A DNA stretch of 64,000 nucleotides. Origin: Candidatus Methylopumilus rimovensis (GTDB lineage: Bacteria > Pseudomonadota > Gammaproteobacteria > Burkholderiales > Methylophilaceae). The stretch is taken from contig NZ_CP040986.1 in the NCBI RefSeq assembly GCF_006364615.1, positions 620,001-684,000 of the forward strand, given 5' to 3'. The notes under the pieces are model-generated. The model made no database searches, was not told the origin of the DNA, and saw only the letters and a list, made by a program, of their open reading frames with translations. Both the position numbers and the translations under genes were made by a program. This document shows positions 1 to 64,000 of this stretch, in pieces. How positions within the stretch are numbered: the stretch's first letter is position 1; every line of letters begins with the position of its first letter.

Positions 1-457
1 CTATACCGATATTAATGACACTCGTAATTGCTTTACCAGTAAAACCTTTCCATTGACCTGACCTTACTTCTTCACTAAAACGACGCATTTTTTTGAGTAC
101 ATTTTTAATCTTTGGCATAACGTCTTCACCATCCGAAATGATAGATGAGTGGTTTTGATTGCGAAGAGCCGTGTGAAGAACTGCGCGATGTTCGGTGGAG
201 TTTATTTTTTCACCTTCAAACATCCGATTTCGCCAACCCTCAACATCAGCTTCTTTTGCAAGCTTAACTAAAAGATTAATTGTTTCTTTAGAAATGCGAT
301 GTTTTGAATAATCTAGAAGTAAATCATTAAATTGAATATGAAATTGATTAAAACGATCGGGGTCTGATTTAAACATCTCGCGAAGTGAGATGGATTCGAT
401 ATCTTTTTTATTTTGATTTAGAGATTGCCAGATGGGCGATTGATTAATTTGCGACAT
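1..457 (-). CDS. pgi: Glucose-6-phosphate isomerase, N-terminal part (runs off the window)
   Basis: Interconverts glucose-6-phosphate and fructose-6-phosphate in the cytoplasm, at the entry of glycolysis, gluconeogenesis and the hexulose-phosphate sugar pool. The reverse strand reads from an ATG at 457 as MSQINQSPIWQSL and continues without a stop to base 1, about 152 residues. The stretch NSTEHRAVLHTALRNQ is the conserved N-terminal phosphoglucose isomerase signature region, followed by the MPKIKNVLKKM segment typical of the family. Only the first quarter to third of the usual 540-550 residue enzyme is present; the rest lies left of the window. It follows queG on the same strand after a 70-base gap. 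Confidence 0.9.
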   Translation of the reverse strand, partial: MSQINQSPIWQSLNQNKKDIESISLREMFKSDPDRFNQFHIQFNDLLLDYSKHRISKETINLLVKLAKEADVEGWRNRMFEGEKINSTEHRAVLHTALRNQNHSSIISDGEDVMPKIKNVLKKMRRFSEEVRSGQWKGFTGKAITSVINIGI

Positions 458-527
458 GTATAACGTTCAATTTAAGGATTTAATAATGAAAAATTTAATT
501 TAACTTCACATTATAGCAAAGACATAC

Positions 528-1601
528 TTAATTTATATGAAAATTATGTTGTGCGAGAGCCCATGTTATATGCTCCTTAACGAGTGCAGAGGCTTCTTGA
601 TATTTGCTTTTAAGTGCATTCACAATAATTTCAGATGTTTTGGCATTGCCGAGTCCTATTGCAACATTCCTCAACCATTGATCATAGCCTATGCGAAGAA
701 TTGCGCTACCTTCCATGTTTTCTAAAAATTCTGCTTCAGTCCATAAAAAACATTCTACGAGTTCTATATCATCTAAACCATGCCTTACCTTAAAGTCATC
801 TTCTTTGGAGATTTGACCAAACTTATTCCAGGGGCAATATAATTGACAGTCGTCACAACCATACACACGATTGCCAATTTGTTTGCGATATTCCATGGGT
901 ATTGAGGACTTATGTTCAATGGTGAGATAAGAAATGCATTTTCTTGCATCGAGTTTATAGGGCCCTATAATAGCCTTGGTTGGACATACATCCATACAGC
1001 TTGTGCAAGTACCACAATGATTTTCGACTTTTTTATCAATAGGCAAAGGTAAGTTAATATAAATTTCACCTAGAAAGAACCAGGAGCCATGCTCTTTATT
1101 AATAAGTAGAGTATGTTTTCCTCTCCAACCAAGCCCAGATTTCTCAGCAAGCTCAACCTCCATCACTGGAGCGCTATCTGTAAATAACCTAAATTGAAAA
1201 GCGTGATCTAAAGCTTTATGTGCTTCTTTTTGAATTTTTTCTGAAAGCTTTTTTAGCTTTGCACGCATTACTTTATGATAATCACGACCTAAAGCGTAAC
1301 GTGAAATGAACGCTTTTTGACTATCCTGCAAAATAGTTTCTGAATTTTGCGAATGAGGAAAATAGTTAAGTCTAGCTGTGATAATTCGAATAGTATGAGG
1401 TACTAGCTCTTCTGGCTTATATCGCCGAGAACCATGTTTTACCATATAATGCATTTCACCATGGAACCCTTGTTTAATCCATTCTAGATAATGATCTTTA
1501 GTATGATTGAGATCTATATCAGCGATGCCAATTTGATCAAAACCAAATTCTCGGCCCCAGCCTTTAATTTGCAATGCTAATTGATCCCAAATTTCTGTCA
1601 T
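528..1601 (-). CDS. queG: Epoxyqueuosine reductase QueG
   Basis: Last step of queuosine synthesis: reduces epoxyqueuosine to queuosine at tRNA position 34, a cobalamin- and iron-sulfur-dependent reaction in the family. The 357-residue length is normal. Two ferredoxin-like [4Fe-4S] clusters are visible: Cys196/199/202/206 (CGTCTSCMDVCP) and Cys249/252/256 (CDDCQLYCPWNK), with an additional Cys222. The N-terminal half carries the DUF1730/cobalamin-binding region with HGEMHYM and the SGLGWRGKHT segment. The gene is divergent from tsaE with only 31 bases between starts, so promoters must be short. QueF, which makes the preQ1 precursor, is 10 kb away in this window, so at least two queuosine steps are retained. 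Confidence 0.95.
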   Translation of the reverse strand: MTEIWDQLALQIKGWGREFGFDQIGIADIDLNHTKDHYLEWIKQGFHGEMHYMVKHGSRRYKPEELVPHTIRIITARLNYFPHSQNSETILQDSQKAFISRYALGRDYHKVMRAKLKKLSEKIQKEAHKALDHAFQFRLFTDSAPVMEVELAEKSGLGWRGKHTLLINKEHGSWFFLGEIYINLPLPIDKKVENHCGTCTSCMDVCPTKAIIGPYKLDARKCISYLTIEHKSSIPMEYRKQIGNRVYGCDDCQLYCPWNKFGQISKEDDFKVRHGLDDIELVECFLWTEAEFLENMEGSAILRIGYDQWLRNVAIGLGNAKTSEIIVNALKSKYQEASALVKEHITWALAQHNFHIN

Positions 1602-1632
1602 GTTTTAATTATTTTTTATATAAATTGTATCT

Positions 1633-2094
1633 ATGATGTTTGATTCTAATTATGACTTAAAAGATGAAAGTGAAACACTTCGTTTGGCGGAAAGTATGGC
1701 AAGTCATTTATTTCCTGGAATGAATTTATATTTAAAAGGTGAATTGGGTTCTGGCAAAACGACATTTGTTAGAGGTGTTCTCCGAGGACTTGGTTATCAA
1801 GATAAAGTTAAAAGTCCGACTTATACGCTCGTGGAGCCTTATAGTTTAGAAAAATTTACTATTTACCACTTTGATCTCTACCGCTTCAAAGATGAAACTG
1901 AATGGGATGATGCTGGATTTAGAGAGTACTTTAATAATACTTCTATTTGCTTGGTTGAATGGCCAGAAAAAGCAGGGCATATTCTTCCCAAACCTGACAT
2001 TTCAATTGAGCTTAGTCACACCCCTCATGGCCGACATCTTCATTTGATTAGTTATACATCAATAGGAACTGAATGTTTAAAAGCCATCATCTAA
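1633..2094 (+). CDS. tsaE: tRNA threonylcarbamoyladenosine biosynthesis ATPase TsaE
   Basis: ATPase partner of TsaB/TsaD in making t6A37 on ANN-decoding tRNAs. The P-loop GELGSGKTT lies near residues 36-44, followed by the KSPTYTLVEPY switch segment and the YHFDLYRF and VEWPEKA motifs typical of the family. At 153 residues it is full length. Two ATG codons are adjacent at 1633 and 1636, and either could be used. Its last 22 bases overlap the start of amiC in another frame, suggesting translational coupling, and tsaE-amiC is a common proteobacterial pair. Confidence 0.95.
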   Translation: MMFDSNYDLKDESETLRLAESMASHLFPGMNLYLKGELGSGKTTFVRGVLRGLGYQDKVKSPTYTLVEPYSLEKFTIYHFDLYRFKDETEWDDAGFREYFNNTSICLVEWPEKAGHILPKPDISIELSHTPHGRHLHLISYTSIGTECLKAII

Positions 2095-3335
2095 AAGTTT
2101 TTTTTGTACTAATGTGGACAATTTTCCCTAATCATATTTTTGCAAAAAATTCGATTGAATCTGCGCGAGTATGGCCTGCAAGAGAGTACACGCGAGTAAC
2201 CCTAGAATCTCTCAAGCCTATTAGTAATGATCAAATGATTTTAAAAAACCCAGATCGCTTGGTGATTGATCTTCACGACATTGAACTGAATGATGATTTA
2301 AAAAATTTAAGTACAAAAATATTATCAAGCGATCCTAATATTAAACAAATTCGTGTTGCTAAATTTAATAGTCAAGTGTCTCGAGTCGTAATTGAGCTAA
2401 GGGCTGAATCTAAAATTAATATTTTTTCTCTAAAGCCTGCGGGGGGTTATAAGCATCGTTTAGTGATCGATGTTTATCCAAGAGTTGACGAATTAATGGC
2501 GCTTGTCCAAGACAAAGAAAAAAAAGATATAACGGCCCCTAAGAAAGAGATTATTTTGTCGTCCCCATCAGAAACTAAAAAAGAAAAAGCACTTCAAGAA
2601 GCTCCATCATCGCAATCTAATAAAATTCCTACTAAAAAAATCGTGATTGCTATAGATGCTGGGCATGGTGGTGAGGACTCTGGTGCAAGAGGCGCCTCTG
2701 GCAGTTTAGAAAAAAATATTACTTTATCGATTGCGAGAAAACTTAAAAAAGAGATTGATAATGACGAGCAATTAAGAGCAGTATTAACGCGGGATGATGA
2801 TTATTTCGTTCCCCTTCATGGGCGGGTTATAAAAGCAAGAAAATTAAAGGCGGATATCTTTGTGTCTATCCACGCGGATGCTTTTACTAATCCAGATGCC
2901 AAAGGCTCTTCAGTATTTGCATTATCAGAAAGTGGTGCCACGTCTGCCTCGGCAAGATATTTAGCTAACAAGGAAAATGAGTCAGATTTAATCGGCGGTG
3001 TAAGTTTGGATGATAAAGATCCGATGTTAGCAAAAACATTACTTGATTTATCTCAATCAGCAACTATTAATGACAGCGTAAAACTTGGTAATTTCGTTTT
3101 GGATCAGCTACGCGATATTAATGACTTACATAAGTCTAATGTCGAACAAGCAGGATTTGCGGTTCTTAAATCACCTGATATTCCATCCATTCTTGTTGAA
3201 ACAGCTTTTATTAGTAATCCTAAAGAGGAGCAGATCTTAAATAATGACGAACATCAGGAAATTTTAGCTAAAAATATTTTAATTGGTATAAAAAAATATT
3301 TATCTTCCAATCCTAATATCGCTAAGAATTTCTAA
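2073..3335 (+). CDS. amiC: N-acetylmuramoyl-L-alanine amidase, AmiC/AmiB type, with AMIN domain
   Basis: Periplasmic zinc amidase that splits septal peptidoglycan during daughter-cell separation. Residues 1-24 form a signal peptide ending near FAKN. An AMIN targeting domain spans about 30-135, then a Lys/Ser-rich linker (about 145-190), then the Amidase_3 domain. Metal and catalytic motifs are intact: AIDAGHGG (His), SLEKN (Glu), VSIHAD (His) and the C-terminal LVETAFISN (catalytic Glu). The 420-residue length fits AmiC. The start overlaps tsaE by 22 bases and miaA follows after 4 bases. Activation would normally need an EnvC/NlpD-type LytM factor, which is not in this window. Confidence 0.93.
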   Translation: MFKSHHLKVFFVLMWTIFPNHIFAKNSIESARVWPAREYTRVTLESLKPISNDQMILKNPDRLVIDLHDIELNDDLKNLSTKILSSDPNIKQIRVAKFNSQVSRVVIELRAESKINIFSLKPAGGYKHRLVIDVYPRVDELMALVQDKEKKDITAPKKEIILSSPSETKKEKALQEAPSSQSNKIPTKKIVIAIDAGHGGEDSGARGASGSLEKNITLSIARKLKKEIDNDEQLRAVLTRDDDYFVPLHGRVIKARKLKADIFVSIHADAFTNPDAKGSSVFALSESGATSASARYLANKENESDLIGGVSLDDKDPMLAKTLLDLSQSATINDSVKLGNFVLDQLRDINDLHKSNVEQAGFAVLKSPDIPSILVETAFISNPKEEQILNNDEHQEILAKNILIGIKKYLSSNPNIAKNF

Positions 3336-3339
3336 AGAT

Positions 3340-4281
3340 ATGGCAATAGATAAGCCACCTATTTTCTTTTTATTAGGGCCAACAGCGTCAGGCAAAACAA
3401 AACTTGCTGTTGACCTCGTTAATACTTTCCCATTTGAAATCATTAGTGTTGATTCCGCTCAAATATATCAAGATATGAACATTGGTGTAGCTAAGCCATC
3501 TCAAAATGTCTTAAATGTGGCACCTCACCATCTCATCAATATCATTAGGCCAGATGAAACATATTCCGTAGCGCAATTTTTACAAGATACTTTAAGGCTT
3601 ATTGATGAAATTCTACTCCGAGGCCATATTCCACTATTGGTAGGAGGCACAATGATGTATTTCAACGCTCTTGAAAAAGGCATTAATCAAATGCCGAAAA
3701 CTGATTATCAAATAAGAAAAGATATAGAAAAAGAAGCCATTCAATTTGGATGGCCAAAACTTTATGAAAAACTCAAGTCTGTTGATAATGAAACAGCAAT
3801 GAAGTTAAATCCTAATGACGCTCAGCGTATTAGTCGCGGTTTAGAAGTTTTTTATTCTTCTGGAAAAACTTTATCTTATTTTCATAAATCAAAAAATAAA
3901 AATGAATTTCCTTTCACTGTTTTTAAATTAGGATTGATGCCCAGTAATAGAAAAATTCTTCATCAGCGTATTGAATTTAGAGTTAATGAAATGATTGAGG
4001 CTGGCTTATTTAAAGAAGTAGAGTTTTTGCGTAAAAAGTATCCTGAGCTTCAAAATCACATGCCATCAATGAGATCAGTTGGCTATCGTCAAGTGCTTGA
4101 GTATTTTAATGGTGATTTTCAGGAAAAAGAATGTATCGATAAGATTGTTTTCGCAACTCGGCAACTTGCAAAAAGGCAAATGACTTGGATGAGAAGCATG
4201 GAAAATCTTAATGTGTTCGATTGTGGAAATCATCGTTTAAATGAAGAGGTCGAAGCTTTCATAAAAGCTGCATTAGTATGA
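3340..4281 (+). CDS. miaA: tRNA dimethylallyltransferase MiaA
   Basis: Adds the dimethylallyl group to A37 of tRNAs reading UNN codons. The P-loop GPTASGKTK is near residues 13-21, followed by the tRNA/DMAPP-binding VDSAQIYQDMNIGVAKP and the VGGTMMYF motif. The C-terminal FATRQLAKRQMTWMR element is also present. At 313 residues it is full length. It sits 4 bases after amiC; in many proteobacteria mutL separates these genes, but here there is no room for it. Its stop overlaps the ATG of the transporter by 4 bases (ATGA), so the four plus-strand genes look like one operon. Confidence 0.96.
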   Translation: MAIDKPPIFFLLGPTASGKTKLAVDLVNTFPFEIISVDSAQIYQDMNIGVAKPSQNVLNVAPHHLINIIRPDETYSVAQFLQDTLRLIDEILLRGHIPLLVGGTMMYFNALEKGINQMPKTDYQIRKDIEKEAIQFGWPKLYEKLKSVDNETAMKLNPNDAQRISRGLEVFYSSGKTLSYFHKSKNKNEFPFTVFKLGLMPSNRKILHQRIEFRVNEMIEAGLFKEVEFLRKKYPELQNHMPSMRSVGYRQVLEYFNGDFQEKECIDKIVFATRQLAKRQMTWMRSMENLNVFDCGNHRLNEEVEAFIKAALV

Positions 4282-5138
4282 GAATAAAACATTACCTTCC
4301 TATATTTTCATTGCTTTTTGGAGCTTTTGTCTGGGGAATTATTTGGTATCCATATCGCTTGATGGCACAAGCTGGTGTTTCAGGCATATATTCCAGTCTT
4401 TATGTGTTTATATTGACACTTGCTATTGCGCTACCATATTTTTTTATCACTAAGAAAAAGATTCCTATATGGTCGAAAGATTTCTGGTTTCTTTCTGTTG
4501 TAGCTGGTTATACCAATATTAGTTATGTATTAGCTGTGATTGATGGCGAGGTTATTCGCGTTATGCTTTTGTTTTACCTCTCCCCAGTTTGGACTATTTT
4601 TTTATCTCACTTTATGCTAAATGAAGATACGCAAAAAAGACATTATATTGCTGCATTTATTTCGCTTCTTGGTGCATTGGTTATGTTCTGGCAACCAAAC
4701 CATTTTATTTATTTAGATTTAAAGAGCGATTGGTTAGCGCTGAGCTCAGGAATAGGTTTTGCGATGACCAATGTCATGACGAGAAAACATCAGCATATGA
4801 CAATCAGTCAGAAAGCTTTAGCAATTTGGATAGGTGTTATCATAATAGCCATAATATGCATTCTCTTTGATAAAGACACTATGCCTTCATTACATTTTTT
4901 TAGGCCAGTGGATGCTTTTATTGCTATTGCGATTGCATTATGTTTATTTTTTTCAACCTTACTTGTTCAATTTGGAGTTACACAAATTAAAGCGGTTGAA
5001 GCGTCTAGTTTTTTTCTTTTTGAAATCGTGGTTGCTGCAATTTCATCTTACTTACTTGTAGGTGAAAGTATTGAAATTAAAGAATGGTTTGGCGGCATCA
5101 TGATTATTGCTGGAGTTATTCTTGCCGCAAAAAATTAA
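4278..5138 (+). CDS. EamA-family (DMT superfamily) inner-membrane transporter
   Basis: A 286-residue hydrophobic protein with about ten predicted membrane segments in two EamA repeats, the drug/metabolite transporter layout. The first repeat starts at the N-terminus (FSLLFGAFVWGIIWYPYR) and the second after about residue 150 (SDWLALSSGIGFAMTNVMTR). The conserved end of the first repeat (ISLLGALVMF) and of the second (GIMIIAGVILAAKN) are recognisable. The substrate cannot be told from sequence; relatives export amino acids, nucleosides or metabolites. It is translationally coupled to miaA (ATGA) and its stop overlaps the stop of the convergent TPR glycosyltransferase gene. Confidence 0.85.
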   Translation: MRIKHYLPIFSLLFGAFVWGIIWYPYRLMAQAGVSGIYSSLYVFILTLAIALPYFFITKKKIPIWSKDFWFLSVVAGYTNISYVLAVIDGEVIRVMLLFYLSPVWTIFLSHFMLNEDTQKRHYIAAFISLLGALVMFWQPNHFIYLDLKSDWLALSSGIGFAMTNVMTRKHQHMTISQKALAIWIGVIIIAIICILFDKDTMPSLHFFRPVDAFIAIAIALCLFFSTLLVQFGVTQIKAVEASSFFLFEIVVAAISSYLLVGESIEIKEWFGGIMIIAGVILAAKN

Positions 5139-6991
5139 ATTAAATTTTGATAGACACTCTCTAATGTTTTTACGAATAATTGCGGATGGAATACGGGTGA
5201 ATTTCTTTTAGCTTCATTCAATCTATAAATAACATTTTGTCGATATTTTAAGTCTTCAGTGAGTCGAATAGCGCAATTAATGTAGCTTTCAATATCTTCG
5301 GTAATGAGTTCATCTAAATTTAAGCTATGAAGCAAACTTCCCGCCACTCTTGAAGCAAATGTACTTCCCTTAAGTGTGACTATAGGTAAATTCATAGATA
5401 AGGCATCGCTTGCTGATGTATGCGCGTTATATGGCAAGGTATCTAAATAAACATCAGCTAAAGCATGACGAGCTATATGTTCATTGTTAGGCGCTCGTGT
5501 TGCAAAAATGATTCTTTCTGGGTTAATGCCATGCTTATCTGCATAATCTTTCAAATTACTAGTTGCCCAAGCATTTGAATAGGTTAACCATAGGATACTT
5601 TTTGGATATTTTTCAAGGAGTGTAAGCCAAGCCTTGAATATGAACTCGGTAATTTTAAAAGATTGGTTAAAGGCGCAATACACAAAAGCATCTTCAGGAA
5701 TGCCGTAATCTTTTCTATTTTTTTGATTTAAGTGAGCGCGATTTTCTATATTGGGCTGATATGCAAATGGCAGTCTTAGAATGGTTTCTGCATAATACTT
5801 TTCATCATTTTTAGGAATAATGAAGTCATCAGCCAGGATGTAATCATAAAGTGGTTTTTCTTGTGTTAGGCCCATCGTGCCCGGATAGCCCAGCCAATTA
5901 ATAGTGGTTGTATTTTCAAGCTGCGGCGCAATAAAAGCACGACTATTATTGGTATAGCCAGTTAAATCAATAAAAATATCAATTTCGTCATTATTAATAA
6001 GGTTTACAGCTTTTTCATCATTAAGGCTTGAAATGTCCCGATAACAATCAAATAAACTAATAAGTGTTTTTCGCTCATTAGTATTTTCATGTGGACTTGC
6101 GTCATAGGCGTAAATATCAAATATATCCCGATTGTGATATTTGATAACATCACGAATTAAAAAATATAGTGGGTGAAGTTTAAAATCCGACGATAAATAG
6201 CCGATACGAATTTTATTTTTTTGTCTCCATTTTTCTTTTTTAAAAGGTCGATCTTTAAAATGATTTTGTGTCCATTGATTTGCGCATAATAGTTGATCTT
6301 GAGCGGACGATAGGGGATTTGCAACGAAAGCAAAAGGCGAAATAAGTGCTTCTGTATTTGTATTTACAATAGAACATATTTTTTGGAAATATTTGTCAAT
6401 ATCATACCAGTTACACATATGCTGTTTTTGATGAGCAAGGTGGACTAGTGCATGAAAAAGATCAGGCTTGATTTTCAAAGCATTTTGGTAGGATATTAAA
6501 GACTTATCTAAATAGCCCAGTTTACGTTCTGCGTTGCCATTGTTATTCCAAAGATCAGCATCATTCGGATTTAGTTGGATAGCTTTTTGATAATTCTCAT
6601 AAGCTATAGAAATTTTATTAAGCTTATCTTGTGTGTTTGCTAAGTTGTAATAGTAAACCCAATTATTTTTTTCATATTCTAGAACTTCTTCAAAGCAAGC
6701 TTCTGATAATTTGAATTTTGATTCTAAATAATACTCATTACCGAATGAAGTAAGAGAAAAACAGAGTGCATTTTTAATATCTACATTATCTTTAAATTGA
6801 TACAAGCATCTTCTAAAGTAACCCGCAGCTTCTTCGAATTGTTTGTTGGAAGCACAAAGATTTCCTAATTCTAATTGGATAATGTAATTTTCAGGTTCTA
6901 ACTGCAGCGCCTTCTTTAATGAACTAATGGCTTTTGAAAGATCTCCCCCTCTTTCATATTTTTCTGCTTCTTCAATCAATATTTTCGACAT
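5135..6991 (-). CDS. TPR-repeat protein with O-GlcNAc-transferase (SPINDLY, GT41) domain
   Basis: A 618-residue fusion of tetratricopeptide repeats (about residues 1-190; repeats such as ADLWNNNGNAERKLGYLDKSLISYQNALKIKP contain the TPR A/G/Y/P pattern) with a GT41 glycosyltransferase region (about 230-618). Diagnostic blocks are IGYLSSDFKLHPL, DIFIDLTGYTNNSR, INWLGYPGTMG, VYCAFNQSFKI, and the sugar-nucleotide site DVYLDTLPYNAHTSASDAL. In bacteria such proteins are suspected to glycosylate proteins or surface molecules; the acceptor is unknown. There is no signal peptide, so it is predicted cytoplasmic. It lies 9 bases downstream of the mnmC2 gene on the same strand. Confidence 0.85.
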   Translation of the reverse strand: MSKILIEEAEKYERGGDLSKAISSLKKALQLEPENYIIQLELGNLCASNKQFEEAAGYFRRCLYQFKDNVDIKNALCFSLTSFGNEYYLESKFKLSEACFEEVLEYEKNNWVYYYNLANTQDKLNKISIAYENYQKAIQLNPNDADLWNNNGNAERKLGYLDKSLISYQNALKIKPDLFHALVHLAHQKQHMCNWYDIDKYFQKICSIVNTNTEALISPFAFVANPLSSAQDQLLCANQWTQNHFKDRPFKKEKWRQKNKIRIGYLSSDFKLHPLYFLIRDVIKYHNRDIFDIYAYDASPHENTNERKTLISLFDCYRDISSLNDEKAVNLINNDEIDIFIDLTGYTNNSRAFIAPQLENTTTINWLGYPGTMGLTQEKPLYDYILADDFIIPKNDEKYYAETILRLPFAYQPNIENRAHLNQKNRKDYGIPEDAFVYCAFNQSFKITEFIFKAWLTLLEKYPKSILWLTYSNAWATSNLKDYADKHGINPERIIFATRAPNNEHIARHALADVYLDTLPYNAHTSASDALSMNLPIVTLKGSTFASRVAGSLLHSLNLDELITEDIESYINCAIRLTEDLKYRQNVIYRLNEAKRNSPVFHPQLFVKTLESVYQNLI

Positions 6992-7000
6992 GATGTAAAT

Positions 7001-8203
7001 TTATACCTTAAAAATCTGGCTTGCCACTTTTTTTAAACTCATTTTTTTAAGTCGATATCTTTCTGGATTTGTATAATTTAATGTTTTTTTATCTTCTTGA
7101 GATAAATTATCATTAATTAAATTTGCGAGCACAGAGCTGCAGTAGGGCGCGAACGTAAAGCCTCTAGAACCAAACCCACTTGCAATATATAAATCTTTAA
7201 GCCAAGGCAGTTGATCGGCTCGCGCTAATTCTCTAACACGCATTTTTCCTAATAATTGGTTATCAAATACACGGCCAACATATGGTTTTCTATCTTTTGT
7301 AGACGCTCGCCAGGCAACTCTCCCATGAATTGATTCTTGTGCTTCACAGTGGTTATAAAATTCTCTGTGTATTTTTTTGATTGAGGCGATATTCTTTTTT
7401 GTATCGCTTTTTCTTAAATCTTTATTAAAGTCATTCATGGCATAAGTTGCGCCAAAAATATGCTTATCTTGAATCAGTGGCGCCAAATAACCTTCATCGC
7501 AAGTAACGATGGGTGGCATTTGCAATGTTGTTGAGTTGATCCAATTAACCTGTCCCCTAAATGCATCTGTATGTAGGTGTTGGGTAAGATCAAATTGACT
7601 TACAGACGAAGCATTACAAATAGCCACATGTGATGAATTAAAGGTTTTTTGACTCTCAGTTTTAAGTGTCCATTGATCAGTCGATTTTTCAATTGACTTA
7701 ATCTTTTGATGAGTGACTATTTTGATATTAGAGTGATTAATTAGGTGGCTGCATAAGGCTATAGGATTTACCCATCCACCTTGATGGAAGAATAGTCCGC
7801 TTGAATTACTTTCTATTAAATACTTATTTAAAATTGATTCATTAATTAAGCTAAAAAAATTTTCTTTGTTTGTAATTTTTCTTGATAAATTAATTTCTAG
7901 TTTTTGAGCGTATGCTTCCTCCAGAATTTCAATTGCTCCATCAAATCGATAATCACCTTCATTTAGTCCTAATCGTCTTATCCATCCTGTCGTAAATCTA
8001 AAACTTTTCAACATAAAATCATTGTAAGCTTCATCATTTAACATAAATTTTGGATAAATGGCTGCAACCGGATTCCCTGATCCGCCTTGCGCTATGTCAT
8101 CTTCACTCTCTAGTAATGTTACATTCCATCCAGAATTAGCTAAAAAATGTGCTAATGAACAACCTGCGATGCCAGCCCCGATGATTAAAATATTTTTTTG
8201 CAT
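7001..8203 (-). CDS. mnmC: FAD-dependent oxidoreductase domain of MnmC (stand-alone MnmC2)
   Basis: The C-terminal FAD domain of MnmC removes the carboxymethyl group of cmnm5(s2)U34 in tRNA to give nm5(s2)U. The dinucleotide motif GAGIAGCSLAHFLA is at the N-terminus, followed by GGSGNPVAAIYPKF, which is characteristic of MnmC. The C-terminal GFGSRGFTFAPYCSSVLA is also MnmC-like. The usual N-terminal methyltransferase (MnmC1/DUF752) is absent from this protein and from the flanks. The reading frame opens earlier at a TTG (8242), but I chose the ATG at 8203, which places the FAD motif near the N-terminus (400 residues), as normal in Rossmann flavoproteins. Confidence 0.85.
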   Translation of the reverse strand: MQKNILIIGAGIAGCSLAHFLANSGWNVTLLESEDDIAQGGSGNPVAAIYPKFMLNDEAYNDFMLKSFRFTTGWIRRLGLNEGDYRFDGAIEILEEAYAQKLEINLSRKITNKENFFSLINESILNKYLIESNSSGLFFHQGGWVNPIALCSHLINHSNIKIVTHQKIKSIEKSTDQWTLKTESQKTFNSSHVAICNASSVSQFDLTQHLHTDAFRGQVNWINSTTLQMPPIVTCDEGYLAPLIQDKHIFGATYAMNDFNKDLRKSDTKKNIASIKKIHREFYNHCEAQESIHGRVAWRASTKDRKPYVGRVFDNQLLGKMRVRELARADQLPWLKDLYIASGFGSRGFTFAPYCSSVLANLINDNLSQEDKKTLNYTNPERYRLKKMSLKKVASQIFKV

Positions 8204-8246
8204 GTAAAAATTTATCAGTTTATATCTGGTATTAAAAAACAATTGC

Positions 8247-8276
8247 TTGAGATAAGATATCAGTAGTAAGCATTAT
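8247..8276 (+). promoter_or_regulatory. Possible sigma-70-type promoter for the PQQ dehydrogenase
   Basis: TTGAGA at 8247-8252 (five of six to the -35 consensus) is followed after 18 bases by CATTAT at 8271-8276 (four of six to the -10 consensus). It lies in the 129-base gap between the divergent mnmC2 and PQQ dehydrogenase starts, about 55 bases before the latter. This is inference from hexamer match only; other A+T-rich hexamers in the gap could serve. Confidence 0.3.
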
Positions 8277-8332
8277 CCATAAAGTGCTTTATTAATCTAG
8301 CAAAGTCATACAACCATTTTGAAGGGTATACG

Positions 8333-10159
8333 TTGAAATCTATTAGAGCGGCAGTTTTAAGTCTATTTTTTCTCATTATTGCTGGCTGTGCTTCTATGGA
8401 CTCTATATCATTAGACTCACTGTCATTAGATAAGATATCGTTACCTAAGCTCCCATTATTTAAATTTGGTTCTGATGAGCAATGGCCTTCATACGGTAAA
8501 AATCTTTCTAATCAGCGTTTTTCGACTTTAACTCAAATTAATCAAGATAACGTAAAAAATCTCGAGCTTGCTTGGAAATTTAAATCAGGTGTTGCTGCTA
8601 CATTTCAATCCTCTCCCTTGGTAATCAATAATGTAATGTTTGTAAGTCTTCCTCATAACCATGTTGTTGCTTTAGACGCAAAAACAGGTAAAGAATTATG
8701 GCGTTATAACCATAAAAAAAGAGATAACTGGAGAATGTGTTGCGGCCCAGCTAATAGAGGATTGGCTTATTCGAGCAATAAAATTTTTATAGGCACTGTT
8801 GACGCAAGGCTTATTGCTTTGGACGCAAAAACAGGTAAAAAAATCTGGGATATTGATGTTGCTGATAACGACAATAAATTTGAAAGTAGTAGCTCATTGA
8901 GTCAGTCCGATAGCAAAAGTCAAAAGGATGTCTATGGGCAAACGGGGGTAGGTATTGCTATGGCACCCATGGCTTATAAAGATATAGTCATTGTTGGCAT
9001 TACAGGTGTTGGGTATGGCTTGCATGTTGATACACCAAGACCTGATGCGCCTCTAGGAGCTGTGATTGGTGTAGATGGTCGATTTGGCCGCCCAGGATTT
9101 TTAGCAGCATATAACATTCAAACAGGTAAGCGCGTATGGCAATTCGATACAATTCCGTCAGAAGGGTGGGAGGGTAAATTTAGAGAAACGATTGAAGGCA
9201 ATATTTCTTTAAATCGCAATATTGCTCAAGAAAAAGAAAGTCTTAAAAATAATAAAGAAGCTTGGAAATTTGGTGGTGGCTCTGCATGGAGCACGCCAGC
9301 TATCGATGAAGACACAAATACTTTATATTTTGGCACTGGCAATCCTTCACCACAAATGAATGACACATCAAGACCCGGAGATAATTTATATACAGTTTCT
9401 CTTGTGGCTCTTGATGCAACTTCAGGAAAGTTAAAATGGTTTTACCAGCAAGTACCTCATGATGTCTGGGGATATGATGTAGCAAGTCCGCCAGTATTAT
9501 TCGATTTTAAAAAAGAGGGCAAAACAGTTCCAGCTGTAGGCCAGGCTAGTAAAACCGGTTGGTATTACATACACAATAGCATCACGGGTGAACTTTTAGC
9601 AAAGACAGAGCCTTTTGTGCCACAAAAAAATCTTTTTGCAAAAGCGACAGCTGAGGGTACGGTTATATATCCAGGAATATTGGGTGGGGCTAATTGGGGT
9701 CCAACTTCACTCGATGAAAAAAATCAAATCGTATTTGTTTCTGCGATTCATGCACCTATCAAATATACATTGGTCGATGAACCTGCTCATGATGACTTGC
9801 CTTCAATTAAATATGCATCTTCTGAACCCACTCAAGATCAGCGATGGGGTTTACTTTCTGCTATCGATTTAAATACTAAGAAAATTAAATGGCAAGTTAA
9901 AACACCGCAGCCATTAACGGGTGGGTTATTAGCCACTGAAGGTAATCTTGTATTTATGGGCGAAGGTAATGGAAATTTTAATGCATACGATTCAAGAACA
10001 GGAAAGCTCCTTTGGACAAATAAAGCTGATGCTGGTGTTAATGCCCCACCAATAAGTTATGAAATTGATGGCACTCAATATATTGCAGTTGCTGCGGGCG
10101 GCAATTCTATTTTTGGCTTTAAAGAGGGTGACAACGTTTTAGTTTATAAACTTAAATAA
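8333..10159 (+). CDS. PQQ-dependent dehydrogenase-like beta-propeller lipoprotein
   Basis: An eight-bladed quinoprotein of the methanol/ethanol/glucose dehydrogenase superfamily, 608 residues. The start is TTG, supported by GAAGGG six bases upstream and by the signal sequence it creates. LIIAGC gives a lipobox with Cys19, so the protein is probably membrane-anchored and periplasmic. A repetitive Ser/Leu/Asp linker follows (about 20-45). The propeller has repeated ALDAKTGK blades and a vicinal Cys pair at about 136-137 (RMCCGPANRG), the disulfide that stacks on PQQ in alcohol dehydrogenases. At the usual HDxWD site it reads HDVWGYD (376-382), so the first Asp is Gly380. The substrate is unknown. 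No cytochrome or pqq gene is adjacent. Confidence 0.8.
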   Translation: MKSIRAAVLSLFFLIIAGCASMDSISLDSLSLDKISLPKLPLFKFGSDEQWPSYGKNLSNQRFSTLTQINQDNVKNLELAWKFKSGVAATFQSSPLVINNVMFVSLPHNHVVALDAKTGKELWRYNHKKRDNWRMCCGPANRGLAYSSNKIFIGTVDARLIALDAKTGKKIWDIDVADNDNKFESSSSLSQSDSKSQKDVYGQTGVGIAMAPMAYKDIVIVGITGVGYGLHVDTPRPDAPLGAVIGVDGRFGRPGFLAAYNIQTGKRVWQFDTIPSEGWEGKFRETIEGNISLNRNIAQEKESLKNNKEAWKFGGGSAWSTPAIDEDTNTLYFGTGNPSPQMNDTSRPGDNLYTVSLVALDATSGKLKWFYQQVPHDVWGYDVASPPVLFDFKKEGKTVPAVGQASKTGWYYIHNSITGELLAKTEPFVPQKNLFAKATAEGTVIYPGILGGANWGPTSLDEKNQIVFVSAIHAPIKYTLVDEPAHDDLPSIKYASSEPTQDQRWGLLSAIDLNTKKIKWQVKTPQPLTGGLLATEGNLVFMGEGNGNFNAYDSRTGKLLWTNKADAGVNAPPISYEIDGTQYIAVAAGGNSIFGFKEGDNVLVYKLK

Positions 10160-10175
10160 ATTAAACTACCTGAAG

Positions 10176-10913
10176 ATGGAAGAAGCCGTTCGTATTTCTA
10201 AAATTTTATCTGAACTTGGCCTTTGTTCAAGAAGAGAAGCTGATACTTATATCGAACAAGGACTCGTGACGCTTGATGGTAAAGTTGTAACTGAATTAGG
10301 CACGCGCGCATATCGTTCCCAAAAAGTTGAATTAAAAAAACAAGCAGCCATTCAACAGTCATCCAAAGTCACAGTTATCTTAAATAAGCCTGTAGGTTAT
10401 ATTTCGCATCTTGATGATGATAAAGCTTTTAGACCCGCTGCAAGTCTCATTATTCAAGATAACTTTCAAGTTTCGAAACAACATTCATCTCGTAACCCAA
10501 GATTTAACACTGATGGATTAGCTCCCGCCGGAAGGCTTGATATTGATTCTTCTGGTTTATTGGTTCTCACTCAAGATGGAAGAATTGCTAAAACAATTAT
10601 TGGCGAACAAAGTGTGATTGAAAAAGAATATTTAGTTCGAGTTGAAGGAAAGCTGGTTAACAAAGGCTTGGATTTATTAAGGCATGGTCTTTCACTAGAT
10701 GGTTATAAGCTAAAGCCAGCTGAAGTTGAATGGCAGAATGATGATCAACTGCGTTTTGTTTTAATAGAAGGCCGAAATAGACAAATCAGAAGAATGTGCG
10801 AGCTTGTTGGCCTTCATGTCATTGGATTAAAAAGAGTGAGGATTGGTAATGTTTTACTAGGTGACTTACCAACAGGAATGTGGCGATTTTTAGATCAGAA
10901 AGAAAAATTTTAA
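10176..10913 (+). CDS. rluF: RsuA/RluB/RluF-family rRNA pseudouridine synthase
   Basis: Isomerises uridine to pseudouridine in rRNA. An N-terminal S4 RNA-binding domain (residues 5-60, RISKILSELGLCSRREAD) precedes the catalytic domain. The latter has NKPVGYISH, the catalytic-Asp motif GRLDIDSSGLLVLT, and RNRQIRRMCELVG. The C-terminal layout, with RVRIGNVLLGDLPTGMWRFL, is closest to RluF (U2604 of 23S rRNA) among the family members I can recall, but RluB cannot be excluded. It starts 16 bases after the PQQ dehydrogenase and its stop TAA touches the ATG of the next gene. Confidence 0.85.
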   Translation: MEEAVRISKILSELGLCSRREADTYIEQGLVTLDGKVVTELGTRAYRSQKVELKKQAAIQQSSKVTVILNKPVGYISHLDDDKAFRPAASLIIQDNFQVSKQHSSRNPRFNTDGLAPAGRLDIDSSGLLVLTQDGRIAKTIIGEQSVIEKEYLVRVEGKLVNKGLDLLRHGLSLDGYKLKPAEVEWQNDDQLRFVLIEGRNRQIRRMCELVGLHVIGLKRVRIGNVLLGDLPTGMWRFLDQKEKF

Positions 10914-11291
10914 ATGGCTATTGCATTAGAGCATTTTAACTTCATTGTTCGAAGGTCAACTATTGAAGACAAATATCCTGGTGGATGGGATCAATGCTTA
11001 ATTGATCATGCTTCTTCTCTTGGGACTCGAGTTTGGTATGACGAATATCTCTTTAGAGATGGCGCCATGAATCCTATTGATATGGAAAATTTGGTCAATG
11101 CATGGAGAGATATTGGTTTTCAAGCCGTTTTAATCAATGGCGAAAAGAAATGGTTGGATTGTTGTGTGATTGATGAAAGTTTTGAAACTTTATCTTTGTC
11201 ATGCGATTGGATCGAAATAGATGTCGCAAGGGAATTTGCGTATCTTAAAGATGAAGACCCAGCAGAAGTTGTGGGCCATCATGGGTTTTAA
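10914..11291 (+). CDS. Conserved protein of unknown function (125 aa)
   Basis: I do not recognise a domain with a known role. The protein is soluble and acidic and rich in aromatic residues, with the blocks KYPGGWDQCL, RVWYDEYLFRDGAMNP and CDWIEID. It has no signal peptide or membrane segment. I have a memory of similar short proteins in other betaproteobacteria, but this is not verified. It begins directly after the pseudouridine synthase stop codon, implying co-transcription. It ends three bases from the convergent ppa gene, with no terminator visible between them. The tight packing and normal codon use argue that it is real. Confidence 0.75.
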   Translation: MAIALEHFNFIVRRSTIEDKYPGGWDQCLIDHASSLGTRVWYDEYLFRDGAMNPIDMENLVNAWRDIGFQAVLINGEKKWLDCCVIDESFETLSLSCDWIEIDVAREFAYLKDEDPAEVVGHHGF

Positions 11292-11294
11292 AGA

Positions 11295-11825
11295 TTAACT
11301 TTTTTTGTATCTTTCAATACCTTCAAGAATTTCTTTGTGCGCATCTAGAGGGCCTTTCCAGCCTTTGACTTTAACCCATTTACCTTTTTCTAAATCTTTA
11401 TAGTGTTCGAAAAAATGCTGAATTTGATTGAGTCGCAAAGGATTCATATCTTCAGGTTTTTGCCAATGTGAATAAATTGAAAGAATTCTATCTTCAGGAA
11501 CTGCCAACACTTTTGCATCCTGGCCTTGCTCATCTTCCATTTCCAATATCCCAACAGCACGACAGCTCACAACCACTCCTGGAATTAAAGGTAAGGGAGT
11601 AACAACAAGCACGTCTACTGGATCACCGTCACCTGCGATTGTCTTGGGCACGTAACCATAATTGGTAGGATAGTGCATAGCTGTGCCCATAAATCGATCC
11701 ACAAAAATCGCCCCTGATTCTTTATCGACTTCATATTTAATTGGATCAGCATTCATTGGAATTTCAATAATGACGTTGAAATGTGTTGGAACATTTTTAC
11801 CAGGAAGAACATTATCTAAGCTCAT
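11295..11825 (-). CDS. ppa: Inorganic pyrophosphatase
   Basis: Hydrolyses pyrophosphate to phosphate, pulling biosynthetic reactions forward in the cytoplasm. The 176-residue length is typical of family I bacterial enzymes. The signature YGYVPKT is followed by [10 protein letters not shown], the metal-binding Asp cluster, then [19 protein letters not shown] and the EDRI segment. The C-terminal KVKGWKG element is also present. It is convergent with the 125-residue unknown and is followed on its upstream side by two tRNA genes on the same strand. Confidence 0.97.
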
Positions 11826-11906
11826 AGGTTTTTAGTGGGAAATTTAAAAAAAAGTGATTTTAGCATGTTTGAAGCTATCCCTGAATGACTGAGCTAGCTT
11901 GATAAT

Positions 11907-11982
11907 TGGCGTCCCCAAGGGGAGTCGAACCCCTGTTCCCTCCGTGAAAGGGAGGTGTCCTAGGCCTCTAGACGATGGGGAC
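11907..11982 (-). tRNA. tRNA-Glu (anticodon TTC)
   Basis: On the reverse strand the 76-base sequence starts GTCCCCATCGTCTAGAGG and ends with an encoded CCA. The acceptor stem GTCCCCA pairs with TGGGGAC, the anticodon loop reads CTTTCAC (TTC), and the T arm contains GGTTCGACTCC. It is the second gene of a two-tRNA unit with tRNA-Ala, 53 bases downstream of it. Confidence 0.97.
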
Positions 11983-12035
11983 CTAAGAAAAGAAGGTGCT
12001 ATTCTACTATAGAACAGCGTTTGATATAAGGTATT

Positions 12036-12111
<76 letters not shown>

Positions 12112-12133
12112 AGGTATTTAATCAAAGGCGCAC

Positions 12134-12162
12134 ATCTTAAATTTTAGAAGTAAGCGCGTCAA
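12134..12162 (-). promoter_or_regulatory. Promoter of the tRNA-Ala/tRNA-Glu unit
   Basis: On the reverse strand TTGACG (12162-12157) is separated by exactly 17 bases from TAAGAT (12139-12134), followed by a G+C-rich discriminator GTGCGCC. This is the layout of stringently controlled stable-RNA promoters. Transcription would begin some 15-20 bases before tRNA-Ala. The gap between ppa and queF (11826-12167) holds the two tRNAs and this promoter and nothing else that I can see. Confidence 0.7.
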
Positions 12163-12167
12163 TCCTT

Positions 12168-12614
12168 TTAAGATCGGGTGTTTGATTGTTTTGAAAATTG
12201 ACTCAAATCAACAATAGGCTCAGGTTTCCAGCCTTTTTTCTTGTGTTCAACCACAACGTTAGTAAATACGCCACCGCGAACAAAAAATTCGGCACGCAGA
12301 CGCATAAAACGTGGCTCTGTCGCTTTAACTAGCTCGTCTAGAATACGATTAGTGACTGCTTCGTGGAAACAACCCTCATCCCTAAAAGACCAGATATAAA
12401 GCTTCAGACTTTTGAGCTCTACACATTTTTTATTAGGAATGTAATCAAGATATAGAGTAGCAAAGTCTGGCTGCCCAGTCTTAGGGCATAAACAGGTAAA
12501 TTCAGGTATTTGCATATGAATATGAAAGTCCCGAGAAGGGCATGGATTAGCGAAAGTTTCAAGCTTTTTAGTAGGTTTTGCGCTTGGTTTTTTTCCCAAA
12601 GAAAGTGCGTTCAT
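12168..12614 (-). CDS. queF: NADPH-dependent 7-cyano-7-deazaguanine reductase QueF (short form)
   Basis: Reduces preQ0 to preQ1, the only known biological nitrile-to-amine reduction, in queuosine synthesis. The 148-residue length and single T-fold mark the unimodular type. Visible are the [15 protein letters not shown] segment with the nucleophilic Cys and catalytic Asp, the [13 protein letters not shown]-binding motif, and [14 protein letters not shown] with the substrate-binding Glu and His. It is divergent from smc across 78 bases. Together with queG it shows that at least part of the de novo queuosine route is present. Confidence 0.95.
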
Positions 12615-12692
12615 AGATTAAAATAAGGGAGTAAAAAAAAGCTATTATACTGTTAATAGATAACACCTACTTCACTTCGATAAAAGAATATT

Positions 12693-15600
12693 GTGCGACT
12701 TATACAACTTAAATTAGCCGGTTTTAAATCTTTCGTAGATCCCACCACCATACAACTTCAAGGCCAAAGAGTGGGTATAGTTGGTCCCAATGGATGCGGA
12801 AAATCCAATATTATGGAGTCAGTAAAATGGGTGCTTGGCGAATCTTCAGCTAAAGAAATGCGAAGTGAAAATATGGATTCGGTGATTTTTAACGGGTCAG
12901 AAAATCGCAAACCAATTTCACGAGCGAGCGTCGAACTTATTTTCGATAATTCTTTGGGTAAAGCACCTACAGAATGGTCACAATATGCAGAAATTTCAGT
13001 AAAGCGCGTTATCGAAAGAGAAAAGGGCTCAACTTATTACATTAATAATTTAGCTGTCAGACGAAAAGATATTGCAGATCTCTTTTTGGGAACGGGTTTA
13101 GGTGGAAGAGGATATGCCATTATTGGCCAAAATACAATTTCACAAATTATTGAAGCCAAGCCTGAGGAGCTTAGAAGTTACCTTGAAGAAGCTGCAGGTG
13201 TTAGTAAGTATAAAGAGCGTCGTCGCGAAACAGAATTTAGACTTAGAGATACGCGAGAAAATTTAAGTCGTATTCAAGATGTCTTAAATGAAATTATTCA
13301 GCAAATTGCAAAGCTTGAATCTCAAGCAGTCATTGCAACAAAATATAATGAATTAACAGAGAAGCACAAATTTCATCAAGCACAAGTTTGGGTATTAAAA
13401 AAGCGTGATGCTAGTATTGTTTGGAAAAAACATCAGTCCCAGGTTGAGAAGCTTGTAAATGAATTGGAGCAACAAACTGCCGCTTTAAGAAAAATTGAAG
13501 CCGAGGTTGAAAATTTGAGGCAAGCTCATATTGATGCGTCCGACGAAATTAATAAGAATCAAGCAAGCTTTTATGAAATCAATGCTGAAGTTTCTAATAT
13601 TGAAAATAATATTAGAAATCAAAATGAGCTTTTAGAGCGCAGCAAAAAAGAATTAATTGAGATTGAGACTAATCTTGCTAAGAATGCAGACGATCAGCTT
13701 AAATTTGCAAAAGACATTGAAGAAGCAGGGATTGAAAAAGCAGCATTAAGTGAGCTTTATAAAACTAAGGAAGAAAATTTTAATTCACTTAAATCATCAA
13801 TTCAATCAGTTGAGGCAACATATCTAGGTTCAACAGAGCAGTTTAATCAAATTGCAAATCAATTCCAATCGACGCAAGAAAAAATTAATCTTGAAAAAGC
13901 AACGATAGACTTCATCCATAAAACTGAAGAAGAAACAAATGCTCGTATTACATTTTTAAATAATGAGATTAGTAATATTGATTTAACCGGGCAGTCTTTG
14001 CTCGAGGTAAAAGAAAGTGATTTAGCTGATAAGCGATCACATGTAGAAAAAATTGAGGCTAAGATAGATGAAAACAAATCGCTTGCAACTGATCTTGAGG
14101 AGGAGATTGATACTTTAAGACAGCGCCAAATTGAAATGCAAAAAGAATTAAGTCAAATTGAAGGTGAAATTAAAACACTGGCGCAAATTCAAGATGACAC
14201 ACAAGGCAATGAAAGTCTCAAAAGTTGGACTTCTCAGCATAATATCAACACATCTAATCGCTTGTGGGAAAAACTTAAGATTAAAACAGAGTGGGTAACG
14301 GCGATTGAATCTGCTCTCGGCGGAAAGTTAAATGCAGTTCTGGCTCAATATGAAACTATTTCTCATAGGCCTCCAGCATCTATGGTGCTTGCTAATTTAA
14401 ACGCATCTCATACTTACAAACCAAAAAATAATAAATTAAATTCTGCTCTGGATGTAATTGAAATTAGCGATCCGCTTCTAATGAATCTTTTGTCAGAATG
14501 GTTATCTGATTGTTATATTATTCCAAAAGGTGAAAGTTATAAAAATTTCATTGGTAATTTGGAGCAAGGCGAATTTTTAGTTAATCAACAAGGCGATATT
14601 TTTACCAAAAATAGCGTTTCTTTTTATGGCAAAGACGCATCCCTTAATGGAATTCTTCTCCGCCAAGAGAGACTCAAAGCACTGCAAGAGAAGTTTCCGT
14701 CTATAGAAAAAAGCTATAAAGATGTATTGAATAAGCTTAGTGAAGCTGAACTTCAATTGAATGATTATGAAGAGCAAGCCGATTCTTTTGGCGAAGAATT
14801 GAAAGATGCTTTAAATGCGTTCCATCAAACAGAGATTGAAGTTGAGAAAATTCAACAAAGCATTACTTACGCAAATGAAAAGCATAGCAATATTACTAAC
14901 GAGCAAAATGAGCTCAAAGCAAAATTAACTCAAATTGAAGTTGATAAAACAACTAAATCTAGTCTTATTCATAATTTAGAGAATGATGCGCATCGATTTT
15001 TAGAACAAAAAACTTCATCTGAAGAAATTAAAAAAAGACATGAGTTAGAATATGAAAGCGCTAGGAAGCATGTCAATGAGGCTGAGATTCAACTTCAAGA
15101 AAGCCATTTCAATTTAAAAATTATTAATAATAAAATCAATGAGTTAAATAATAGAATTAATATACTTACTGAAGATAATAATACCCTTAATAACAAAAAA
15201 GATTTAGCTAAGGCTTCAATTAATACTGAAAGTATCGAGGCTCTGCAATTGTCTCTACGCGAAAAAATCACCGTTAAGGATGAAAGAGAGAAAATTCTAA
15301 TCGCATCACGAGATAATCTTGCGCAAAAGGAAACCGATTTACGTGAAAGTGAACAAAAGAGATTGCAAACCGAGCAGGCAGTTCATCCAATTCGAGATAA
15401 GCTTGAACAGTCACGCTTAAATGAGCAAGAATCAAAATTATTATTTGAGCAATTTCAAAACGAAATTAATGAGTCTCAATTAGATGAGGTTGTTCTTTCA
15501 GAGTCAATTACAGAAAAAACAACAGTGAAAGAAGTACAAGAGTTATGCAATAAACTTCAAGAAGAAATTAATTTACTGGGTCCAGTTAACTTAGCAGCTA

Positions 15601-16193
15601 TTCATGAACTCACATCCGAAAAAGAAAGAAAAGGCTACCTTGATAGTCAAGTGGAAGATTTAACTTCTGCAAGTAATACCCTAGAGGACGCTATAAGACG
15701 TATCGATAAAGAAACTCGAGATCGTTTAATTACAACATTTAATGAAGTAAATAAAAATTTTACAGAGTTTTTTAAAGTTCTATTTAATGGCGGACAAGCT
15801 CAATTAGAGCTTCTAGGTGAAGAGATTTTAGATACAGGCATTCAAGTTACAGCGCAGCCCCCAGGCAAAAAGAATACGACTATTAGTCAATTATCAGGCG
15901 GAGAGAAAGCATTAACCGCTACCGCTCTTGTGTTTGCTTTATTTAAATTGAATCCAGCGCCATTCTGTCTCATGGATGAAGTTGATGCACCACTTGATGA
16001 TAGTAATACACTTCGTTTTGCGAATATGGTGACTGAAATGTCTAAAAATACTCAATTCCTTTACGTATCACATAATAAAATTGCTATGGAAATGGCCCAA
16101 CAACTCATTGGCGTAACGATGCAAGAATCTGGCGTATCAAGAATCGTTGAAGTGTCTTTAGAAGAAGCAGAGAAAATGGAGTTGGCAAATTAA
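12693..16193 (+). CDS. smc: Chromosome segregation ATPase SMC
   Basis: Condensin-like ATPase that organises and segregates the chromosome; it normally works with ScpA and ScpB, which are not in this window. The 1166-residue protein starts at GTG (12693). The N-terminal head has the Walker A GPNGCGKSN near residues 31-39. Two long coiled coils (about 170-495 and 660-1000) flank a hinge at about 500-640 containing EKLKIKTEWVTAIESALGGKL. The C-terminal head has signature LSGGEKAL near 1067 and Walker B CLMDEVDAPLDD near 1092. zipA and ligA follow in the common beta/gamma order. Confidence 0.97.
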   Translation: MRLIQLKLAGFKSFVDPTTIQLQGQRVGIVGPNGCGKSNIMESVKWVLGESSAKEMRSENMDSVIFNGSENRKPISRASVELIFDNSLGKAPTEWSQYAEISVKRVIEREKGSTYYINNLAVRRKDIADLFLGTGLGGRGYAIIGQNTISQIIEAKPEELRSYLEEAAGVSKYKERRRETEFRLRDTRENLSRIQDVLNEIIQQIAKLESQAVIATKYNELTEKHKFHQAQVWVLKKRDASIVWKKHQSQVEKLVNELEQQTAALRKIEAEVENLRQAHIDASDEINKNQASFYEINAEVSNIENNIRNQNELLERSKKELIEIETNLAKNADDQLKFAKDIEEAGIEKAALSELYKTKEENFNSLKSSIQSVEATYLGSTEQFNQIANQFQSTQEKINLEKATIDFIHKTEEETNARITFLNNEISNIDLTGQSLLEVKESDLADKRSHVEKIEAKIDENKSLATDLEEEIDTLRQRQIEMQKELSQIEGEIKTLAQIQDDTQGNESLKSWTSQHNINTSNRLWEKLKIKTEWVTAIESALGGKLNAVLAQYETISHRPPASMVLANLNASHTYKPKNNKLNSALDVIEISDPLLMNLLSEWLSDCYIIPKGESYKNFIGNLEQGEFLVNQQGDIFTKNSVSFYGKDASLNGILLRQERLKALQEKFPSIEKSYKDVLNKLSEAELQLNDYEEQADSFGEELKDALNAFHQTEIEVEKIQQSITYANEKHSNITNEQNELKAKLTQIEVDKTTKSSLIHNLENDAHRFLEQKTSSEEIKKRHELEYESARKHVNEAEIQLQESHFNLKIINNKINELNNRINILTEDNNTLNNKKDLAKASINTESIEALQLSLREKITVKDEREKILIASRDNLAQKETDLRESEQKRLQTEQAVHPIRDKLEQSRLNEQESKLLFEQFQNEINESQLDEVVLSESITEKTTVKEVQELCNKLQEEINLLGPVNLAAIHELTSEKERKGYLDSQVEDLTSASNTLEDAIRRIDKETRDRLITTFNEVNKNFTEFFKVLFNGGQAQLELLGEEILDTGIQVTAQPPGKKNTTISQLSGGEKALTATALVFALFKLNPAPFCLMDEVDAPLDDSNTLRFANMVTEMSKNTQFLYVSHNKIAMEMAQQLIGVTMQESGVSRIVEVSLEEAEKMELAN

Positions 16194-16215
16194 GATAACA
16201 GGGCTTATTACAAGC

Positions 16216-17238
16216 ATGTCTGATATTCAGTTTGCTTTGACGATTCTGGCTGTAATAATTATTCTTATCATGATCATTTTTAACTGGATTCGCCTTATCC
16301 AGTATCGAAAACAAAACCAGACTGAAAATTCTTTTTTATATAAAGATGAAAATGGTTTAAGCCAAGAAGAAAAAAATCCTTACGATCAAGATTTAAGTAT
16401 CTCTGAGAAATACTTACTTTCAAATTTACCTAAAGATATCTACCGTAATATTGATGCTATTGCATTTATTAAACTTAACAAAGCAACTCATGCTATCTCA
16501 AAATTAAATCTTAGAGACTTCATTGAATTGCCTCATACGCATATATTTATTCGTAAAAATGAGGATGTGTGGACTTCAACAGATGGTATGAGCGGATCAG
16601 TTTCATTTGATCAAATACTTTTAGCGATACAGTTGGTAGATCGTCAAGGCCCTATATCATCAGCGCATACACAAACATTTAGAATGTTGGTAGAAAAAAC
16701 TAAAAATGACTTGGACGGTAGTCTCATTTGGCTTTCTAGCTCAAATATCGAAAATGACGCAAAAGAGCTTAATCAATTTTGTGCTCTTGTAGACCATATG
16801 ATGACATTAACTCTTATCCCAAAAAATAACGGTATGTTTGACAATAAAAAGCTTATTGATATATTAAAAACAGATGGTTTCAAAGAGAATAAAGATGGTT
16901 ATCATGTATTTAAAGGTCACGATAAACATCCCTTATTTCGCATAGCTTCATTAAATCAACAACCCTTAAACTTCAACCTTGATCCTTATATTCAAGGCAT
17001 TCTTTTTCAAATGGATTTACCACTAACGTTGAACTGTAAAGAATCTTTTGATGTTATGTTGGAATCAATTACTAATTTTCAAAAAGATCTTGATTGCATG
17101 CTTGTTGATTCTAATAAAAAAGAACTTAACGTTAATCATATTGAGCGTATTAGATATCAAGTTGAAAAAATTGAAAATCAAATGATTGCTAAAAATATCC
17201 CTCCTGGAAGTTCTTGTGCGCGAAGATTATTTTCTTAA
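16216..17238 (+). CDS. zipA: Cell division protein ZipA
   Basis: Inner-membrane anchor that tethers FtsZ to the membrane early in division. A single N-terminal membrane segment (about residues 5-26, FALTILAVIIILIMIIFNW) has its short end outside, followed by a charged linker. The C-terminal half (about 200-335) resembles the ZipA FtsZ-binding domain, with FDVMLESITNFQKDLDCML near the end. Sequence identity to E. coli ZipA would be low, so the call leans on topology, length (340) and the smc-zipA-ligA gene order. The stop codon abuts the ligA ATG. Confidence 0.83.
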   Translation: MSDIQFALTILAVIIILIMIIFNWIRLIQYRKQNQTENSFLYKDENGLSQEEKNPYDQDLSISEKYLLSNLPKDIYRNIDAIAFIKLNKATHAISKLNLRDFIELPHTHIFIRKNEDVWTSTDGMSGSVSFDQILLAIQLVDRQGPISSAHTQTFRMLVEKTKNDLDGSLIWLSSSNIENDAKELNQFCALVDHMMTLTLIPKNNGMFDNKKLIDILKTDGFKENKDGYHVFKGHDKHPLFRIASLNQQPLNFNLDPYIQGILFQMDLPLTLNCKESFDVMLESITNFQKDLDCMLVDSNKKELNVNHIERIRYQVEKIENQMIAKNIPPGSSCARRLFS

Positions 17239-19254
<2,016 letters not shown>

Positions 19255-19260
19255 AAACTT

Positions 19261-20121
19261 ATGAAATTTAAAACACAATTTTTACTAATAATTTTTAGTA
19301 TCTTTTTCTCAAACAATATCTTTTCCAAAGAAATAAATAGGTCCTGTGATGAACTATTAAGCGACAACAAGTATGAAGAAGCATTAAAAACAAAGAAAGC
19401 CGAATATAAAGCTGCCTTTTGCCACGGACAAGCTCATTTAAAGCTTTATCATTACGACGAGGCTTTAAATGATTTTAGGTTAGCTAGTAAATTAGCAAAA
19501 AATGATATTGATCATTCTATGGCTGATTTACTCGCAGGGGTATCTTTAAAAGAAGCCAACAAATTAGATGAAGCTCTTTTGTATTTTAAAAATTCCATTT
19601 CGCGTACTGATATTAATAAAGCATTCAAGCGCCTTAACTTAGTTGAAATAGGAGAAATTTTATTACTTCTCGCTAAACATGAGGAAGCAGCAAAATCATT
19701 TCTTGATGCCTACGGACTAGCTGCAAATGATGATGAGCGTGCTTTTAATTTGGATCGAGTTGCTTTTGCTTATGCTTCCATGGGAAATTTCACCAAAGCT
19801 ATAGAGTACGAGTTAAAAGCGAATTTAGCTTTTGAGCGAACAGGTTTACTTGGTGAATATGCAGACTCTGGTATTAATCTCGCTTTGTACTACCTTGAAG
19901 TTAATGATCTTATTCCTGCTGAAAGAACACTTTTAAAATTTGAAAAGCTTGCTCGAGAGAATGGGGGAATATATTACCTCGCTAAAGCTTTATATGCGGA
20001 AAGTAAATATTACAAAAAAAAATCTAATCACGAACTTAGTAAATCAAAATTTGATGAAGCGAATAAGATTGCTAATGATATAGGGGCGGAGGACCTAAAA
20101 GCGCTTTTCAAAGCCATTTAA
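19261..20121 (+). CDS. Exported TPR-repeat protein of unknown function
   Basis: A 286-residue protein with an N-terminal signal peptide (about residues 1-23, ending NIFSKE). It is followed by at least four to five TPR-like helical hairpins (AFCHGQAHLKLYHYDEALNDF; ADLLAGVSLKEANKLDEALLYF; AFAYASMGNFTKAIEYELKAN). Two Cys flank the mature N-terminus (Cys29 and Cys54), possibly a disulfide. No enzymatic motif is visible; such proteins are usually periplasmic scaffolds. It starts 6 bases after ligA, so it probably shares its transcript. It is convergent with the small unknowns to the right. Confidence 0.8.
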   Translation: MKFKTQFLLIIFSIFFSNNIFSKEINRSCDELLSDNKYEEALKTKKAEYKAAFCHGQAHLKLYHYDEALNDFRLASKLAKNDIDHSMADLLAGVSLKEANKLDEALLYFKNSISRTDINKAFKRLNLVEIGEILLLLAKHEEAAKSFLDAYGLAANDDERAFNLDRVAFAYASMGNFTKAIEYELKANLAFERTGLLGEYADSGINLALYYLEVNDLIPAERTLLKFEKLARENGGIYYLAKALYAESKYYKKKSNHELSKSKFDEANKIANDIGAEDLKALFKAI

Positions 20122-20181
20122 TTTAAAGTGTATATACTATTTTACATAATATACATTATACGAAGTTATTAACACTTAAAC

Positions 20182-20406
20182 CTATCTCTGAAAGTCTTTA
20201 AACTGCCGAGGCAATGTATCTTCCTGGACGACAAACTCCATCCCCGCCATAGAACCTACAAAAATTCCAGATTTATACTGCATTCGAACTTTGACCGTAT
20301 TTAAGGAAATTTCTAATTGATCCTTTGCCCTATAATTCAGAATGTATCCAATTACTTTTTTACCATTGTCGGTACAAGTAACTTCCACGGCGTCCTGATT
20401 GTCCAT
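20182..20406 (-). CDS. Small conserved protein of unknown function (74 aa)
   Basis: A short soluble protein predicted to be mostly beta-strand, with alternating hydrophobic residues (VEVTCTDNGKKVIGYILNYR; LEISLNTVKVRMQYKSG). No domain is recognised. It lies 9 bases downstream of the 82-residue gene, which itself follows the exported 123-residue protein by 5 bases. The three therefore look like one small operon. An overlapping frame at 20352-20660 is a shadow of it and its neighbour. About 60 bases without features separate it from the convergent TPR gene. Confidence 0.65.
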   Translation of the reverse strand: MDNQDAVEVTCTDNGKKVIGYILNYRAKDQLEISLNTVKVRMQYKSGIFVGSMAGMEFVVQEDTLPRQFKDFQR

Positions 20407-20415
20407 AAGGGCTTT

Positions 20416-20664
20416 CTATAAGTTATCTTGTATGTTGATAAGTTCTTGTATGGGGTCGTTATATGCTTCGAAAGATTGTTGTGCCCTTTCATACCAATAA
20501 CGGCTATTGGACTCATCACCTTCGATCTTATGAAGTACGGCATGAATCCAATAAGCTTGGCTAGAATGTAAGTCCTGAACGATTTTGTGAGAGGCATCCC
20601 ACGCATCGTTAATAGCGAATGCAATCGCTCGATTAAGTAGCTCCTTGTGTGATGAGCCACTCAT
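20416..20664 (-). CDS. Small conserved helical protein of unknown function (82 aa)
   Basis: Alpha-helical, soluble, with a distinctive pattern: WDASHKIVQ, then WIHAVLHKIEGD, then SRYWYERAQQSF. I recall WDxAHxxVQ ... HAxLHRxEGD ... NxRYWYxRA as a pattern of a widespread conserved hypothetical family in proteobacteria, but no function is known to me. The TPR-like look of the second half (EGDESNSRYWYERA) suggests a helical-repeat fragment. Its ATG follows the stop of the exported 123-residue protein by 5 bases. Confidence 0.7.
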   Translation of the reverse strand: MSGSSHKELLNRAIAFAINDAWDASHKIVQDLHSSQAYWIHAVLHKIEGDESNSRYWYERAQQSFEAYNDPIQELINIQDNL

Positions 20665-20669
20665 AGCGC

Positions 20670-21041
20670 CTAACGGCTATTAAAGAAGCCTATGTTATAG
20701 ACTTTACCATCCATGATTGTTAATTCAGTCTGTTTCCAGGTATTTTTTTCATCAGATTTTACAAGGTTCGCGTAATACCACATCTCAATATTGACTCGTT
20801 TATTAGGATTCGACTTATCTACTGCGGGCCTTCCAATTACTGAACTTGCATTAGTAGGTTTCACTGACATTTCTTTTCTTTCTGGCTCACCCAAAACTTG
20901 AAGAACTCTTTCTTTTGATTTAGCCCCGAAAGTATCTAAAAACTCATTCTCTGTATATAGTTTTTTTCCTTCAGCTAATACATGAAAAGAAATTCCTAAT
21001 GCTATGAATATAAATAATATTTTTTTTAATAATGTAGACAT
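20670..21041 (-). CDS. Exported small protein, possibly BamE/SmpA-like fold
   Basis: 123 residues with a signal peptide (residues 1-23, LFIFIALGISFHVLAEG), no lipobox Cys, so predicted soluble periplasmic. The mature part reads FGAKSKERVLQVLGEPERK, then IEMWYYANLV, then LTIMDGKVYNIGF. A helix-turn with a conserved LGEP followed by strands with WYY and a DGKV hairpin resembles the SmpA/OmlA (BamE) fold. This resemblance is inference only. It is 8 bases from the phnP-like gene upstream and heads the three-gene set of small unknowns. Confidence 0.7.
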   Translation of the reverse strand: MSTLLKKILFIFIALGISFHVLAEGKKLYTENEFLDTFGAKSKERVLQVLGEPERKEMSVKPTNASSVIGRPAVDKSNPNKRVNIEMWYYANLVKSDEKNTWKQTELTIMDGKVYNIGFFNSR

Positions 21042-21049
21042 ATTAACCT

Positions 21050-21823
21050 TTAATTGATGATGATTTTAAGCCCGTCATATCCAACATCGATATGGCCAGG
21101 TAATTCTTTTTTTAATGCTTCATATTCTAAATCATGTGTCATATGAATCAAATATGTTTTCTTTGCTTTTATTCGATTAGCGAAAATTAAACTTTGCTCA
21201 AGATTGATATGTGTATGATGCTCTTTAATGCGTAAACAATCCAAGAGTAGGATGTCTAAACATTCCAAAAGTTTCAGTGAGTTTTCAGGAATATCGGATA
21301 CGTCAGTGAGATAAGCTAAATTTCCAATGCGATAGCCATAGATTTCTGATCTTCCATGGGCAACAGGAATTGGCGTTACAAGTTCGCCAAAAAGCTGAAA
21401 TGGATCATTGACCGGCATTGCTTTTAAAACAGGCATTTCCCAAAACCCTTTAGGTTCGTTCAAAGCATAGCCAAATTTTAATGCAATATGTTCAAGCGAC
21501 TCTTTTTTTCCGTAAATAGGTATTTGCATTTTGTGTAACTGACAAAAAGCTCTTAAATCATCTATGCCATGAAGATGATCTGCGTGAGTATGTGTATAAA
21601 GCACAGCATCAACTCTTGGAATTGATTCTCTTAGAGATTGAAAACGTAAATCAGGGCTGGTATCAATAAGAATATGCTCGCCTGATTTTAATTTAATAAG
21701 GGATGAGCAACGTGTTCGCTTATTTTTCGGATTGACAGATAAGCAAGTTTCACAATTGCATCCAACAACAGGGGTGCCCGCGCTTGATCCACTGCCAAGA
21801 ATGGTTAATTCGAAGGACGGCAT
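21050..21823 (-). CDS. MBL-fold metallohydrolase, PhnP-like
   Basis: Metallo-beta-lactamase-fold phosphodiesterase of the PhnP/RNase Z-related group, 257 residues. N-terminal GSGSSAGTP is followed by a zinc-binding-type CNCETC cluster. The metal motif THTHADHLHGIDDLR (HxHxDH) and later histidines in IPVAHGRSE and YLIHMTHDLE complete the site. In this position, next to tatD, tmk and holB, it is common in betaproteobacteria, where no phosphonate operon is present. Its true substrate is therefore probably a cyclic phosphodiester rather than a C-P lyase product. It overlaps tatD by 19 bases. Confidence 0.85.
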   Translation of the reverse strand: MPSFELTILGSGSSAGTPVVGCNCETCLSVNPKNKRTRCSSLIKLKSGEHILIDTSPDLRFQSLRESIPRVDAVLYTHTHADHLHGIDDLRAFCQLHKMQIPIYGKKESLEHIALKFGYALNEPKGFWEMPVLKAMPVNDPFQLFGELVTPIPVAHGRSEIYGYRIGNLAYLTDVSDIPENSLKLLECLDILLLDCLRIKEHHTHINLEQSLIFANRIKAKKTYLIHMTHDLEYEALKKELPGHIDVGYDGLKIIIN

Positions 21824-22587
21824 TTTGAAAAAAGCTTAAAGAAATTTTGTGTGGTTGCTTCACCAACCTCTTCCACTGGAATATTTTTTAGTTTTGCAAT
21901 TTCCTCTGCCACATGAATCACATTGGATGGATCATTTATTTTACCTCGATAAGGCACAGGCGCCAGATATGGGGAGTCAGTCTCAATAAGAATCCGATCA
22001 AGTGGAATAGCTTTCACAACTTCTTTAAGATCTGTTGCATTTTTAAATGTTACAATGCCTGAGAATGAAATATAGAAATTAAGTTTAATAGCCTCGAAAG
22101 CTACATCAAGGGATTCTGTAAAGCAGTGCATTACACCACCTACATGATTTGCGCCCTCCTCTCGCATAATTTTTAAAGTATCCTCTGCTGCATTTCGTGT
22201 ATGAATAATAAGAGGTAAATTTGATTGAATAGCAGCTTTAATATGTGTTCTAAAACGATCCCTTTGCCATGAAAGATCGCCTAGCACTCTAAAATAATCT
22301 AGTCCGGTTTCGCCAATAGCTACAACCTTTTTCTCTTTAGTAAAGCGACATAACTCATCCACAGAAGGTTCTTCAATATCTTCGCAATCCGGATGAACGC
22401 CAACAGATGCAAAAATATGTGGATATGTATTTGCAATCTTAAAAATGTCGGGTAATTTATCCAAAGTAACGCTCACACATAAGGCATGGGTAACTTTATT
22501 AGATGACATCTTGGAAAGAATAGAATCTATATTTTGATATAGCTCTGGAAAATTAATGTGGCAATGAGAATCTACAAAGCTTGTCAT
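21805..22587 (-). CDS. tatD: TatD-family metal-dependent deoxyribonuclease
   Basis: TIM-barrel metal-dependent hydrolase with 3'-5' exonuclease activity in characterised members; the homolog in this operon position is usually YcfH. The motifs are DSHCHINF at the N-terminus, GLDYFRV, IIHTRNAAEDT, GVMHCFTE and ETDSPYLAPVPYRG, which cover all metal ligands. At 260 residues it is full length. Its start overlaps the holB stop by 4 bases, and its tail overlaps the phnP-like gene, so tmk-holB-tatD-phnP form one tightly coupled unit. Confidence 0.93.
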   Translation of the reverse strand: MTSFVDSHCHINFPELYQNIDSILSKMSSNKVTHALCVSVTLDKLPDIFKIANTYPHIFASVGVHPDCEDIEEPSVDELCRFTKEKKVVAIGETGLDYFRVLGDLSWQRDRFRTHIKAAIQSNLPLIIHTRNAAEDTLKIMREEGANHVGGVMHCFTESLDVAFEAIKLNFYISFSGIVTFKNATDLKEVVKAIPLDRILIETDSPYLAPVPYRGKINDPSNVIHVAEEIAKLKNIPVEEVGEATTQNFFKLFSKCRPSN

Positions 22588-23576
22588 GATGGCTCAAAAA
22601 TTTGTTTGTATTTAATAAAAATATTTTGCAGTTGAAGCTCCTGATTAACTGGATGTGATGCAATTTTTTTTAATTCATTTAATTCGTTTGTAAATAAAAG
22701 CAAGGTATTAAGATTAATTTGTTTTGCTTGAGAGTGAATGAGCTTCTCTTCATTTGTAAAATAATAACTCTGTTGCGTATGGAAGCTTAGCAATAAATCA
22801 AAAGCCCATTTTTGAATCATATTTAATGTCCAATCAAGCCCTTGAGTCAGAATTGCATAATTAACTTTAGTGATATCGATATTATGGCCTTGAGATAATA
22901 ATTGGGTAACAACCTCGCGCTCCGATTTATTTTCTAATTCTTTGATAGCATTAAATGGTGAGCCACCAGTAAATGAGAGCAAACTTTCCTCAAGGACTAT
23001 ATTTTGATCAATCAAAAACAAATTGGCCTCATCTAATGATGGGCCTCGAAGGTCTAATAATTGGCAACGACTTCGGATAGTAGCAATTAGTTTTTGTATT
23101 TGGCTTGATAAAAGAATGAATAGAGTATTTTCTGGTGGCTCCTCTAAAATTTTAAGCAGCGCATTAGATGCTGCCTGATTAAGGGAGTCTGCTGGTTGAA
23201 TCAAAACAACACGTTTACCGCTTACTTGATGAGCTGAAAGTTCTAAATATTCTGAGAGCTCTCGAATTTGATCAATTACAATATTTTTTTTACGAATAGT
23301 TTTTCTTTTTGATGACTCATCATCCTCACTTTCAATAGGGGCGATATGTTTGAAATCAGGATGTGACTCAGGAAACCACTGGCAACTTGAACATACCTCG
23401 CAAGGAAAATGATTAGCAAGAGGGTTTTGACATAAATATGATTTTGTAAATTTCATTGCAAAATCATATTTTCCAATGCCTTCTTTGCCTTTTAGAATTA
23501 AAGCGTGAGGAAGCTTTTCATTTTCATGAATAGCAATCCAAGCATCTTTAAACCAAGGATAAATAGAGTTCATCAT
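22584..23576 (-). CDS. holB: DNA polymerase III subunit delta prime
   Basis: Part of the clamp loader that places the beta clamp on DNA. The N-terminal AAA+ core has LKGKEGIGKYDFAMKF, a P-loop variant, and a four-Cys zinc module (CQNP...CEVCSSC). Sensor 1 region LLKILEEPPENTLFILL and the SRC motif (ATIRSRCQLL) are as in other delta-prime subunits. At 330 residues it is normal length. It overlaps the tmk stop by 4 bases and tatD by 4 bases. Confidence 0.95.
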   Translation of the reverse strand: MMNSIYPWFKDAWIAIHENEKLPHALILKGKEGIGKYDFAMKFTKSYLCQNPLANHFPCEVCSSCQWFPESHPDFKHIAPIESEDDESSKRKTIRKKNIVIDQIRELSEYLELSAHQVSGKRVVLIQPADSLNQAASNALLKILEEPPENTLFILLSSQIQKLIATIRSRCQLLDLRGPSLDEANLFLIDQNIVLEESLLSFTGGSPFNAIKELENKSEREVVTQLLSQGHNIDITKVNYAILTQGLDWTLNMIQKWAFDLLLSFHTQQSYYFTNEEKLIHSQAKQINLNTLLLFTNELNELKKIASHPVNQELQLQNIFIKYKQIFEPS

Positions 23577-24187
23577 AAAATAGTCTTAATTGCCTTAATG
23601 ACATCTTGAGCTACAGATTCAATAGCTTGATTTGCATTAATAATCTTATAACGTTTAGGGTTTTGTCTCGCGAGGTCTAGGTATACATTTCTAAGACGAT
23701 TAAAAAAAGATTCATCTTCTTTTTCAAACTTATCGGGAGATCTATTTTTCTTTAAACGTTCAATACTTATTTCAACAGGTAAATCAAATAACAAAGTAAG
23801 ATCAGCCTTGAGTTCTGGATGCACCCACGATTCAAGCACTTCAATTTTAGCGTAAGATACTTGTTTGCCACCATATTGATAAGCATAGGTAGCATCAGTA
23901 AAACGATCAGATACTACAAATACACCCTTATCAAGTGCTGGCTTGATAATTTCTGCGATATGTTGCTTTCTAGCTGCAAACATAAGAAGTGTTTCTGTTT
24001 CAGGGTCCATCTCATCATGAAGAAGCAATTCTCTTAATTTTTCTCCAAGTTTTGTTCCTCCAGGCTCTCTTGTTCTTATAACGTCAATTTTTTGTAATTC
24101 GAGAAAAGATATAACTTCGTCAATATGCGAACTTTTCCCTGCACCATCCACGCCTTCAAATGTAATAAATTTACCTTTGTTTATCAT
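23573..24187 (-). CDS. tmk: Thymidylate kinase
   Basis: Phosphorylates dTMP to dTDP for DNA synthesis. The P-loop EGVDGAGKSSH is at residues 10-20. The DR(F/Y) motif follows as TREPGGTKLGEKLRELLL and VVSDRFTDATYAYQYGG, and the LID is LKKNRSPDKFEKED. The 204-residue length is typical. It overlaps mltG upstream by 4 bases and holB downstream by 4 bases, so the whole pabC-mltG-tmk-holB-tatD stretch is translationally coupled. Confidence 0.97.
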   Translation of the reverse strand: MINKGKFITFEGVDGAGKSSHIDEVISFLELQKIDVIRTREPGGTKLGEKLRELLLHDEMDPETETLLMFAARKQHIAEIIKPALDKGVFVVSDRFTDATYAYQYGGKQVSYAKIEVLESWVHPELKADLTLLFDLPVEISIERLKKNRSPDKFEKEDESFFNRLRNVYLDLARQNPKRYKIINANQAIESVAQDVIKAIKTIL

Positions 24188-25164
24188 TTAATCTGATACT
24201 TTCTGACAGCGTTATTATGTTCATTTAAATTGGCAGAAAAGTAATGTGTACCATCACCTTTGCCCACAAAATAAAGAGTATCTGTTTTTGTGGGGTGAAG
24301 AGCAGCTCGAATAGAAATTAACCCTGGCATTGTTATAGGGCCTGGAGGCAATCCCTCTCTTGTATATGTATTGTAAGGTGTGTCCGTAATCAAATCCTTT
24401 TTTGTAATATCTCCAGTAAACTTTTTACCGAGTCCATATATTACTGTAGGATCGCTCTGTAATTTCATATTAATACTTAATCGATGTATAAATACTCCAG
24501 AGATAAGATTCGCTTCTATTGACTTGCCTGTTTCTTTTTCAATAATAGAAGCCATTGTGAGAGCTTCATAGCTATTTTTGTAAGGGGCCTCTTCTGATCG
24601 ATGAGCCCATTCATAATTTAATTTTTTTTGCATCGCCTTATAAGCTCTTTTTAGAATTTCAATGTCGGTAGTATTTCTACTGAAATAATAAGTGTCAGGA
24701 AAGAATTGCCCTTCAGCTGACTCATATGGAATTCCAACTGCAATAGCAATAGCTTTTGTATCGTATGGTTTCATTGTTTTTTTGATACTATCGTTCGCTT
24801 TTATTTTTTCTAACATCGAATGAAGGTCTTGTCCTTCTATAAAAGTAATAGAGCCTTCAGTGGCGCGCCCATCGACAAAAGATTTCAATAATTGGTAAGG
24901 TGTAATATTTGGATTAAGATTATAGTTGCCAGGCCTTAGTTTTCTTGACTGCCCCAAAGCTTTGGTAAGGATGATGAATCTCCAAGGTTCATTAAGAATT
25001 TTTTCATCAACGAGCTGAAAAGCAATCGTTTTTAGACTGCAGCCAGGTTCGATTTCTATAGACAAATCTGATTTATTGATGCGAAGTGGCGTTATTAGAA
25101 AATGAACGATCCAAACTAGGATGGGAATAAAAAGAATTATTAACCGAATAAGCCATTTTTTCAT
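24184..25164 (-). CDS. mltG: Endolytic murein transglycosylase MltG
   Basis: Inner-membrane lytic transglycosylase (YceG/DUF1343-type) that cleaves nascent glycan strands and sets their length. One N-terminal membrane segment (about residues 5-25) is followed by a LysM-like region (IEPGCSLKTIAFQLV). The catalytic domain contains the catalytic Glu in MASIIEKETG, and the PYNTYTREGLPPGPITMPG signature. The 326-residue length is normal. Neighbours pabC and tmk match the usual pabC-mltG-tmk order. Confidence 0.95.
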   Translation of the reverse strand: MKKWLIRLIILFIPILVWIVHFLITPLRINKSDLSIEIEPGCSLKTIAFQLVDEKILNEPWRFIILTKALGQSRKLRPGNYNLNPNITPYQLLKSFVDGRATEGSITFIEGQDLHSMLEKIKANDSIKKTMKPYDTKAIAIAVGIPYESAEGQFFPDTYYFSRNTTDIEILKRAYKAMQKKLNYEWAHRSEEAPYKNSYEALTMASIIEKETGKSIEANLISGVFIHRLSINMKLQSDPTVIYGLGKKFTGDITKKDLITDTPYNTYTREGLPPGPITMPGLISIRAALHPTKTDTLYFVGKGDGTHYFSANLNEHNNAVRKYQIK

Positions 25165-25976
25165 GTATTAAAATTCTCAAGTGACTGGTTAAATAGTGAA
25201 GCTAATTCTTGATGCTGCCAAAGCTTATTTTTAATTTCTTTAACTTGTAAAACACCAAATAAACTGTTTGTTATGAAGACCTCATCACTCTCTAAAAGTT
25301 TATTTAACTTAAATGTCGTCTCTTTAATTTTAAAACCTAATTTCATTGAGATTTTAATAATCAATTCCCTTGTAACTCCCTTAATGCCTACTTGGCTTAT
25401 CTTTGGCGTGTAAATAGTGTTTCCAATGCGCATAAAGATATTGCTGGATATGCATTCGATCACATAGCCATTCTGATCAAGAAGAATGCCATCAGCATAA
25501 TGGTCACCCTTCCACTCTTGTCTTGCCATAATGTTTTCTAATCGATTGAGATGTTTAACGCCTGAAAGAATAGAAGGATTAAGCTTTTGCTTGCATACGC
25601 AGAGATTAACGCCAAGGTTAAAATATTCTTTGGGGTAAATTGGCATTTTAGTTTTAATTAAAAAACGATTATGCACAATATCCTCACTAAATTTATAGCC
25701 TCGCTCACTATTACCTCTAGAAATAATAAATTTTCCCACTGACTTTTTCTTAGACTTAAATAAAGTATTAATATCAGTTAGTAAATCTTTTTCTTTTGGA
25801 GGGGTAATTTTTAACGCAAGACAGTCTTCTACTATTTTTTTGTAGTGATGTTTCCAATGAAGCACTTTTTTATTTTCTACAACAAAGGTTCTAAAAATTC
25901 CATCGCCATATTGAAATGCGCGATCAAAAGGACTGATCTTCTGGAATGTGCCATTAATGAGGAATTGTTTTGACAA
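25161..25976 (-). CDS. pabC: Aminodeoxychorismate lyase (class IV PLP enzyme)
   Basis: Converts 4-amino-4-deoxychorismate to p-aminobenzoate for folate. A class IV aminotransferase fold of 271 residues; N-terminal FDRAFQYGDGIFRTFVVE, the PLP-lysine segment SGVKHLNRLENIMAR, and the cofactor-phosphate region CISSNIFM are as in PabC. The start is TTG (25976), since no ATG lies near and the N-terminal strand begins at once. Coupled to mltG by a 4-base overlap. A D-amino-acid or branched-chain transaminase is the alternative, but gene order favours PabC. Confidence 0.9.
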   Translation of the reverse strand: MSKQFLINGTFQKISPFDRAFQYGDGIFRTFVVENKKVLHWKHHYKKIVEDCLALKITPPKEKDLLTDINTLFKSKKKSVGKFIISRGNSERGYKFSEDIVHNRFLIKTKMPIYPKEYFNLGVNLCVCKQKLNPSILSGVKHLNRLENIMARQEWKGDHYADGILLDQNGYVIECISSNIFMRIGNTIYTPKISQVGIKGVTRELIIKISMKLGFKIKETTFKLNKLLESDEVFITNSLFGVLQVKEIKNKLWQHQELASLFNQSLENFNT

Positions 25977-26039
25977 GTTATACAGCCGATTATGAAGTAA
26001 TTAATGAGTTCATTTTAGATTAAACCCATTTGTAAGAAC

Positions 26040-27272
26040 CTATATTTTTTTAAACACAAGGCTTCCGTTGGTGCCGCCAAAACCGAAGTTATTTTTGAGT
26101 GCAACATCAATTTTCATTGATCTTGCTTCATTGGCACAATAATCAAGATCGCATTCGGGGTCTTGGTTAAAAATATTAATTGTTGGTGGGGAAATTTGAT
26201 TATAAATAGCCAATACCGTAAAAACAGATTCGATGCCGCCTGCCCCACCTAATAAATGTCCTGTCATTGATTTTGTAGAATTCACAACGAGTTTATTAGC
26301 GAAGTCTCCGAATGTAGCTTTAATGGCATTAGTTTCATTAAGATCACCAAGAGGTGTTGATGTGCCATGCGCATTAATATACTGCACATTATCTGTATTA
26401 ACATTTGCATTTTTTAATGCATTGACAATAGAACGTCTCGGCCCATCCATGTTGGGAGCGGTAATATGATAAGCGTCTGCACTCATGCCATAACCTGAAA
26501 GCTCTGCATAAATTTTGGCGCCCCTTTGTTTTGCATGTTCGTATTCCTCAAGCACCATAACGCCAGCGCCTTCACCAATAACAAAACCATCGCGGTCTTT
26601 ATCCCAAGGACGGCTTGCCGTTTTTGGATCGTCATTACGTGATGAAAGTGCTTTTGCTGCAGAAAATCCAGCCACTGATAATTCAGTAATAGCTGCTTCT
26701 GACCCTCCCGCCAACATTACGTCAGCATCGCCATATTCAATCATTCGCGCCGCATCACCAATTGAATGGGTGCCTGTTGTACATGCAGTGACAATTGAAA
26801 CATTAGGGCCTTTCAAATTAAGCATAATAGAAAGATTGCCAGATATCATATTGATAATTGTGCCTGGAATAAAAAATGGCGAAACTTTACGAACGCCACC
26901 CTCATCAAACACATCGCTTGTAGATTCAATTAAATTAATTCCGCCAATACCTGAACCAACAGACACACCAATGCGCTCGCTATTGTTATCATTAATTTCA
27001 ATACCAGAATCTTTAAACGCTTCAATACCTGCTGCAATACCGAATTGAATGAAAGTATCCATACGGCGCGCATCTTTAGGTGGAATGTATGCAAGTGGGT
27101 CGAAATTTTTGACTTCACCTGCTATTTGAGAGGGAAAGGTTGAGCAGTCAAATTTGGTAATTTTACCTATACCAGATTGGCCGTTAATGATATTAGCCCA
27201 AGATTCTTTTACCCCTATACCTACGGGGGTAATCAAACCTAAGCCGGTGACTACAACTCTTCTCTTCGACAT
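26040..27272 (-). CDS. fabF: 3-oxoacyl-[acyl-carrier-protein] synthase II
   Basis: Elongating condensing enzyme of type II fatty-acid synthesis. The Cys-His-His triad is visible: Cys164 in TACTTGTHSIGD, His in INAHGTSTPLGD, and His in KSMTGHLLGGAGG. The C-terminal NNFGFGGTNGSLVF is also conserved. The 410-residue length is normal. It follows acpP after 51 bases containing a strong hairpin (27281-27312). A reverse-frame open stretch of 177 codons inside it is a shadow. Confidence 0.98.
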   Translation of the reverse strand: MSKRRVVVTGLGLITPVGIGVKESWANIINGQSGIGKITKFDCSTFPSQIAGEVKNFDPLAYIPPKDARRMDTFIQFGIAAGIEAFKDSGIEINDNNSERIGVSVGSGIGGINLIESTSDVFDEGGVRKVSPFFIPGTIINMISGNLSIMLNLKGPNVSIVTACTTGTHSIGDAARMIEYGDADVMLAGGSEAAITELSVAGFSAAKALSSRNDDPKTASRPWDKDRDGFVIGEGAGVMVLEEYEHAKQRGAKIYAELSGYGMSADAYHITAPNMDGPRRSIVNALKNANVNTDNVQYINAHGTSTPLGDLNETNAIKATFGDFANKLVVNSTKSMTGHLLGGAGGIESVFTVLAIYNQISPPTINIFNQDPECDLDYCANEARSMKIDVALKNNFGFGGTNGSLVFKKI

Positions 27273-27280
27273 GGATTTAA

Positions 27281-27312
27281 CCCAACCCTTTCAAAATCTA
27301 GAAAAGGTTAGG
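27281..27312 (-). promoter_or_regulatory. Intercistronic hairpin between acpP and fabF
   Basis: On the reverse-strand transcript, 27312-27301 can pair with 27292-27281 in an uninterrupted 12-base-pair stem (including G-U pairs), closing an 8-base loop. There is no U-tract after it, so it is not a classical terminator. It covers the region just upstream of the fabF start, where the only Shine-Dalgarno-like G-rich bases lie. It may stabilise acpP mRNA or damp fabF translation (inference). Confidence 0.5.
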
Positions 27313-27323
27313 CAACATTTGAA

Positions 27324-27560
27324 TTATTTTAAATTTTTGTTGATGTAATCAACAGCTTGCTGAACTGTAGTAATCTTTTCAGCTTCTTCGTCAGGAATTT
27401 CACAATCAAACTCTTCTTCTAACGCCATTACGAGCTCAACTGTATCAAGTGAATCAGCGCCTAAATCATCTACAAATGATGATGTATTTTTTACATCAGC
27501 TTCTTTGGTGCCGAGTTGTTCTGCAACAATTTTTTTTACACGTTGTTCGATGTCAGACAT
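27324..27560 (-). CDS. acpP: Acyl carrier protein
   Basis: Carries growing acyl chains on 4'-phosphopantetheine. The 78-residue acidic protein has the DSL motif [19 protein letters not shown] with the modified Ser37. The start is supported by an AAAAGGGG ribosome-binding site about 8 bases upstream. The position between fabG and fabF is standard. The 95-base gap to fabG upstream holds two small hairpins. Acyl carrier protein is needed in large amounts, which fits a separate leader and the hairpin after its stop codon. Confidence 0.98.
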
Positions 27561-27585
27561 CTAAAATACCCCTTTTATTTAAGAA

Positions 27586-27626
27586 ATGGCACAGAAGCCA
27601 TACATTATTTTAACAAATCTTGTTAA
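27586..27626 (-). promoter_or_regulatory. Leader of acpP with two short inverted repeats
   Basis: In the 95 bases between fabG and acpP, ATGGC (27586-27590) pairs with GCCAT (27597-27601), and TTAACAA (27610-27616) pairs with TTGTTAA (27620-27626). Neither is followed by a run of T on the transcribed strand, so they look like leader structure rather than terminators. Their role is unknown. Confidence 0.3.
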
Positions 27627-27655
27627 GAATTTTGTAATAAAGTTAAAAAAATAAC

Positions 27656-28405
27656 TTAAATCATTAACATTCCACCATTGACATGAAGAGTCTCACCTGT
27701 GATATAAGACGCTTCTTTTGAAGCTAAAAAGCATACGGCAGCACCAATATCCTCAGGACTTCCTAAACGACCTAATGGAACATGATCTAGAAGCTGTTTT
27801 TTATGTTCTTCTGACAATCCTTTGGTCATATCAGTATCAATAAATCCGGGCGCTACACAATTCACTGTAATACCTCGACTACCGATTTCTTTTGCTAATG
27901 ACTTTGTAAAACCTGTAACGCCGGCTTTAGCAGCGGCATAATTTGTTTGGCCTGCATTGCCCATATGACCTACTACAGAAGTGATATTAATAATCCTACC
28001 GTAGCGACTTTTCATCATGCTTCGAATGAGCGCCTGACTCATTCGAAAAATAGATTTTAAATTAGTTGAAATGACATCATCCCACTCTTCTTCTTTCATG
28101 CGCATGAACAACATATCTTTTGTAATGCCAGCATTATTAACAAGTATTGAAATGTCGCCATGTTCTTTGGTAATATCATCTATTGTTTGAAGAATAGCTT
28201 CATTATCATTAACATCTAATTTAATACCTTTGCCTGCAATATTTTGTTCTTTGAGAAAAGTTGAAATTTTTTGTGCGCCATCTTCTGTCGTTGCAGTTCC
28301 AATCACAAAAGCTTTTTGTTTGCCTAAGCTTAATGCAATTGATTGTCCGATACCACGACTAGCACCTGTGACAAGAGCAACTTGATTTTCGAGATTATTA
28401 AACAT
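27656..28405 (-). CDS. fabG: 3-oxoacyl-[acyl-carrier-protein] reductase
   Basis: NADPH-dependent ketoreductase of fatty-acid elongation. Short-chain dehydrogenase fold of 249 residues with TGASRGIGQSIAL (NADPH), NNAGITKD, catalytic Ser in INITSVVG, and the YxxxK motif NYAAAKAGVTGFTKSL. Glycine-rich GGMLMI at the C-terminus is typical. It sits between fabD and acpP. Confidence 0.97.
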   Translation of the reverse strand: MFNNLENQVALVTGASRGIGQSIALSLGKQKAFVIGTATTEDGAQKISTFLKEQNIAGKGIKLDVNDNEAILQTIDDITKEHGDISILVNNAGITKDMLFMRMKEEEWDDVISTNLKSIFRMSQALIRSMMKSRYGRIINITSVVGHMGNAGQTNYAAAKAGVTGFTKSLAKEIGSRGITVNCVAPGFIDTDMTKGLSEEHKKQLLDHVPLGRLGSPEDIGAAVCFLASKEASYITGETLHVNGGMLMI

Positions 28406-28426
28406 AATTTTTCCTAAATAGTTTTA

Positions 28427-29353
28427 CTATATAAATGTTTTAAATTCATCTAGAGCAGTTTCATTCACAAGGGCAATGCATTTTAATTCAGCTGAGATAC
28501 GCTTCGTAAGTCCTGTGAGTACTTTGCCTGGGCCGCATTCAGCAATATAACCAATTTTATTTAATGCGATCTTTTCTATAGTTTCAACCCATCTTACCGG
28601 ATGACAGAGTTGTTTTGAGAGGGCATCCTTAATTTCGTTTGCATCATCATGCCCCATTACATCTACATTATGAATAACGGTAATGGTGGGTTTTTTAATT
28701 GTAATATTATTTAAATATTCCCTTAATTCGCTAGATGCTTTTTGCATAAGAGAACAGTGCGAAGGAACACTTACAGGAAGAAGAATAGCTCGCTTAGCAC
28801 CTTTTGCTTTTGCAACTTCAATAGCTCGTTCAACTGCTAATACATTACCTGCAATGACCACCTGCCCTGGTGAATTAAAATTTACTGCCTCAACCACATC
28901 ATTTTCTTGAGCTTCTTTACATGCATTTACGACTTCTTCGTCACTCATCCCAAGAATTGCAGCCATAGCACCTACCCCATCAGGAACGGCTTTTTGCATC
29001 ACTTCTGCTCTATATTTAACAAGCTTTAAAGCGTCTTTGAATTCAATTGCTTCAGATGCGACGAGCGCTGAATATTCACCGAGGCTATGTCCCGCAAAAT
29101 AATCAGGACGTTTGTCCGTTCTAGACTGCCAGAGACGCCAGGTTGCAACGCCTGCTGCAAGAAGTATTGGTTGGGTATGAATTGTTTGATTAATTTCTTC
29201 ATTAGGCTCAGCAGCCATTTTCCAAAAATCAATATTGAGAACTTCGGAAGCCTCATTGAAAACAGAGCGAATCAAAGGATGATCATTAAAATCTGCCATC
29301 ATGCCGACTGATTGAGAGCCTTGACCAGGAAAAATAAAGGAGAATTTATTCAT
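28427..29353 (-). CDS. fabD: Malonyl-CoA:ACP transacylase
   Basis: Loads malonyl groups onto ACP. N-terminal FIFPGQGSQSVGMM, active-site GHSLGEYSAL with Ser90, a conserved Arg in VKYRAEVMQKAVP, and catalytic His in SVPSHCSLM are all present. The 308-residue length is typical. It lies between fabH and fabG, 36 and 21 bases away. Confidence 0.97.
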   Translation of the reverse strand: MNKFSFIFPGQGSQSVGMMADFNDHPLIRSVFNEASEVLNIDFWKMAAEPNEEINQTIHTQPILLAAGVATWRLWQSRTDKRPDYFAGHSLGEYSALVASEAIEFKDALKLVKYRAEVMQKAVPDGVGAMAAILGMSDEEVVNACKEAQENDVVEAVNFNSPGQVVIAGNVLAVERAIEVAKAKGAKRAILLPVSVPSHCSLMQKASSELREYLNNITIKKPTITVIHNVDVMGHDDANEIKDALSKQLCHPVRWVETIEKIALNKIGYIAECGPGKVLTGLTKRISAELKCIALVNETALDEFKTFI

Positions 29354-29389
29354 AATTTACTTTATATATATTTATTAAATATATGATTT

Positions 29390-30343
29390 TTAATATTTAA
29401 TTAAAGCTGAACCCCAGGTGAATCCACCACCGAAAGCTTCCATCAAAAGTGTTTCGCCTCTTTTGATTTTATGTTCTCGAATGGCGGTATCTAGTGCCAA
29501 AGGAATTGATGCAGCAGAAGTGTTGCCATGCCTGTCGATGGTAACAATGACTCGATCCATACTCATATTTAATTTTTTTGCGGTGGCTTCTAAAATTCGA
29601 ATATTGGCTTGATGAGGCACAAGCCAGTCAATATCTGATTTTTCTAACTGATTCATTTCTAGGGTCTCATCAACAATAGAATCTAATGTATTCACAGCGA
29701 TTTTAAATACTTGATTCCCTTGCATTTCAATTGTAGCCTTTCCTTTTTGATGAGATACCCCGCTTGGTACATGAAGTAGTTTTTCATATGCACCATCTGC
29801 ATGAATATGGGTAGACAAAATTCCTGGTTGATTTGATGATTCAAGAATAATAGCGCCCCCACCATCACCCCAGAGAATAGCGTTGCTTCGGTCAGAATAA
29901 TCTGTAATGCGTGACATAGTGTCAGCGCCAATGACTAAAACGCATTTTGCAGCGCCTGTTTTAATAAAATTATCTGCAACAGAAAGCGCATAAACAAAAC
30001 CGCTGCATACCGCTTGAATATCAAATGCTGGGCACAAAGATAAGCCAAGTTTTGTCTGGACAATGCAGGCTGTACTCGGAAATGTTTTATCAGGCGTAGT
30101 AGTTGCTACGATGATAAGATCAATTTTATTTGCGTCAATACCCGCAGCATTGATTGCGAGCTTAGATGCTTCTACTGCTAAATCACTTGTATATTGATGT
30201 GCAGATACGATGTGCCTTTCTTTAATACCTGTTCTTGTCGTAATCCACTCATCAGTCGTCTCAAACATTTTTTCAAGATCGTGATTGCTTAGTATTTTTT
30301 CAGGGAGATAACTTCCTGTCCCTGTAATTTTTGAATAAATCAT
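29390..30343 (-). CDS. fabH: 3-oxoacyl-[acyl-carrier-protein] synthase III
   Basis: Initiates fatty-acid synthesis by condensing acetyl-CoA with malonyl-ACP. Cys113 in [12 protein letters not shown], His in VPHQANIRI, and Asn in [14 protein letters not shown] form the triad. The [13 protein letters not shown]-terminal signature and C-terminal [13 protein letters not shown] are present. At 317 residues it is complete, and its ATG overlaps the plsX stop by 4 bases. Confidence 0.97.
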
Positions 30344-31371
30344 ATATTTTCTGATGACGAAGTATCTAAAGGGATTTCTAACTCAAGTTGTTTTTGTATT
30401 TTTTCTAAAACATTATTTTTTGACTCTTCAATAGCTGTCTGAATTGCAAAAAAGAATGAATAACTATCTGCGCTACCATGACTTTTAACCACAATACCCC
30501 TGAGACCTAGGAAACTAGCTCCGTTGTATCTTCTAGGATCGAGTCTTTTTTTGAATCGATTAAGAACAAGCAAAGAAACGAATGCCATAACTTTTGTAAT
30601 CCAATTGCGTTTAAATTCTTGCGTTAAAAATCGACCCATTAATTGGGCAATTCCTTCAGCTGTTTTAAGAGCCACATTACCTACAAATCCATCACATACA
30701 ACGACATCAGTTGTGCCTTTAAAAATATCATTGCCTTCAACATTACCATAGAAATTAAGATGACTTCGGCGAAGTAACTCACTAGCTTCCTTAACAATTT
30801 CATTGCCTTTAATGTCTTCTGAGCCAATATTCAAGAGTCCTACAGAAGGATTAGGATTGCCGGTCACCGAACTTACTAGCATGGCGCCCATTACTGCGAA
30901 TTGCAATAAATGTTCCGCTGTGCAGTCTGTATTGGCACCAAGATCTAACATATAAGTTGTACCTTTTTGACTGGGTAAACTTGATGCAATAGCAGGCCTA
31001 TCAATACCTGGTAACATTTTTAACACATAGCGAGCTGTTGCCATAAGTGCGCCGGTATTACCAGCGCTTACACAGGCTTGTGCCTTCTCTTCCTTGATTA
31101 AATTAATGGCGACACGCATGGAGGAGTCTTTTTTATTTTTCAAAGCGCTTTGAGGAGATTCATCCATTTCCACGACTTCACTTGTATGTTGTATAGACAG
31201 GCGTGGGTTGGTGTACTTATTCTTTTGAAGCTCTTTTTCAATGAGCTCTTTATCGCCAACTAAAATAATATGAAGTTGGTCATATCTTGTTAACGCATTA
31301 ATGGAAGCCGGAACGGTGATTTTGGGACCATGATCCCCGCCCATTGCGTCGACTGCTAGGGTGATTGTCAT
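30340..31371 (-). CDS. plsX: Phosphate acyltransferase PlsX
   Basis: Makes acyl-phosphate from acyl-ACP for phospholipid synthesis, on the cytoplasmic side of the membrane. The N-terminal [16 protein letters not shown] signature, [25 protein letters not shown] and [11 protein letters not shown] segments are diagnostic. The 343-residue length is normal. It follows rpmF, the frequent rpmF-plsX pairing. The bases before the ATG can fold into a hairpin (31377-31394) that includes the likely Shine-Dalgarno AAGAG, so translation may be modulated. Confidence 0.97.
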
Positions 31372-31376
31372 TGATT

Positions 31377-31434
31377 CTCTTAATGCTTTAAGAGTAATGA
31401 AAGAAATAAATCAGAATAATTATTCTGATTTATT
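31377..31434 (-). promoter_or_regulatory. rpmF/plsX junction: perfect palindrome and SD-sequestering hairpin
   Basis: Bases 31405-31434 form a perfect 30-base palindrome that spans the rpmF stop codon (31420-31422). Nearer plsX, CTCTTAA (31377-31383) pairs with TTAAGAG (31388-31394) around a 4-base loop; on the transcript the 3' arm contains AAGAG, five bases before the plsX ATG. No T-run follows either structure. They would allow different output of L32 and PlsX from one transcript (inference). Confidence 0.5.
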
Positions 31435-31599
31435 CTGAATAACTTTTTTGCCTCGATAATAGCCTGTTGGGCTTACGTGATGACGCAAATGAACTTCGCC
31501 AGTAGTAGGTTCTACAGCAAGTGGTGGATTAGATAAAAAATCGTGAGAACGATGCATTCCACGTTTTGATGGTGATTTTTTATTTTGCTGAACAGCCAT
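31420..31599 (-). CDS. rpmF: 50S ribosomal protein L32
   Basis: Ribosomal protein of the large subunit, 59 residues: [20 protein letters not shown] at the N-terminus and [13 protein letters not shown] at the C-terminus are the L32 signatures. The protein is basic. The ATG at 31599 is preceded by AGGAG at a good distance. The Cys residues found in zinc-binding L32 forms are absent, so this is the C-minus form usual in most proteobacteria. It lies between yceD and plsX, a conserved order. Confidence 0.95.
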
Positions 31600-31613
31600 A
31601 GCAACTCCTAAAT

Positions 31614-32105
31614 TTAATTTTTATATAATTTTTGTTTTAAATCAGCAAACGGATGAATGCGATCTAACATTTCATCAGTTTTTTTATAGTGGCACTTATC
31701 ATTTTCATGTTTTGGTGCTACCGGCAAAGAAAGTATGATTTCATCTTCAATAAGACTTAAAACATCCATTTTTGCACTACCTTCAATTAAATCGTAATCC
31801 GCATGGTCATCAACCTGAAAACCAGTGAGTTGCGTTTCTTCTTTAATTAAAAATCCTGACTTTAAAAAAATCGTATGCTCTAATTTTTCTGAACATCTTT
31901 GGCAAATTAAATCCAATTTACCTTCAATGAATAGCTCTAAACAAGGCTCTTTATGTTTATTTTCGAAGCCTCTTAAAACAAAAGCAACTGAATCTTCGAG
32001 ATTTAAGCATAAATCTTGCAATCGCTTAAAATCAGAGAGGCGAATTATATCACGAATTTCTCTCGATTTTCTTGAAAAATCAATATTGTCTATATGCTGT
32101 TCCAT
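31614..32105 (-). CDS. yceD: DUF177 protein YceD (large ribosomal RNA accumulation protein)
   Basis: A 163-residue DUF177 protein. Family members are linked to 23S rRNA accumulation and are nearly always encoded directly upstream of rpmF, as here (14 bases apart). The signature Cys pair CQRCSEKL and later the [26 protein letters not shown] block, ending in [10 protein letters not shown], are characteristic. A TTG at 32108 directly precedes the chosen ATG at 32105. Likely the first gene of the rpmF-plsX-fab transcription unit. Confidence 0.9.
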
Positions 32106-32113
32106 CAATAGAT

Positions 32114-32180
32114 TTAGGGTTAAAAGACATCATTATTATATAAGAAATGACATGCTATAATTTTCTTAAATTAACCCTAA
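32114..32180. promoter_or_regulatory. Divergent control region of yceD and pycA with an inverted repeat
   Basis: The 110-base gap between the yceD and pycA starts has a perfect 10-base inverted repeat: TTAGGGTTAA (32114-32123) and TTAACCCTAA (32171-32180). Between the arms lie two perfect -10 hexamers, TATAAT at 32156-32161 on the plus strand (for pycA) and TATAAT at 32140-32135 on the minus strand (for yceD). The matching -35 boxes are poor, which is what an activator- or repressor-controlled pair would show. The factor is unknown. Confidence 0.5.
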
Positions 32181-32215
32181 TTTGGCGATTTTCGCTGAAA
32201 ACTTAAGGCTTTTCT

Positions 32216-33634
32216 TTGTTCAAAAAAATACTTATAGCGAACCGTGGCGAGATAGCGGTAAGGATTATTCGTGCCTGTTCTGAGCTTGGCATTACTTCGG
32301 TAGCTATATACTCAGATGCAGATCGCCATGCGCTTCATGTCAAAAAGGCCGATGAATCTTACAATGTTGGCGCCGACCCTCTTGCTGGCTATTTAAATGC
32401 TCACAACATTGTTAATATCGCCGTTACTTCAGGATGTGATGCCATCCATCCAGGATACGGTTTTTTGTCTGAAAATCCTGAATTAGCTGAGATATGCGCG
32501 AGACGTGACATTAAATTCATTGGTCCTGACGCTGAAATTATTCGTCAAATGGGAGATAAGATTCAAGCTCGAACGGCTATGATTGCGTCCTCAATCCCGG
32601 TTATTCCCGGTAGCGAAGGTAATATCGAGAGTCTTGACGAAGCTAAAAAGCTTGCTTCATCTATAGGCTATCCTATTATGCTTAAAGCTACCAATGGGGG
32701 TGGCGGTCGCGGTATTCGACGATGCAATAATGAAAAAGAGCTTATTACCAATTATGACCGTGTCATTTCAGAAGCAACCAAAGCTTTTGGTAAGCCTGAA
32801 GTTTTTATCGAAAAATGTATCGTATCGCCTAAACATATTGAAGTTCAAATTCTGGCAGATAACTATGGCAATGTAGTACATCTCTTTGAACGTGATTGCT
32901 CCATTCAAAGACGAAATCAAAAACTCATAGAGATAGCTCCCTCACCACAATTAACTAACGCTCAAAGAAACTACGTAGGAGAGCTTGCTGTGAAAGCAGC
33001 TAAGGCTGTTAATTATGAAAATGCTGGCACTGTTGAATTTCTCTTAGACAATGAGAATAATTTTTATTTTATGGAAATGAATACGCGTCTTCAGGTTGAA
33101 CATACAATTACTGAATCTATTACGGGCATTGATATCGTTCAAGAACAAATCAGAATTGCTTTTGGACTGTCTTTACAATACAAACAAGACGAAATTCAAT
33201 TTAGAGGTTTTGCAATCGAATATCGAATTAACGCTGAAGATCCCAAGTATGACTTCATGCCTTCTTTTGGAAAAATTACACGTTATTATGCGCCGGGAGG
33301 TCCTGGTGTTCGCATTGATGCATCGATATACACAGGGTATGTTATCCCTCCCTATTATGACTCAATGTGTGCAAAGCTCACTGTATGGGCGCTAAACTGG
33401 GAAAGCGTTATTCAGCGAGGTAAAAGAGCACTCAATGACATTGTTGTATTTGGAGTTAAAACAACAATCCCTTATTATTTAGAAATTATGAACAATAAAC
33501 AATTTAAAGAAGCAAGCTTTAATACGAGTTTTGTGGATGATCACCCAGAACTTATAAACTATCAAAGTCAATTTCCACCTGAATTAATGGCTGCAGCCAT
33601 ATCTGCAGCTATTGCAGCACATGAAGGCATTTAG
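32216..33634 (+). CDS. pycA: Pyruvate carboxylase subunit A (biotin carboxylase)
   Basis: Carboxylates biotin with ATP and bicarbonate. The start is TTG (32216) with TTAAGG seven bases upstream, giving the standard N-terminus MFKKILIANRGEIAVRIIRA. The ATP-grasp glycine-rich loop TNGGGGRGIRRC, HIEVQILAD, ERDCSIQRRNQKLIE and EMNTRLQVEHTITE motifs are intact. At 472 residues it is complete. AccC of acetyl-CoA carboxylase is the alternative, but the adjacent biotinylated carboxyltransferase, 6 bases downstream, makes it the A subunit of two-subunit pyruvate carboxylase. Confidence 0.9.
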   Translation: MFKKILIANRGEIAVRIIRACSELGITSVAIYSDADRHALHVKKADESYNVGADPLAGYLNAHNIVNIAVTSGCDAIHPGYGFLSENPELAEICARRDIKFIGPDAEIIRQMGDKIQARTAMIASSIPVIPGSEGNIESLDEAKKLASSIGYPIMLKATNGGGGRGIRRCNNEKELITNYDRVISEATKAFGKPEVFIEKCIVSPKHIEVQILADNYGNVVHLFERDCSIQRRNQKLIEIAPSPQLTNAQRNYVGELAVKAAKAVNYENAGTVEFLLDNENNFYFMEMNTRLQVEHTITESITGIDIVQEQIRIAFGLSLQYKQDEIQFRGFAIEYRINAEDPKYDFMPSFGKITRYYAPGGPGVRIDASIYTGYVIPPYYDSMCAKLTVWALNWESVIQRGKRALNDIVVFGVKTTIPYYLEIMNNKQFKEASFNTSFVDDHPELINYQSQFPPELMAAAISAAIAAHEGI

Positions 33635-33640
33635 AGAGCT

Positions 33641-35482
33641 ATGAAGAAAATACATATTACCGAATTAGTTTTAAGAGATGGGCATCAATGTCAAATTGCA
33701 ACAAGACTTCGCACCGAAGATATGCTTCCAATATGCCCTCAATTAGATGCTCTTGGCTTTTGGTCAATCGAGGCATGGGGCGGAGCTACATTTGATGCAT
33801 GTGTCAGATTTTTAAAAGAGGATCCTTGGGAGCGTTTAAAGCTTTTGAGAAAGGCGCTCCCAAACTCTCGCATACAAATGCTTCTTCGAGGGCAGAATCT
33901 TCTGGGATATCGTCATTATTCAGATGATGTTGTTGATGCTTTTGTAAAGCAATCCGCAAATAATGGCGTCGATGTATTTAGAATTTTTGATGCAATGAAC
34001 GATGTAAGGAATCTTACAACATCAATTAAATCAGTAAAAAAATATAAAAAACATGCAGAAGGTACTTTAAGCTACACCACAAGTCCCGTTCATGACATCC
34101 CTTATTTCGTGAATCTTGCAAAAGAAATGGAAAGTTATGGGTGCGATACTATTGCTATTAAAGATATGGCAGGCCTCTTAACACCTTCAGCAACAAAAAA
34201 TCTTGTGACATCTTTAAAAAAATCAGTGTCATTACCGATTCATATTCATTCACATGCAATGTCAGGGCTTGCAAGTATTAATCTTATAACCGCGGTGCAG
34301 AATGGTGTAGACATCATAGATACATGTAATTCTAGTTTTGCTGAAGGCGCGAGTCATCCATCAACAGAATCAATAATTGCCGCCCTAGAAGACTTAGGTT
34401 ATAAAACTGATATTGATATTAAAAAAGTTGAGGAAATTAGTGAGCATTTAAAAGTTGTAAGAAAAAAATATTGGCAATTTGAATCTGATTACACAGGTGT
34501 GGACACCCGTGTTTTAAGTAATCAAGTGCCTGGAGGTATGATTTCAAATTTATCTAACCAGCTCAAAGAACAAGGTGCATTAGATCGTATGAATGAAGTG
34601 CTTCTTGAAATTCCAAAAGTTCGTGAAGACTTAGGTTACCCTCCGCTTGTTACTCCGACTTCACAAATTGTAGGGACTCAAGCAGTATTAAATGTGTTAA
34701 CGGGTACCCGATATAAATCAATCACAAATGAAACAAAAAGTTATTTAATGGGTGAATATGGAAAAGCCCCTGGCAAAGTTAACCAAAAAATTCAAGTAAT
34801 GGCAATTGGTGAAAAAAAACCACTAACATGCAGACCTGCTGACCTTTTGGAGCCTGAACTTCCAAAACTTAAAATTGAAGCAGAGCAAATTATAAAATCT
34901 GATGATGATGTTTTAACGTATGCCATGTTCCCTGATGTTGCCAAAATATTTTTACAGGAAAGAAATGCAGGAAGCATTAAGCCTGAGCCACTTCTTCCGA
35001 AAGATAGTGTATTTTCATCTGCTGAAAAATTTGCTCCAAGTGAATTCAACGTCACACTTCATGGTGAAACATTTAATATTAAATTAACAGGATCAGGCTA
35101 TACGGGAGAAGCAAGAAGGCCATTTTATGTTTCAGTAGATGGGATTTCTGAAGAAGTCTTAGTAGAGACTTTAAATGAGGTCGAAGTGACTAACGGAAAA
35201 AAATCCTCAAAAAAACAAACTCAAGAAAATTCCAAAACAGTAAGGCCTAGACCAAATCATGAAGGATGTATCACAACAGCTATGCCAGGTACAATTATTG
35301 ATGTAAAAGTTAAAATTGGTGACAGAGTTGAAGCCGGAGATAGTGTAATTGTTATTGAAGCCATGAAAATGGAAAATGAAATTCAATCCCCTACTTCAGG
35401 CATTGTAGTTGCAATCCATGTTGCAAAAGGTGAATCTGTATCACCAGACGAAACGTTACTAGAAATTCAGCCTGAATCTTAA
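33641..35482 (+). CDS. pycB: Pyruvate carboxylase subunit B (carboxyltransferase and biotin carrier)
   Basis: Transfers CO2 from carboxybiotin to pyruvate, giving oxaloacetate for anaplerosis. The N-terminal HMGL-like carboxyltransferase barrel contains LRDGHQCQIATRL, VFRIFDAMNDVRN and HSHAMSGLA. A conserved PYC_OADA region follows to about 460, then a linker and a biotinyl domain with EAMKMEN (Lys576). The alternative, oxaloacetate decarboxylase alpha subunit, is unlikely because membrane beta and gamma subunits are absent and the ATP-dependent biotin carboxylase is next door. At 613 residues it is full length. Confidence 0.9.
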   Translation: MKKIHITELVLRDGHQCQIATRLRTEDMLPICPQLDALGFWSIEAWGGATFDACVRFLKEDPWERLKLLRKALPNSRIQMLLRGQNLLGYRHYSDDVVDAFVKQSANNGVDVFRIFDAMNDVRNLTTSIKSVKKYKKHAEGTLSYTTSPVHDIPYFVNLAKEMESYGCDTIAIKDMAGLLTPSATKNLVTSLKKSVSLPIHIHSHAMSGLASINLITAVQNGVDIIDTCNSSFAEGASHPSTESIIAALEDLGYKTDIDIKKVEEISEHLKVVRKKYWQFESDYTGVDTRVLSNQVPGGMISNLSNQLKEQGALDRMNEVLLEIPKVREDLGYPPLVTPTSQIVGTQAVLNVLTGTRYKSITNETKSYLMGEYGKAPGKVNQKIQVMAIGEKKPLTCRPADLLEPELPKLKIEAEQIIKSDDDVLTYAMFPDVAKIFLQERNAGSIKPEPLLPKDSVFSSAEKFAPSEFNVTLHGETFNIKLTGSGYTGEARRPFYVSVDGISEEVLVETLNEVEVTNGKKSSKKQTQENSKTVRPRPNHEGCITTAMPGTIIDVKVKIGDRVEAGDSVIVIEAMKMENEIQSPTSGIVVAIHVAKGESVSPDETLLEIQPES

Positions 35483-35494
35483 AGAAAACGATGC

Positions 35495-36070
35495 ATGATA
35501 ACGCTTGTTTTAGCATCGTCATCTCCATATCGAAGAGAATTATTATTGCGCTTTAAGTTGCCATTTGATGTCTTTAGTCCTGACATTGATGAATCACCTT
35601 ATATAGGTGAAAATGCAAAAGAAATCTCCGTAAGACTTGCGCGGGAAAAAGCATTTAAGGTTGCTCCACACTATTCAAATTCTCTTATAATTGGCTCAGA
35701 TCAAACAGCAGAATGTCAGGATCAAATTATTGAAAAACCTAATACACATGAACTTGCAATAAAACAACTGCAATTATTAAGTGGAAAGGTCGTAACATTT
35801 TACACATCTCTTTGTTTATTAAATACTCAAACAAAAAAATTGCAAGAATGTGTCGTTGATTTTGAAGTGAAATACAAAGAATTAAACCTTGAAATAATTA
35901 ACTCTTATTTATTGAAAGAACAACCATACAATTGTGTAGGAAGCGTTAAATCTGAAGGTCTTGGCATTACTCTCCTTGATTATATAAAAGGTGAAGATCC
36001 CACAGCACTCATAGGACTTCCTCTTATAAAATTATCTAATATGCTTCGAAATGAAAGCGTTACATTTTAA
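35495..36070 (+). CDS. Maf-family nucleoside triphosphate pyrophosphatase (YceF-like)
   Basis: House-cleaning pyrophosphatase acting on modified nucleotides; the YceF branch prefers 7-methyl-GTP. N-terminal LVLASSSPYRRELLLRF, then DIDESPYIGE, GSDQTAECQDQIIEKP and the CVGSVKSEGLG segment are the Maf family blocks. The Ala-Ser-Ser-Pro-Tyr-Arg opening and the A/P-rich GSDQ site fit YceF better than YhdE. In many genomes yceF lies beside yceD-rpmF; here it sits on the other side of pycAB. It ends one base into the following gene's ATG. Confidence 0.88.
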   Translation: MITLVLASSSPYRRELLLRFKLPFDVFSPDIDESPYIGENAKEISVRLAREKAFKVAPHYSNSLIIGSDQTAECQDQIIEKPNTHELAIKQLQLLSGKVVTFYTSLCLLNTQTKKLQECVVDFEVKYKELNLEIINSYLLKEQPYNCVGSVKSEGLGITLLDYIKGEDPTALIGLPLIKLSNMLRNESVTF

Positions 36071-36789
36071 TGACAGATAAAGAAAAAGGATGCTTATATC
36101 TTATTCCAGTTCCAATCGACCAAAGCTCTAAAGAGTCTGTTCTTTTAGAAAAGCATCAAAAAATTGTTGAATATATAGATTATTTTGTTGTTGAAAATGA
36201 AAAAACAGCTCGATTTCATCTGGGCGCACTTAATCTTCACAAGCCTATTCATCAATTACATTTTGAAGTGTTAGATAAATCTTCGACTCAAGAAGAAATT
36301 AAAGATTTTTTAGCTCCTCTATTCAGAGGCTCTAATATTGGATTATTGTCCGAATCAGGCAGTCCTGCAGTTGCTGATCCTGGAGCAAAAATGGTTGCTT
36401 TAGCGCATCAAAACAATATCAAAGTCATACCAATGACCGGTCCATCATCAATTCTATTGGCGCTTATGGCTTCAGGTCTGAATGGACAGCAATTTAAGTT
36501 TCACGGCTATCTTCCTTCTGAAAAAAACGAAAGAATAAAGAAAATAATTTTAATTGAAAATGAATCTAGGAAAAATAACGAAACGCAGATTTTTATTGAA
36601 ACACCTTATAGAAATCAGCACGTTTTTAATGATTTGATAGAAACGCTAAAAGAGCAAACTCAACTTTGTATAGGATTGGATATAACATCGGAAAATGAAT
36701 CTATTCATACAAAAAATATCAGGGATTGGAAAAAAGAAATTGCAATAGATTTAAAGAATAAGCCTTGCGTATTTCTTTTACAAAGCTAA
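36070..36789 (+). CDS. Tetrapyrrole-methylase-fold SAM-dependent methyltransferase, RsmI-like paralog
   Basis: 239 residues of the TP_methylase superfamily, related to 16S rRNA methyltransferase RsmI. It has LYLIPVPID at the N-terminus, [19 protein letters not shown] (SAM-binding), [29 protein letters not shown], and IFIETPYRN. The N-terminal insertion and the ending differ from canonical RsmI, so this looks like the paralog often annotated only as SAM-dependent methyltransferase. Substrate unknown. It shares one base with the maf stop and overlaps the convergent rnhB stop by 12 bases. Confidence 0.85.
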
Positions 36790-37353
36790 CATTTCTTTGA
36801 TGGGTGAGAAACTTTTTCTATGATGTTCGCAAAGCCCATGACCTTTAATCATTTCTATGTGTAATTTAGTTGGATAACCTTTATGCTTTTTAAATTGATA
36901 AGCAGGATATGCTTTATCAATTTCAATCATTTTCAAATCACGTTCAGTTTTTGCAATAATTGAAGCTGCGGAAATCTCCGCAACCTTATCATCGCCCTTA
37001 ACTATAGCCTCACAAGAAAAATCAACTTGAGGGCAAAATAACCCATCTACCATAATTTTAATTGAGGTATGTATGTTTAATGCCTTAATGGCTCTTTGCA
37101 TAGCTAAAAGTGTGGCCTGATGAATATTTAATTCGTCTATCTCATCTACACTACAGATGCCAATCGTCCACGCCAAGGCATTCTTCTTTATTTGTTCAGC
37201 TAGAAAGTATCTTTTAGACTCAGATAGTTTTTTAGAATCACGCAAACCTTCAGTATTAAACGCTGGCCCTAATATAACTGCTGCTGCATAAACTGGACCT
37301 GCTAAAGGTCCCCTTCCAGCCTCATCTACCCCACAAATTAAGTTTCCATGCAT
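36778..37353 (-). CDS. rnhB: Ribonuclease HII
   Basis: Removes ribonucleotides embedded in DNA and RNA primers. The DEG active-site motif is [15 protein letters not shown]; the second Asp is in MVDGLFCP and the remaining ligand in SIIAKTERD. At 191 residues it is full length. It is the last gene of the envelope cluster on the reverse strand and directly follows lpxB with no gap; its tail overlaps the convergent RsmI-like gene. Confidence 0.97.
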
Positions 37354-38490
37354 TTACTTTATGAATTTTAAAATAACTCTATTTAGGCGATTAGATGTAT
37401 TTTGTTTTAGTTGATGATGTATTTTTGTAAATTGAATTAATAAATTTTTTCTGTAGGCTACATCTTTTAAAATCTCAATAGTTTTATCAGTTATATTTTC
37501 TGGTGTGGCATCATCTTGCAAAAGCTCTGGCACAAGAAACTTATTCAGAAGAATATTTGGAAGACTTATATATGGCAGATATCTCATACGTTTAAGAATT
37601 TGCCAGCTAATTGAAGACATTTTATAAATCACTATCATAGGTTTTTTATAAAGTGCTGTTTCAAGGGTTGCTGTACCTGATGCCACAATAACTAGATCAG
37701 CTGCATTGATTGCATCTGATGCATGACCAATAAGAAGCTGAATATCTAATTCTGCATGTGTATTTCTAAATAAAGTTCTTGAGAAAATTTCGTATGTTTC
37801 TCTTGTTGGTAAAGGTACCAAAAATTTAATATCACGCACTCTTTTAGATATTTCAATAGCTGAATCGATAAGAAGTTGTGCATGCCACCTCACTTCTCCT
37901 TGCCTACTTCCAGGTAGAAGAGCAATGACTTTAGTAGCTTTAATAATTTTAAGCTTATCCTGAGCCTTCTTTCTGTTAGGATGCAGTGGAATCATCTCAG
38001 CAAGAGGGTGACCTACAAAACTGGCTTGGATATTTGCTTTTAAATAAATATTTTTTTCAAATGGAAATATAGTGAGCATATGATCTATAGATTTTTTAAT
38101 TTTTCTAAGTCTATTTTTCCTCCACGCCCAAATTGAAGGACTAACATAGTGGATCACAGGTACACCTTTTTTCTTTAACTGTCTTTCAATCCAAAAATTA
38201 AAATCAGGTGCATCAATACCAATGAATAAATCAGGCTTTGCATCTAAAATTTGATTTAGAAGATTCTTTCTTAACTTTAAAAGGCGAAATAATTTCCTAA
38301 GAGCCTCAAAATAACCTCTTACAGATAGCTCTTCCATTGAAAAAAATGAAACTGCACCTTCTATTATCATTTTTGGTCCAGCTATACCAATGAATGAAAG
38401 ATCAGGGCGAATTGACTTTAAAGACTTGATTAAGTGACTTCCTAGTAAGTCTCCGGAAGATTCTCCGGCAACTATAGCAATCGTTTTCAT
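37354..38490 (-). CDS. lpxB: Lipid-A-disaccharide synthase
   Basis: Glycosyltransferase family 19; joins UDP-diacylglucosamine and lipid X to form the lipid A disaccharide at the inner face of the cytoplasmic membrane. AGESSGDLLGSHLI, FIGIAGPKM, DAPDFNFWIERQLKK, YVSPSIWAWRKNR, LLPGSRQGEVRWH and VASGTATLETALYKKPMIVIYK are the family blocks. The 378-residue length is normal. It lies between lpxA and rnhB, 2 bases from lpxA. Confidence 0.97.
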   Translation of the reverse strand: MKTIAIVAGESSGDLLGSHLIKSLKSIRPDLSFIGIAGPKMIIEGAVSFFSMEELSVRGYFEALRKLFRLLKLRKNLLNQILDAKPDLFIGIDAPDFNFWIERQLKKKGVPVIHYVSPSIWAWRKNRLRKIKKSIDHMLTIFPFEKNIYLKANIQASFVGHPLAEMIPLHPNRKKAQDKLKIIKATKVIALLPGSRQGEVRWHAQLLIDSAIEISKRVRDIKFLVPLPTRETYEIFSRTLFRNTHAELDIQLLIGHASDAINAADLVIVASGTATLETALYKKPMIVIYKMSSISWQILKRMRYLPYISLPNILLNKFLVPELLQDDATPENITDKTIEILKDVAYRKNLLIQFTKIHHQLKQNTSNRLNRVILKFIK

Positions 38491-38492
38491 TA

Positions 38493-39263
38493 TTAACGAA
38501 TAATACCGCGGGTAGATTTTGCAATAAAATCTATATAAAGATTAAGCTCCTCAGTTTCTTTACTTAAAATTTTAATTTTTTCTTCAGCTTCATTTAGAGA
38601 AAGGCCTTGTCTATATAAAACTTTGTAAGCTTCTTTAATTTTGGCGACAATTTTTGGATCAAATCCCCTTCTTTTCAAACCTTCTGCATTAATACCATTT
38701 GGCTTTGCATCATAACCTGAAGCTATTACATAAGGAGGTATATCTTTAAAAACTACGGTGTTTACAGCTGTAATAATATGGCTGCCAATCTTACAAAACT
38801 GATGAACAAGAGTAAAGCCTCCTAATATCGCATAGTCATCGATCGATACATGACCTGCAAGAGATGTGTTGTTTGCTAGTATGGTGTGATTTTTAATTTC
38901 GCAATCATGAGCAATATGAACATAAGCCATAATCCAATTATCATTGCCTATTTTTGTTAGACTTTGATCTTGGGCAGTGCCTCGATTAAAAGTGCAGAAT
39001 TCTCTAATTGTATTATTATCACCAATCTCTAAAAATGTTTTTTCTTGATTATATTTCTTGTCCTGAGGAGATTCACCAATTGAACTGTAGTGATATATAT
39101 GATTATTTTTACCGATGGTAGTATTTCCAGTAATTGTCACATGATTGCCAATTACAGATCCCGCTCCAATACTTACATCGCCATCAATAATAGAGTACGG
39201 GCCAACTTTAACGCTGGAATCTAAATTAGCTTTGGAATTAATAATTGCTGTAGGATGAATCAA
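38493..39263 (-). CDS. lpxA: UDP-N-acetylglucosamine acyltransferase
   Basis: First step of lipid A synthesis; transfers 3-hydroxyacyl from ACP to UDP-GlcNAc. The 256-residue protein is a left-handed beta-helix of hexapeptide repeats (IHPTAIINSKANLDSSVKVG), with the active-site His in YVHIAHDCEIKNH and substrate motif HQFCKIGSH. The start is TTG at 39263; MIHPTAII is the invariant N-terminus of LpxA, which decides the start although no strong Shine-Dalgarno is present. It is preceded by fabZ, 24 bases away. Confidence 0.97.
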   Translation of the reverse strand: MIHPTAIINSKANLDSSVKVGPYSIIDGDVSIGAGSVIGNHVTITGNTTIGKNNHIYHYSSIGESPQDKKYNQEKTFLEIGDNNTIREFCTFNRGTAQDQSLTKIGNDNWIMAYVHIAHDCEIKNHTILANNTSLAGHVSIDDYAILGGFTLVHQFCKIGSHIITAVNTVVFKDIPPYVIASGYDAKPNGINAEGLKRRGFDPKIVAKIKEAYKVLYRQGLSLNEAEEKIKILSKETEELNLYIDFIAKSTRGIIR

Positions 39264-39286
39264 AATAATATTACAACTTTATAAGT

Positions 39287-39748
39287 TTATTTTTTTTCGA
39301 TAGGCTTTAAAATGCACATCATACTTGCTTCAGCAACGACTTCATCATTAACTTTAGCAACAGCAATATACTTCCATATACCTTTTAGGACACGATCAAT
39401 TTTCACATGAATAATTAGTTGGTCACCAGGGGAAACTGGTTTTTTAAAACGTGCATTGTCTATTCCAGCAAAATAATATACTGAATCGTCTGATGGTTTT
39501 GTATCCATTGTTTTAAAAGACAAAATAGCTGCAGCTTGGGCCATTGCTTCTACAATTAAAACACCTGGCATTACAGGATAATAAGGGAAATGTCCTGGGA
39601 AAAAAGGCTCATTAATTGAAACATTCTTGATAGCAAAAATTTCCTTCCCGAGCTCCATTGAAATAATCCTATCAATAAGTACAAAAGGATATCTATGGGG
39701 TAAGTGATTTAAAATTTCATGTATATCCATTGCAGTATTTTCAGCCAT
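39287..39748 (-). CDS. fabZ: 3-hydroxyacyl-[acyl-carrier-protein] dehydratase FabZ
   Basis: Dehydrates 3-hydroxyacyl-ACP in fatty-acid elongation and competes with LpxA/LpxD for the same substrate pool. HotDog fold with [13 protein letters not shown] and the catalytic motif [25 protein letters not shown]. Two ATG codons are in frame, at 39757 and 39748. The only Shine-Dalgarno (AGGA) touches the first but is 9 bases ahead of the second, so I chose 39748 (153 residues). It is clustered between lpxD and lpxA in the standard order. Confidence 0.94.
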
Positions 39749-39762
39749 CTTTGCCATTCCTG

Positions 39763-40740
39763 TTATTTTAATCTTCTAATTTTTGCTGCAGTTTTAAGCC
39801 ATGCTTCATGAGGTTGAAAAGGCATCAGCGCAGTATATGTGCCAGAATTTTTTATTGATCTTGTAATCATTGAGCCGGGCGATATAGTGACATTGTCTAC
39901 AATTGACAAGTGTCCTAAGATCATAGCAGCCCCTCCGATAGCACAATTTTTTCCAATTTTAGCACTGCCTGCAATACCTACACAGCCTGCGATTATCGTA
40001 TTTTCACCAATAATGCAGTTGTGTCCAATCTGTACTAAATTATCGATTTTAACGCCACTAGAGATAATAGTATCATCTAAAGCGCCACGATCTATGGTTG
40101 AATTTGAGCCGATATCAACGTTATCACCTAAGACAACTTTTCCTATTTGAGGAATAGCAAACCATTTATCATTATCTTTTGCATAGCCAAAACCATCCGA
40201 TCCTAGGACACAACCTGCATAAATAGTACAATTTTTACCGATAATTGTATTCGTCTTTATTACAACATTAGGATGAATAATTGAATTGTCACCGATAACA
40301 ATATCACTTTCAATTATGACTCCTGCATGGACCACAACGCCATCAGCAATAGAAACATTTTCTTCGATAACAACATTTGGGCCAATAAAGATATCTTGTC
40401 CCAATTTGCAAGTAGGATGAATGATTGCAGACTTATGAATCTCTTTTTTTAGTGCTTTACTAGGATTTAATAGTCGAGATACTTTTGCAAAGTATAAATA
40501 TGGATTGTTTGAAATTATTGCTGGACCCTTACGAAATGCTAGGCCTTCGCTATTAGTTATAACAATAGCTGCTTTTGTAATTTTTAATAAATCTTGGTAT
40601 TTAGGGTTATTAAAAAAAGAAACTGAATTTTGATGAGAAGATTCAAGGGAAGCAGCAGAGTCAATAAGTATATTTGAATCACCTATTAACTCACCACCTA
40701 ATTTCTTTACTAGATCACCAGATGTGATTATTTGGCCCAT
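39763..40740 (-). CDS. lpxD: UDP-3-O-acylglucosamine N-acyltransferase
   Basis: Third step of lipid A synthesis, adding the N-linked hydroxyacyl chain. The N-terminal uridine-binding domain (ending about residue 100) is followed by many hexapeptide repeats ([20 protein letters not shown]...). [11 protein letters not shown] is the LpxD signature and [28 protein letters not shown] contains the catalytic His. At 325 residues it is a little shorter than the E. coli enzyme (341) but within range. Follows ompH, in the bamA-ompH-lpxD-fabZ-lpxA-lpxB order. Confidence 0.96.
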
Positions 40741-40761
40741 ACGAACAAATTAGGCCAATAA

Positions 40762-41268
40762 CTATTTTTTGCCTAATGATTTTAAAATCTTGTCTGTAAT
40801 ATCAATTTTTTCGCTAGCATAAGCAACGCCATTGTATAGAACAAGATCAAAGCTTTCTGCTTTAGCTACTGAAGTTACAGCTTTATTAATCTGCTCTTGA
40901 AGACCGCCGAGCTCTTCATTTCTTCTGATATTTATATCTTCTCTAAGTTCGCGTTCTTTACGTTGAACATCGACACGAAGTTGCGAAAGTGATTTTTCTT
41001 TATTGTCACGCTCAGATTCTTTCATTGTTAGAGCATCCTTAGCAAATGCAGCTTCTTTATCTTTTAAAGATTTTACATCTGCTTTTAATTTGTCAGTGCG
41101 AGCACTAAATTCTTTTTCTAACTTTTTATTGCTTTCTATAGTTTGTGGCGCCTCTTGAAGAATTTTATCTACTTGAACAAATCCTATTTTAAGTTCAGCA
41201 AAAGCCGCTGGGCTTGTAAGAAAGATGGTTGATAAAACAAGACTTTTAACTAAACACTTAAATTTCAC
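40762..41268 (-). CDS. skp: Periplasmic chaperone Skp/OmpH
   Basis: Holds unfolded outer-membrane proteins in transit to BamA. A signal peptide (residues 1-24, LSTIFLTSPAAFA) is followed by a short strand (ELKIGFVQVDKILQEAP). Then comes a long Lys/Glu-rich coiled-coil arm (about 45-125), and ends with the trimer-core strands (SFDLVLYNGVAYASEKIDIT). The start is GTG at 41268 with AGGAG about 8 bases upstream. At 168 residues it is typical, between bamA and lpxD. Confidence 0.94.
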   Translation of the reverse strand: MKFKCLVKSLVLSTIFLTSPAAFAELKIGFVQVDKILQEAPQTIESNKKLEKEFSARTDKLKADVKSLKDKEAAFAKDALTMKESERDNKEKSLSQLRVDVQRKERELREDINIRRNEELGGLQEQINKAVTSVAKAESFDLVLYNGVAYASEKIDITDKILKSLGKK

Positions 41269-41301
41269 TTCACTACTCCTAAAGATTTAAAATTAATCAA
41301 C

Positions 41302-43647
41302 TTAAAACTGTTGACCCATTTGGAACTGAAAAACCTCTGTTCTATCTGTGGGTTTATCATTAAATGGTTGTGCTATTACCAGTTTCAAAGGGCCAAAAGG
41401 TGATATCCACATTACGCCGAGACCTGCAGAATATCTCAATGAGGATAACTTGATGGGTTCGGATTCTTCATATACATTACCAGCATCAATGAAAGCACTC
41501 AAGCGAAATTGATTGTTATTTTTCAGAAATGGAATAGGCATAAATAGTTCTGCACTTCCGACTAATTGTTTGGTGCCCCCTAAAAACATATCTCTTCCTT
41601 GGTTTTGACTTCCGCATGAGGTGTCTCCAGCAGGACAGACAGGTCCAACAGCGGATATTCGATAACCCCGAAGTGAATTGACGCCACCTACATAAAAGTT
41701 TTTAAAGAAAGGGAATTCTTTTCCTCCATAGCTATTCGCATACCCTGCTTGGCCGTTAATCATAAAAGTAAGATCGTTTGTAATTTCCTTGTATACACTC
41801 TCCTGGAAGGTTAATTTATACATTTGAATGTCAAGCCCTGGGGTTGAAACTTCTGCATTTACTCGTCTTAATCCACCTTTTTTTGGAAATAAAATATCGT
41901 CACGACTATCTTCTGTCCAACCGACTGAAGCAGTTAGGGAATTCATGGAGCAGCCGGTGGCATTTAAATCTCCCGTCACTGATTTGCAATAGTTAATAAA
42001 CCTTCGAGGTGCTAAATCTGATAGATTTTGAACTTCTGTATTGTCTAAGGTTAACCCATATGAAAAAGCATTCCTTTCTGTAAAAGGCACGCTAAACCTA
42101 AACCCTGCACCAAATGATGAAGTATCGTAAGTTGCAAATGTTATCCTTGAAGCATTCATATCCCGACGATAAACGTCGTAAGTTAAGGCAACTCCCTCAG
42201 GCGTAAAAAATGGCTGAGTCATACTTAAAGCATAGGTTCGGTTTATCCGCCCTGTATTTACCTGAGCTGAAACTCTGTCGCCTGTGCCAAGAAAATTAGC
42301 TTGGGTAACATTAAAGCTTCCTATAACCCCTTCTTGGTTGCTAAGACCTGCTCCAAACATAATGCTACCAGTATTTCTTTCGGTAACTTTGACCTTGAGA
42401 TCAACCTGATCAGTTGTACCAGGCACAGCGGGTGTTTCAATATTCGTGTCACTAAAAAATTGTGTTCTTCTGAGTCGCTCTTTAGAGCGTTCAATTTTAT
42501 CTGCTGCATACCAACCGGATTCAACCTGTCTAAATTCGCGACGAATAACTTCGTCACGCGTTCTTGTATTGCCTTCAATATCTATTCTTCTAACATAAAC
42601 TTTGCGCCCAGGATCAACAAAGAAAGTAAATGAGGCTGTATGTTCATCTTTATTGATGTCAGGAATCGCATTAACGTTAGAAAAAGCAAAGCCATCATTT
42701 CCTAAACGATTGTTCATGGCTTTGGTTGTTTCCGTAACCTTTTCACGATTAAAAATATCATCTTTTTTAATTCTAATGAGTTTCTGTAGTTCATTTTCAG
42801 GAACTTGAAGAAGGTCGCCTGCTAACTTAACATCAGAAACTTTATATTTAGAGCCCTCAGATATATTAATAGTAATAAAAACATCCTCTTTATCTGGGGT
42901 GATTGATACCTGAGTAGAGTCGATACTAAATTCCAGATATCCGCGATTCATATAAAATGATTTGAGTGTTTCAAGATCCGCAGTTAATTTTTGTTTTGAG
43001 TATTGATCATCTTTATACCACCAGGATAACCAGTTTGTCGTTTGAAGTTGAAACTGGGATACAAGATCTAATTTTTGATAGACTTGATTCCCAACAATAT
43101 TGATTTCTTTGATTCTTGAAATAATGCCTTCTTCAATATCAAATCTTATGGCTACTCTATTTCTTTCTAGCGGGGATGTTGTTGTTTTAACTGATGCTGT
43201 GTATTTTCCAAGAGATAAATATTGTTTTTTTATTTCTTGTTCCAAAAATTCAAGCTTTGTTTTGTCGTAAATTTGGCCTTCAACAAGCCCTACACTTTTT
43301 AAACTTTCTTTCAACTTATCAGTTTGAAACATTTTATTTCCTGAAAATTGAATATCAGCAATTGAGGGTCGCTCTTGAACGGTAATAAGCAGAATATTTT
43401 GATCTGCTTCGATTCTAACGTCTTTAAAAAAGCCTGTTCGATAAAGAGATTTGATAGCTTCAGATGACTTATCCTCAGTCATCGTGTCGCCAACTTGCAC
43501 AGGCAAGTAATTAAATACTGTGCCTGGCTCAGTTCTTTGTAAGCCTTCAATTTTAATATCTTTGATAACAAAAGGCTCCATAGCAAAGGCAACTATGGAA
43601 AGAATCAGAAGTGAAACGAATAAAGCTAGTTTAGATCTTAAAGTCAT
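41302..43647 (-). CDS. bamA: Outer membrane protein assembly factor BamA
   Basis: Core of the beta-barrel assembly machine. A signal peptide (residues 1-22) is followed by five POTRA domains (about 24-420, beginning FVIKDIKIEGLQRTEPGTV) and a 16-strand barrel. VGGVNSLRGYR is the conserved VRGF/Y-type loop motif, and the C-terminal residue is Phe (FQMGQQF), as needed for barrel recognition. At 781 residues it is full length. Its ATG shares one base with the rseP stop (TAATG). Confidence 0.97.
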   Translation of the reverse strand: MTLRSKLALFVSLLILSIVAFAMEPFVIKDIKIEGLQRTEPGTVFNYLPVQVGDTMTEDKSSEAIKSLYRTGFFKDVRIEADQNILLITVQERPSIADIQFSGNKMFQTDKLKESLKSVGLVEGQIYDKTKLEFLEQEIKKQYLSLGKYTASVKTTTSPLERNRVAIRFDIEEGIISRIKEINIVGNQVYQKLDLVSQFQLQTTNWLSWWYKDDQYSKQKLTADLETLKSFYMNRGYLEFSIDSTQVSITPDKEDVFITINISEGSKYKVSDVKLAGDLLQVPENELQKLIRIKKDDIFNREKVTETTKAMNNRLGNDGFAFSNVNAIPDINKDEHTASFTFFVDPGRKVYVRRIDIEGNTRTRDEVIRREFRQVESGWYAADKIERSKERLRRTQFFSDTNIETPAVPGTTDQVDLKVKVTERNTGSIMFGAGLSNQEGVIGSFNVTQANFLGTGDRVSAQVNTGRINRTYALSMTQPFFTPEGVALTYDVYRRDMNASRITFATYDTSSFGAGFRFSVPFTERNAFSYGLTLDNTEVQNLSDLAPRRFINYCKSVTGDLNATGCSMNSLTASVGWTEDSRDDILFPKKGGLRRVNAEVSTPGLDIQMYKLTFQESVYKEITNDLTFMINGQAGYANSYGGKEFPFFKNFYVGGVNSLRGYRISAVGPVCPAGDTSCGSQNQGRDMFLGGTKQLVGSAELFMPIPFLKNNNQFRLSAFIDAGNVYEESEPIKLSSLRYSAGLGVMWISPFGPLKLVIAQPFNDKPTDRTEVFQFQMGQQF

Positions 43648-44966
43648 TAGCTTCCTAATAGGTATCGACAGGCGTCATTATACAACGCAATTGCAGTTAG
43701 TAAACCCAAAATTAACACTCCAACCCTTTGACTTATCATCATTTTATTGTTCGATAAAGGCTTGCCCATAACAAATTCAAGGAAATAATAAGCCAAATGA
43801 CCTCCATCCAATAATGGGATAGGCAATAAATTCAATATTCCGATATTCAAACTGATTAGCCCAATAAATTGAACGTAAGGAAGAATGCCTTCTAAAAAAG
43901 AAGAAGAGGCCATATGAGCAATTGCCAAAGGTCCACCCAAGTCTTTTAAGTTAGCTTTTTGTGTAAATAAATTCTTGAACGTAGTTAAAGTTAAATTTAA
44001 AAAAGTATAGGTTTGACTTAAGGATTTACTTAGAGACTCTAAAAATGTGCTTTTTACTTCAATTAAATTGGGTTTAATATAAGCTTCGTCATAATTCAGT
44101 GAAATACCAATTCTTTTTTTCTCTACTTTACTTTCAAAAATATCTTTATTTATATGAATTAATTGAATAATATTTTTTCTTTTTATAGATAAATCATAAG
44201 ACTTTAACCAATTATTTTGAATGCTATTAACTAGGTCTTGAATGCTTTTTACTTCTATTTGATCAATCATAAGAATTTGATCATTGGGCTTGAGACCTAT
44301 TTTTTCAGCAATACTTCCTGGCTCAATCGACTGAATTAGAATAGGAATGCCATATGGGAATAGATGAATATCATTAGTCCAAAATAAATTATGAATACTA
44401 AAGAGGTCACCTCCTCTTTTAAAGCCTAAAATTTTGAATGGATCTTTGTGGGCACTTAAATAAATCTGCAAGTCATTCAAGGATTTGATCTCCTCGCCAT
44501 CAATCAATACGATTTCATCTCCAGCTCTTAAGCCCTGTTTGAAAGCTTCACTAAAATGAGAAACTTCGTTGATTAGTGGCTTGATTTGAGGCGATCCATG
44601 CATATAAATAGAAAAAAATATGAGGATACCCAAAAAAACATTGATTAAAGGTCCGGCTAGAACAATAAGAAAGCGCTTGAATAGGGGCTGTCTATTAAAC
44701 GTCCTATGAAGATCAGTTTTTTTTATCTTTTCTTCTGAATCACCATGGTTTTCATCTAAAAGCTTTACATAACCTCCAAGAGGAATTGAAGATATAACAA
44801 ATGCGGTATGATCTTTACCAAAAAAGGAAGTAAAAATAGGTTTGCCGAATCCAATTGAGAATTTTAGTACCTTAACATTGCACCACCGAGCCATTTGAAA
44901 ATGGCCAAATTCATGAATACCGACGACAATACTGATTGTAAGGATAAAAACTAGAAAGATTATCAT
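43647..44966 (-). CDS. rseP: Site-2 metalloprotease RseP
   Basis: Inner-membrane zinc protease that cuts anti-sigma factor RseA and signal-peptide remnants. The HExxH site is GIHEFGHFQMARW in the first membrane segment, and the third ligand motif is NLLPIPLLDGGHL near the C-terminus. Two PDZ-like regions occupy the periplasmic middle (EAFKQGLRAGDEIVLIDG; SIAEKIGLKPNDQILMIDQ). Length 439 is normal. It overlaps dxr by 4 bases and bamA by one. Confidence 0.96.
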   Translation of the reverse strand: MIIFLVFILTISIVVGIHEFGHFQMARWCNVKVLKFSIGFGKPIFTSFFGKDHTAFVISSIPLGGYVKLLDENHGDSEEKIKKTDLHRTFNRQPLFKRFLIVLAGPLINVFLGILIFFSIYMHGSPQIKPLINEVSHFSEAFKQGLRAGDEIVLIDGEEIKSLNDLQIYLSAHKDPFKILGFKRGGDLFSIHNLFWTNDIHLFPYGIPILIQSIEPGSIAEKIGLKPNDQILMIDQIEVKSIQDLVNSIQNNWLKSYDLSIKRKNIIQLIHINKDIFESKVEKKRIGISLNYDEAYIKPNLIEVKSTFLESLSKSLSQTYTFLNLTLTTFKNLFTQKANLKDLGGPLAIAHMASSSFLEGILPYVQFIGLISLNIGILNLLPIPLLDGGHLAYYFLEFVMGKPLSNNKMMISQRVGVLILGLLTAIALYNDACRYLLGS

Positions 44967-46150
44967 GCGCTTAGCTTATGGCTGTCAATCCAAGAAAGGG
45001 CAAGATAACGCGTCTTCTTGTCTACATCCAAAACTGTATCAATAGAAACTAATGGCTCTGATTTTATTGTGTCCATGCAAAATTCAATTAACTCTGCAAT
45101 TTGATTAAATCTGATCGATTCATTTAAGAAAGCATCTACAGCAACTTCATTTGCAGCGTTGAGAACTGTGGGGGCATTATGACCCATATCCAAAGCCTTA
45201 TAAGCCAATCCAAGACAAGGAAATTTATTTAAATCAGGCGCTTCAAAGTCGAGTTTTTTAGTTTTTATGAGATCTAGGCCCAACACTCCTGATTCAATTC
45301 TTTCTGGATGACTTAAAGCGTAAGCAATAGGGGTCCTCATATCTGGGTTGCCTAATTGAGCTAGCGTACTTCCATCAATATACTCAACAAGAGAATGAAT
45401 AATACTTTGAGGGTGGATTATTACTTCTATATCTGATGCTGGAATATCGAATAACCAAAAAGCTTCAATAATTTCCAACCCCTTGTTCATCATAGTTGCT
45501 GAATCGATTGTAATCTTTTTGCCCATTACCCAGTTAGGATGTCGCAAAGCTTCTTTGGGTGTCACAAGAAGCAGCTCTTCTTTAGAAAAAGTCCTAAATG
45601 GTCCGCCAGATGCAGTCAGTAAAATTTTTCTAATGCCGTTAGATTTGTAATTCATTTTTTTGTTTTGTGGCAAAACTTGCAAAATTGCATTGTGTTCACT
45701 ATCGATGGGTATCAACGTCGCCTTTGAATGATTTACAGCTTTGACGAATAACTCCCCTGCCATCACGAGCGTTTCCTTATTAGCCAATAAAATCTTTTTA
45801 CCGCTATTGGCAGCTGCCATAGTGGGCTTAAGGCCCGCCGCTCCTACAATTGCTGAAATTACAGTATTTGTATCTTTATGAGAAGCAATCCAATCTAGGG
45901 ACTCATCTCCCTCTAAAACAATTGTTTTTGAATTTAATGCAAGCAGATTTTTCTTCAGCTTTTGATTCGCTTCTTGATTTAAAGCAATAGCAAAGTGAGG
46001 CTCAAATTCCACACACTGTTGTGCAAGCAGATCAATATTCTCATTAGCTGTCAGCGCAAAAACTTTATATTTTTCTTTATGAAGTTTTATGACTTGAAGA
46101 GCATTACAACCAATACTTCCCGTTGAGCCTAAGATAGCAATATTTTCCAA
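44963..46150 (-). CDS. dxr: 1-deoxy-D-xylulose 5-phosphate reductoisomerase
   Basis: Second enzyme of the non-mevalonate isoprenoid pathway. NADPH motif GSTGSIGCNALQVI, catalytic metal region PIDSEHNAILQ, ASGGPFRT, and the HPNWVMGKKITIDSATMMNKGLE block are conserved. The start is TTG (46150), abutting cdsA. Length 395 is normal. Together with uppS it feeds undecaprenyl phosphate for the wall, and, further along, the hpnC/hpnD products in this window. Confidence 0.97.
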   Translation of the reverse strand: MENIAILGSTGSIGCNALQVIKLHKEKYKVFALTANENIDLLAQQCVEFEPHFAIALNQEANQKLKKNLLALNSKTIVLEGDESLDWIASHKDTNTVISAIVGAAGLKPTMAAANSGKKILLANKETLVMAGELFVKAVNHSKATLIPIDSEHNAILQVLPQNKKMNYKSNGIRKILLTASGGPFRTFSKEELLLVTPKEALRHPNWVMGKKITIDSATMMNKGLEIIEAFWLFDIPASDIEVIIHPQSIIHSLVEYIDGSTLAQLGNPDMRTPIAYALSHPERIESGVLGLDLIKTKKLDFEAPDLNKFPCLGLAYKALDMGHNAPTVLNAANEVAVDAFLNESIRFNQIAELIEFCMDTIKSEPLVSIDTVLDVDKKTRYLALSWIDSHKLSA

Positions 46151-46951
46151 TTAAATTATTATTCCGAAAAAAGCAGGTGACATAAGAATTAGGGTCGCAA
46201 AAGGAAGGCTTGAGCAGAGACTGTCAATTCGATCAAAAACTCCTCCATGCCCAGGAATTAAATCACCGCTATCTTTAACTTTTGCCATTCGTTTTATGTA
46301 TGACTCAAATAAGTCACCCTCAACACTTAAAAGTAAAATTAAATTAAAAAACAAAAAAGACATATAAGAATTAACAAAACCAAAGTAAGTCATAGCAATA
46401 GAAAATGATGAAACGACAAATAACGCCCCTAAAAAACCTTCCCATGTTTTACCCGGGCTAATAGATGGCGCTAGTTTTCTTTTTCCAAACCGTTTACCAA
46501 AGAAATAAGCGCCAGAGTCTGCAAGCCAAATAGTTGTTAAAACAGTAAGGACGGTCCAAGGGCTTAATTGAATTAAATAATTCAAAGAAATAATAAGTGG
46601 CATGACTAAGATCCAGCCAATAAAAGCACTAAAAAAGAAATTTTTTAAAGTGATTTTAAAAATTAAAAATAAAGGTGCCGCACATAACCAAAAAATTAAA
46701 GCTATCCAAAGTATGAGTCTTGACCCTTCAGAATTAAGATGGCTATCAATTAAATAAATTAAAGCTAATGAGACTAATAAAAAAATCTTTTTTTCATAAG
46801 ATTTAAAATATAAAAGCTTTGTCCATTCATAAAGAGCCAATATCGAAGTGATATAAATCACAAAAGAAAAATATCTTCCTGAAAATAGAAACATAGAAGA
46901 TAGTAAAACTGCAAGCATCGCTAACGCAGAAAAAATTCGAGATATCAACAT
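46151..46951 (-). CDS. cdsA: Phosphatidate cytidylyltransferase
   Basis: Makes CDP-diacylglycerol for phospholipid synthesis in the inner membrane. About eight hydrophobic segments cover the 266 residues. The C-terminal signature is SxxKRxxxxKDxGxxxPGHGGxxDRxDS, seen here as SYIKRMAKVKDSGD then LIPGHGGVFDRIDSL, and WLADSGAYFFGKRFGKRKLAP precedes it. It lies between uppS and dxr with no spare bases. Confidence 0.96.
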   Translation of the reverse strand: MLISRIFSALAMLAVLLSSMFLFSGRYFSFVIYITSILALYEWTKLLYFKSYEKKIFLLVSLALIYLIDSHLNSEGSRLILWIALIFWLCAAPLFLIFKITLKNFFFSAFIGWILVMPLIISLNYLIQLSPWTVLTVLTTIWLADSGAYFFGKRFGKRKLAPSISPGKTWEGFLGALFVVSSFSIAMTYFGFVNSYMSFLFFNLILLLSVEGDLFESYIKRMAKVKDSGDLIPGHGGVFDRIDSLCSSLPFATLILMSPAFFGIII

Positions 46952-47692
46952 TTATATCTGCTCACTTGTTTTACCATATCTTCGTTCTCTTTTTTGAAAT
47001 TCAATTAATGCGGAGGTAAAAGCCTTTTCATTAAAATCAGGCCATAGTGTTTCAGTAAAATAAAGTTCGGTATATGAAAATTGCCAGATTAAGAAATTAC
47101 TGATGCGCTTTTCACCGCCGGTTCTTATCAAAAGATCAGGATCTGGCGCAAAACTCAAAGAAAGATTTTGAATAAGATTTTTTTGAGTAAATGGTTTTTT
47201 AAAGTGATTTTTTTTTCGGTATTCATTTACTGCATTCACAATATCCCACCTTCCACCGTAATTAATTGCAATACTTAATGTAAGGCCTGTATTTTTTTCA
47301 GTGAGATTCTCTAGATCTTTTATCTTATCAATCAGCTTCTTTGGGAAAGGTTTACGATCACCAATGAGTTTAAAACGAATATTATTTTTAATTAAAGATG
47401 AAGATTCTTTTTTAATGGAATCTTGAAATAAAGACATTAAAAAATCAACTTCCTGAGTGGGTCTCAACCAATTTTCTGTACTAAAAGCAAATAATGTAAG
47501 AAATGGAATATTTAATTTTTGACATTGGGTAATCACCGTTTTAACAGATTCTAAGCCTCTTCTATGCCCAGAAATACGAGGCATTAAACGTTTTTTTGCC
47601 CACCTCCCATTGCCATCCATAATGATAGCAATATGTTGAGGTTTTTCTATTAATTGGTCTTGCGCTTGTAATGAACGAAAAAAATTAAACAC
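46952..47692 (-). CDS. uppS: Undecaprenyl diphosphate synthase
   Basis: cis-Prenyltransferase that makes the C55 lipid carrier for peptidoglycan and other wall polymers. Catalytic Asp motif IIMDGNGRWAKKR, FSTENW, and the C-terminal PDLLIRTGGEKRISNFLIWQ and ELYFTETLWPDF are all present. The GTG start at 47692 overlaps the frr stop (TAGTG), so the two are coupled. Length 246 is normal. Confidence 0.97.
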   Translation of the reverse strand: MFNFFRSLQAQDQLIEKPQHIAIIMDGNGRWAKKRLMPRISGHRRGLESVKTVITQCQKLNIPFLTLFAFSTENWLRPTQEVDFLMSLFQDSIKKESSSLIKNNIRFKLIGDRKPFPKKLIDKIKDLENLTEKNTGLTLSIAINYGGRWDIVNAVNEYRKKNHFKKPFTQKNLIQNLSLSFAPDPDLLIRTGGEKRISNFLIWQFSYTELYFTETLWPDFNEKAFTSALIEFQKRERRYGKTSEQI

Positions 47693-48249
47693 TAAATAGC
47701 GAGTAATTCAGATTCTTTTAACTGAAGAAGCTTATCAATTTCAGCAATAAATTTATCTGTAATTTTTTGAACATCATCTTGCGATCTTCTCTCATCATCC
47801 TCACTGATTTCTTTTTCTTTGAGAGATTTTTTTAGCGAGTCATTTGCATCGCGTCTAATATTTCGGATTGCCACTTTTGCTGATTCAGCTTCTGTACGCA
47901 CAACTTTTATAAGATCTTTTCTTCGCTCTTCAGTAAGTGTTGGCATTGGAACACGAATAAGATCTCCAGATGTCGCAGGATTCAATCCAAGATCGCTATC
48001 GCGAATTGCTTTCTCAACTTTAGCAACCATACTTTTTTCATAAGGCTGCACATTAATTGTTTTTGCATCCCCTAAATTAACTCCAGCAACCTGATTTATT
48101 GGAACCATCGATCCATAATAATCAATAAGGATGTGATCAAGAAGCCCTGTATGTGCTCTACCCGTTCTAATTTTTGCAAGGTCAGACTTAAAAGAGTCTA
48201 GAGATTTTTGCATTTTTTCATTTACATTTATTTTGATTGCTTCAGTCAT
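47692..48249 (-). CDS. frr: Ribosome recycling factor
   Basis: With EF-G releases ribosomes after termination. The 185-residue protein has the three-helix-bundle sequence: [20 protein letters not shown] at the N-terminus, a middle beta domain with [18 protein letters not shown], and a C-terminal helix [19 protein letters not shown]. It lies 15 bases after pyrH in the rpsB-tsf-pyrH-frr order common to most bacteria. Confidence 0.98.
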
Positions 48250-48264
48250 TACAGTCCTCTTTAA

Positions 48265-48990
48265 TCAATGAACATTGGGCATTACCAGCGTGCCTTCATT
48301 TTGCCCTAATAAGATATTTTTAAGCGCTCCGGATTTGAATATATTAAATACTGCAATAGGTAGTTGTTGGTCTCGGCACAATGTAAGCGCTGTAGCATCC
48401 ATTACCTTCAAATCTTTTTGAATGGCTTCATCAAAACTTACAACCTCATAACGCTTTGCTTTTGGATTTTTTTTTGGGTCTTCTGAATAAATCCCATCTA
48501 CTTTAGTGGCTTTAATCATAATATCTGCATTCATTTCAACCCCGCGCAAAGCTGCTGCAGTATCGGTTGTAAAGAAAGGATTGCCAGTACCGGCAGCAAA
48601 AATAACTACCTTGCCTTCTTCTAAATAACGAATTGCCTTACCTCTAATGTAAGGCTCAACCACCTGCTCAATATTGAGCGCTGATTGAACGCGAGCCACA
48701 ATACCAGCATGCTTCATTGCGTCCTGAAGGGCCAAAGCATTCATGACAGTTGCCATCATACCCATATAGTCAGCAGTTGCCCTATCCATACCTGCAGCAC
48801 CTAAAGCAACTCCTCTAAATATATTGCCACCGCCAATCACAATACCTATTTGAACATTTAAATCGAGCGCCTCTTTGATTTCATGAACAACATTTGAAAT
48901 GGTATGTTGGTTAATACCAAAGGGATCGTCACCCATAAGGGCTTCACCTGAAATTTTTAACAAAACTCTTTTGTACGCGGATCGTGTCAT
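48265..48990 (-). CDS. pyrH: Uridylate kinase
   Basis: Phosphorylates UMP to UDP. The [15 protein letters not shown]-terminus, [26 protein letters not shown], and [20 protein letters not shown] motifs are those of the amino-acid-kinase-fold bacterial UMP kinase. The 241-residue length is normal. A rho-independent terminator lies between it and tsf (49037-49065), so it may also have its own promoter or depend on readthrough. Confidence 0.98.
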
Positions 48991-49036
48991 AATTTTTGTT
49001 AAAGTTTAACGCATTTTTAAATTAGAAGACATAAAA

Positions 49037-49065
49037 AAAGGATTGTATAAATCATACAATCCTTT
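49037..49065 (-). terminator. Rho-independent terminator after tsf
   Basis: A perfect 12-base-pair stem (49065-49054 with 49048-49037) closes a 5-base loop and is followed on the reverse strand by T-rich bases (complement of the A run at 49033-49039). It sits between the tsf stop (49085) and the pyrH start (48990), so much of the rpsB-tsf transcript should end here. Confidence 0.8.
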
Positions 49066-49084
49066 ATCAGTTCTTCTTGCTGAA

Positions 49085-49960
49085 TTAAACCTTTGCTGCT
49101 GCTGCGACCTCTGCAGCATAATCCACAACTGCCTTTTCTATGCCTTCGCCTACAGAATAAATGCTAAATGCATTAATTGTCGCATTGTTATTTTTTAACA
49201 GCTGCTCAATAGTTACTTTATCGTCTTTCACGAAAGGTTGATTTAACAATGTAACTTCTTTGAGGAATTTTTGAACTGTACCTTCTGCAATTTTTTCAAG
49301 CATAGCTTCAGGCTTGCCCGCTTCTTTTGCTTTTTCAATCGCAACTCGTTTTTCTACCTCAATCAATTGAGCATCAATGCCTGATGCATTAAGCGCTTTA
49401 GGTTTATTTGCGGCAATATGCATCGCTAAATCTTTTCCTAAAGCGTCGTCACCCCCTTGGAGATCTAGAAGAACGCCAATTCTTCCGCTATGAACATAAC
49501 TGACTATTTGACCAGTTGTTTGATATCGAATAAATCGACGTGGCGTAATATTTTCTCCAATTTTTCCAACAAGCTGCGCTCTCACTTCTTCAGCATTACC
49601 TGACGACATTGTTAAGTTCACCAAAGCCTCAATATTAGTTGGATTTTTTTCATTAATAGCACTTACAAGATCATGTGCGTATTTTAAAAAGTCTTCATTT
49701 TTCGCACAAAAATCTGTTTCCGAGTTCACCTCAAGAAGCGTTCCTGTTTTACCGTCTTTAGCTACAAAAGCTATAACAATACCCTCTGCTGCTAACCTTC
49801 CAGCTGCCTTGCTTGCTTTATTGCCAAATCGTACTCTTAGAATTTCTTCTGCACGCGCGCTGTCTCCATCAGCTTCTGTCAATGCTTTTTTACAATCCAT
49901 CATTGGTGCGTCTGTGCGATCGCGAAGGTCTTTGACCATGCTTGCGGTTATTTCTGCCAC
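49085..49960 (-). CDS. tsf: Elongation factor Ts
   Basis: Nucleotide exchange factor for EF-Tu. The N-terminal UBA-like part has VKDLRDRTDAPMMDCKKAL and the core has EGIVIAFV, NSETDFCAKNEDF and DLAMHIAANKP, all as in the family. The 291-residue length is standard. Start is GTG (49960) with AAGGAG 7 bases upstream. Hairpins lie on both sides: one in the rpsB-tsf gap and a strong terminator after the stop codon. Confidence 0.98.
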   Translation of the reverse strand: MAEITASMVKDLRDRTDAPMMDCKKALTEADGDSARAEEILRVRFGNKASKAAGRLAAEGIVIAFVAKDGKTGTLLEVNSETDFCAKNEDFLKYAHDLVSAINEKNPTNIEALVNLTMSSGNAEEVRAQLVGKIGENITPRRFIRYQTTGQIVSYVHSGRIGVLLDLQGGDDALGKDLAMHIAANKPKALNASGIDAQLIEVEKRVAIEKAKEAGKPEAMLEKIAEGTVQKFLKEVTLLNQPFVKDDKVTIEQLLKNNNATINAFSIYSVGEGIEKAVVDYAAEVAAAAKV

Positions 49961-50002
49961 TTTGATACTCCTTAAATTCTGTATGATTAAACTTATTATT
50001 AA

Positions 50003-50025
50003 AAAAGGGGCACGAAGCCCCTTTT
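50003..50025 (-). terminator. Hairpin with T-run between rpsB and tsf
   Basis: The 9-base stem AAAAGGGGC/GCCCCTTTT (arms 50025-50017 and 50011-50003) has a 5-base loop and is followed on the reverse strand by a T-run. It has the form of a rho-independent terminator and lies in the 83-base gap between rpsB and tsf. It probably stops part of the transcripts, setting the S2 to EF-Ts ratio. The arms would also form a hairpin in the other direction. Confidence 0.75.
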
Positions 50026-50043
50026 AAAACGATTACATAAAAA

Positions 50044-50796
50044 TTATTCAGTAACTGCTTCAGTTACTTCTACAAACTCTTCTTCTTGCGATACTGATTT
50101 GGCAAGCTCATTTAATGCTTGGCTTTTGCCTTCCAGCACTGCATCGGCCATGCCTCTAGCATAAAGCCTAATAGCTCTACTTGAGTCATCATTGCCCGGA
50201 ATAACATATGAAATATCATCAGGCGAGTTATTTGTGTCGACTACACCAATAATAGGTATACCCAGTTTATTTGCTTCTACTACAGCACCACTTTCATGAC
50301 CCACATCAATAATGAATATTGCATCAGGAAGTGCTGTCATATCTTTGATACCACCGATTGAGCGTTGCAATTTCTCATAGTCGCGCTTATAACCTAAAGC
50401 TTCTTTTTTATTAAACTTTTGTAAGCTTCCGTCTTGAAGCATAGCTTCATAATCATTAAGACGCTTAATAGATTGTCTAACAGTTTTAAAATTTGTAAGC
50501 ATGCCACCTAACCATCTGTGGTTTACATAAGACACACCCGCACGAGATGCTTCTTCTTTAAGAATTTCTCGGGCTTGCCTTTTAGTGCCCACAAAAAGAA
50601 TACGCCCTTTATTTGCGGCAAGAGTTCGAATGTACTTCAAAGCCTCTTGAAACATTGGCAATGTCTTTTCTAGGTTAACAATATGAATTTTATTCCTGTC
50701 GCCAAAAATGTATGGTGCCATTCTTGGGTTCCAGTAACGGGTTTGATGGCCGAAATGGACACCCGCTTCTAACATTTGACGCATAGTAACTGACAT
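50044..50796 (-). CDS. rpsB: 30S ribosomal protein S2
   Basis: Binds 16S rRNA late in small-subunit assembly. The [23 protein letters not shown]-terminus, [43 protein letters not shown], and [13 protein letters not shown] motifs are the S2 signatures. The 250-residue length and acidic tail are typical. GGAG lies about 8 bases before the ATG. The leader carries an attenuator-like structure (50820-50875), suggesting feedback control. Confidence 0.98.
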
Positions 50797-50819
50797 ATTT
50801 GACTCCGTTGTTATGGGTT

Positions 50820-50875
50820 AAAAAAACATTACCTAATTACATCTATTTTCATAGACACCCTAACGTTAGGTAATG
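50820..50875 (-). promoter_or_regulatory. Attenuator-like leader of rpsB
   Basis: On the reverse-strand transcript a 10-base arm CATTACCTAA (50875-50866) can pair with TTAGGTAATG (50836-50827), followed at once by seven T (50826-50820), about 24 bases before the rpsB ATG. The same 5' arm also overlaps a local palindrome CCTAACGTTAGG (50870-50859). The two folds are mutually exclusive, the form expected of a terminator/antiterminator pair. The stem has few G-C pairs, so this is moderate evidence. Confidence 0.5.
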
Positions 50876-50911
50876 CAAAATTATTTCCTCAAGATCCTTG
50901 AAGAAGCGCGC

Positions 50912-50917
50912 TATAAT
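50912..50917 (+). promoter_or_regulatory. -10 box of map
   Basis: A perfect TATAAT at 50912-50917 lies 42 bases ahead of the map ATG at 50960. The -35 region at 50889-50894 is weak (about three of six). Its place inside the upstream part of the open reading frame argues that the early ATG at 50873 is not used. Confidence 0.45.
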
Positions 50918-50959
50918 AGCACAAAAAATAAGCTCAAACGCAATATAAACGCAGCAATC

Positions 50960-51760
50960 ATGACAATACACATCAAAAATCCCCAAGAAATAGAAAAAAT
51001 GCGTGTTGCTGGTAAATTAGCATCAGAAGTCCTTGATTTTATTACACCTTTTGTAAGGTCTGGTATCACCACTGACGAAATCGACAAACTTTGTCATGAT
51101 TATATGGTTAATGTACAAAATACTATCCCCGCTCCGCTCAATTATGCTCCGGACGGACACACACCATATCCCAAGTCAATTTGCACTTCTATTAACCATC
51201 AAATCTGTCATGGTGTCCCTGGGCCAAAAGCGCTTAAAGAAGGTGATATTGTAAATATTGATGTTACTGTAATTAAAGATGGTTTCCATGGCGATACAAG
51301 TAGAATGTTTCATGTGGGCGAAACCTCTATCCAAGCAAAACGTTTATGTAAACTGACTTATGAAGCCATGTGGCTCGGGATTCAAATAGTAAAGCCCGGA
51401 GCAAAATTAGGCGATATCGGATTTATCATTCAAGATTTTGCTGAAAAAAATGGGTTTAGTGTAGTACGAGAATTTTGTGGTCATGGAATTGGCAAGCGAT
51501 TTCATGAAGAACCTCAAGTGCTTCATTATGGAAAACAAGGTACAGGACTTACCTTGGAAGCGGGTATGATTTTTACAATTGAACCTATGATCAATGCAGG
51601 CAAAAGAGACATTAAACAAATGCCTGATGGTTGGACTATAGTCACCAAAGATCGCAGCCTTTCAGCACAATGGGAACATACAATCTTAGTAACTCATAAT
51701 GGTTATGAAGTGCTTACAGTTTCTGAAAAAACACCTCCACCGCCTACATTTGTTAATTAA
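50960..51760 (+). CDS. map: Methionine aminopeptidase, type I
   Basis: Removes the initiator Met from nascent proteins after deformylation. The reading frame opens at 50873, but the ATG at 50960 gives the normal N-terminus MTIHIKNPQEIEKMRVAG (266 residues). Metal ligands are two Asp (NIDVTVIKDGFHGDTSRMF), His (CGHGIGKRFHEEPQV), and two Glu (FTIEPMINAG; QWEHTILV). Divergent from rpsB, as in most proteobacteria, followed 3 bases later by glnD. The substrate-side partner def is 3 kb downstream on the other strand. Confidence 0.96.
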   Translation: MTIHIKNPQEIEKMRVAGKLASEVLDFITPFVRSGITTDEIDKLCHDYMVNVQNTIPAPLNYAPDGHTPYPKSICTSINHQICHGVPGPKALKEGDIVNIDVTVIKDGFHGDTSRMFHVGETSIQAKRLCKLTYEAMWLGIQIVKPGAKLGDIGFIIQDFAEKNGFSVVREFCGHGIGKRFHEEPQVLHYGKQGTGLTLEAGMIFTIEPMINAGKRDIKQMPDGWTIVTKDRSLSAQWEHTILVTHNGYEVLTVSEKTPPPPTFVN

Positions 51761-51763
51761 ATC

Positions 51764-54322
51764 TTGATTCAAAAAGAAATACTCAATTTAAAAAAAGAAA
51801 TCGCTTTAAATGAGTTAAGCCTCATTAAAGCATTCTTAAAAAAAAGAGATGGTCAGTCTTATCTTGATAATCACTCGCTACTTATTGATAAAGTATTAAA
51901 AAAACTATGGGACGGGCTTGAATTCAAAAATAGCGCCTCTCTTATCGCCTGCGGGGGATATGGTCGCAAAGAATTATTTCCATATTCTGACATCGACTTA
52001 TTAATATTAATTCCAAAGAATCTTAATAAATCCTTAAGTCAAAAAATTGAACAGTTTATTACCTTGGCATGGGATCTTGGTTTAAGAATTGGCCATAGCG
52101 TCAGAAATATTACCGAGACTAAAAGGGAAATTAAAAAAGATATTACGGTGCAAACAAATCTTTTAGAGAGTAGATGTCTTATTGGAGACAAAGGCCTTTT
52201 CAGAGAATTAAAAAAGATCGTTAATGAAACTCTCATTCCCATCCACTTTTATGAAGGCAAAATTAAAGAACAGGCTCTTAGACATCAAAAATATAATCAA
52301 TCTGCATATCAATTAGAGCCAAATATAAAAGAAAGTCCTGGTGGGCTAAGAGATCTCCAAATGATTCAATGGATTGGTAAAAGTCATATCCCAAGATTTA
52401 ATTTACAAAAATTAAATCAAAGAAAAGATCTTGATAAGCAAAATTTTCAGAAGCTTATAAATACTGAGCTCTTTATTAAAAACTTAAGAATTCTTCTTCA
52501 TATCACTGCAAAACAGAATGAAGATAGATTGCTTTTCGACTATCAAAATCAATTAGGTTTACTACTTAACTATAAAAATAGCCCTCATAAAAAAAGAAGT
52601 GAATTATTTATGAGGGACTTTTATAAAGCGATCAATTTCACAACGTACATTAATGAAGTGTTACTTAAAAAGCTTAACCCCAAAAAAATTACTAAGCCAA
52701 GAAAAATTGAAAATAGCGAATTTCTGATTGTTATGGATGGGCATTTAGAGATTGGTTCAAATTTCAAAAATAAATCTATTACACCTCATATATTTGATGT
52801 CTTTATTACTTTTCAAAATCATACATCGCTGAAATCTTTGGGGCCAAAGCTGATGATGCTACTTCAAAATTCCTCAAAAGAAATAAATGAAGCATTTCGA
52901 AAAAATAAAAAACAACAAGAAAAATTCTTATCTATTCTCAAATCGGACAAAAAGGTAAATCGAACGTTAAGGATTATGAATAAATGCAACCTAATCGGCG
53001 CATATATTCCTGCATTTGGAAAAATAGTTGGTCAGATGCAGCATGATTTATTTCATATCTATACAGTGGATGAACATATTCTCAACGTTATTCGTAACTT
53101 AAGAAGATTCGCTAAGGATGAATTGAAACACGAGTTTCCTGACTGTTATGATTTATTCAAAAATTACAAAAAAAAATATGTCTTGTATCTCGCTGCACTA
53201 TTTCATGATATTGCAAAAGGTCGAGGTGGCGATCATTCCGAATTGGGAGCAAAAGATGTTGATGAATTTTCAAAGCTCAATCATTTGCCTCCTGAAGATC
53301 ATAAAATCATCAAATGGCTTGTGAAATCTCACCTTATTATGTCTCATACAGCACAAAAATTAGACCTATCAGATCCTAGAATAATTGAAGATTTTGCAAA
53401 AAAAGTAACAAACAAAGAAAATTTGATTTCACTTTACCTCCTCACAGTTGCAGATATAAGAGCAACAAGCCCTTATGTATGGAACCAATGGAAGGCTATA
53501 CTTCTCAAAAATTTATTTAACTACACTTTAAATTATTTAGAGCAAGATAAGTTGTCTCATGAAGATTCAATTACAAAACGAAAAGAAAAAGCAGCATTAA
53601 TTCTTGAACATTACAATATTAAAAATCATCACTACAAAGTGCTTTGGGAAAATTTTGGGAAAAACTATTTCTACAAATACACTGAAGAAGAAATAGCCTG
53701 GCAGACAAGGTTATTATTTTCACATACAGCACCCACAAAACCAATTATTAGAGTTAGACATCGCTCAAATGGCGAAGGCATAGAAGTTCTTATTTATCAA
53801 AAAAATTCTGCACATATTTTTAACAAAACTTGCCATTTTTTTGATGAAATTGGATATAACATTGCTGCAGCAAAAATATTCACAACTCAACATAATTATG
53901 CATTGAACCTTTTTGATTTGCTTGATGCCAATCCTAAGTCTGTAAGTTACGAAGGGCTCTTTAAATTCATTGAAAAAGAATTAACTAGTCGATTTGAAAG
54001 TCATAAAGAAAATAAGCCTACAAAACTTTCTGAACGAAGTCGTCAAGCGACACATCACTCTTTTGATACGAAAATTTCTATTTCACAGATTGAACAATCC
54101 ACCACTTATCAATTAGATATAATTACTGATGATAGAAATGGGCTATTAAGCCTTATATCTGACCAGCTTTCAAAACAAGATATATCAATTAATGATGCGA
54201 AAATAAATACATTAGGATCGCGCGTAGAAGACACTTTTTTAATTACATATAAAAATAATCAAGCGCTCAAGAAAATAAAAAAAGATAGCCTAGTAAAAAG
54301 ACTGAGGGAATTAATTGAGTAA
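51764..54322 (+). CDS. glnD: Bifunctional uridylyltransferase/uridylyl-removing enzyme GlnD
   Basis: Sensor of glutamine that (de)uridylylates PII proteins. N-terminal nucleotidyltransferase GGYGRKELFPYSDIDLLIL (about residues 65-83), GlnD PII-uridylyltransferase helical region, an HD domain with FHDIAKGRGGDHSELG (around 480-495), and two C-terminal ACT domains (about 675-850, LITDDRNGLLSLISDQL-type). The 852-residue protein starts at TTG (51764), just after the map stop. Its presence implies PII-based nitrogen control, although glnB is not in the window. Confidence 0.95.
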   Translation: MIQKEILNLKKEIALNELSLIKAFLKKRDGQSYLDNHSLLIDKVLKKLWDGLEFKNSASLIACGGYGRKELFPYSDIDLLILIPKNLNKSLSQKIEQFITLAWDLGLRIGHSVRNITETKREIKKDITVQTNLLESRCLIGDKGLFRELKKIVNETLIPIHFYEGKIKEQALRHQKYNQSAYQLEPNIKESPGGLRDLQMIQWIGKSHIPRFNLQKLNQRKDLDKQNFQKLINTELFIKNLRILLHITAKQNEDRLLFDYQNQLGLLLNYKNSPHKKRSELFMRDFYKAINFTTYINEVLLKKLNPKKITKPRKIENSEFLIVMDGHLEIGSNFKNKSITPHIFDVFITFQNHTSLKSLGPKLMMLLQNSSKEINEAFRKNKKQQEKFLSILKSDKKVNRTLRIMNKCNLIGAYIPAFGKIVGQMQHDLFHIYTVDEHILNVIRNLRRFAKDELKHEFPDCYDLFKNYKKKYVLYLAALFHDIAKGRGGDHSELGAKDVDEFSKLNHLPPEDHKIIKWLVKSHLIMSHTAQKLDLSDPRIIEDFAKKVTNKENLISLYLLTVADIRATSPYVWNQWKAILLKNLFNYTLNYLEQDKLSHEDSITKRKEKAALILEHYNIKNHHYKVLWENFGKNYFYKYTEEEIAWQTRLLFSHTAPTKPIIRVRHRSNGEGIEVLIYQKNSAHIFNKTCHFFDEIGYNIAAAKIFTTQHNYALNLFDLLDANPKSVSYEGLFKFIEKELTSRFESHKENKPTKLSERSRQATHHSFDTKISISQIEQSTTYQLDIITDDRNGLLSLISDQLSKQDISINDAKINTLGSRVEDTFLITYKNNQALKKIKKDSLVKRLRELIE

Positions 54323-54326
54323 AAAA

Positions 54327-54417
54327 TGGCGGAAGAGGTGAGATTCGAACTCACGGAGGGCTATGAACCCTCGACGGTTTTCAAGACCGCTGCCTTAAAC
54401 CGCTCAGCCACTCTTCC
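54327..54417 (-). tRNA. tRNA-Ser (anticodon TGA)
   Basis: The 91-base reverse-strand sequence begins GGAAGAGTGGCTGAGCGGTT, has an anticodon arm CGGTC-TTGAAAA-CCG (TGA), a long variable arm as in class II tRNAs, a T arm with GAGTTCGAATCTC, and encoded CCA. The acceptor stem GGAAGAG pairs with CTCTTCC. A TAGAAT at 54432-54427, ten bases upstream, is a plausible -10 box with a G+C-rich discriminator; its -35 partner is poor. Confidence 0.97.
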
Positions 54418-54441
54418 CGAGCGAGAATTCTAACATAACCT

Positions 54442-54975
54442 TTAATCATCTTGAAGGTCTGAATTGGGAAATAAAACTTCAGAAAATCCAAAATTACTCA
54501 AATCCTCAATCTTCATAGGATAAAGAATACCATCTAAATGATCACACTCATGCTGAACGACGCGCGCATGAAAATCAGTAACTGTGCGATCAATTGGATT
54601 CTGATTCAAATCATAGCCTTGATAACGAAGTTTTTTAAATCTTGGCACTAAGCCCCTCATGCCAGGAACGGAAAGACACCCCTCCCATCCACTTTCTATA
54701 TCATCATCAAGAAAAGTAAGTTTTGGATTAATTAAAATAGTGTATGGCACTTCTTCTACGTCTGGATATCGCGGAGTCTTTTTAATACCAAAAATGACAA
54801 CCCTTAGGCTCACGCCTATTTGAGGTGCTGCTAAGCCTGCGCCATTTAAAGAATGCATAGTATCTTGCATATCTTCAATCAAATTTTTTAATGCGCGACT
54901 TTTGAAATCATGAATTGGCTCTGCAACTTTCAAAAGCAGCGGATCGCCCATTTTTAACACTTGTCTTATGGTCAT
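54442..54975 (-). CDS. def: Peptide deformylase
   Basis: Iron-type metallopeptidase removing the N-formyl group from nascent proteins. Motif 1 GAGLAAPQIG, motif 2 WEGCLSVPGM (Cys ligand) and motif 3 QHECDHLDG (HExxH) are intact. The 177-residue length is normal for type 1 enzymes. The ATG directly follows the mtiP stop, and tRNA-Ser lies downstream. It is not paired with fmt here. Confidence 0.97.
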   Translation of the reverse strand: MTIRQVLKMGDPLLLKVAEPIHDFKSRALKNLIEDMQDTMHSLNGAGLAAPQIGVSLRVVIFGIKKTPRYPDVEEVPYTILINPKLTFLDDDIESGWEGCLSVPGMRGLVPRFKKLRYQGYDLNQNPIDRTVTDFHARVVQHECDHLDGILYPMKIEDLSNFGFSEVLFPNSDLQDD

Positions 54976-55731
54976 TTAGTTTTTTGAAACAATTGTTTGA
55001 ATCAGTCTAATTACATCAATCATCATATGTTGGCAAACATCATTATCACAAAGCTCATTAATACTAGAAAATGAAATAGCATCTTTACTTTGACCTCTTC
55101 CAGCGGCGTGATTTACCATAGGGCATATGGCTGCATATGCAATATTAAGTTCTTTTGCCAAAGCCGCTTCAGGCATTCCAGTCATACCAACGATATTAGC
55201 ACCGTCTTTTTCAAGACGATTTATTTCGGCTGCAGTTTCTAATCGAGGTCCCTGCACTGCCGCATAAACACCTTCAGTCACCACTGTTTTTAATAAAGCC
55301 TGTGCAGAAGTAATAATTTGTTTTCTTAAAGATTCATCATATGGATAAGTAAAATCTATGTGCTTAACTGGCATTTCAGCGCCATCAAAATAAGTATTTT
55401 TACGGCCATATGTATAATCAATAATTTGACTGGGAATACATATAGCGCCTGGTTTAACTGCTTCATCGATTACGCCGACAGTAGCTACGGATATGATTTT
55501 CGTAACTCCCACCGATTGAAGAGCCCAAATGTTCGCACGATAATTAATTTCATGAGGCGGTATTGTATGGCCCGAGCCATGACGAGCTAGAAAAACAATA
55601 TTTTTATTGGATAATGATCCAAAAATGAGCGGCTGAGAAGGTTCTCCATAAGGTGTTCTAATAAGCTCACGCTTTAATACTTTTAATTCATGTATAGAAG
55701 CTAATCCCGTGCCACCAATAATTCCAAACAT
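54976..55731 (-). CDS. mtiP: Purine nucleoside phosphorylase family: probable S-methyl-5'-thioinosine phosphorylase
   Basis: Phosphorolyses the thiomethyl nucleoside from polyamine/SAM metabolism. The PNP/MTAP fold is seen in IGGTGLASI (phosphate), RHGSGHTIPPHEINYRANIWAL, QGPRLETAAEI and VGMTGMPEA. In MTA phosphorylases the base-recognition Asp residues sit in a TDYDCW-like segment. Here the matching segment is VNHAAGRG with Asn207 and Ala, as in the Pseudomonas methylthioinosine phosphorylase (VNPAAG, from memory). So hypoxanthine is the likely base, requiring an MTA deaminase elsewhere. MtnP is the alternative name. Confidence 0.82.
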   Translation of the reverse strand: MFGIIGGTGLASIHELKVLKRELIRTPYGEPSQPLIFGSLSNKNIVFLARHGSGHTIPPHEINYRANIWALQSVGVTKIISVATVGVIDEAVKPGAICIPSQIIDYTYGRKNTYFDGAEMPVKHIDFTYPYDESLRKQIITSAQALLKTVVTEGVYAAVQGPRLETAAEINRLEKDGANIVGMTGMPEAALAKELNIAYAAICPMVNHAAGRGQSKDAISFSSINELCDNDVCQHMMIDVIRLIQTIVSKN

Positions 55732-55782
55732 AAAACTAACCTCACCTATTAAAGATTTACATTCTATAACATACTACTGTAT

Positions 55783-56643
55783 ATGAGGATTACACAAAAC
55801 ATAAAGAACCAATACAAAATCAAGCAAACAAAGAAGCATTATGAAAATTTTACTGTAGGCTCATTAGTTCTTGGTATAGAAATGAAAGAGGCTATTACCA
55901 CCTTGTATGCTTTTGCTCGTCTCGGTGACGATATTGCTGATGAAGGAAATAAATCTAAGAAAGACCGTCTTAAAGAAATAAAATATCTTAAAGATCATCT
56001 AAAAAAAATTGAAAAAAATCAAAAAATTAACGACCCATATTTTAAAATATTAAAAAAAATACTTATTAAATATAATATAAAAATCAGTAACTTATATAAA
56101 TTTATTAATGCTTTTAATAAAGATATTAATCATAAACAATACTCTAGATTTAATGGCCTAATCAAATATTGTGAGGATGCAGCGAACCCAGCTGGTGAAC
56201 TTATTTTAAGCCTTGCAAAAAAAGATAATAAAGAAAATATTCGCAAATCTAATGCGATTTGTACGGCGTTAGCACTTATTAATTTCGCTCAAGGGGCTGT
56301 TGAAGATTATAAAAAAGGTCGAATTTATTTTCCAAAAGACGAGATAAAAGAATTTAATCTAAATATCAAAGATATCGAAAAAAGAAACTTTTCAGCTCAA
56401 TGGATAAGATATAAAAAATTTTGGGTTAATCGAAATTACCAAATCCTTAAGGAAGGCTTAGGGCTTGGAAAAAAAATAAAAGGTAGGCTTGGCTTGGAAA
56501 TACAAATGATTGAGCTTGCAGCGCTTTTATTAGTAGAAAGAATGAAAAAAAATGACTGTAATTTATTCATTAACCCACCTAAAATTAAAACATTAGATTG
56601 GATATTCATATTCCTTAAAGCTGCAACCCTAAAACTATCATGA
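55783..56643 (+). CDS. hpnC: HpnC-like squalene/phytoene synthase homolog
   Basis: All-helical trans-isoprenoid synthase family, 286 residues. In the HpnC-D-E route HpnC hydrates presqualene diphosphate to hydroxysqualene. The N-terminal HYENFTVGSLVLG resembles the HpnC HYENFPVAS signature. The first Asp-rich motif is complete (DDIADE, 49-54). The second, usually QDVAxD, reads QGAVEDYKKGRIYFP, so the first Asp is Gly171 and Asp175 remains. The gene is unusually Lys/Asn-rich compared with its neighbours. hpnD overlaps its stop by 4 bases. Activity is uncertain. Confidence 0.8.
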   Translation: MRITQNIKNQYKIKQTKKHYENFTVGSLVLGIEMKEAITTLYAFARLGDDIADEGNKSKKDRLKEIKYLKDHLKKIEKNQKINDPYFKILKKILIKYNIKISNLYKFINAFNKDINHKQYSRFNGLIKYCEDAANPAGELILSLAKKDNKENIRKSNAICTALALINFAQGAVEDYKKGRIYFPKDEIKEFNLNIKDIEKRNFSAQWIRYKKFWVNRNYQILKEGLGLGKKIKGRLGLEIQMIELAALLLVERMKKNDCNLFINPPKIKTLDWIFIFLKAATLKLS

Positions 56644-57497
56644 CTCCTATTCAATATTGCTACGAGAAGGTTAAAGAGAGTAAATCAAATTTCACGTGGA
56701 CTTTTTACTTTATAAGTAAAAACAGGCGAGATGCCCTTGTGTCGCTTTACGCATTTTGTAGGGAAATTGATGATATTGTTGATAACACAATCGATCTCGA
56801 AGTAGCAACAGCAAAAATAAATTGGTGGAAAAATGAAATAAATCGATTATTTCATGAAACACCGCAACATCCAGTGACAAAGTCACTTTTAAAGTTTATT
56901 GGTACCTATGAACTTAATGAGGCCTATTTCATAGAAATGCTAGATGGTATGGAAATGGATTTAAAATTTAATCGCTACGAAAGTTTTAAACAGCTCCAAC
57001 TTTATTGCTATAGAGTTGCAGGCGTAGTAGGCATACTATGCGTCAAAATATTAGGCTTTAAAAATCAAGGGACTTTAAAGTTTGCTCATGATTTGGGTAT
57101 TGCGCTTCAACTCACAAATATTATTCGTGACGTTGGAGAAGATGCAAGAAAAAATAGAATCTATATTCCACTCGATGAACTTCATCAATTCAATGTATCT
57201 GAAAATGACATTTTAAGATTTCAAGAAAATAAAAATGTATCAAACTTATTGATTTATCAAATTGAGCGTGCAGAAAATTTTTATAAGTCTGCTTATGAAA
57301 AAATCCCTAAAGAAGATATAAATTCACAGATTCCTGGCTTACTTATGGGAAAAATTTATGAAACATTACTGCTTGAGATTAAAAGGGATCAGCCAGAACA
57401 AACACTCAATCGCAAGGTAATCCTCCCGCCTTTTAGGAAGATGCTCGTCATATTTAAATGCTTCTTTAAAAATAAATTTTATGCTTTAAGCAGTTGA
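56640..57497 (+). CDS. hpnD: Presqualene diphosphate synthase HpnD
   Basis: Condenses two farnesyl diphosphate molecules to presqualene diphosphate. Both Asp-rich motifs are intact: REIDDIVD (Asp44, Asp45, Asp48) and RDVGED (Asp164, Asp168), with YCYRVAGVVG and NRIYIPLDEL as in HpnD. The 285-residue length is normal. It is translationally coupled to hpnC. The FAD enzyme HpnE, usually the third gene, is not downstream: the next gene is radA on the opposite strand, overlapping hpnD by 19 bases. Confidence 0.9.
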   Translation: MTPIQYCYEKVKESKSNFTWTFYFISKNRRDALVSLYAFCREIDDIVDNTIDLEVATAKINWWKNEINRLFHETPQHPVTKSLLKFIGTYELNEAYFIEMLDGMEMDLKFNRYESFKQLQLYCYRVAGVVGILCVKILGFKNQGTLKFAHDLGIALQLTNIIRDVGEDARKNRIYIPLDELHQFNVSENDILRFQENKNVSNLLIYQIERAENFYKSAYEKIPKEDINSQIPGLLMGKIYETLLLEIKRDQPEQTLNRKVILPPFRKMLVIFKCFFKNKFYALSS

Positions 57498-58849
57498 AGT
57501 GCTTGAGAAAGATATTCAATACCCATGACATCAATTCCTGCAATCTTTTGTTTAGCAATATTTGCTTTGGGAATGATAGCTCGTGTAAAACCTAATTTTG
57601 CAGCTTCTTTGATACGCTCTTGACCTCTTTGAATAGGTCTTACCTCGCCTGCTAAACCGACCTCACCAAAAATAATTGTTTTTTGATTGATAGGTTGATT
57701 TTTAAACGATGAAACAATAGCACATAAAATAGCAAGATCTACACCTGGCTCAGTAATCTTGACACCACCTACCGCATTTACAAAAACATCTTGATCAAAG
57801 CATGCGATGCCGCCATGTCTATGCAATACGGCAAGAAGCATGGAAAGTCGATTCTGCTCCAAACCAACACCTAAGCGTTTAGGCGATGCTCCATGCGCAT
57901 TATCAACAAGCGCTTGAATCTCAATAAGAAGTGGTCTCGTTCCTTCTTGAGTTACTGTAATACATGATCCAGAAACCTCTTCATGATGATGTGACAAAAA
58001 TAGTGCGGAAGGATTTGTCACTTCTCGCAAACCTTTCTCGGTCATAGCAAATACACCAAGCTCATTGACAGCGCCAAATCTATTTTTAAATGCGCGTACC
58101 ATTCTAAAGCTCGAGTTTTGATCACCTTCGAAATAAAGCACAGTATCTACAATATGCTCTAGCACGCGAGGACCTGCTAATGAACCTTCTTTTGTAACGT
58201 GGCCAACTAAAATCATGCTCACTTCTAATTGTTTTGCAATGCGCGTCAATTGTGCTGAACATTCTCTGACTTGAGTAACTGAACCAGGTGCTGATTGCAA
58301 CTCTTCCGAATAAATTGTTTGAATAGAATCAATAACAACAACATCGGGTTTATTTTTTTCAATCGATTGAATAATTTTTTCTAAATTTATTTCAGACAGG
58401 ATAAAAATATCTGAGACTTCTAGCTCTAAACGTTTTGCTCGCATAGCTATCTGTTGCGGTGACTCTTCGCCACTTACGTAAATAACTTTGCATGGCGCCT
58501 GACTTTTATCATTAGTCATATGTGAAAGCGCCTGAATAAGTAGTGTCGATTTTCCAATACCAGGATCTCCACCAATTAATACGACGCCCCCAGGAACAAA
58601 ACCACCGCCTAGAACTCGATCAAATTCACTTATACAGGTCGTTCTCTTATAAACGGCTGACATTTTAACTTCGTTAAGTTTTTTTAGTTCTGAGGTTTGT
58701 GTCAGAGATGCATATCGACTAGGCATAGAAGCCTCAATAATACTTTCTGCCATGGTATTCCATGTCATGCAATGTGGGCATTGCCCCTGCCATTTGGTCG
58801 ATTGACCGCCGCATTCAGTGCAAACAAATGCAATCTTATTTTTGGCCAT
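57479..58849 (-). CDS. radA: DNA repair protein RadA (Sms)
   Basis: RecA-related helicase involved in branch migration and recombination repair. The N-terminal C4 zinc finger is CTECGGQSTKWQGQCPHC, the Walker A is GGDPGIGKSTLLIQ, and the RadA-specific KNRFG motif is seen in FKNRFGAVNELGVFAM. A C-terminal Lon-like region with FGEVGLAGEVRPI follows. At 456 residues it is complete. It overlaps alr by 14 bases and hpnD (convergent) by 19 bases. Confidence 0.97.
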   Translation of the reverse strand: MAKNKIAFVCTECGGQSTKWQGQCPHCMTWNTMAESIIEASMPSRYASLTQTSELKKLNEVKMSAVYKRTTCISEFDRVLGGGFVPGGVVLIGGDPGIGKSTLLIQALSHMTNDKSQAPCKVIYVSGEESPQQIAMRAKRLELEVSDIFILSEINLEKIIQSIEKNKPDVVVIDSIQTIYSEELQSAPGSVTQVRECSAQLTRIAKQLEVSMILVGHVTKEGSLAGPRVLEHIVDTVLYFEGDQNSSFRMVRAFKNRFGAVNELGVFAMTEKGLREVTNPSALFLSHHHEEVSGSCITVTQEGTRPLLIEIQALVDNAHGASPKRLGVGLEQNRLSMLLAVLHRHGGIACFDQDVFVNAVGGVKITEPGVDLAILCAIVSSFKNQPINQKTIIFGEVGLAGEVRPIQRGQERIKEAAKLGFTRAIIPKANIAKQKIAGIDVMGIEYLSQALQLLKA

Positions 58850-59918
58850 ATAATGTTTCCATAGGAACTCTTATGGATGCGGAAATAGCACAAAGTAATT
58901 CATAACCTACTGTTCCAGATTTTTCAGCAACTTCGTCGACAAGAATATGCTCACCCCATAATTCAACATCGCTTGAAATAGATGCTTTAGGAATATTGGT
59001 GATATCTATATAAAGCATATCCATAGATACTCTACCAACTGTAAATGTTTTTTTTCCCTCAACAAAGACTGGTGTTCCAGTTGGCGCATGTCTCGGATAG
59101 CCATCCGCATAGCCACATGCAACCACAGCGATACGCATATCATTTTTAGCTTTAAAACTGTCGCCATATCCAATTGAATCATTTTTGGATAAATTTTGTA
59201 TTGCAATAATTTTGCTTTTCAATTGCATAACAGGTTTAAGGTTAAAAGAACTAGATTTTTCCCCTACAATTGGTGATGCACCATAGAGCATAATCCCGGG
59301 TCTGACCCAATCAAGATGGGTACTTTTATAATTGAGAATAGATGCCGAGTTTGCAACCGAACGAGAGAAATTAAAATGATTAGCAATATCATTAAAAATA
59401 TTAAATTGCCAATCAACACCTCTAGGCTCATCCGCAGTTGCAAAATGAGTCATCAGTGTGATCGATTTAATATGAGATTTATTTTGTAAAGATTTAACAA
59501 TATCTTTTGCATCCTTAGGGTCAAATCCTAAACGGTTCATTCCAGTATTAATCTTAAAGTGAATATCGATAGGATGATTGAGTTTTGCGTGTTCAATCAT
59601 CTGTAATTGTTGAATATTATGCACCACAAGGTTGATGCGCATTTTTGCTGCTATAGGAATTTCATAAGCTTCAAAAGCGCCTTCTAACAATAAAATAGTT
59701 TGCTCAAAACCGTGCTCTCTTAAGTCAATTGCTTCATTTAAACTAAGCACAGCAAAACCATCGCTTTCACTTAGTCCGTGAGCAACATTAATAAGACCAT
59801 GTCCATAACCATTAGCCTTTACAACTGACATGATCTTAGATTTAGGTGTTAATTGCTTAACAATAGCGAGATTATGTCGAAGCGAAGCTTGATTAATGAA
59901 TGCCTTAAGAGGACGCAT
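58836..59918 (-). CDS. alr: Alanine racemase
   Basis: Interconverts L- and D-alanine for peptidoglycan. PLP-binding Lys is in SVVKANGYGHGLINVA near residue 34, and the barrel/loop regions NTGMNRLGF and RPGIMLYGASP are conserved. The C-terminal catalytic Tyr is in IGYGDSFKAKNDM and the MDMLYIDITN segment belongs to the second domain. Length 360 is normal. Located between dnaB and radA, as in many betaproteobacteria. Confidence 0.96.
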   Translation of the reverse strand: MRPLKAFINQASLRHNLAIVKQLTPKSKIMSVVKANGYGHGLINVAHGLSESDGFAVLSLNEAIDLREHGFEQTILLLEGAFEAYEIPIAAKMRINLVVHNIQQLQMIEHAKLNHPIDIHFKINTGMNRLGFDPKDAKDIVKSLQNKSHIKSITLMTHFATADEPRGVDWQFNIFNDIANHFNFSRSVANSASILNYKSTHLDWVRPGIMLYGASPIVGEKSSSFNLKPVMQLKSKIIAIQNLSKNDSIGYGDSFKAKNDMRIAVVACGYADGYPRHAPTGTPVFVEGKKTFTVGRVSMDMLYIDITNIPKASISSDVELWGEHILVDEVAEKSGTVGYELLCAISASIRVPMETLYGQK

Positions 59919-59923
59919 TTATA

Positions 59924-61303
59924 TTATTCGTCGTAAGATTGAAAGCCTGGATTAGCAAAATTTTCGAAGCGAGTATATTCTCCTAAGAATGTGAGTCTAA
60001 CTCGCCCAATAGGGCCATTTCTTTGTTTTGCAATAATGATTTCTGCAACGCCTTTATCTGGAGTATCGGGGTTATAAACTTCGTCTCGATAAATGAAAAG
60101 TATTAAATCAGCGTCTTGTTCAATCGCACCTGATTCTCTCAAGTCCGACATTACGGGACGCTTATCAGGTCTCTGTTCAACACTTCGATTGAGCTGAGAT
60201 AATGCAACAACTGGAACATCAAGCTCTTTTGCAAGAGCTTTAAGTGATCGTGACATTTCAGAAATTTCCGTCGCACGATTTTCGCTTTGTCGCCCACCTG
60301 GAGGTGACATTAATTGAAGGTAATCGATGACAATCAAACCTAATTTTCCACACTGTCTCGAGAGTCTTCTAGCGCGCGCTCTTATATCAAAAGAATTTAA
60401 ACCGGCGCCTTCGTCAATATGGATAGGTGCCTCATTAAGCCTTCCTAGTGCATGAGTTAATCGTTCCCAGTCATCATCTTCAAGACGCCCTGTTCTCATC
60501 TTGTGCTGGTCTAAACGTCCAACTGAACCTAATAGACGCATAGTTAATTGGGTAGAAGCCATTTCCATTGAAAATACTGCGACAGGAAGTCCTGTGTCCA
60601 ACGCAACATTTTCTGCCATATTAAGAGCCAATGAAGTTTTACCCATAGAAGGACGACCAGCAACAATAACAAGGTCACCTGGTTGCAATCCTGAGGTCAT
60701 CGCATCTAAATCTGAGAATCCTGTGGGTACACCGGTAACGTCACTCGCCCCTGCAGTAAATAAATCATCAATCCTTTGTGCTACCTGAGGCAAAAGCTCT
60801 TTAATATCCTTAAAGCCGGATTGATCATGCTTTTCTTTTTCGGCAATTTGAAAAATCTTAGCTTCAGCTTCGTCTAAAAGTTGCTGAGCATCTCGTCCTT
60901 GAGGCGCAAAAGCACTATCTGCAATATCAGAACCCACCTCGACCAAATGTCTCATGATTGAACGTTCGCGAACAATCTCTGCATATCGACGAATATTCGC
61001 AGAAGTTGGCGTATTTTGTGCTAAAGAACCCAGATAACTTATACCACCAGCCGTTACTAACTCAGCATTCTTCTCTAAGGATTCAGCAACAGTCACAATA
61101 TCCGCTGGGCTATTTTGCTCAACAAGCTTAATAATATGCTGATAGATTAAACGATGATCTTGACGATAAAAATCACTGGGCGACACAAGGTCCGCAATTT
61201 TATCAAGCGCTTCATTTTCAATGAGCAAACCACCCAATAAAGACTGCTCTGCTTCAATCGAATGTGGGGGTAATTTAAGGGTATTGAGAATATCGTCAGC
61301 CAT
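59924..61303 (-). CDS. dnaB: Replicative DNA helicase DnaB
   Basis: Hexameric 5'-3' helicase at the replication fork. The N-terminal DnaB domain (PPHSIEAEQSLLGGLLI) is joined by a linker helix to the RecA-like motor with Walker A GRPSMGKTSLALN (Lys222), LGLIVIDYLQLM and RESGAIEQDADLI motifs. At 459 residues it is normal and has no intein. A terminator (61327-61349) separates it from rplI, while alr follows 5 bases downstream. Confidence 0.98.
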   Translation of the reverse strand: MADDILNTLKLPPHSIEAEQSLLGGLLIENEALDKIADLVSPSDFYRQDHRLIYQHIIKLVEQNSPADIVTVAESLEKNAELVTAGGISYLGSLAQNTPTSANIRRYAEIVRERSIMRHLVEVGSDIADSAFAPQGRDAQQLLDEAEAKIFQIAEKEKHDQSGFKDIKELLPQVAQRIDDLFTAGASDVTGVPTGFSDLDAMTSGLQPGDLVIVAGRPSMGKTSLALNMAENVALDTGLPVAVFSMEMASTQLTMRLLGSVGRLDQHKMRTGRLEDDDWERLTHALGRLNEAPIHIDEGAGLNSFDIRARARRLSRQCGKLGLIVIDYLQLMSPPGGRQSENRATEISEMSRSLKALAKELDVPVVALSQLNRSVEQRPDKRPVMSDLRESGAIEQDADLILFIYRDEVYNPDTPDKGVAEIIIAKQRNGPIGRVRLTFLGEYTRFENFANPGFQSYDE

Positions 61304-61326
61304 GGATTAATTATAACGGAATAAAA

Positions 61327-61349
61327 AAAGGCTGCTCTAGGCAGCCTTT
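61327..61349 (-). terminator. Rho-independent terminator after rplI
   Basis: A 9-base-pair stem AAAGGCTGC/GCAGCCTTT (61349-61341 with 61335-61327) closes a 5-base loop and is followed by T-rich bases on the reverse strand. It lies between the rplI stop (61371) and dnaB start (61303), so it ends most of the rpsF-priB-rpsR-rplI transcript. dnaB may be served by readthrough or its own start. Confidence 0.8.
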
Positions 61350-61370
61350 AAAAAAATAGATTGCTTTTTA

Positions 61371-61823
61371 TTAAGCAGGTTCACCAATCACGTCGATTGT
61401 AATATCAACTGTCACATCATGATGCAAAGCAATGGTGACTTGATGCTGACCTACAGTTTTGAGTGGGCCATTTGGCATACGAATCTCAGCTTTAACTACC
61501 TTAATATTTTTCGCTGTTAAACCTTCAGCAATATCTGTGTTTGTCACAGAGCCAAAAAGTTTTCCGTCAACACCAGCTTTTTGCGTCACAGCAAGATTAA
61601 AACCAGCAAGGGCTTTAGCTCTTTCTTTGGCAGCATCAAGAAGCGCTGATTGTTGTTTTTCAAGTTCAGCACGTCTTGCTTCAAATTCTGCTTTATTTGA
61701 ATCTGTTGCGCGCTTAGCTTTGCCTTGTGGAATTAAAAAATTTCTACCAAATCCATCTTTAACTTTAACAATGTCACCAAGGTTTCCTAAATTAGCAACT
61801 TTCTCTAATAAAATAACTTGCAT
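61371..61823 (-). CDS. rplI: 50S ribosomal protein L9
   Basis: Large-subunit protein at the L1 stalk base. The N-terminal signature [32 protein letters not shown] and AKRAT are characteristic; a long connecting helix (about 40-75) and the C-terminal RNA-binding domain follow. Length 150 is typical. Part of rpsF-priB-rpsR-rplI. Confidence 0.98.
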
Positions 61824-61835
61824 CTTATAATCTCC

Positions 61836-62063
61836 TTAGTGCTTATCAGTGTATGGTAAAAGCGCTAAAAAACGAGCGCGCTTCACCGCAATGTTGAGTT
61901 GTCGTTGATAAATGGCTTTAGTGCCTGTGATACGAGCTGGAATCAGCTTTCCGTTTTCAGTAATAAAGTCTTTTAATAAATCAACATCTTTGTAATCTAC
62001 TTCTTTAATGCCTTCAGCACTAAATCTGCAGTAACGTCTTCTTTTGTACATTTCTCTAGCCAT
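61836..62063 (-). CDS. rpsR: 30S ribosomal protein S18
   Basis: Binds 16S rRNA as a dimer with S6. The basic 75-residue protein contains the conserved [18 protein letters not shown] and the [13 protein letters not shown] end. The N-terminal [12 protein letters not shown] fits S18. Nine bases separate it from priB and twelve from rplI. Confidence 0.98.
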
Positions 62064-62072
62064 CTTAAACTC

Positions 62073-62357
62073 CTATAGATATTCTATAAAATTAATATGA
62101 AAAATGAGCTGATTACTTTTTGCGCTCTTATTTCCAATAAACCCTTTTGTTTTAATTTTGTCGCCAATTTTCACTGGTATCAAAGCATTGCTACCCATGA
62201 TTTTTGCGCTTAACTCACAATTGATTGTACGTTTTAAATTCGCTTCAATCTGCTCTGAGTTATGTTTTAAAGTAAGATTAAGTGCTGGTATTCCTGCGGG
62301 TGTGTATCGAATTGGATCCACGTGGGACACTTCCCCAGAAATTTCTAAGCAGTTCAA
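62073..62357 (-). CDS. priB: Primosomal replication protein N (PriB)
   Basis: Single OB-fold protein that bridges PriA and DnaT or DnaB loading at restart forks. The 94-residue sequence starts MNCLEISGEVSHVDPIRYTPAGIPALNLTL, close to the SSB-like strand pattern, and has KIKTKGFIGNKSAKSNQLIFHI near the end. The likely start is a TTG at 62357, six bases after the rpsF stop. Location between rpsF and rpsR is diagnostic. Confidence 0.9.
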   Translation of the reverse strand: MNCLEISGEVSHVDPIRYTPAGIPALNLTLKHNSEQIEANLKRTINCELSAKIMGSNALIPVKIGDKIKTKGFIGNKSAKSNQLIFHINFIEYL

Positions 62358-62363
62358 TCTAAA

Positions 62364-62741
62364 TTAAGCTTCAACAACCTCAGGTGCAGCTCGCTCATCT
62401 TTATCAAGCACTGATTTTGATTTTTCTTCTTTCATCATAATAGATGGTGAAGTCACGGCTGTTTTTGTGCCCATAATCAAATGACGTAAAACGGCATCAT
62501 TGAATTTGAATGCATGCTCTAACTCTGCAAGCGTTTCAAGATCACATTCAATATTCATAAGCACATAATGAGCTTTGTGAATTTTTTCAATCATGTAGGC
62601 AAGCTGTTTACGGCCCCAATCTTCGAGGCGGTGGAGTTTTCCACCTTTGGATGTTACTAGAGATCTGTAGCGTTCAATCATGCCAGGCACTTGTTCGCTT
62701 TGATCAGGATGTACGATGAATACAACTTCATAATGTCGCAT
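62364..62741 (-). CDS. rpsF: 30S ribosomal protein S6
   Basis: First gene of the rpsF-priB-rpsR-rplI unit. The [26 protein letters not shown]-terminus, [12 protein letters not shown] and [10 protein letters not shown] motifs identify S6. Length 125 with an acidic tail. AAGGGG lies 6 bases ahead of the ATG. The leader carries a candidate promoter and a hairpin with a CCG-containing loop that fits the known S6:S18 autoregulatory motif. Confidence 0.98.
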
Positions 62742-62768
62742 ATAAATCCCCTTATGGTTAATAGCTTT

Positions 62769-62786
62769 CAGTGATGCGGTTCACTG
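62769..62786 (-). promoter_or_regulatory. Possible S6:S18 autoregulatory hairpin in the rpsF leader
   Basis: The reverse-strand leader contains CAGTGA-ACCGCA-TCACTG (62786-62769), a 6-base-pair stem with CCG in the loop, about 30 bases before the rpsF ATG. The published S6:S18 leader motif has a conserved CCG trinucleotide in an unpaired segment above a stem. Match by form only. Confidence 0.45.
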
Positions 62787-62810
62787 TAAAGCAAGGTAGA
62801 AAGATCGAGT

Positions 62811-62838
62811 ATTATAGGTGTTTTTTGAATTAAATCAA
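62811..62838 (-). promoter_or_regulatory. Sigma-70-type promoter of the rpsF operon
   Basis: On the reverse strand TTGATT (62838-62833) and a perfect TATAAT (62816-62811) are separated by 16 bases, giving a start about 60 bases before rpsF. The gap between uvrB and rpsF is 103 bases and otherwise holds only the leader. Confidence 0.65.
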
Positions 62839-62844
62839 TGGTTT

Positions 62845-64000
62845 TTAGAGGTCAATTCGGTCCCTAAGCCCTGCCCCATAAAGTCTTTCTTTAAGGAATT
62901 TCGCTTCGTCTCGAAGTTGAGCCGCTTTTTCAAATTCTAAATTACGTGCCGCTATCTGCATTGATTTTTCTAGCTTTTGGATTTCCTTGGCCATCTGCTT
63001 CTCGTTTAAATGGTCATAGCGAGCCTCTTCCTTCTTCAGCGCCCGATTAAAATCGACTTCTTCTTTATCAAAAGTACCATCAATAATATCTTTAATCTTT
63101 TTGGTAACGCCTACGGGCGTAATATTATTTTCTAAATTAAATGTAATTTGCTTGGCGCGCCTTCGACTAGTTTCGTCCATAGCTATTTTCATGCTTCGTG
63201 TAATCTTGTTGGCATAGAAAATAACTTGTCCATTTAAATTACGGGCTGCCCTTCCCGCCGTTTGAATGAGGGAGCGTTCAGACCTTAAAAAGCCTTCTTT
63301 GTCAGCATCTAATACAGCCACAAGAGAAACTTCTGGAATATCGAGACCTTCTCTTAATAGATTAATACCCACCACTACATCGAATTTGCCTAATCTTAAA
63401 TCGCGAATAATTTCAACGCGTTCCACCGTATCAATATCTGAGTGAAGATAGCGCACTTTAATTTGATGTTCAGATAAATAGTCAGTCAAATCTTCAGCCA
63501 TACGCTTAGTAAGGGTTGTTGCTAATACTCTTTCATTTTTTTCAACGCGAAGATTAATCTCACTTAATAAATCATCAACCTGTGTATCTGCTGGTTTGAC
63601 AATAATTTCAGGGTCAATTAATCCTGTAGGTCTAGCAACTTGCTCTACAATTTTTTGTGTATTTAGGGCTTCATATTCAGCAGGTGTTGCTGAAACAAAA
63701 ATACATTGACGCATTGTTTTTTCAAACTCTTCAAATTTTAAAGGTCGATTATCAAGCGCTGATGGCAATCTAAATCCATACTCAACTAAATTTTCTTTTC
63801 GAGCACGATCGCCTTTATACATCCCACCAATTTGAGGAACGGTAACATGGCTTTCATCAATAATCATAAGCGCATCTTTAGGCAGATATTCAATTAAGGT
63901 GGGAGGTGGATCACCTGGGTTCCTGCCTGACAAATGTCTCGAATAATTTTCAATGCCCTTACAAAAACCTATTTCATTTAACATCTCAATATCAAAACGA
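62845..64000 (-). CDS. uvrB: Excinuclease ABC subunit B, C-terminal part (runs off the window)
   Basis: DNA damage-recognition helicase-like subunit of nucleotide excision repair. The frame stays open to the window edge, so the ATG at 63984 is internal. Present are the region with [19 protein letters not shown], the [21 protein letters not shown] motif, helicase motifs V and VI in [17 protein letters not shown] and [12 protein letters not shown], and the C-terminal UVR motif ([13 protein letters not shown]). About 385 residues, more than half of the usual 670, are seen; the N-terminal P-loop is off the window. Confidence 0.97.

What the first reader, a model, noticed from the sequence alone, without database searches (positions are those of the whole stretch)
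55783..56643. HpnC with an altered second Asp-rich motif
The usual QDVAxD reads QGAVED (Gly171), while the partner HpnD has both motifs intact. The gene is also Lys/Asn-rich and more A+T-rich than its neighbours. It may be catalytically changed, a heterodimer partner, or on the way to loss.
Basis: partly seen in the sequence, partly recalled or inferred. Interest (0 to 1): 0.5.

Follow-up and report, generated by a model that had tools for sequence, protein, structure and literature searches.

The report
Rewired squalene enzymes without reductase
In a group of tiny-genome methanol-eating water bacteria, two of the three squalene-making genes are kept while the third was not found, and one kept enzyme has a changed metal-binding site, so they may make a fat-like molecule other than squalene.

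Summary
The window lies in a 1.28 Mb single-contig genome, most likely Ca. Methylopumilus (Methylophilaceae). Its HpnC has Gly171 in place of the first Asp of the second motif. Gly171 is in 13 of 13 readable HpnCs of this genus (g1) and 0 of 193 others aligned. In the 168 HpnCs outside g1 and its sister genus g2, Q164, N167, D171 and D175 never vary. In g1 and g2 Q164 is Ala in 38 of 38; g1 then lost D171, while g2 changed N167 instead (Gly 17, Asp 8 of 25). No HpnE passes its cut-off in any of the 47 g1/g2 genomes; hpnD lies against radA where some relatives carry hpnE between. No hopene cyclase was found in them, nor another squalene synthase in the window's genome. HpnD motifs are intact. 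hpnC looks functional (median dN/dS about 0.20, twice that of ordinary hpnC). Best reading: HpnD still makes presqualene diphosphate, and an altered HpnC turns it into a terminal product other than squalene. A non-catalytic HpnC, one that stops at hydroxysqualene, or slow decay remain possible. No product was measured. New variant of a known kind.

The parts
55783..56643 (+). hpnC-derived gene, 286 aa, altered second Asp-rich motif
55927..55944 (+). codons 49-54, first Asp-rich motif DDIADE, intact
56272..56274 (+). codon 164, Ala; Gln in 168 of 168 HpnCs read outside the two streamlined genera
56281..56307 (+). codons 167-175, triad N167 - Gly171 (Asp elsewhere) - D175
56293..56295 (+). codon 171, ggg, Gly instead of Asp
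56640..57497 (+). hpnD, presqualene diphosphate synthase, both motifs intact; 4-base overlap with hpnC
56682..56684 (+). hpnD codon 15, Lys; Gly in 66 of 66 HpnDs of other family genera and the order sample (4 of 7 in family f18); aligns with CrtM Ser19
57479..57497 (.). 3' ends of hpnD and radA overlap here; in five relatives' loci hpnE lies between these two genes
54976..55731 (-). mtnP-like phosphorylase, conserved upstream neighbour; the next ORF (54442-54975) is def; names from hand reading
57479..58849 (-). radA, downstream neighbour; name from hand reading

Best explanation
The pair is a vertically inherited remnant of the hpnCDE squalene pathway that was rewired in the common ancestor of two streamlined genera. 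Shown: no HpnE or hopene cyclase is found in these genera, hpnE is missing from its place between hpnD and radA, and the window's own genome has only one other SQS/PSY protein, in the carotenoid cluster. Shown: HpnC in these genera has Ala instead of Gln164 and a changed ligand in the N167-D171-D175 triad, a different one in each genus, but keeps the first Asp motif, D175, R180 and Y182, and is under purifying selection. Inferred: HpnD still joins two farnesyl diphosphates to presqualene diphosphate (PSPP). The altered HpnC still binds the diphosphate through its first motif and releases a different terminal product (for example presqualene alcohol, a rearranged C30 alcohol or, as in the SQS-fold phosphatase YisP, a simple alcohol), so no reductase is needed.
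For: HpnE passes its cut-off in 0 of 47 g1+g2 genomes and 125 of the other 140. Hopene cyclase is in 3 of 187, none of them g1/g2. Synteny: radA starts within about 85 bases of hpnD in all 38 g1/g2 loci that reach it (2 do not), whereas in five loci of g7, g15, g18 and g19 it starts 1.3-1.5 kb further on with hpnE between. Own genome: three SQS/PSY genes; three flavin amine-oxidase-family hits, read by hand as CrtI, a DUF1365-neighbour protein and GltD. Q164-N167-D171-D175 in 168 of 168 outside; A-N-G-D in 13 of 13 g1; A-G-D-D 17 and A-D-D-D 8 of 25 g2. Control: family f18 has HpnCs with lower scores than ours and an HpnE-like gene (below cut-off) next door in 8 of 8 genomes, and keeps all four positions in 8 of 8. 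Median dN/dS: HpnC 0.201 (g1, 75 pairs) and 0.194 (g2, 27); HpnD 0.088 and 0.084; other genera HpnC 0.105, HpnD 0.101. HpnD position 15, where a review places a PSPP-stabilising Arg, is Lys/His/Arg in 38 of 39 g1/g2 HpnDs. In human SQS, mutation of Asp219 and Asp223 of the second motif abolishes function (passage of PMC10378455).
Against: No product, activity or ligand-bound structure was obtained. HpnC dN/dS is twice that of ordinary HpnC, so part of the change may be relaxed constraint. g1 and g2 probably share one hpnE loss, so the link between missing HpnE and a changed triad rests on few independent events. Loss of a motif Asp can abolish catalysis, which favours the non-catalytic rival. 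Eleven of 15 HpnD-like proteins from order genomes without a recognised HpnE also depart from Q-N-D-D, so loosening of this motif may simply follow loss of the pathway. E174, present in 34 of 38 g1/g2, might replace the lost ligand, but Glu or Gln is there in f18 too. That the triad binds metal in HpnC is carried over from SQS-type enzymes.
Confidence: 0.43

Rival explanations
1. HpnC has become a non-catalytic partner of HpnD, as the small subunits of some heteromeric prenyltransferases are; HpnD alone does the chemistry and PSPP or a product of it is the end.
For: The two genes overlap or nearly abut in g1/g2. A second-motif Asp is lost. A review describes prenyltransferase small subunits that lack the DDxxD motif (passages of PMC7839719).
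Against: The first Asp motif is kept in 35 of 35 and D175, R180 and Y182 in 38 of 38, more than a scaffold seems to need. The same 4-base overlap is common in ordinary genera, so it is no special sign. SQS-type enzymes act as monomers (recalled).
Confidence: 0.2
2. The chemistry is unchanged: HpnC still makes hydroxysqualene, which is now the end product or is reduced to squalene by CrtI standing in for HpnE.
For: CrtI belongs to the same flavoprotein family and is the strongest such hit in the genome. HpnE loss alone would leave hydroxysqualene.
Against: It does not explain loss of Q164 in 38 of 38 and of D171 or N167, invariant in 168 of 168 elsewhere. G103 (genus g16) has HpnE and a third, unclassified SQS/PSY protein that may be CrtB, so a carotenoid gene set may not by itself replace HpnE.
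Confidence: 0.2
3. hpnC is decaying after hpnE loss and Gly171 is one step of it.
For: dN/dS is doubled against ordinary hpnC; Lys/Asn drift and low G+C. In G046, another genome without a recognised HpnE, hpnC has lost both motifs while a separate SQS-like gene and a hopene cyclase are present. HpnD-like proteins in other HpnE-less genomes also have loosened motifs.
Against: dN/dS of 0.2 is far from 1; the frame is open in 37 of 38, with G027 a likely assembly error; both genes persist in two genera with small genomes; the first motif does not vary.
Confidence: 0.12

Closest known systems
HpnC, hydroxysqualene synthase (TIGR03464; PDB 4hd1)
   Same: Locus, partner gene, fold (Z 25.9, rmsd 2.9 over 252 residues), first motif
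   Different: Below the family cut-off; Q164A and D171G; no recognised HpnE; 31.5% mean identity of g1 to other family genera, which are 61.5% alike
CrtM, dehydrosqualene synthase
   Same: Fold (Z up to 26.3); takes PSPP on without a separate reductase (PMC7839719, passages)
   Different: Second motif RDVGED in the S. aureus chain shown; 16-18% identity; one enzyme does both half-reactions
YisP, FPP phosphatase of Bacillus subtilis (PDB 3we9)
   Same: SQS fold (Z 18.9); once taken for a squalene synthase, makes farnesol (PMC8144471, PMC10148934, passages)
   Different: Distant; its motif residues were not compared here
Heteromeric prenyltransferases (GPPS large/small subunit, HexPPS)
   Same: Paired synthases, one without the usual Asp motifs (PMC7839719, passages)
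   Different: Head-to-tail enzymes; no complex shown here

Membership tests
HpnC hydroxysqualene synthase | Curated TIGR03464 score (250.45 bits) | tested here: not met
   235 bits; 0 of 47 g1/g2 genomes pass
HpnC hydroxysqualene synthase | Orthologous locus next to hpnD | tested here: met
HpnC hydroxysqualene synthase | First Asp-rich motif | tested here: met
   DDIADE; 35 of 35 in g1/g2 keep D49, D50, D53
HpnC hydroxysqualene synthase | Second Asp-rich motif NxxxDxxxD | tested here: not met
   NxxxGxxxD; Asp in 168 of 168 outside g1/g2
HpnC hydroxysqualene synthase | HpnE in the genome to finish squalene | tested here: not met
HpnC hydroxysqualene synthase | SQS-type fold | tested here: met
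   AlphaFold2 pLDDT 89.0, 4hd1 Z 25.9
HpnC hydroxysqualene synthase | Makes hydroxysqualene from PSPP | not testable with these tools
   needs enzyme assay
HpnD presqualene diphosphate synthase (partner) | TIGR03465 score and both motifs | tested here: met
   301.6 against 278.6 bits; motifs intact
CrtB phytoene synthase | Curated NCBIfam score | tested here: not met
   64.7 against 550 bits
YisP-type FPP phosphatase | Releases farnesol from FPP | not testable with these tools
   needs enzyme assay

The most novel reading that the evidence does not exclude
Streamlined methylotrophs of lakes and coasts (Ca. Methylopumilus, OM43) make a terminal C30 lipid that is neither squalene nor a hopanoid, through a two-enzyme HpnD plus altered HpnC route in which one metal ligand was dispensed with, by a different residue change in each genus, after hpnE was lost.
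Probability: 0.38. Interest if true: 0.75.

Novelty: new variant of a known kind. Interest (0 to 1): 0.55.

Why it matters
Genomes of this kind shed genes, yet keep these two after losing the enzyme that gives them their textbook purpose. If the product is new, it would be a membrane or signal lipid of abundant plankton and would show how an SQS-fold enzyme changes outcome by losing a metal ligand. It also warns annotators: such genes may be labelled 'squalene synthase' although the last step was not found. That ordinary members of the family carry hpnCDE but almost never a hopene cyclase is itself unexplained.

Tried and rejected
Sequencing error: rejected by 13 of 13 conservation. Pseudogene: disfavoured by dN/dS; the frame is broken in one of 38 (G027, where hpnD and mtnP are broken too). 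Horizontal replacement of the pair: disfavoured by conserved flanks and by the HpnD tree, where g1+g2 form one clade (99) that groups with g7, g15, g18 and g19 (99). That tree is not clean: two rows of family f19 also fall inside the family on a long branch. The HpnC tree puts g1+g2 (96) beside other divergent HpnCs, not inside the family; I read that as long-branch attraction. Divergence alone as cause of the triad change: disfavoured by the f18 control, 8 of 8. Arg residues near 131, 132 and 139 were first taken as fixed in ordinary HpnC; the full set shows that 131 and 139 vary (R 70 and 92 of 125), so I draw nothing from them. A basic residue at HpnD position 15 as a general mark of HpnE-less HpnDs: rejected, 16 of 18 HpnD-like proteins lifted from weak-scoring genomes have Gly. 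Not every relative has radA behind hpnE: of eight ordinary loci that reach past hpnE, five show it and three (L082, L085, L086) show no radA in the roughly 0.7 kb left. Literature: the listings of searches (20 of 179 shown; 12 of 17 shown) name no paper on these altered pairs; only an open-licence library was searched, and Pan 2015, PMC9907078 and Feng 2014 were not held. dN/dS is a Nei-Gojobori count on pairs with dS 0.05-1.2 that are not independent. Trees were 'quick' searches with long branches flagged. No model coordinates were available to measure the metal site.

Full report
What was checked. The ORF at 55783-56643 is HpnC-like and reads QGAVED where other HpnCs read QDVAxD or similar. 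HpnD follows with a 4-base overlap and intact motifs. The gene is A+T-rich and Lys/Asn-rich as stated, though the ORF at 51764-54322 has windows nearly as A+T-rich.

Where it is. The window is part of a single-contig 1.28 Mb genome. Three named relatives found by protein search are MAGs titled Betaproteobacteria (two) and uncultured Methylophilaceae (one). The genome carries crtY, crtB, crtI, a prenyl diphosphate synthase, a Blh dioxygenase and two bacteriorhodopsin-family genes together (the crt names are from hand reading). Salcher et al. 2019 (PMC6794327, passages) describe two rhodopsins beside the retinal cluster in Ca. Methylopumilus, and only one rhodopsin in marine OM43. In that paper's main text the terms squalene, hopanoid, hpn and phytoene had no hits.

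The pathway is incomplete. In 187 genomes of the family, HpnE passes its cut-off in 125, all among the 140 outside g1 and g2; none of the 47 g1/g2 genomes passes, the best match being 52.8 bits. Eleven of the 47 are single-contig assemblies; many others are incomplete. Hopene cyclase is in 3 of 187. In five relatives' loci (L080, L081, L083, L087, L088) the order is mtnP, hpnC, hpnD, hpnE, radA; in 38 of 38 g1/g2 loci that reach radA it lies within about 85 bases of hpnD. Three other ordinary loci (L082, L085, L086) show no radA in the short stretch read behind hpnE. The HpnD tree keeps g1+g2 as one clade with g7, g15, g18 and g19. So hpnE was most likely lost in place from a vertically inherited cluster. 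The own genome holds three SQS/PSY proteins (HpnC, HpnD and one in the carotenoid cluster) and no hopene cyclase.

The altered site. I read 125 HpnCs of other family genera, 35 of other families of the order and 8 of the divergent family f18: Q164, N167, D171 and D175 are present in 168 of 168. Of the 125 family genomes 121 pass for HpnE; G167 has a piece cut at a contig end, and in G119, G150 and G182 HpnC itself ends at a contig edge. Of the 35 order genomes HpnE was searched only in five (f19; all pass). In g1, 13 of 13 read A-N-G-D; in g2, 17 of 25 read A-G-D-D and 8 of 25 A-D-D-D. Ser133 became Ala in 37 of 38. So Gln164 was probably lost once and the triad then altered differently in each genus. 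Family f18 is the control: its HpnC scores are below ours, it has an HpnE-like gene, below the curated cut-off, next to hpnD in 8 of 8 genomes (aligned in pieces in G425 and G330), and it keeps all four positions in 8 of 8. Of 60 strongly conserved HpnC columns g1 keeps 41, g2 31 and f18 43; of 73 HpnD columns g1 and g2 keep 65 each and f18 53. The streamlined lineages thus changed HpnC much more than HpnD.

A result that cuts both ways. HpnD in clusters keeps Q-N-D-D in 112 of 112 rows that cover it. Of 18 HpnD-like proteins lifted from weak-scoring order genomes, 15 come from genomes without a recognised HpnE, and 11 of those 15 depart from Q-N-D-D; the three from genomes with HpnE keep it. 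So a loosened second motif goes with missing HpnE more widely than in this family. That supports a link with the pathway's end, but also the decay rival.

Selection. Median dN/dS for HpnC is 0.201 (g1) and 0.194 (g2), for HpnD 0.088 and 0.084; in other genera 0.105 and 0.101 (14 pairs each). Neighbours in g1: radA 0.010, mtnP 0.066. HpnC is constrained, but less than elsewhere; partial relaxation also fits.

Structure. AlphaFold2 gives pLDDT 89.0 for this HpnC and 90.6 for a canonical one, with the same helices around the site. The best solved matches are HpnC 4hd1 and dehydrosqualene synthases. In human SQS the second motif is 219DYLED223, and mutation of Asp219 and Asp223 is reported to abolish function (PMC10378455, passage); D171 lines up with the first of these (inference through the family motif).

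Partner. HpnD position 15 aligns with CrtM Ser19. A review says that Arg15 of a bacterial HpnD, at the place of CrtM Ser19, helps stabilise PSPP formation, and that Ser19 to Arg slows dehydrosqualene formation (PMC7839719, passage). Here it is Gly in 66 of 66 HpnDs of other family genera and the order sample, Gly in only 4 of 7 f18 HpnDs, and Lys, His or Arg in 38 of 39 g1/g2 HpnDs. That hints at a stronger stop at PSPP; it is a lead, not a proof.

How it most likely works. HpnD makes PSPP (inferred). HpnC binds it through the conserved first motif but, without the full second metal site, ends in another product (inferred). No reductase or cyclase follows (none found in this genome). A SQS-fold protein that works as a phosphatase exists: YisP (PMC8144471, PMC10148934, passages).

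Comparison and novelty. By place and descent it is HpnC; by score, second motif and missing HpnE it should not be filed as a hydroxysqualene synthase. The listed searches show no description of such pairs in the open library. I rate it a new variant of a known kind.

Noticed in passing
Family f1, 187 genomes: 125 of 187 genomes pass for HpnE but only 3 for hopene cyclase; Methylotenera mobilis is reported to make no bacteriohopanepolyols (PMC11844350, passages). What squalene does in this family is unexplained.
   Followed up: partly
L084, L153, L167 (G046): A genome of genus g8 has a hopene cyclase, a separate SQS-like protein (343 aa, below the SQS cut-off), an intact HpnD, no recognised HpnE, and an HpnC that lost both Asp motifs.
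   Followed up: partly
L154 (G036), also G037: A squalene-synthase-like gene lies next to hopene cyclase in G036; neither of these two incomplete genomes shows an HpnC-strength match or HpnE.
   Followed up: no
L138, L139, L143-L151: Eleven HpnD-like proteins from order genomes without a recognised HpnE have departures in the Q-N-D-D positions, such as ILNVRDD or IVAIGHD.
   Followed up: partly
L127-L133, L136 (family f18): Highly divergent hpnCDE clusters with HpnC and HpnE below their cut-offs but an intact HpnC second motif.
   Followed up: partly
L156:3875-10859: Retinal and carotenoid cluster with two bacteriorhodopsin-family genes and a Blh dioxygenase in the window's genome.
   Followed up: partly
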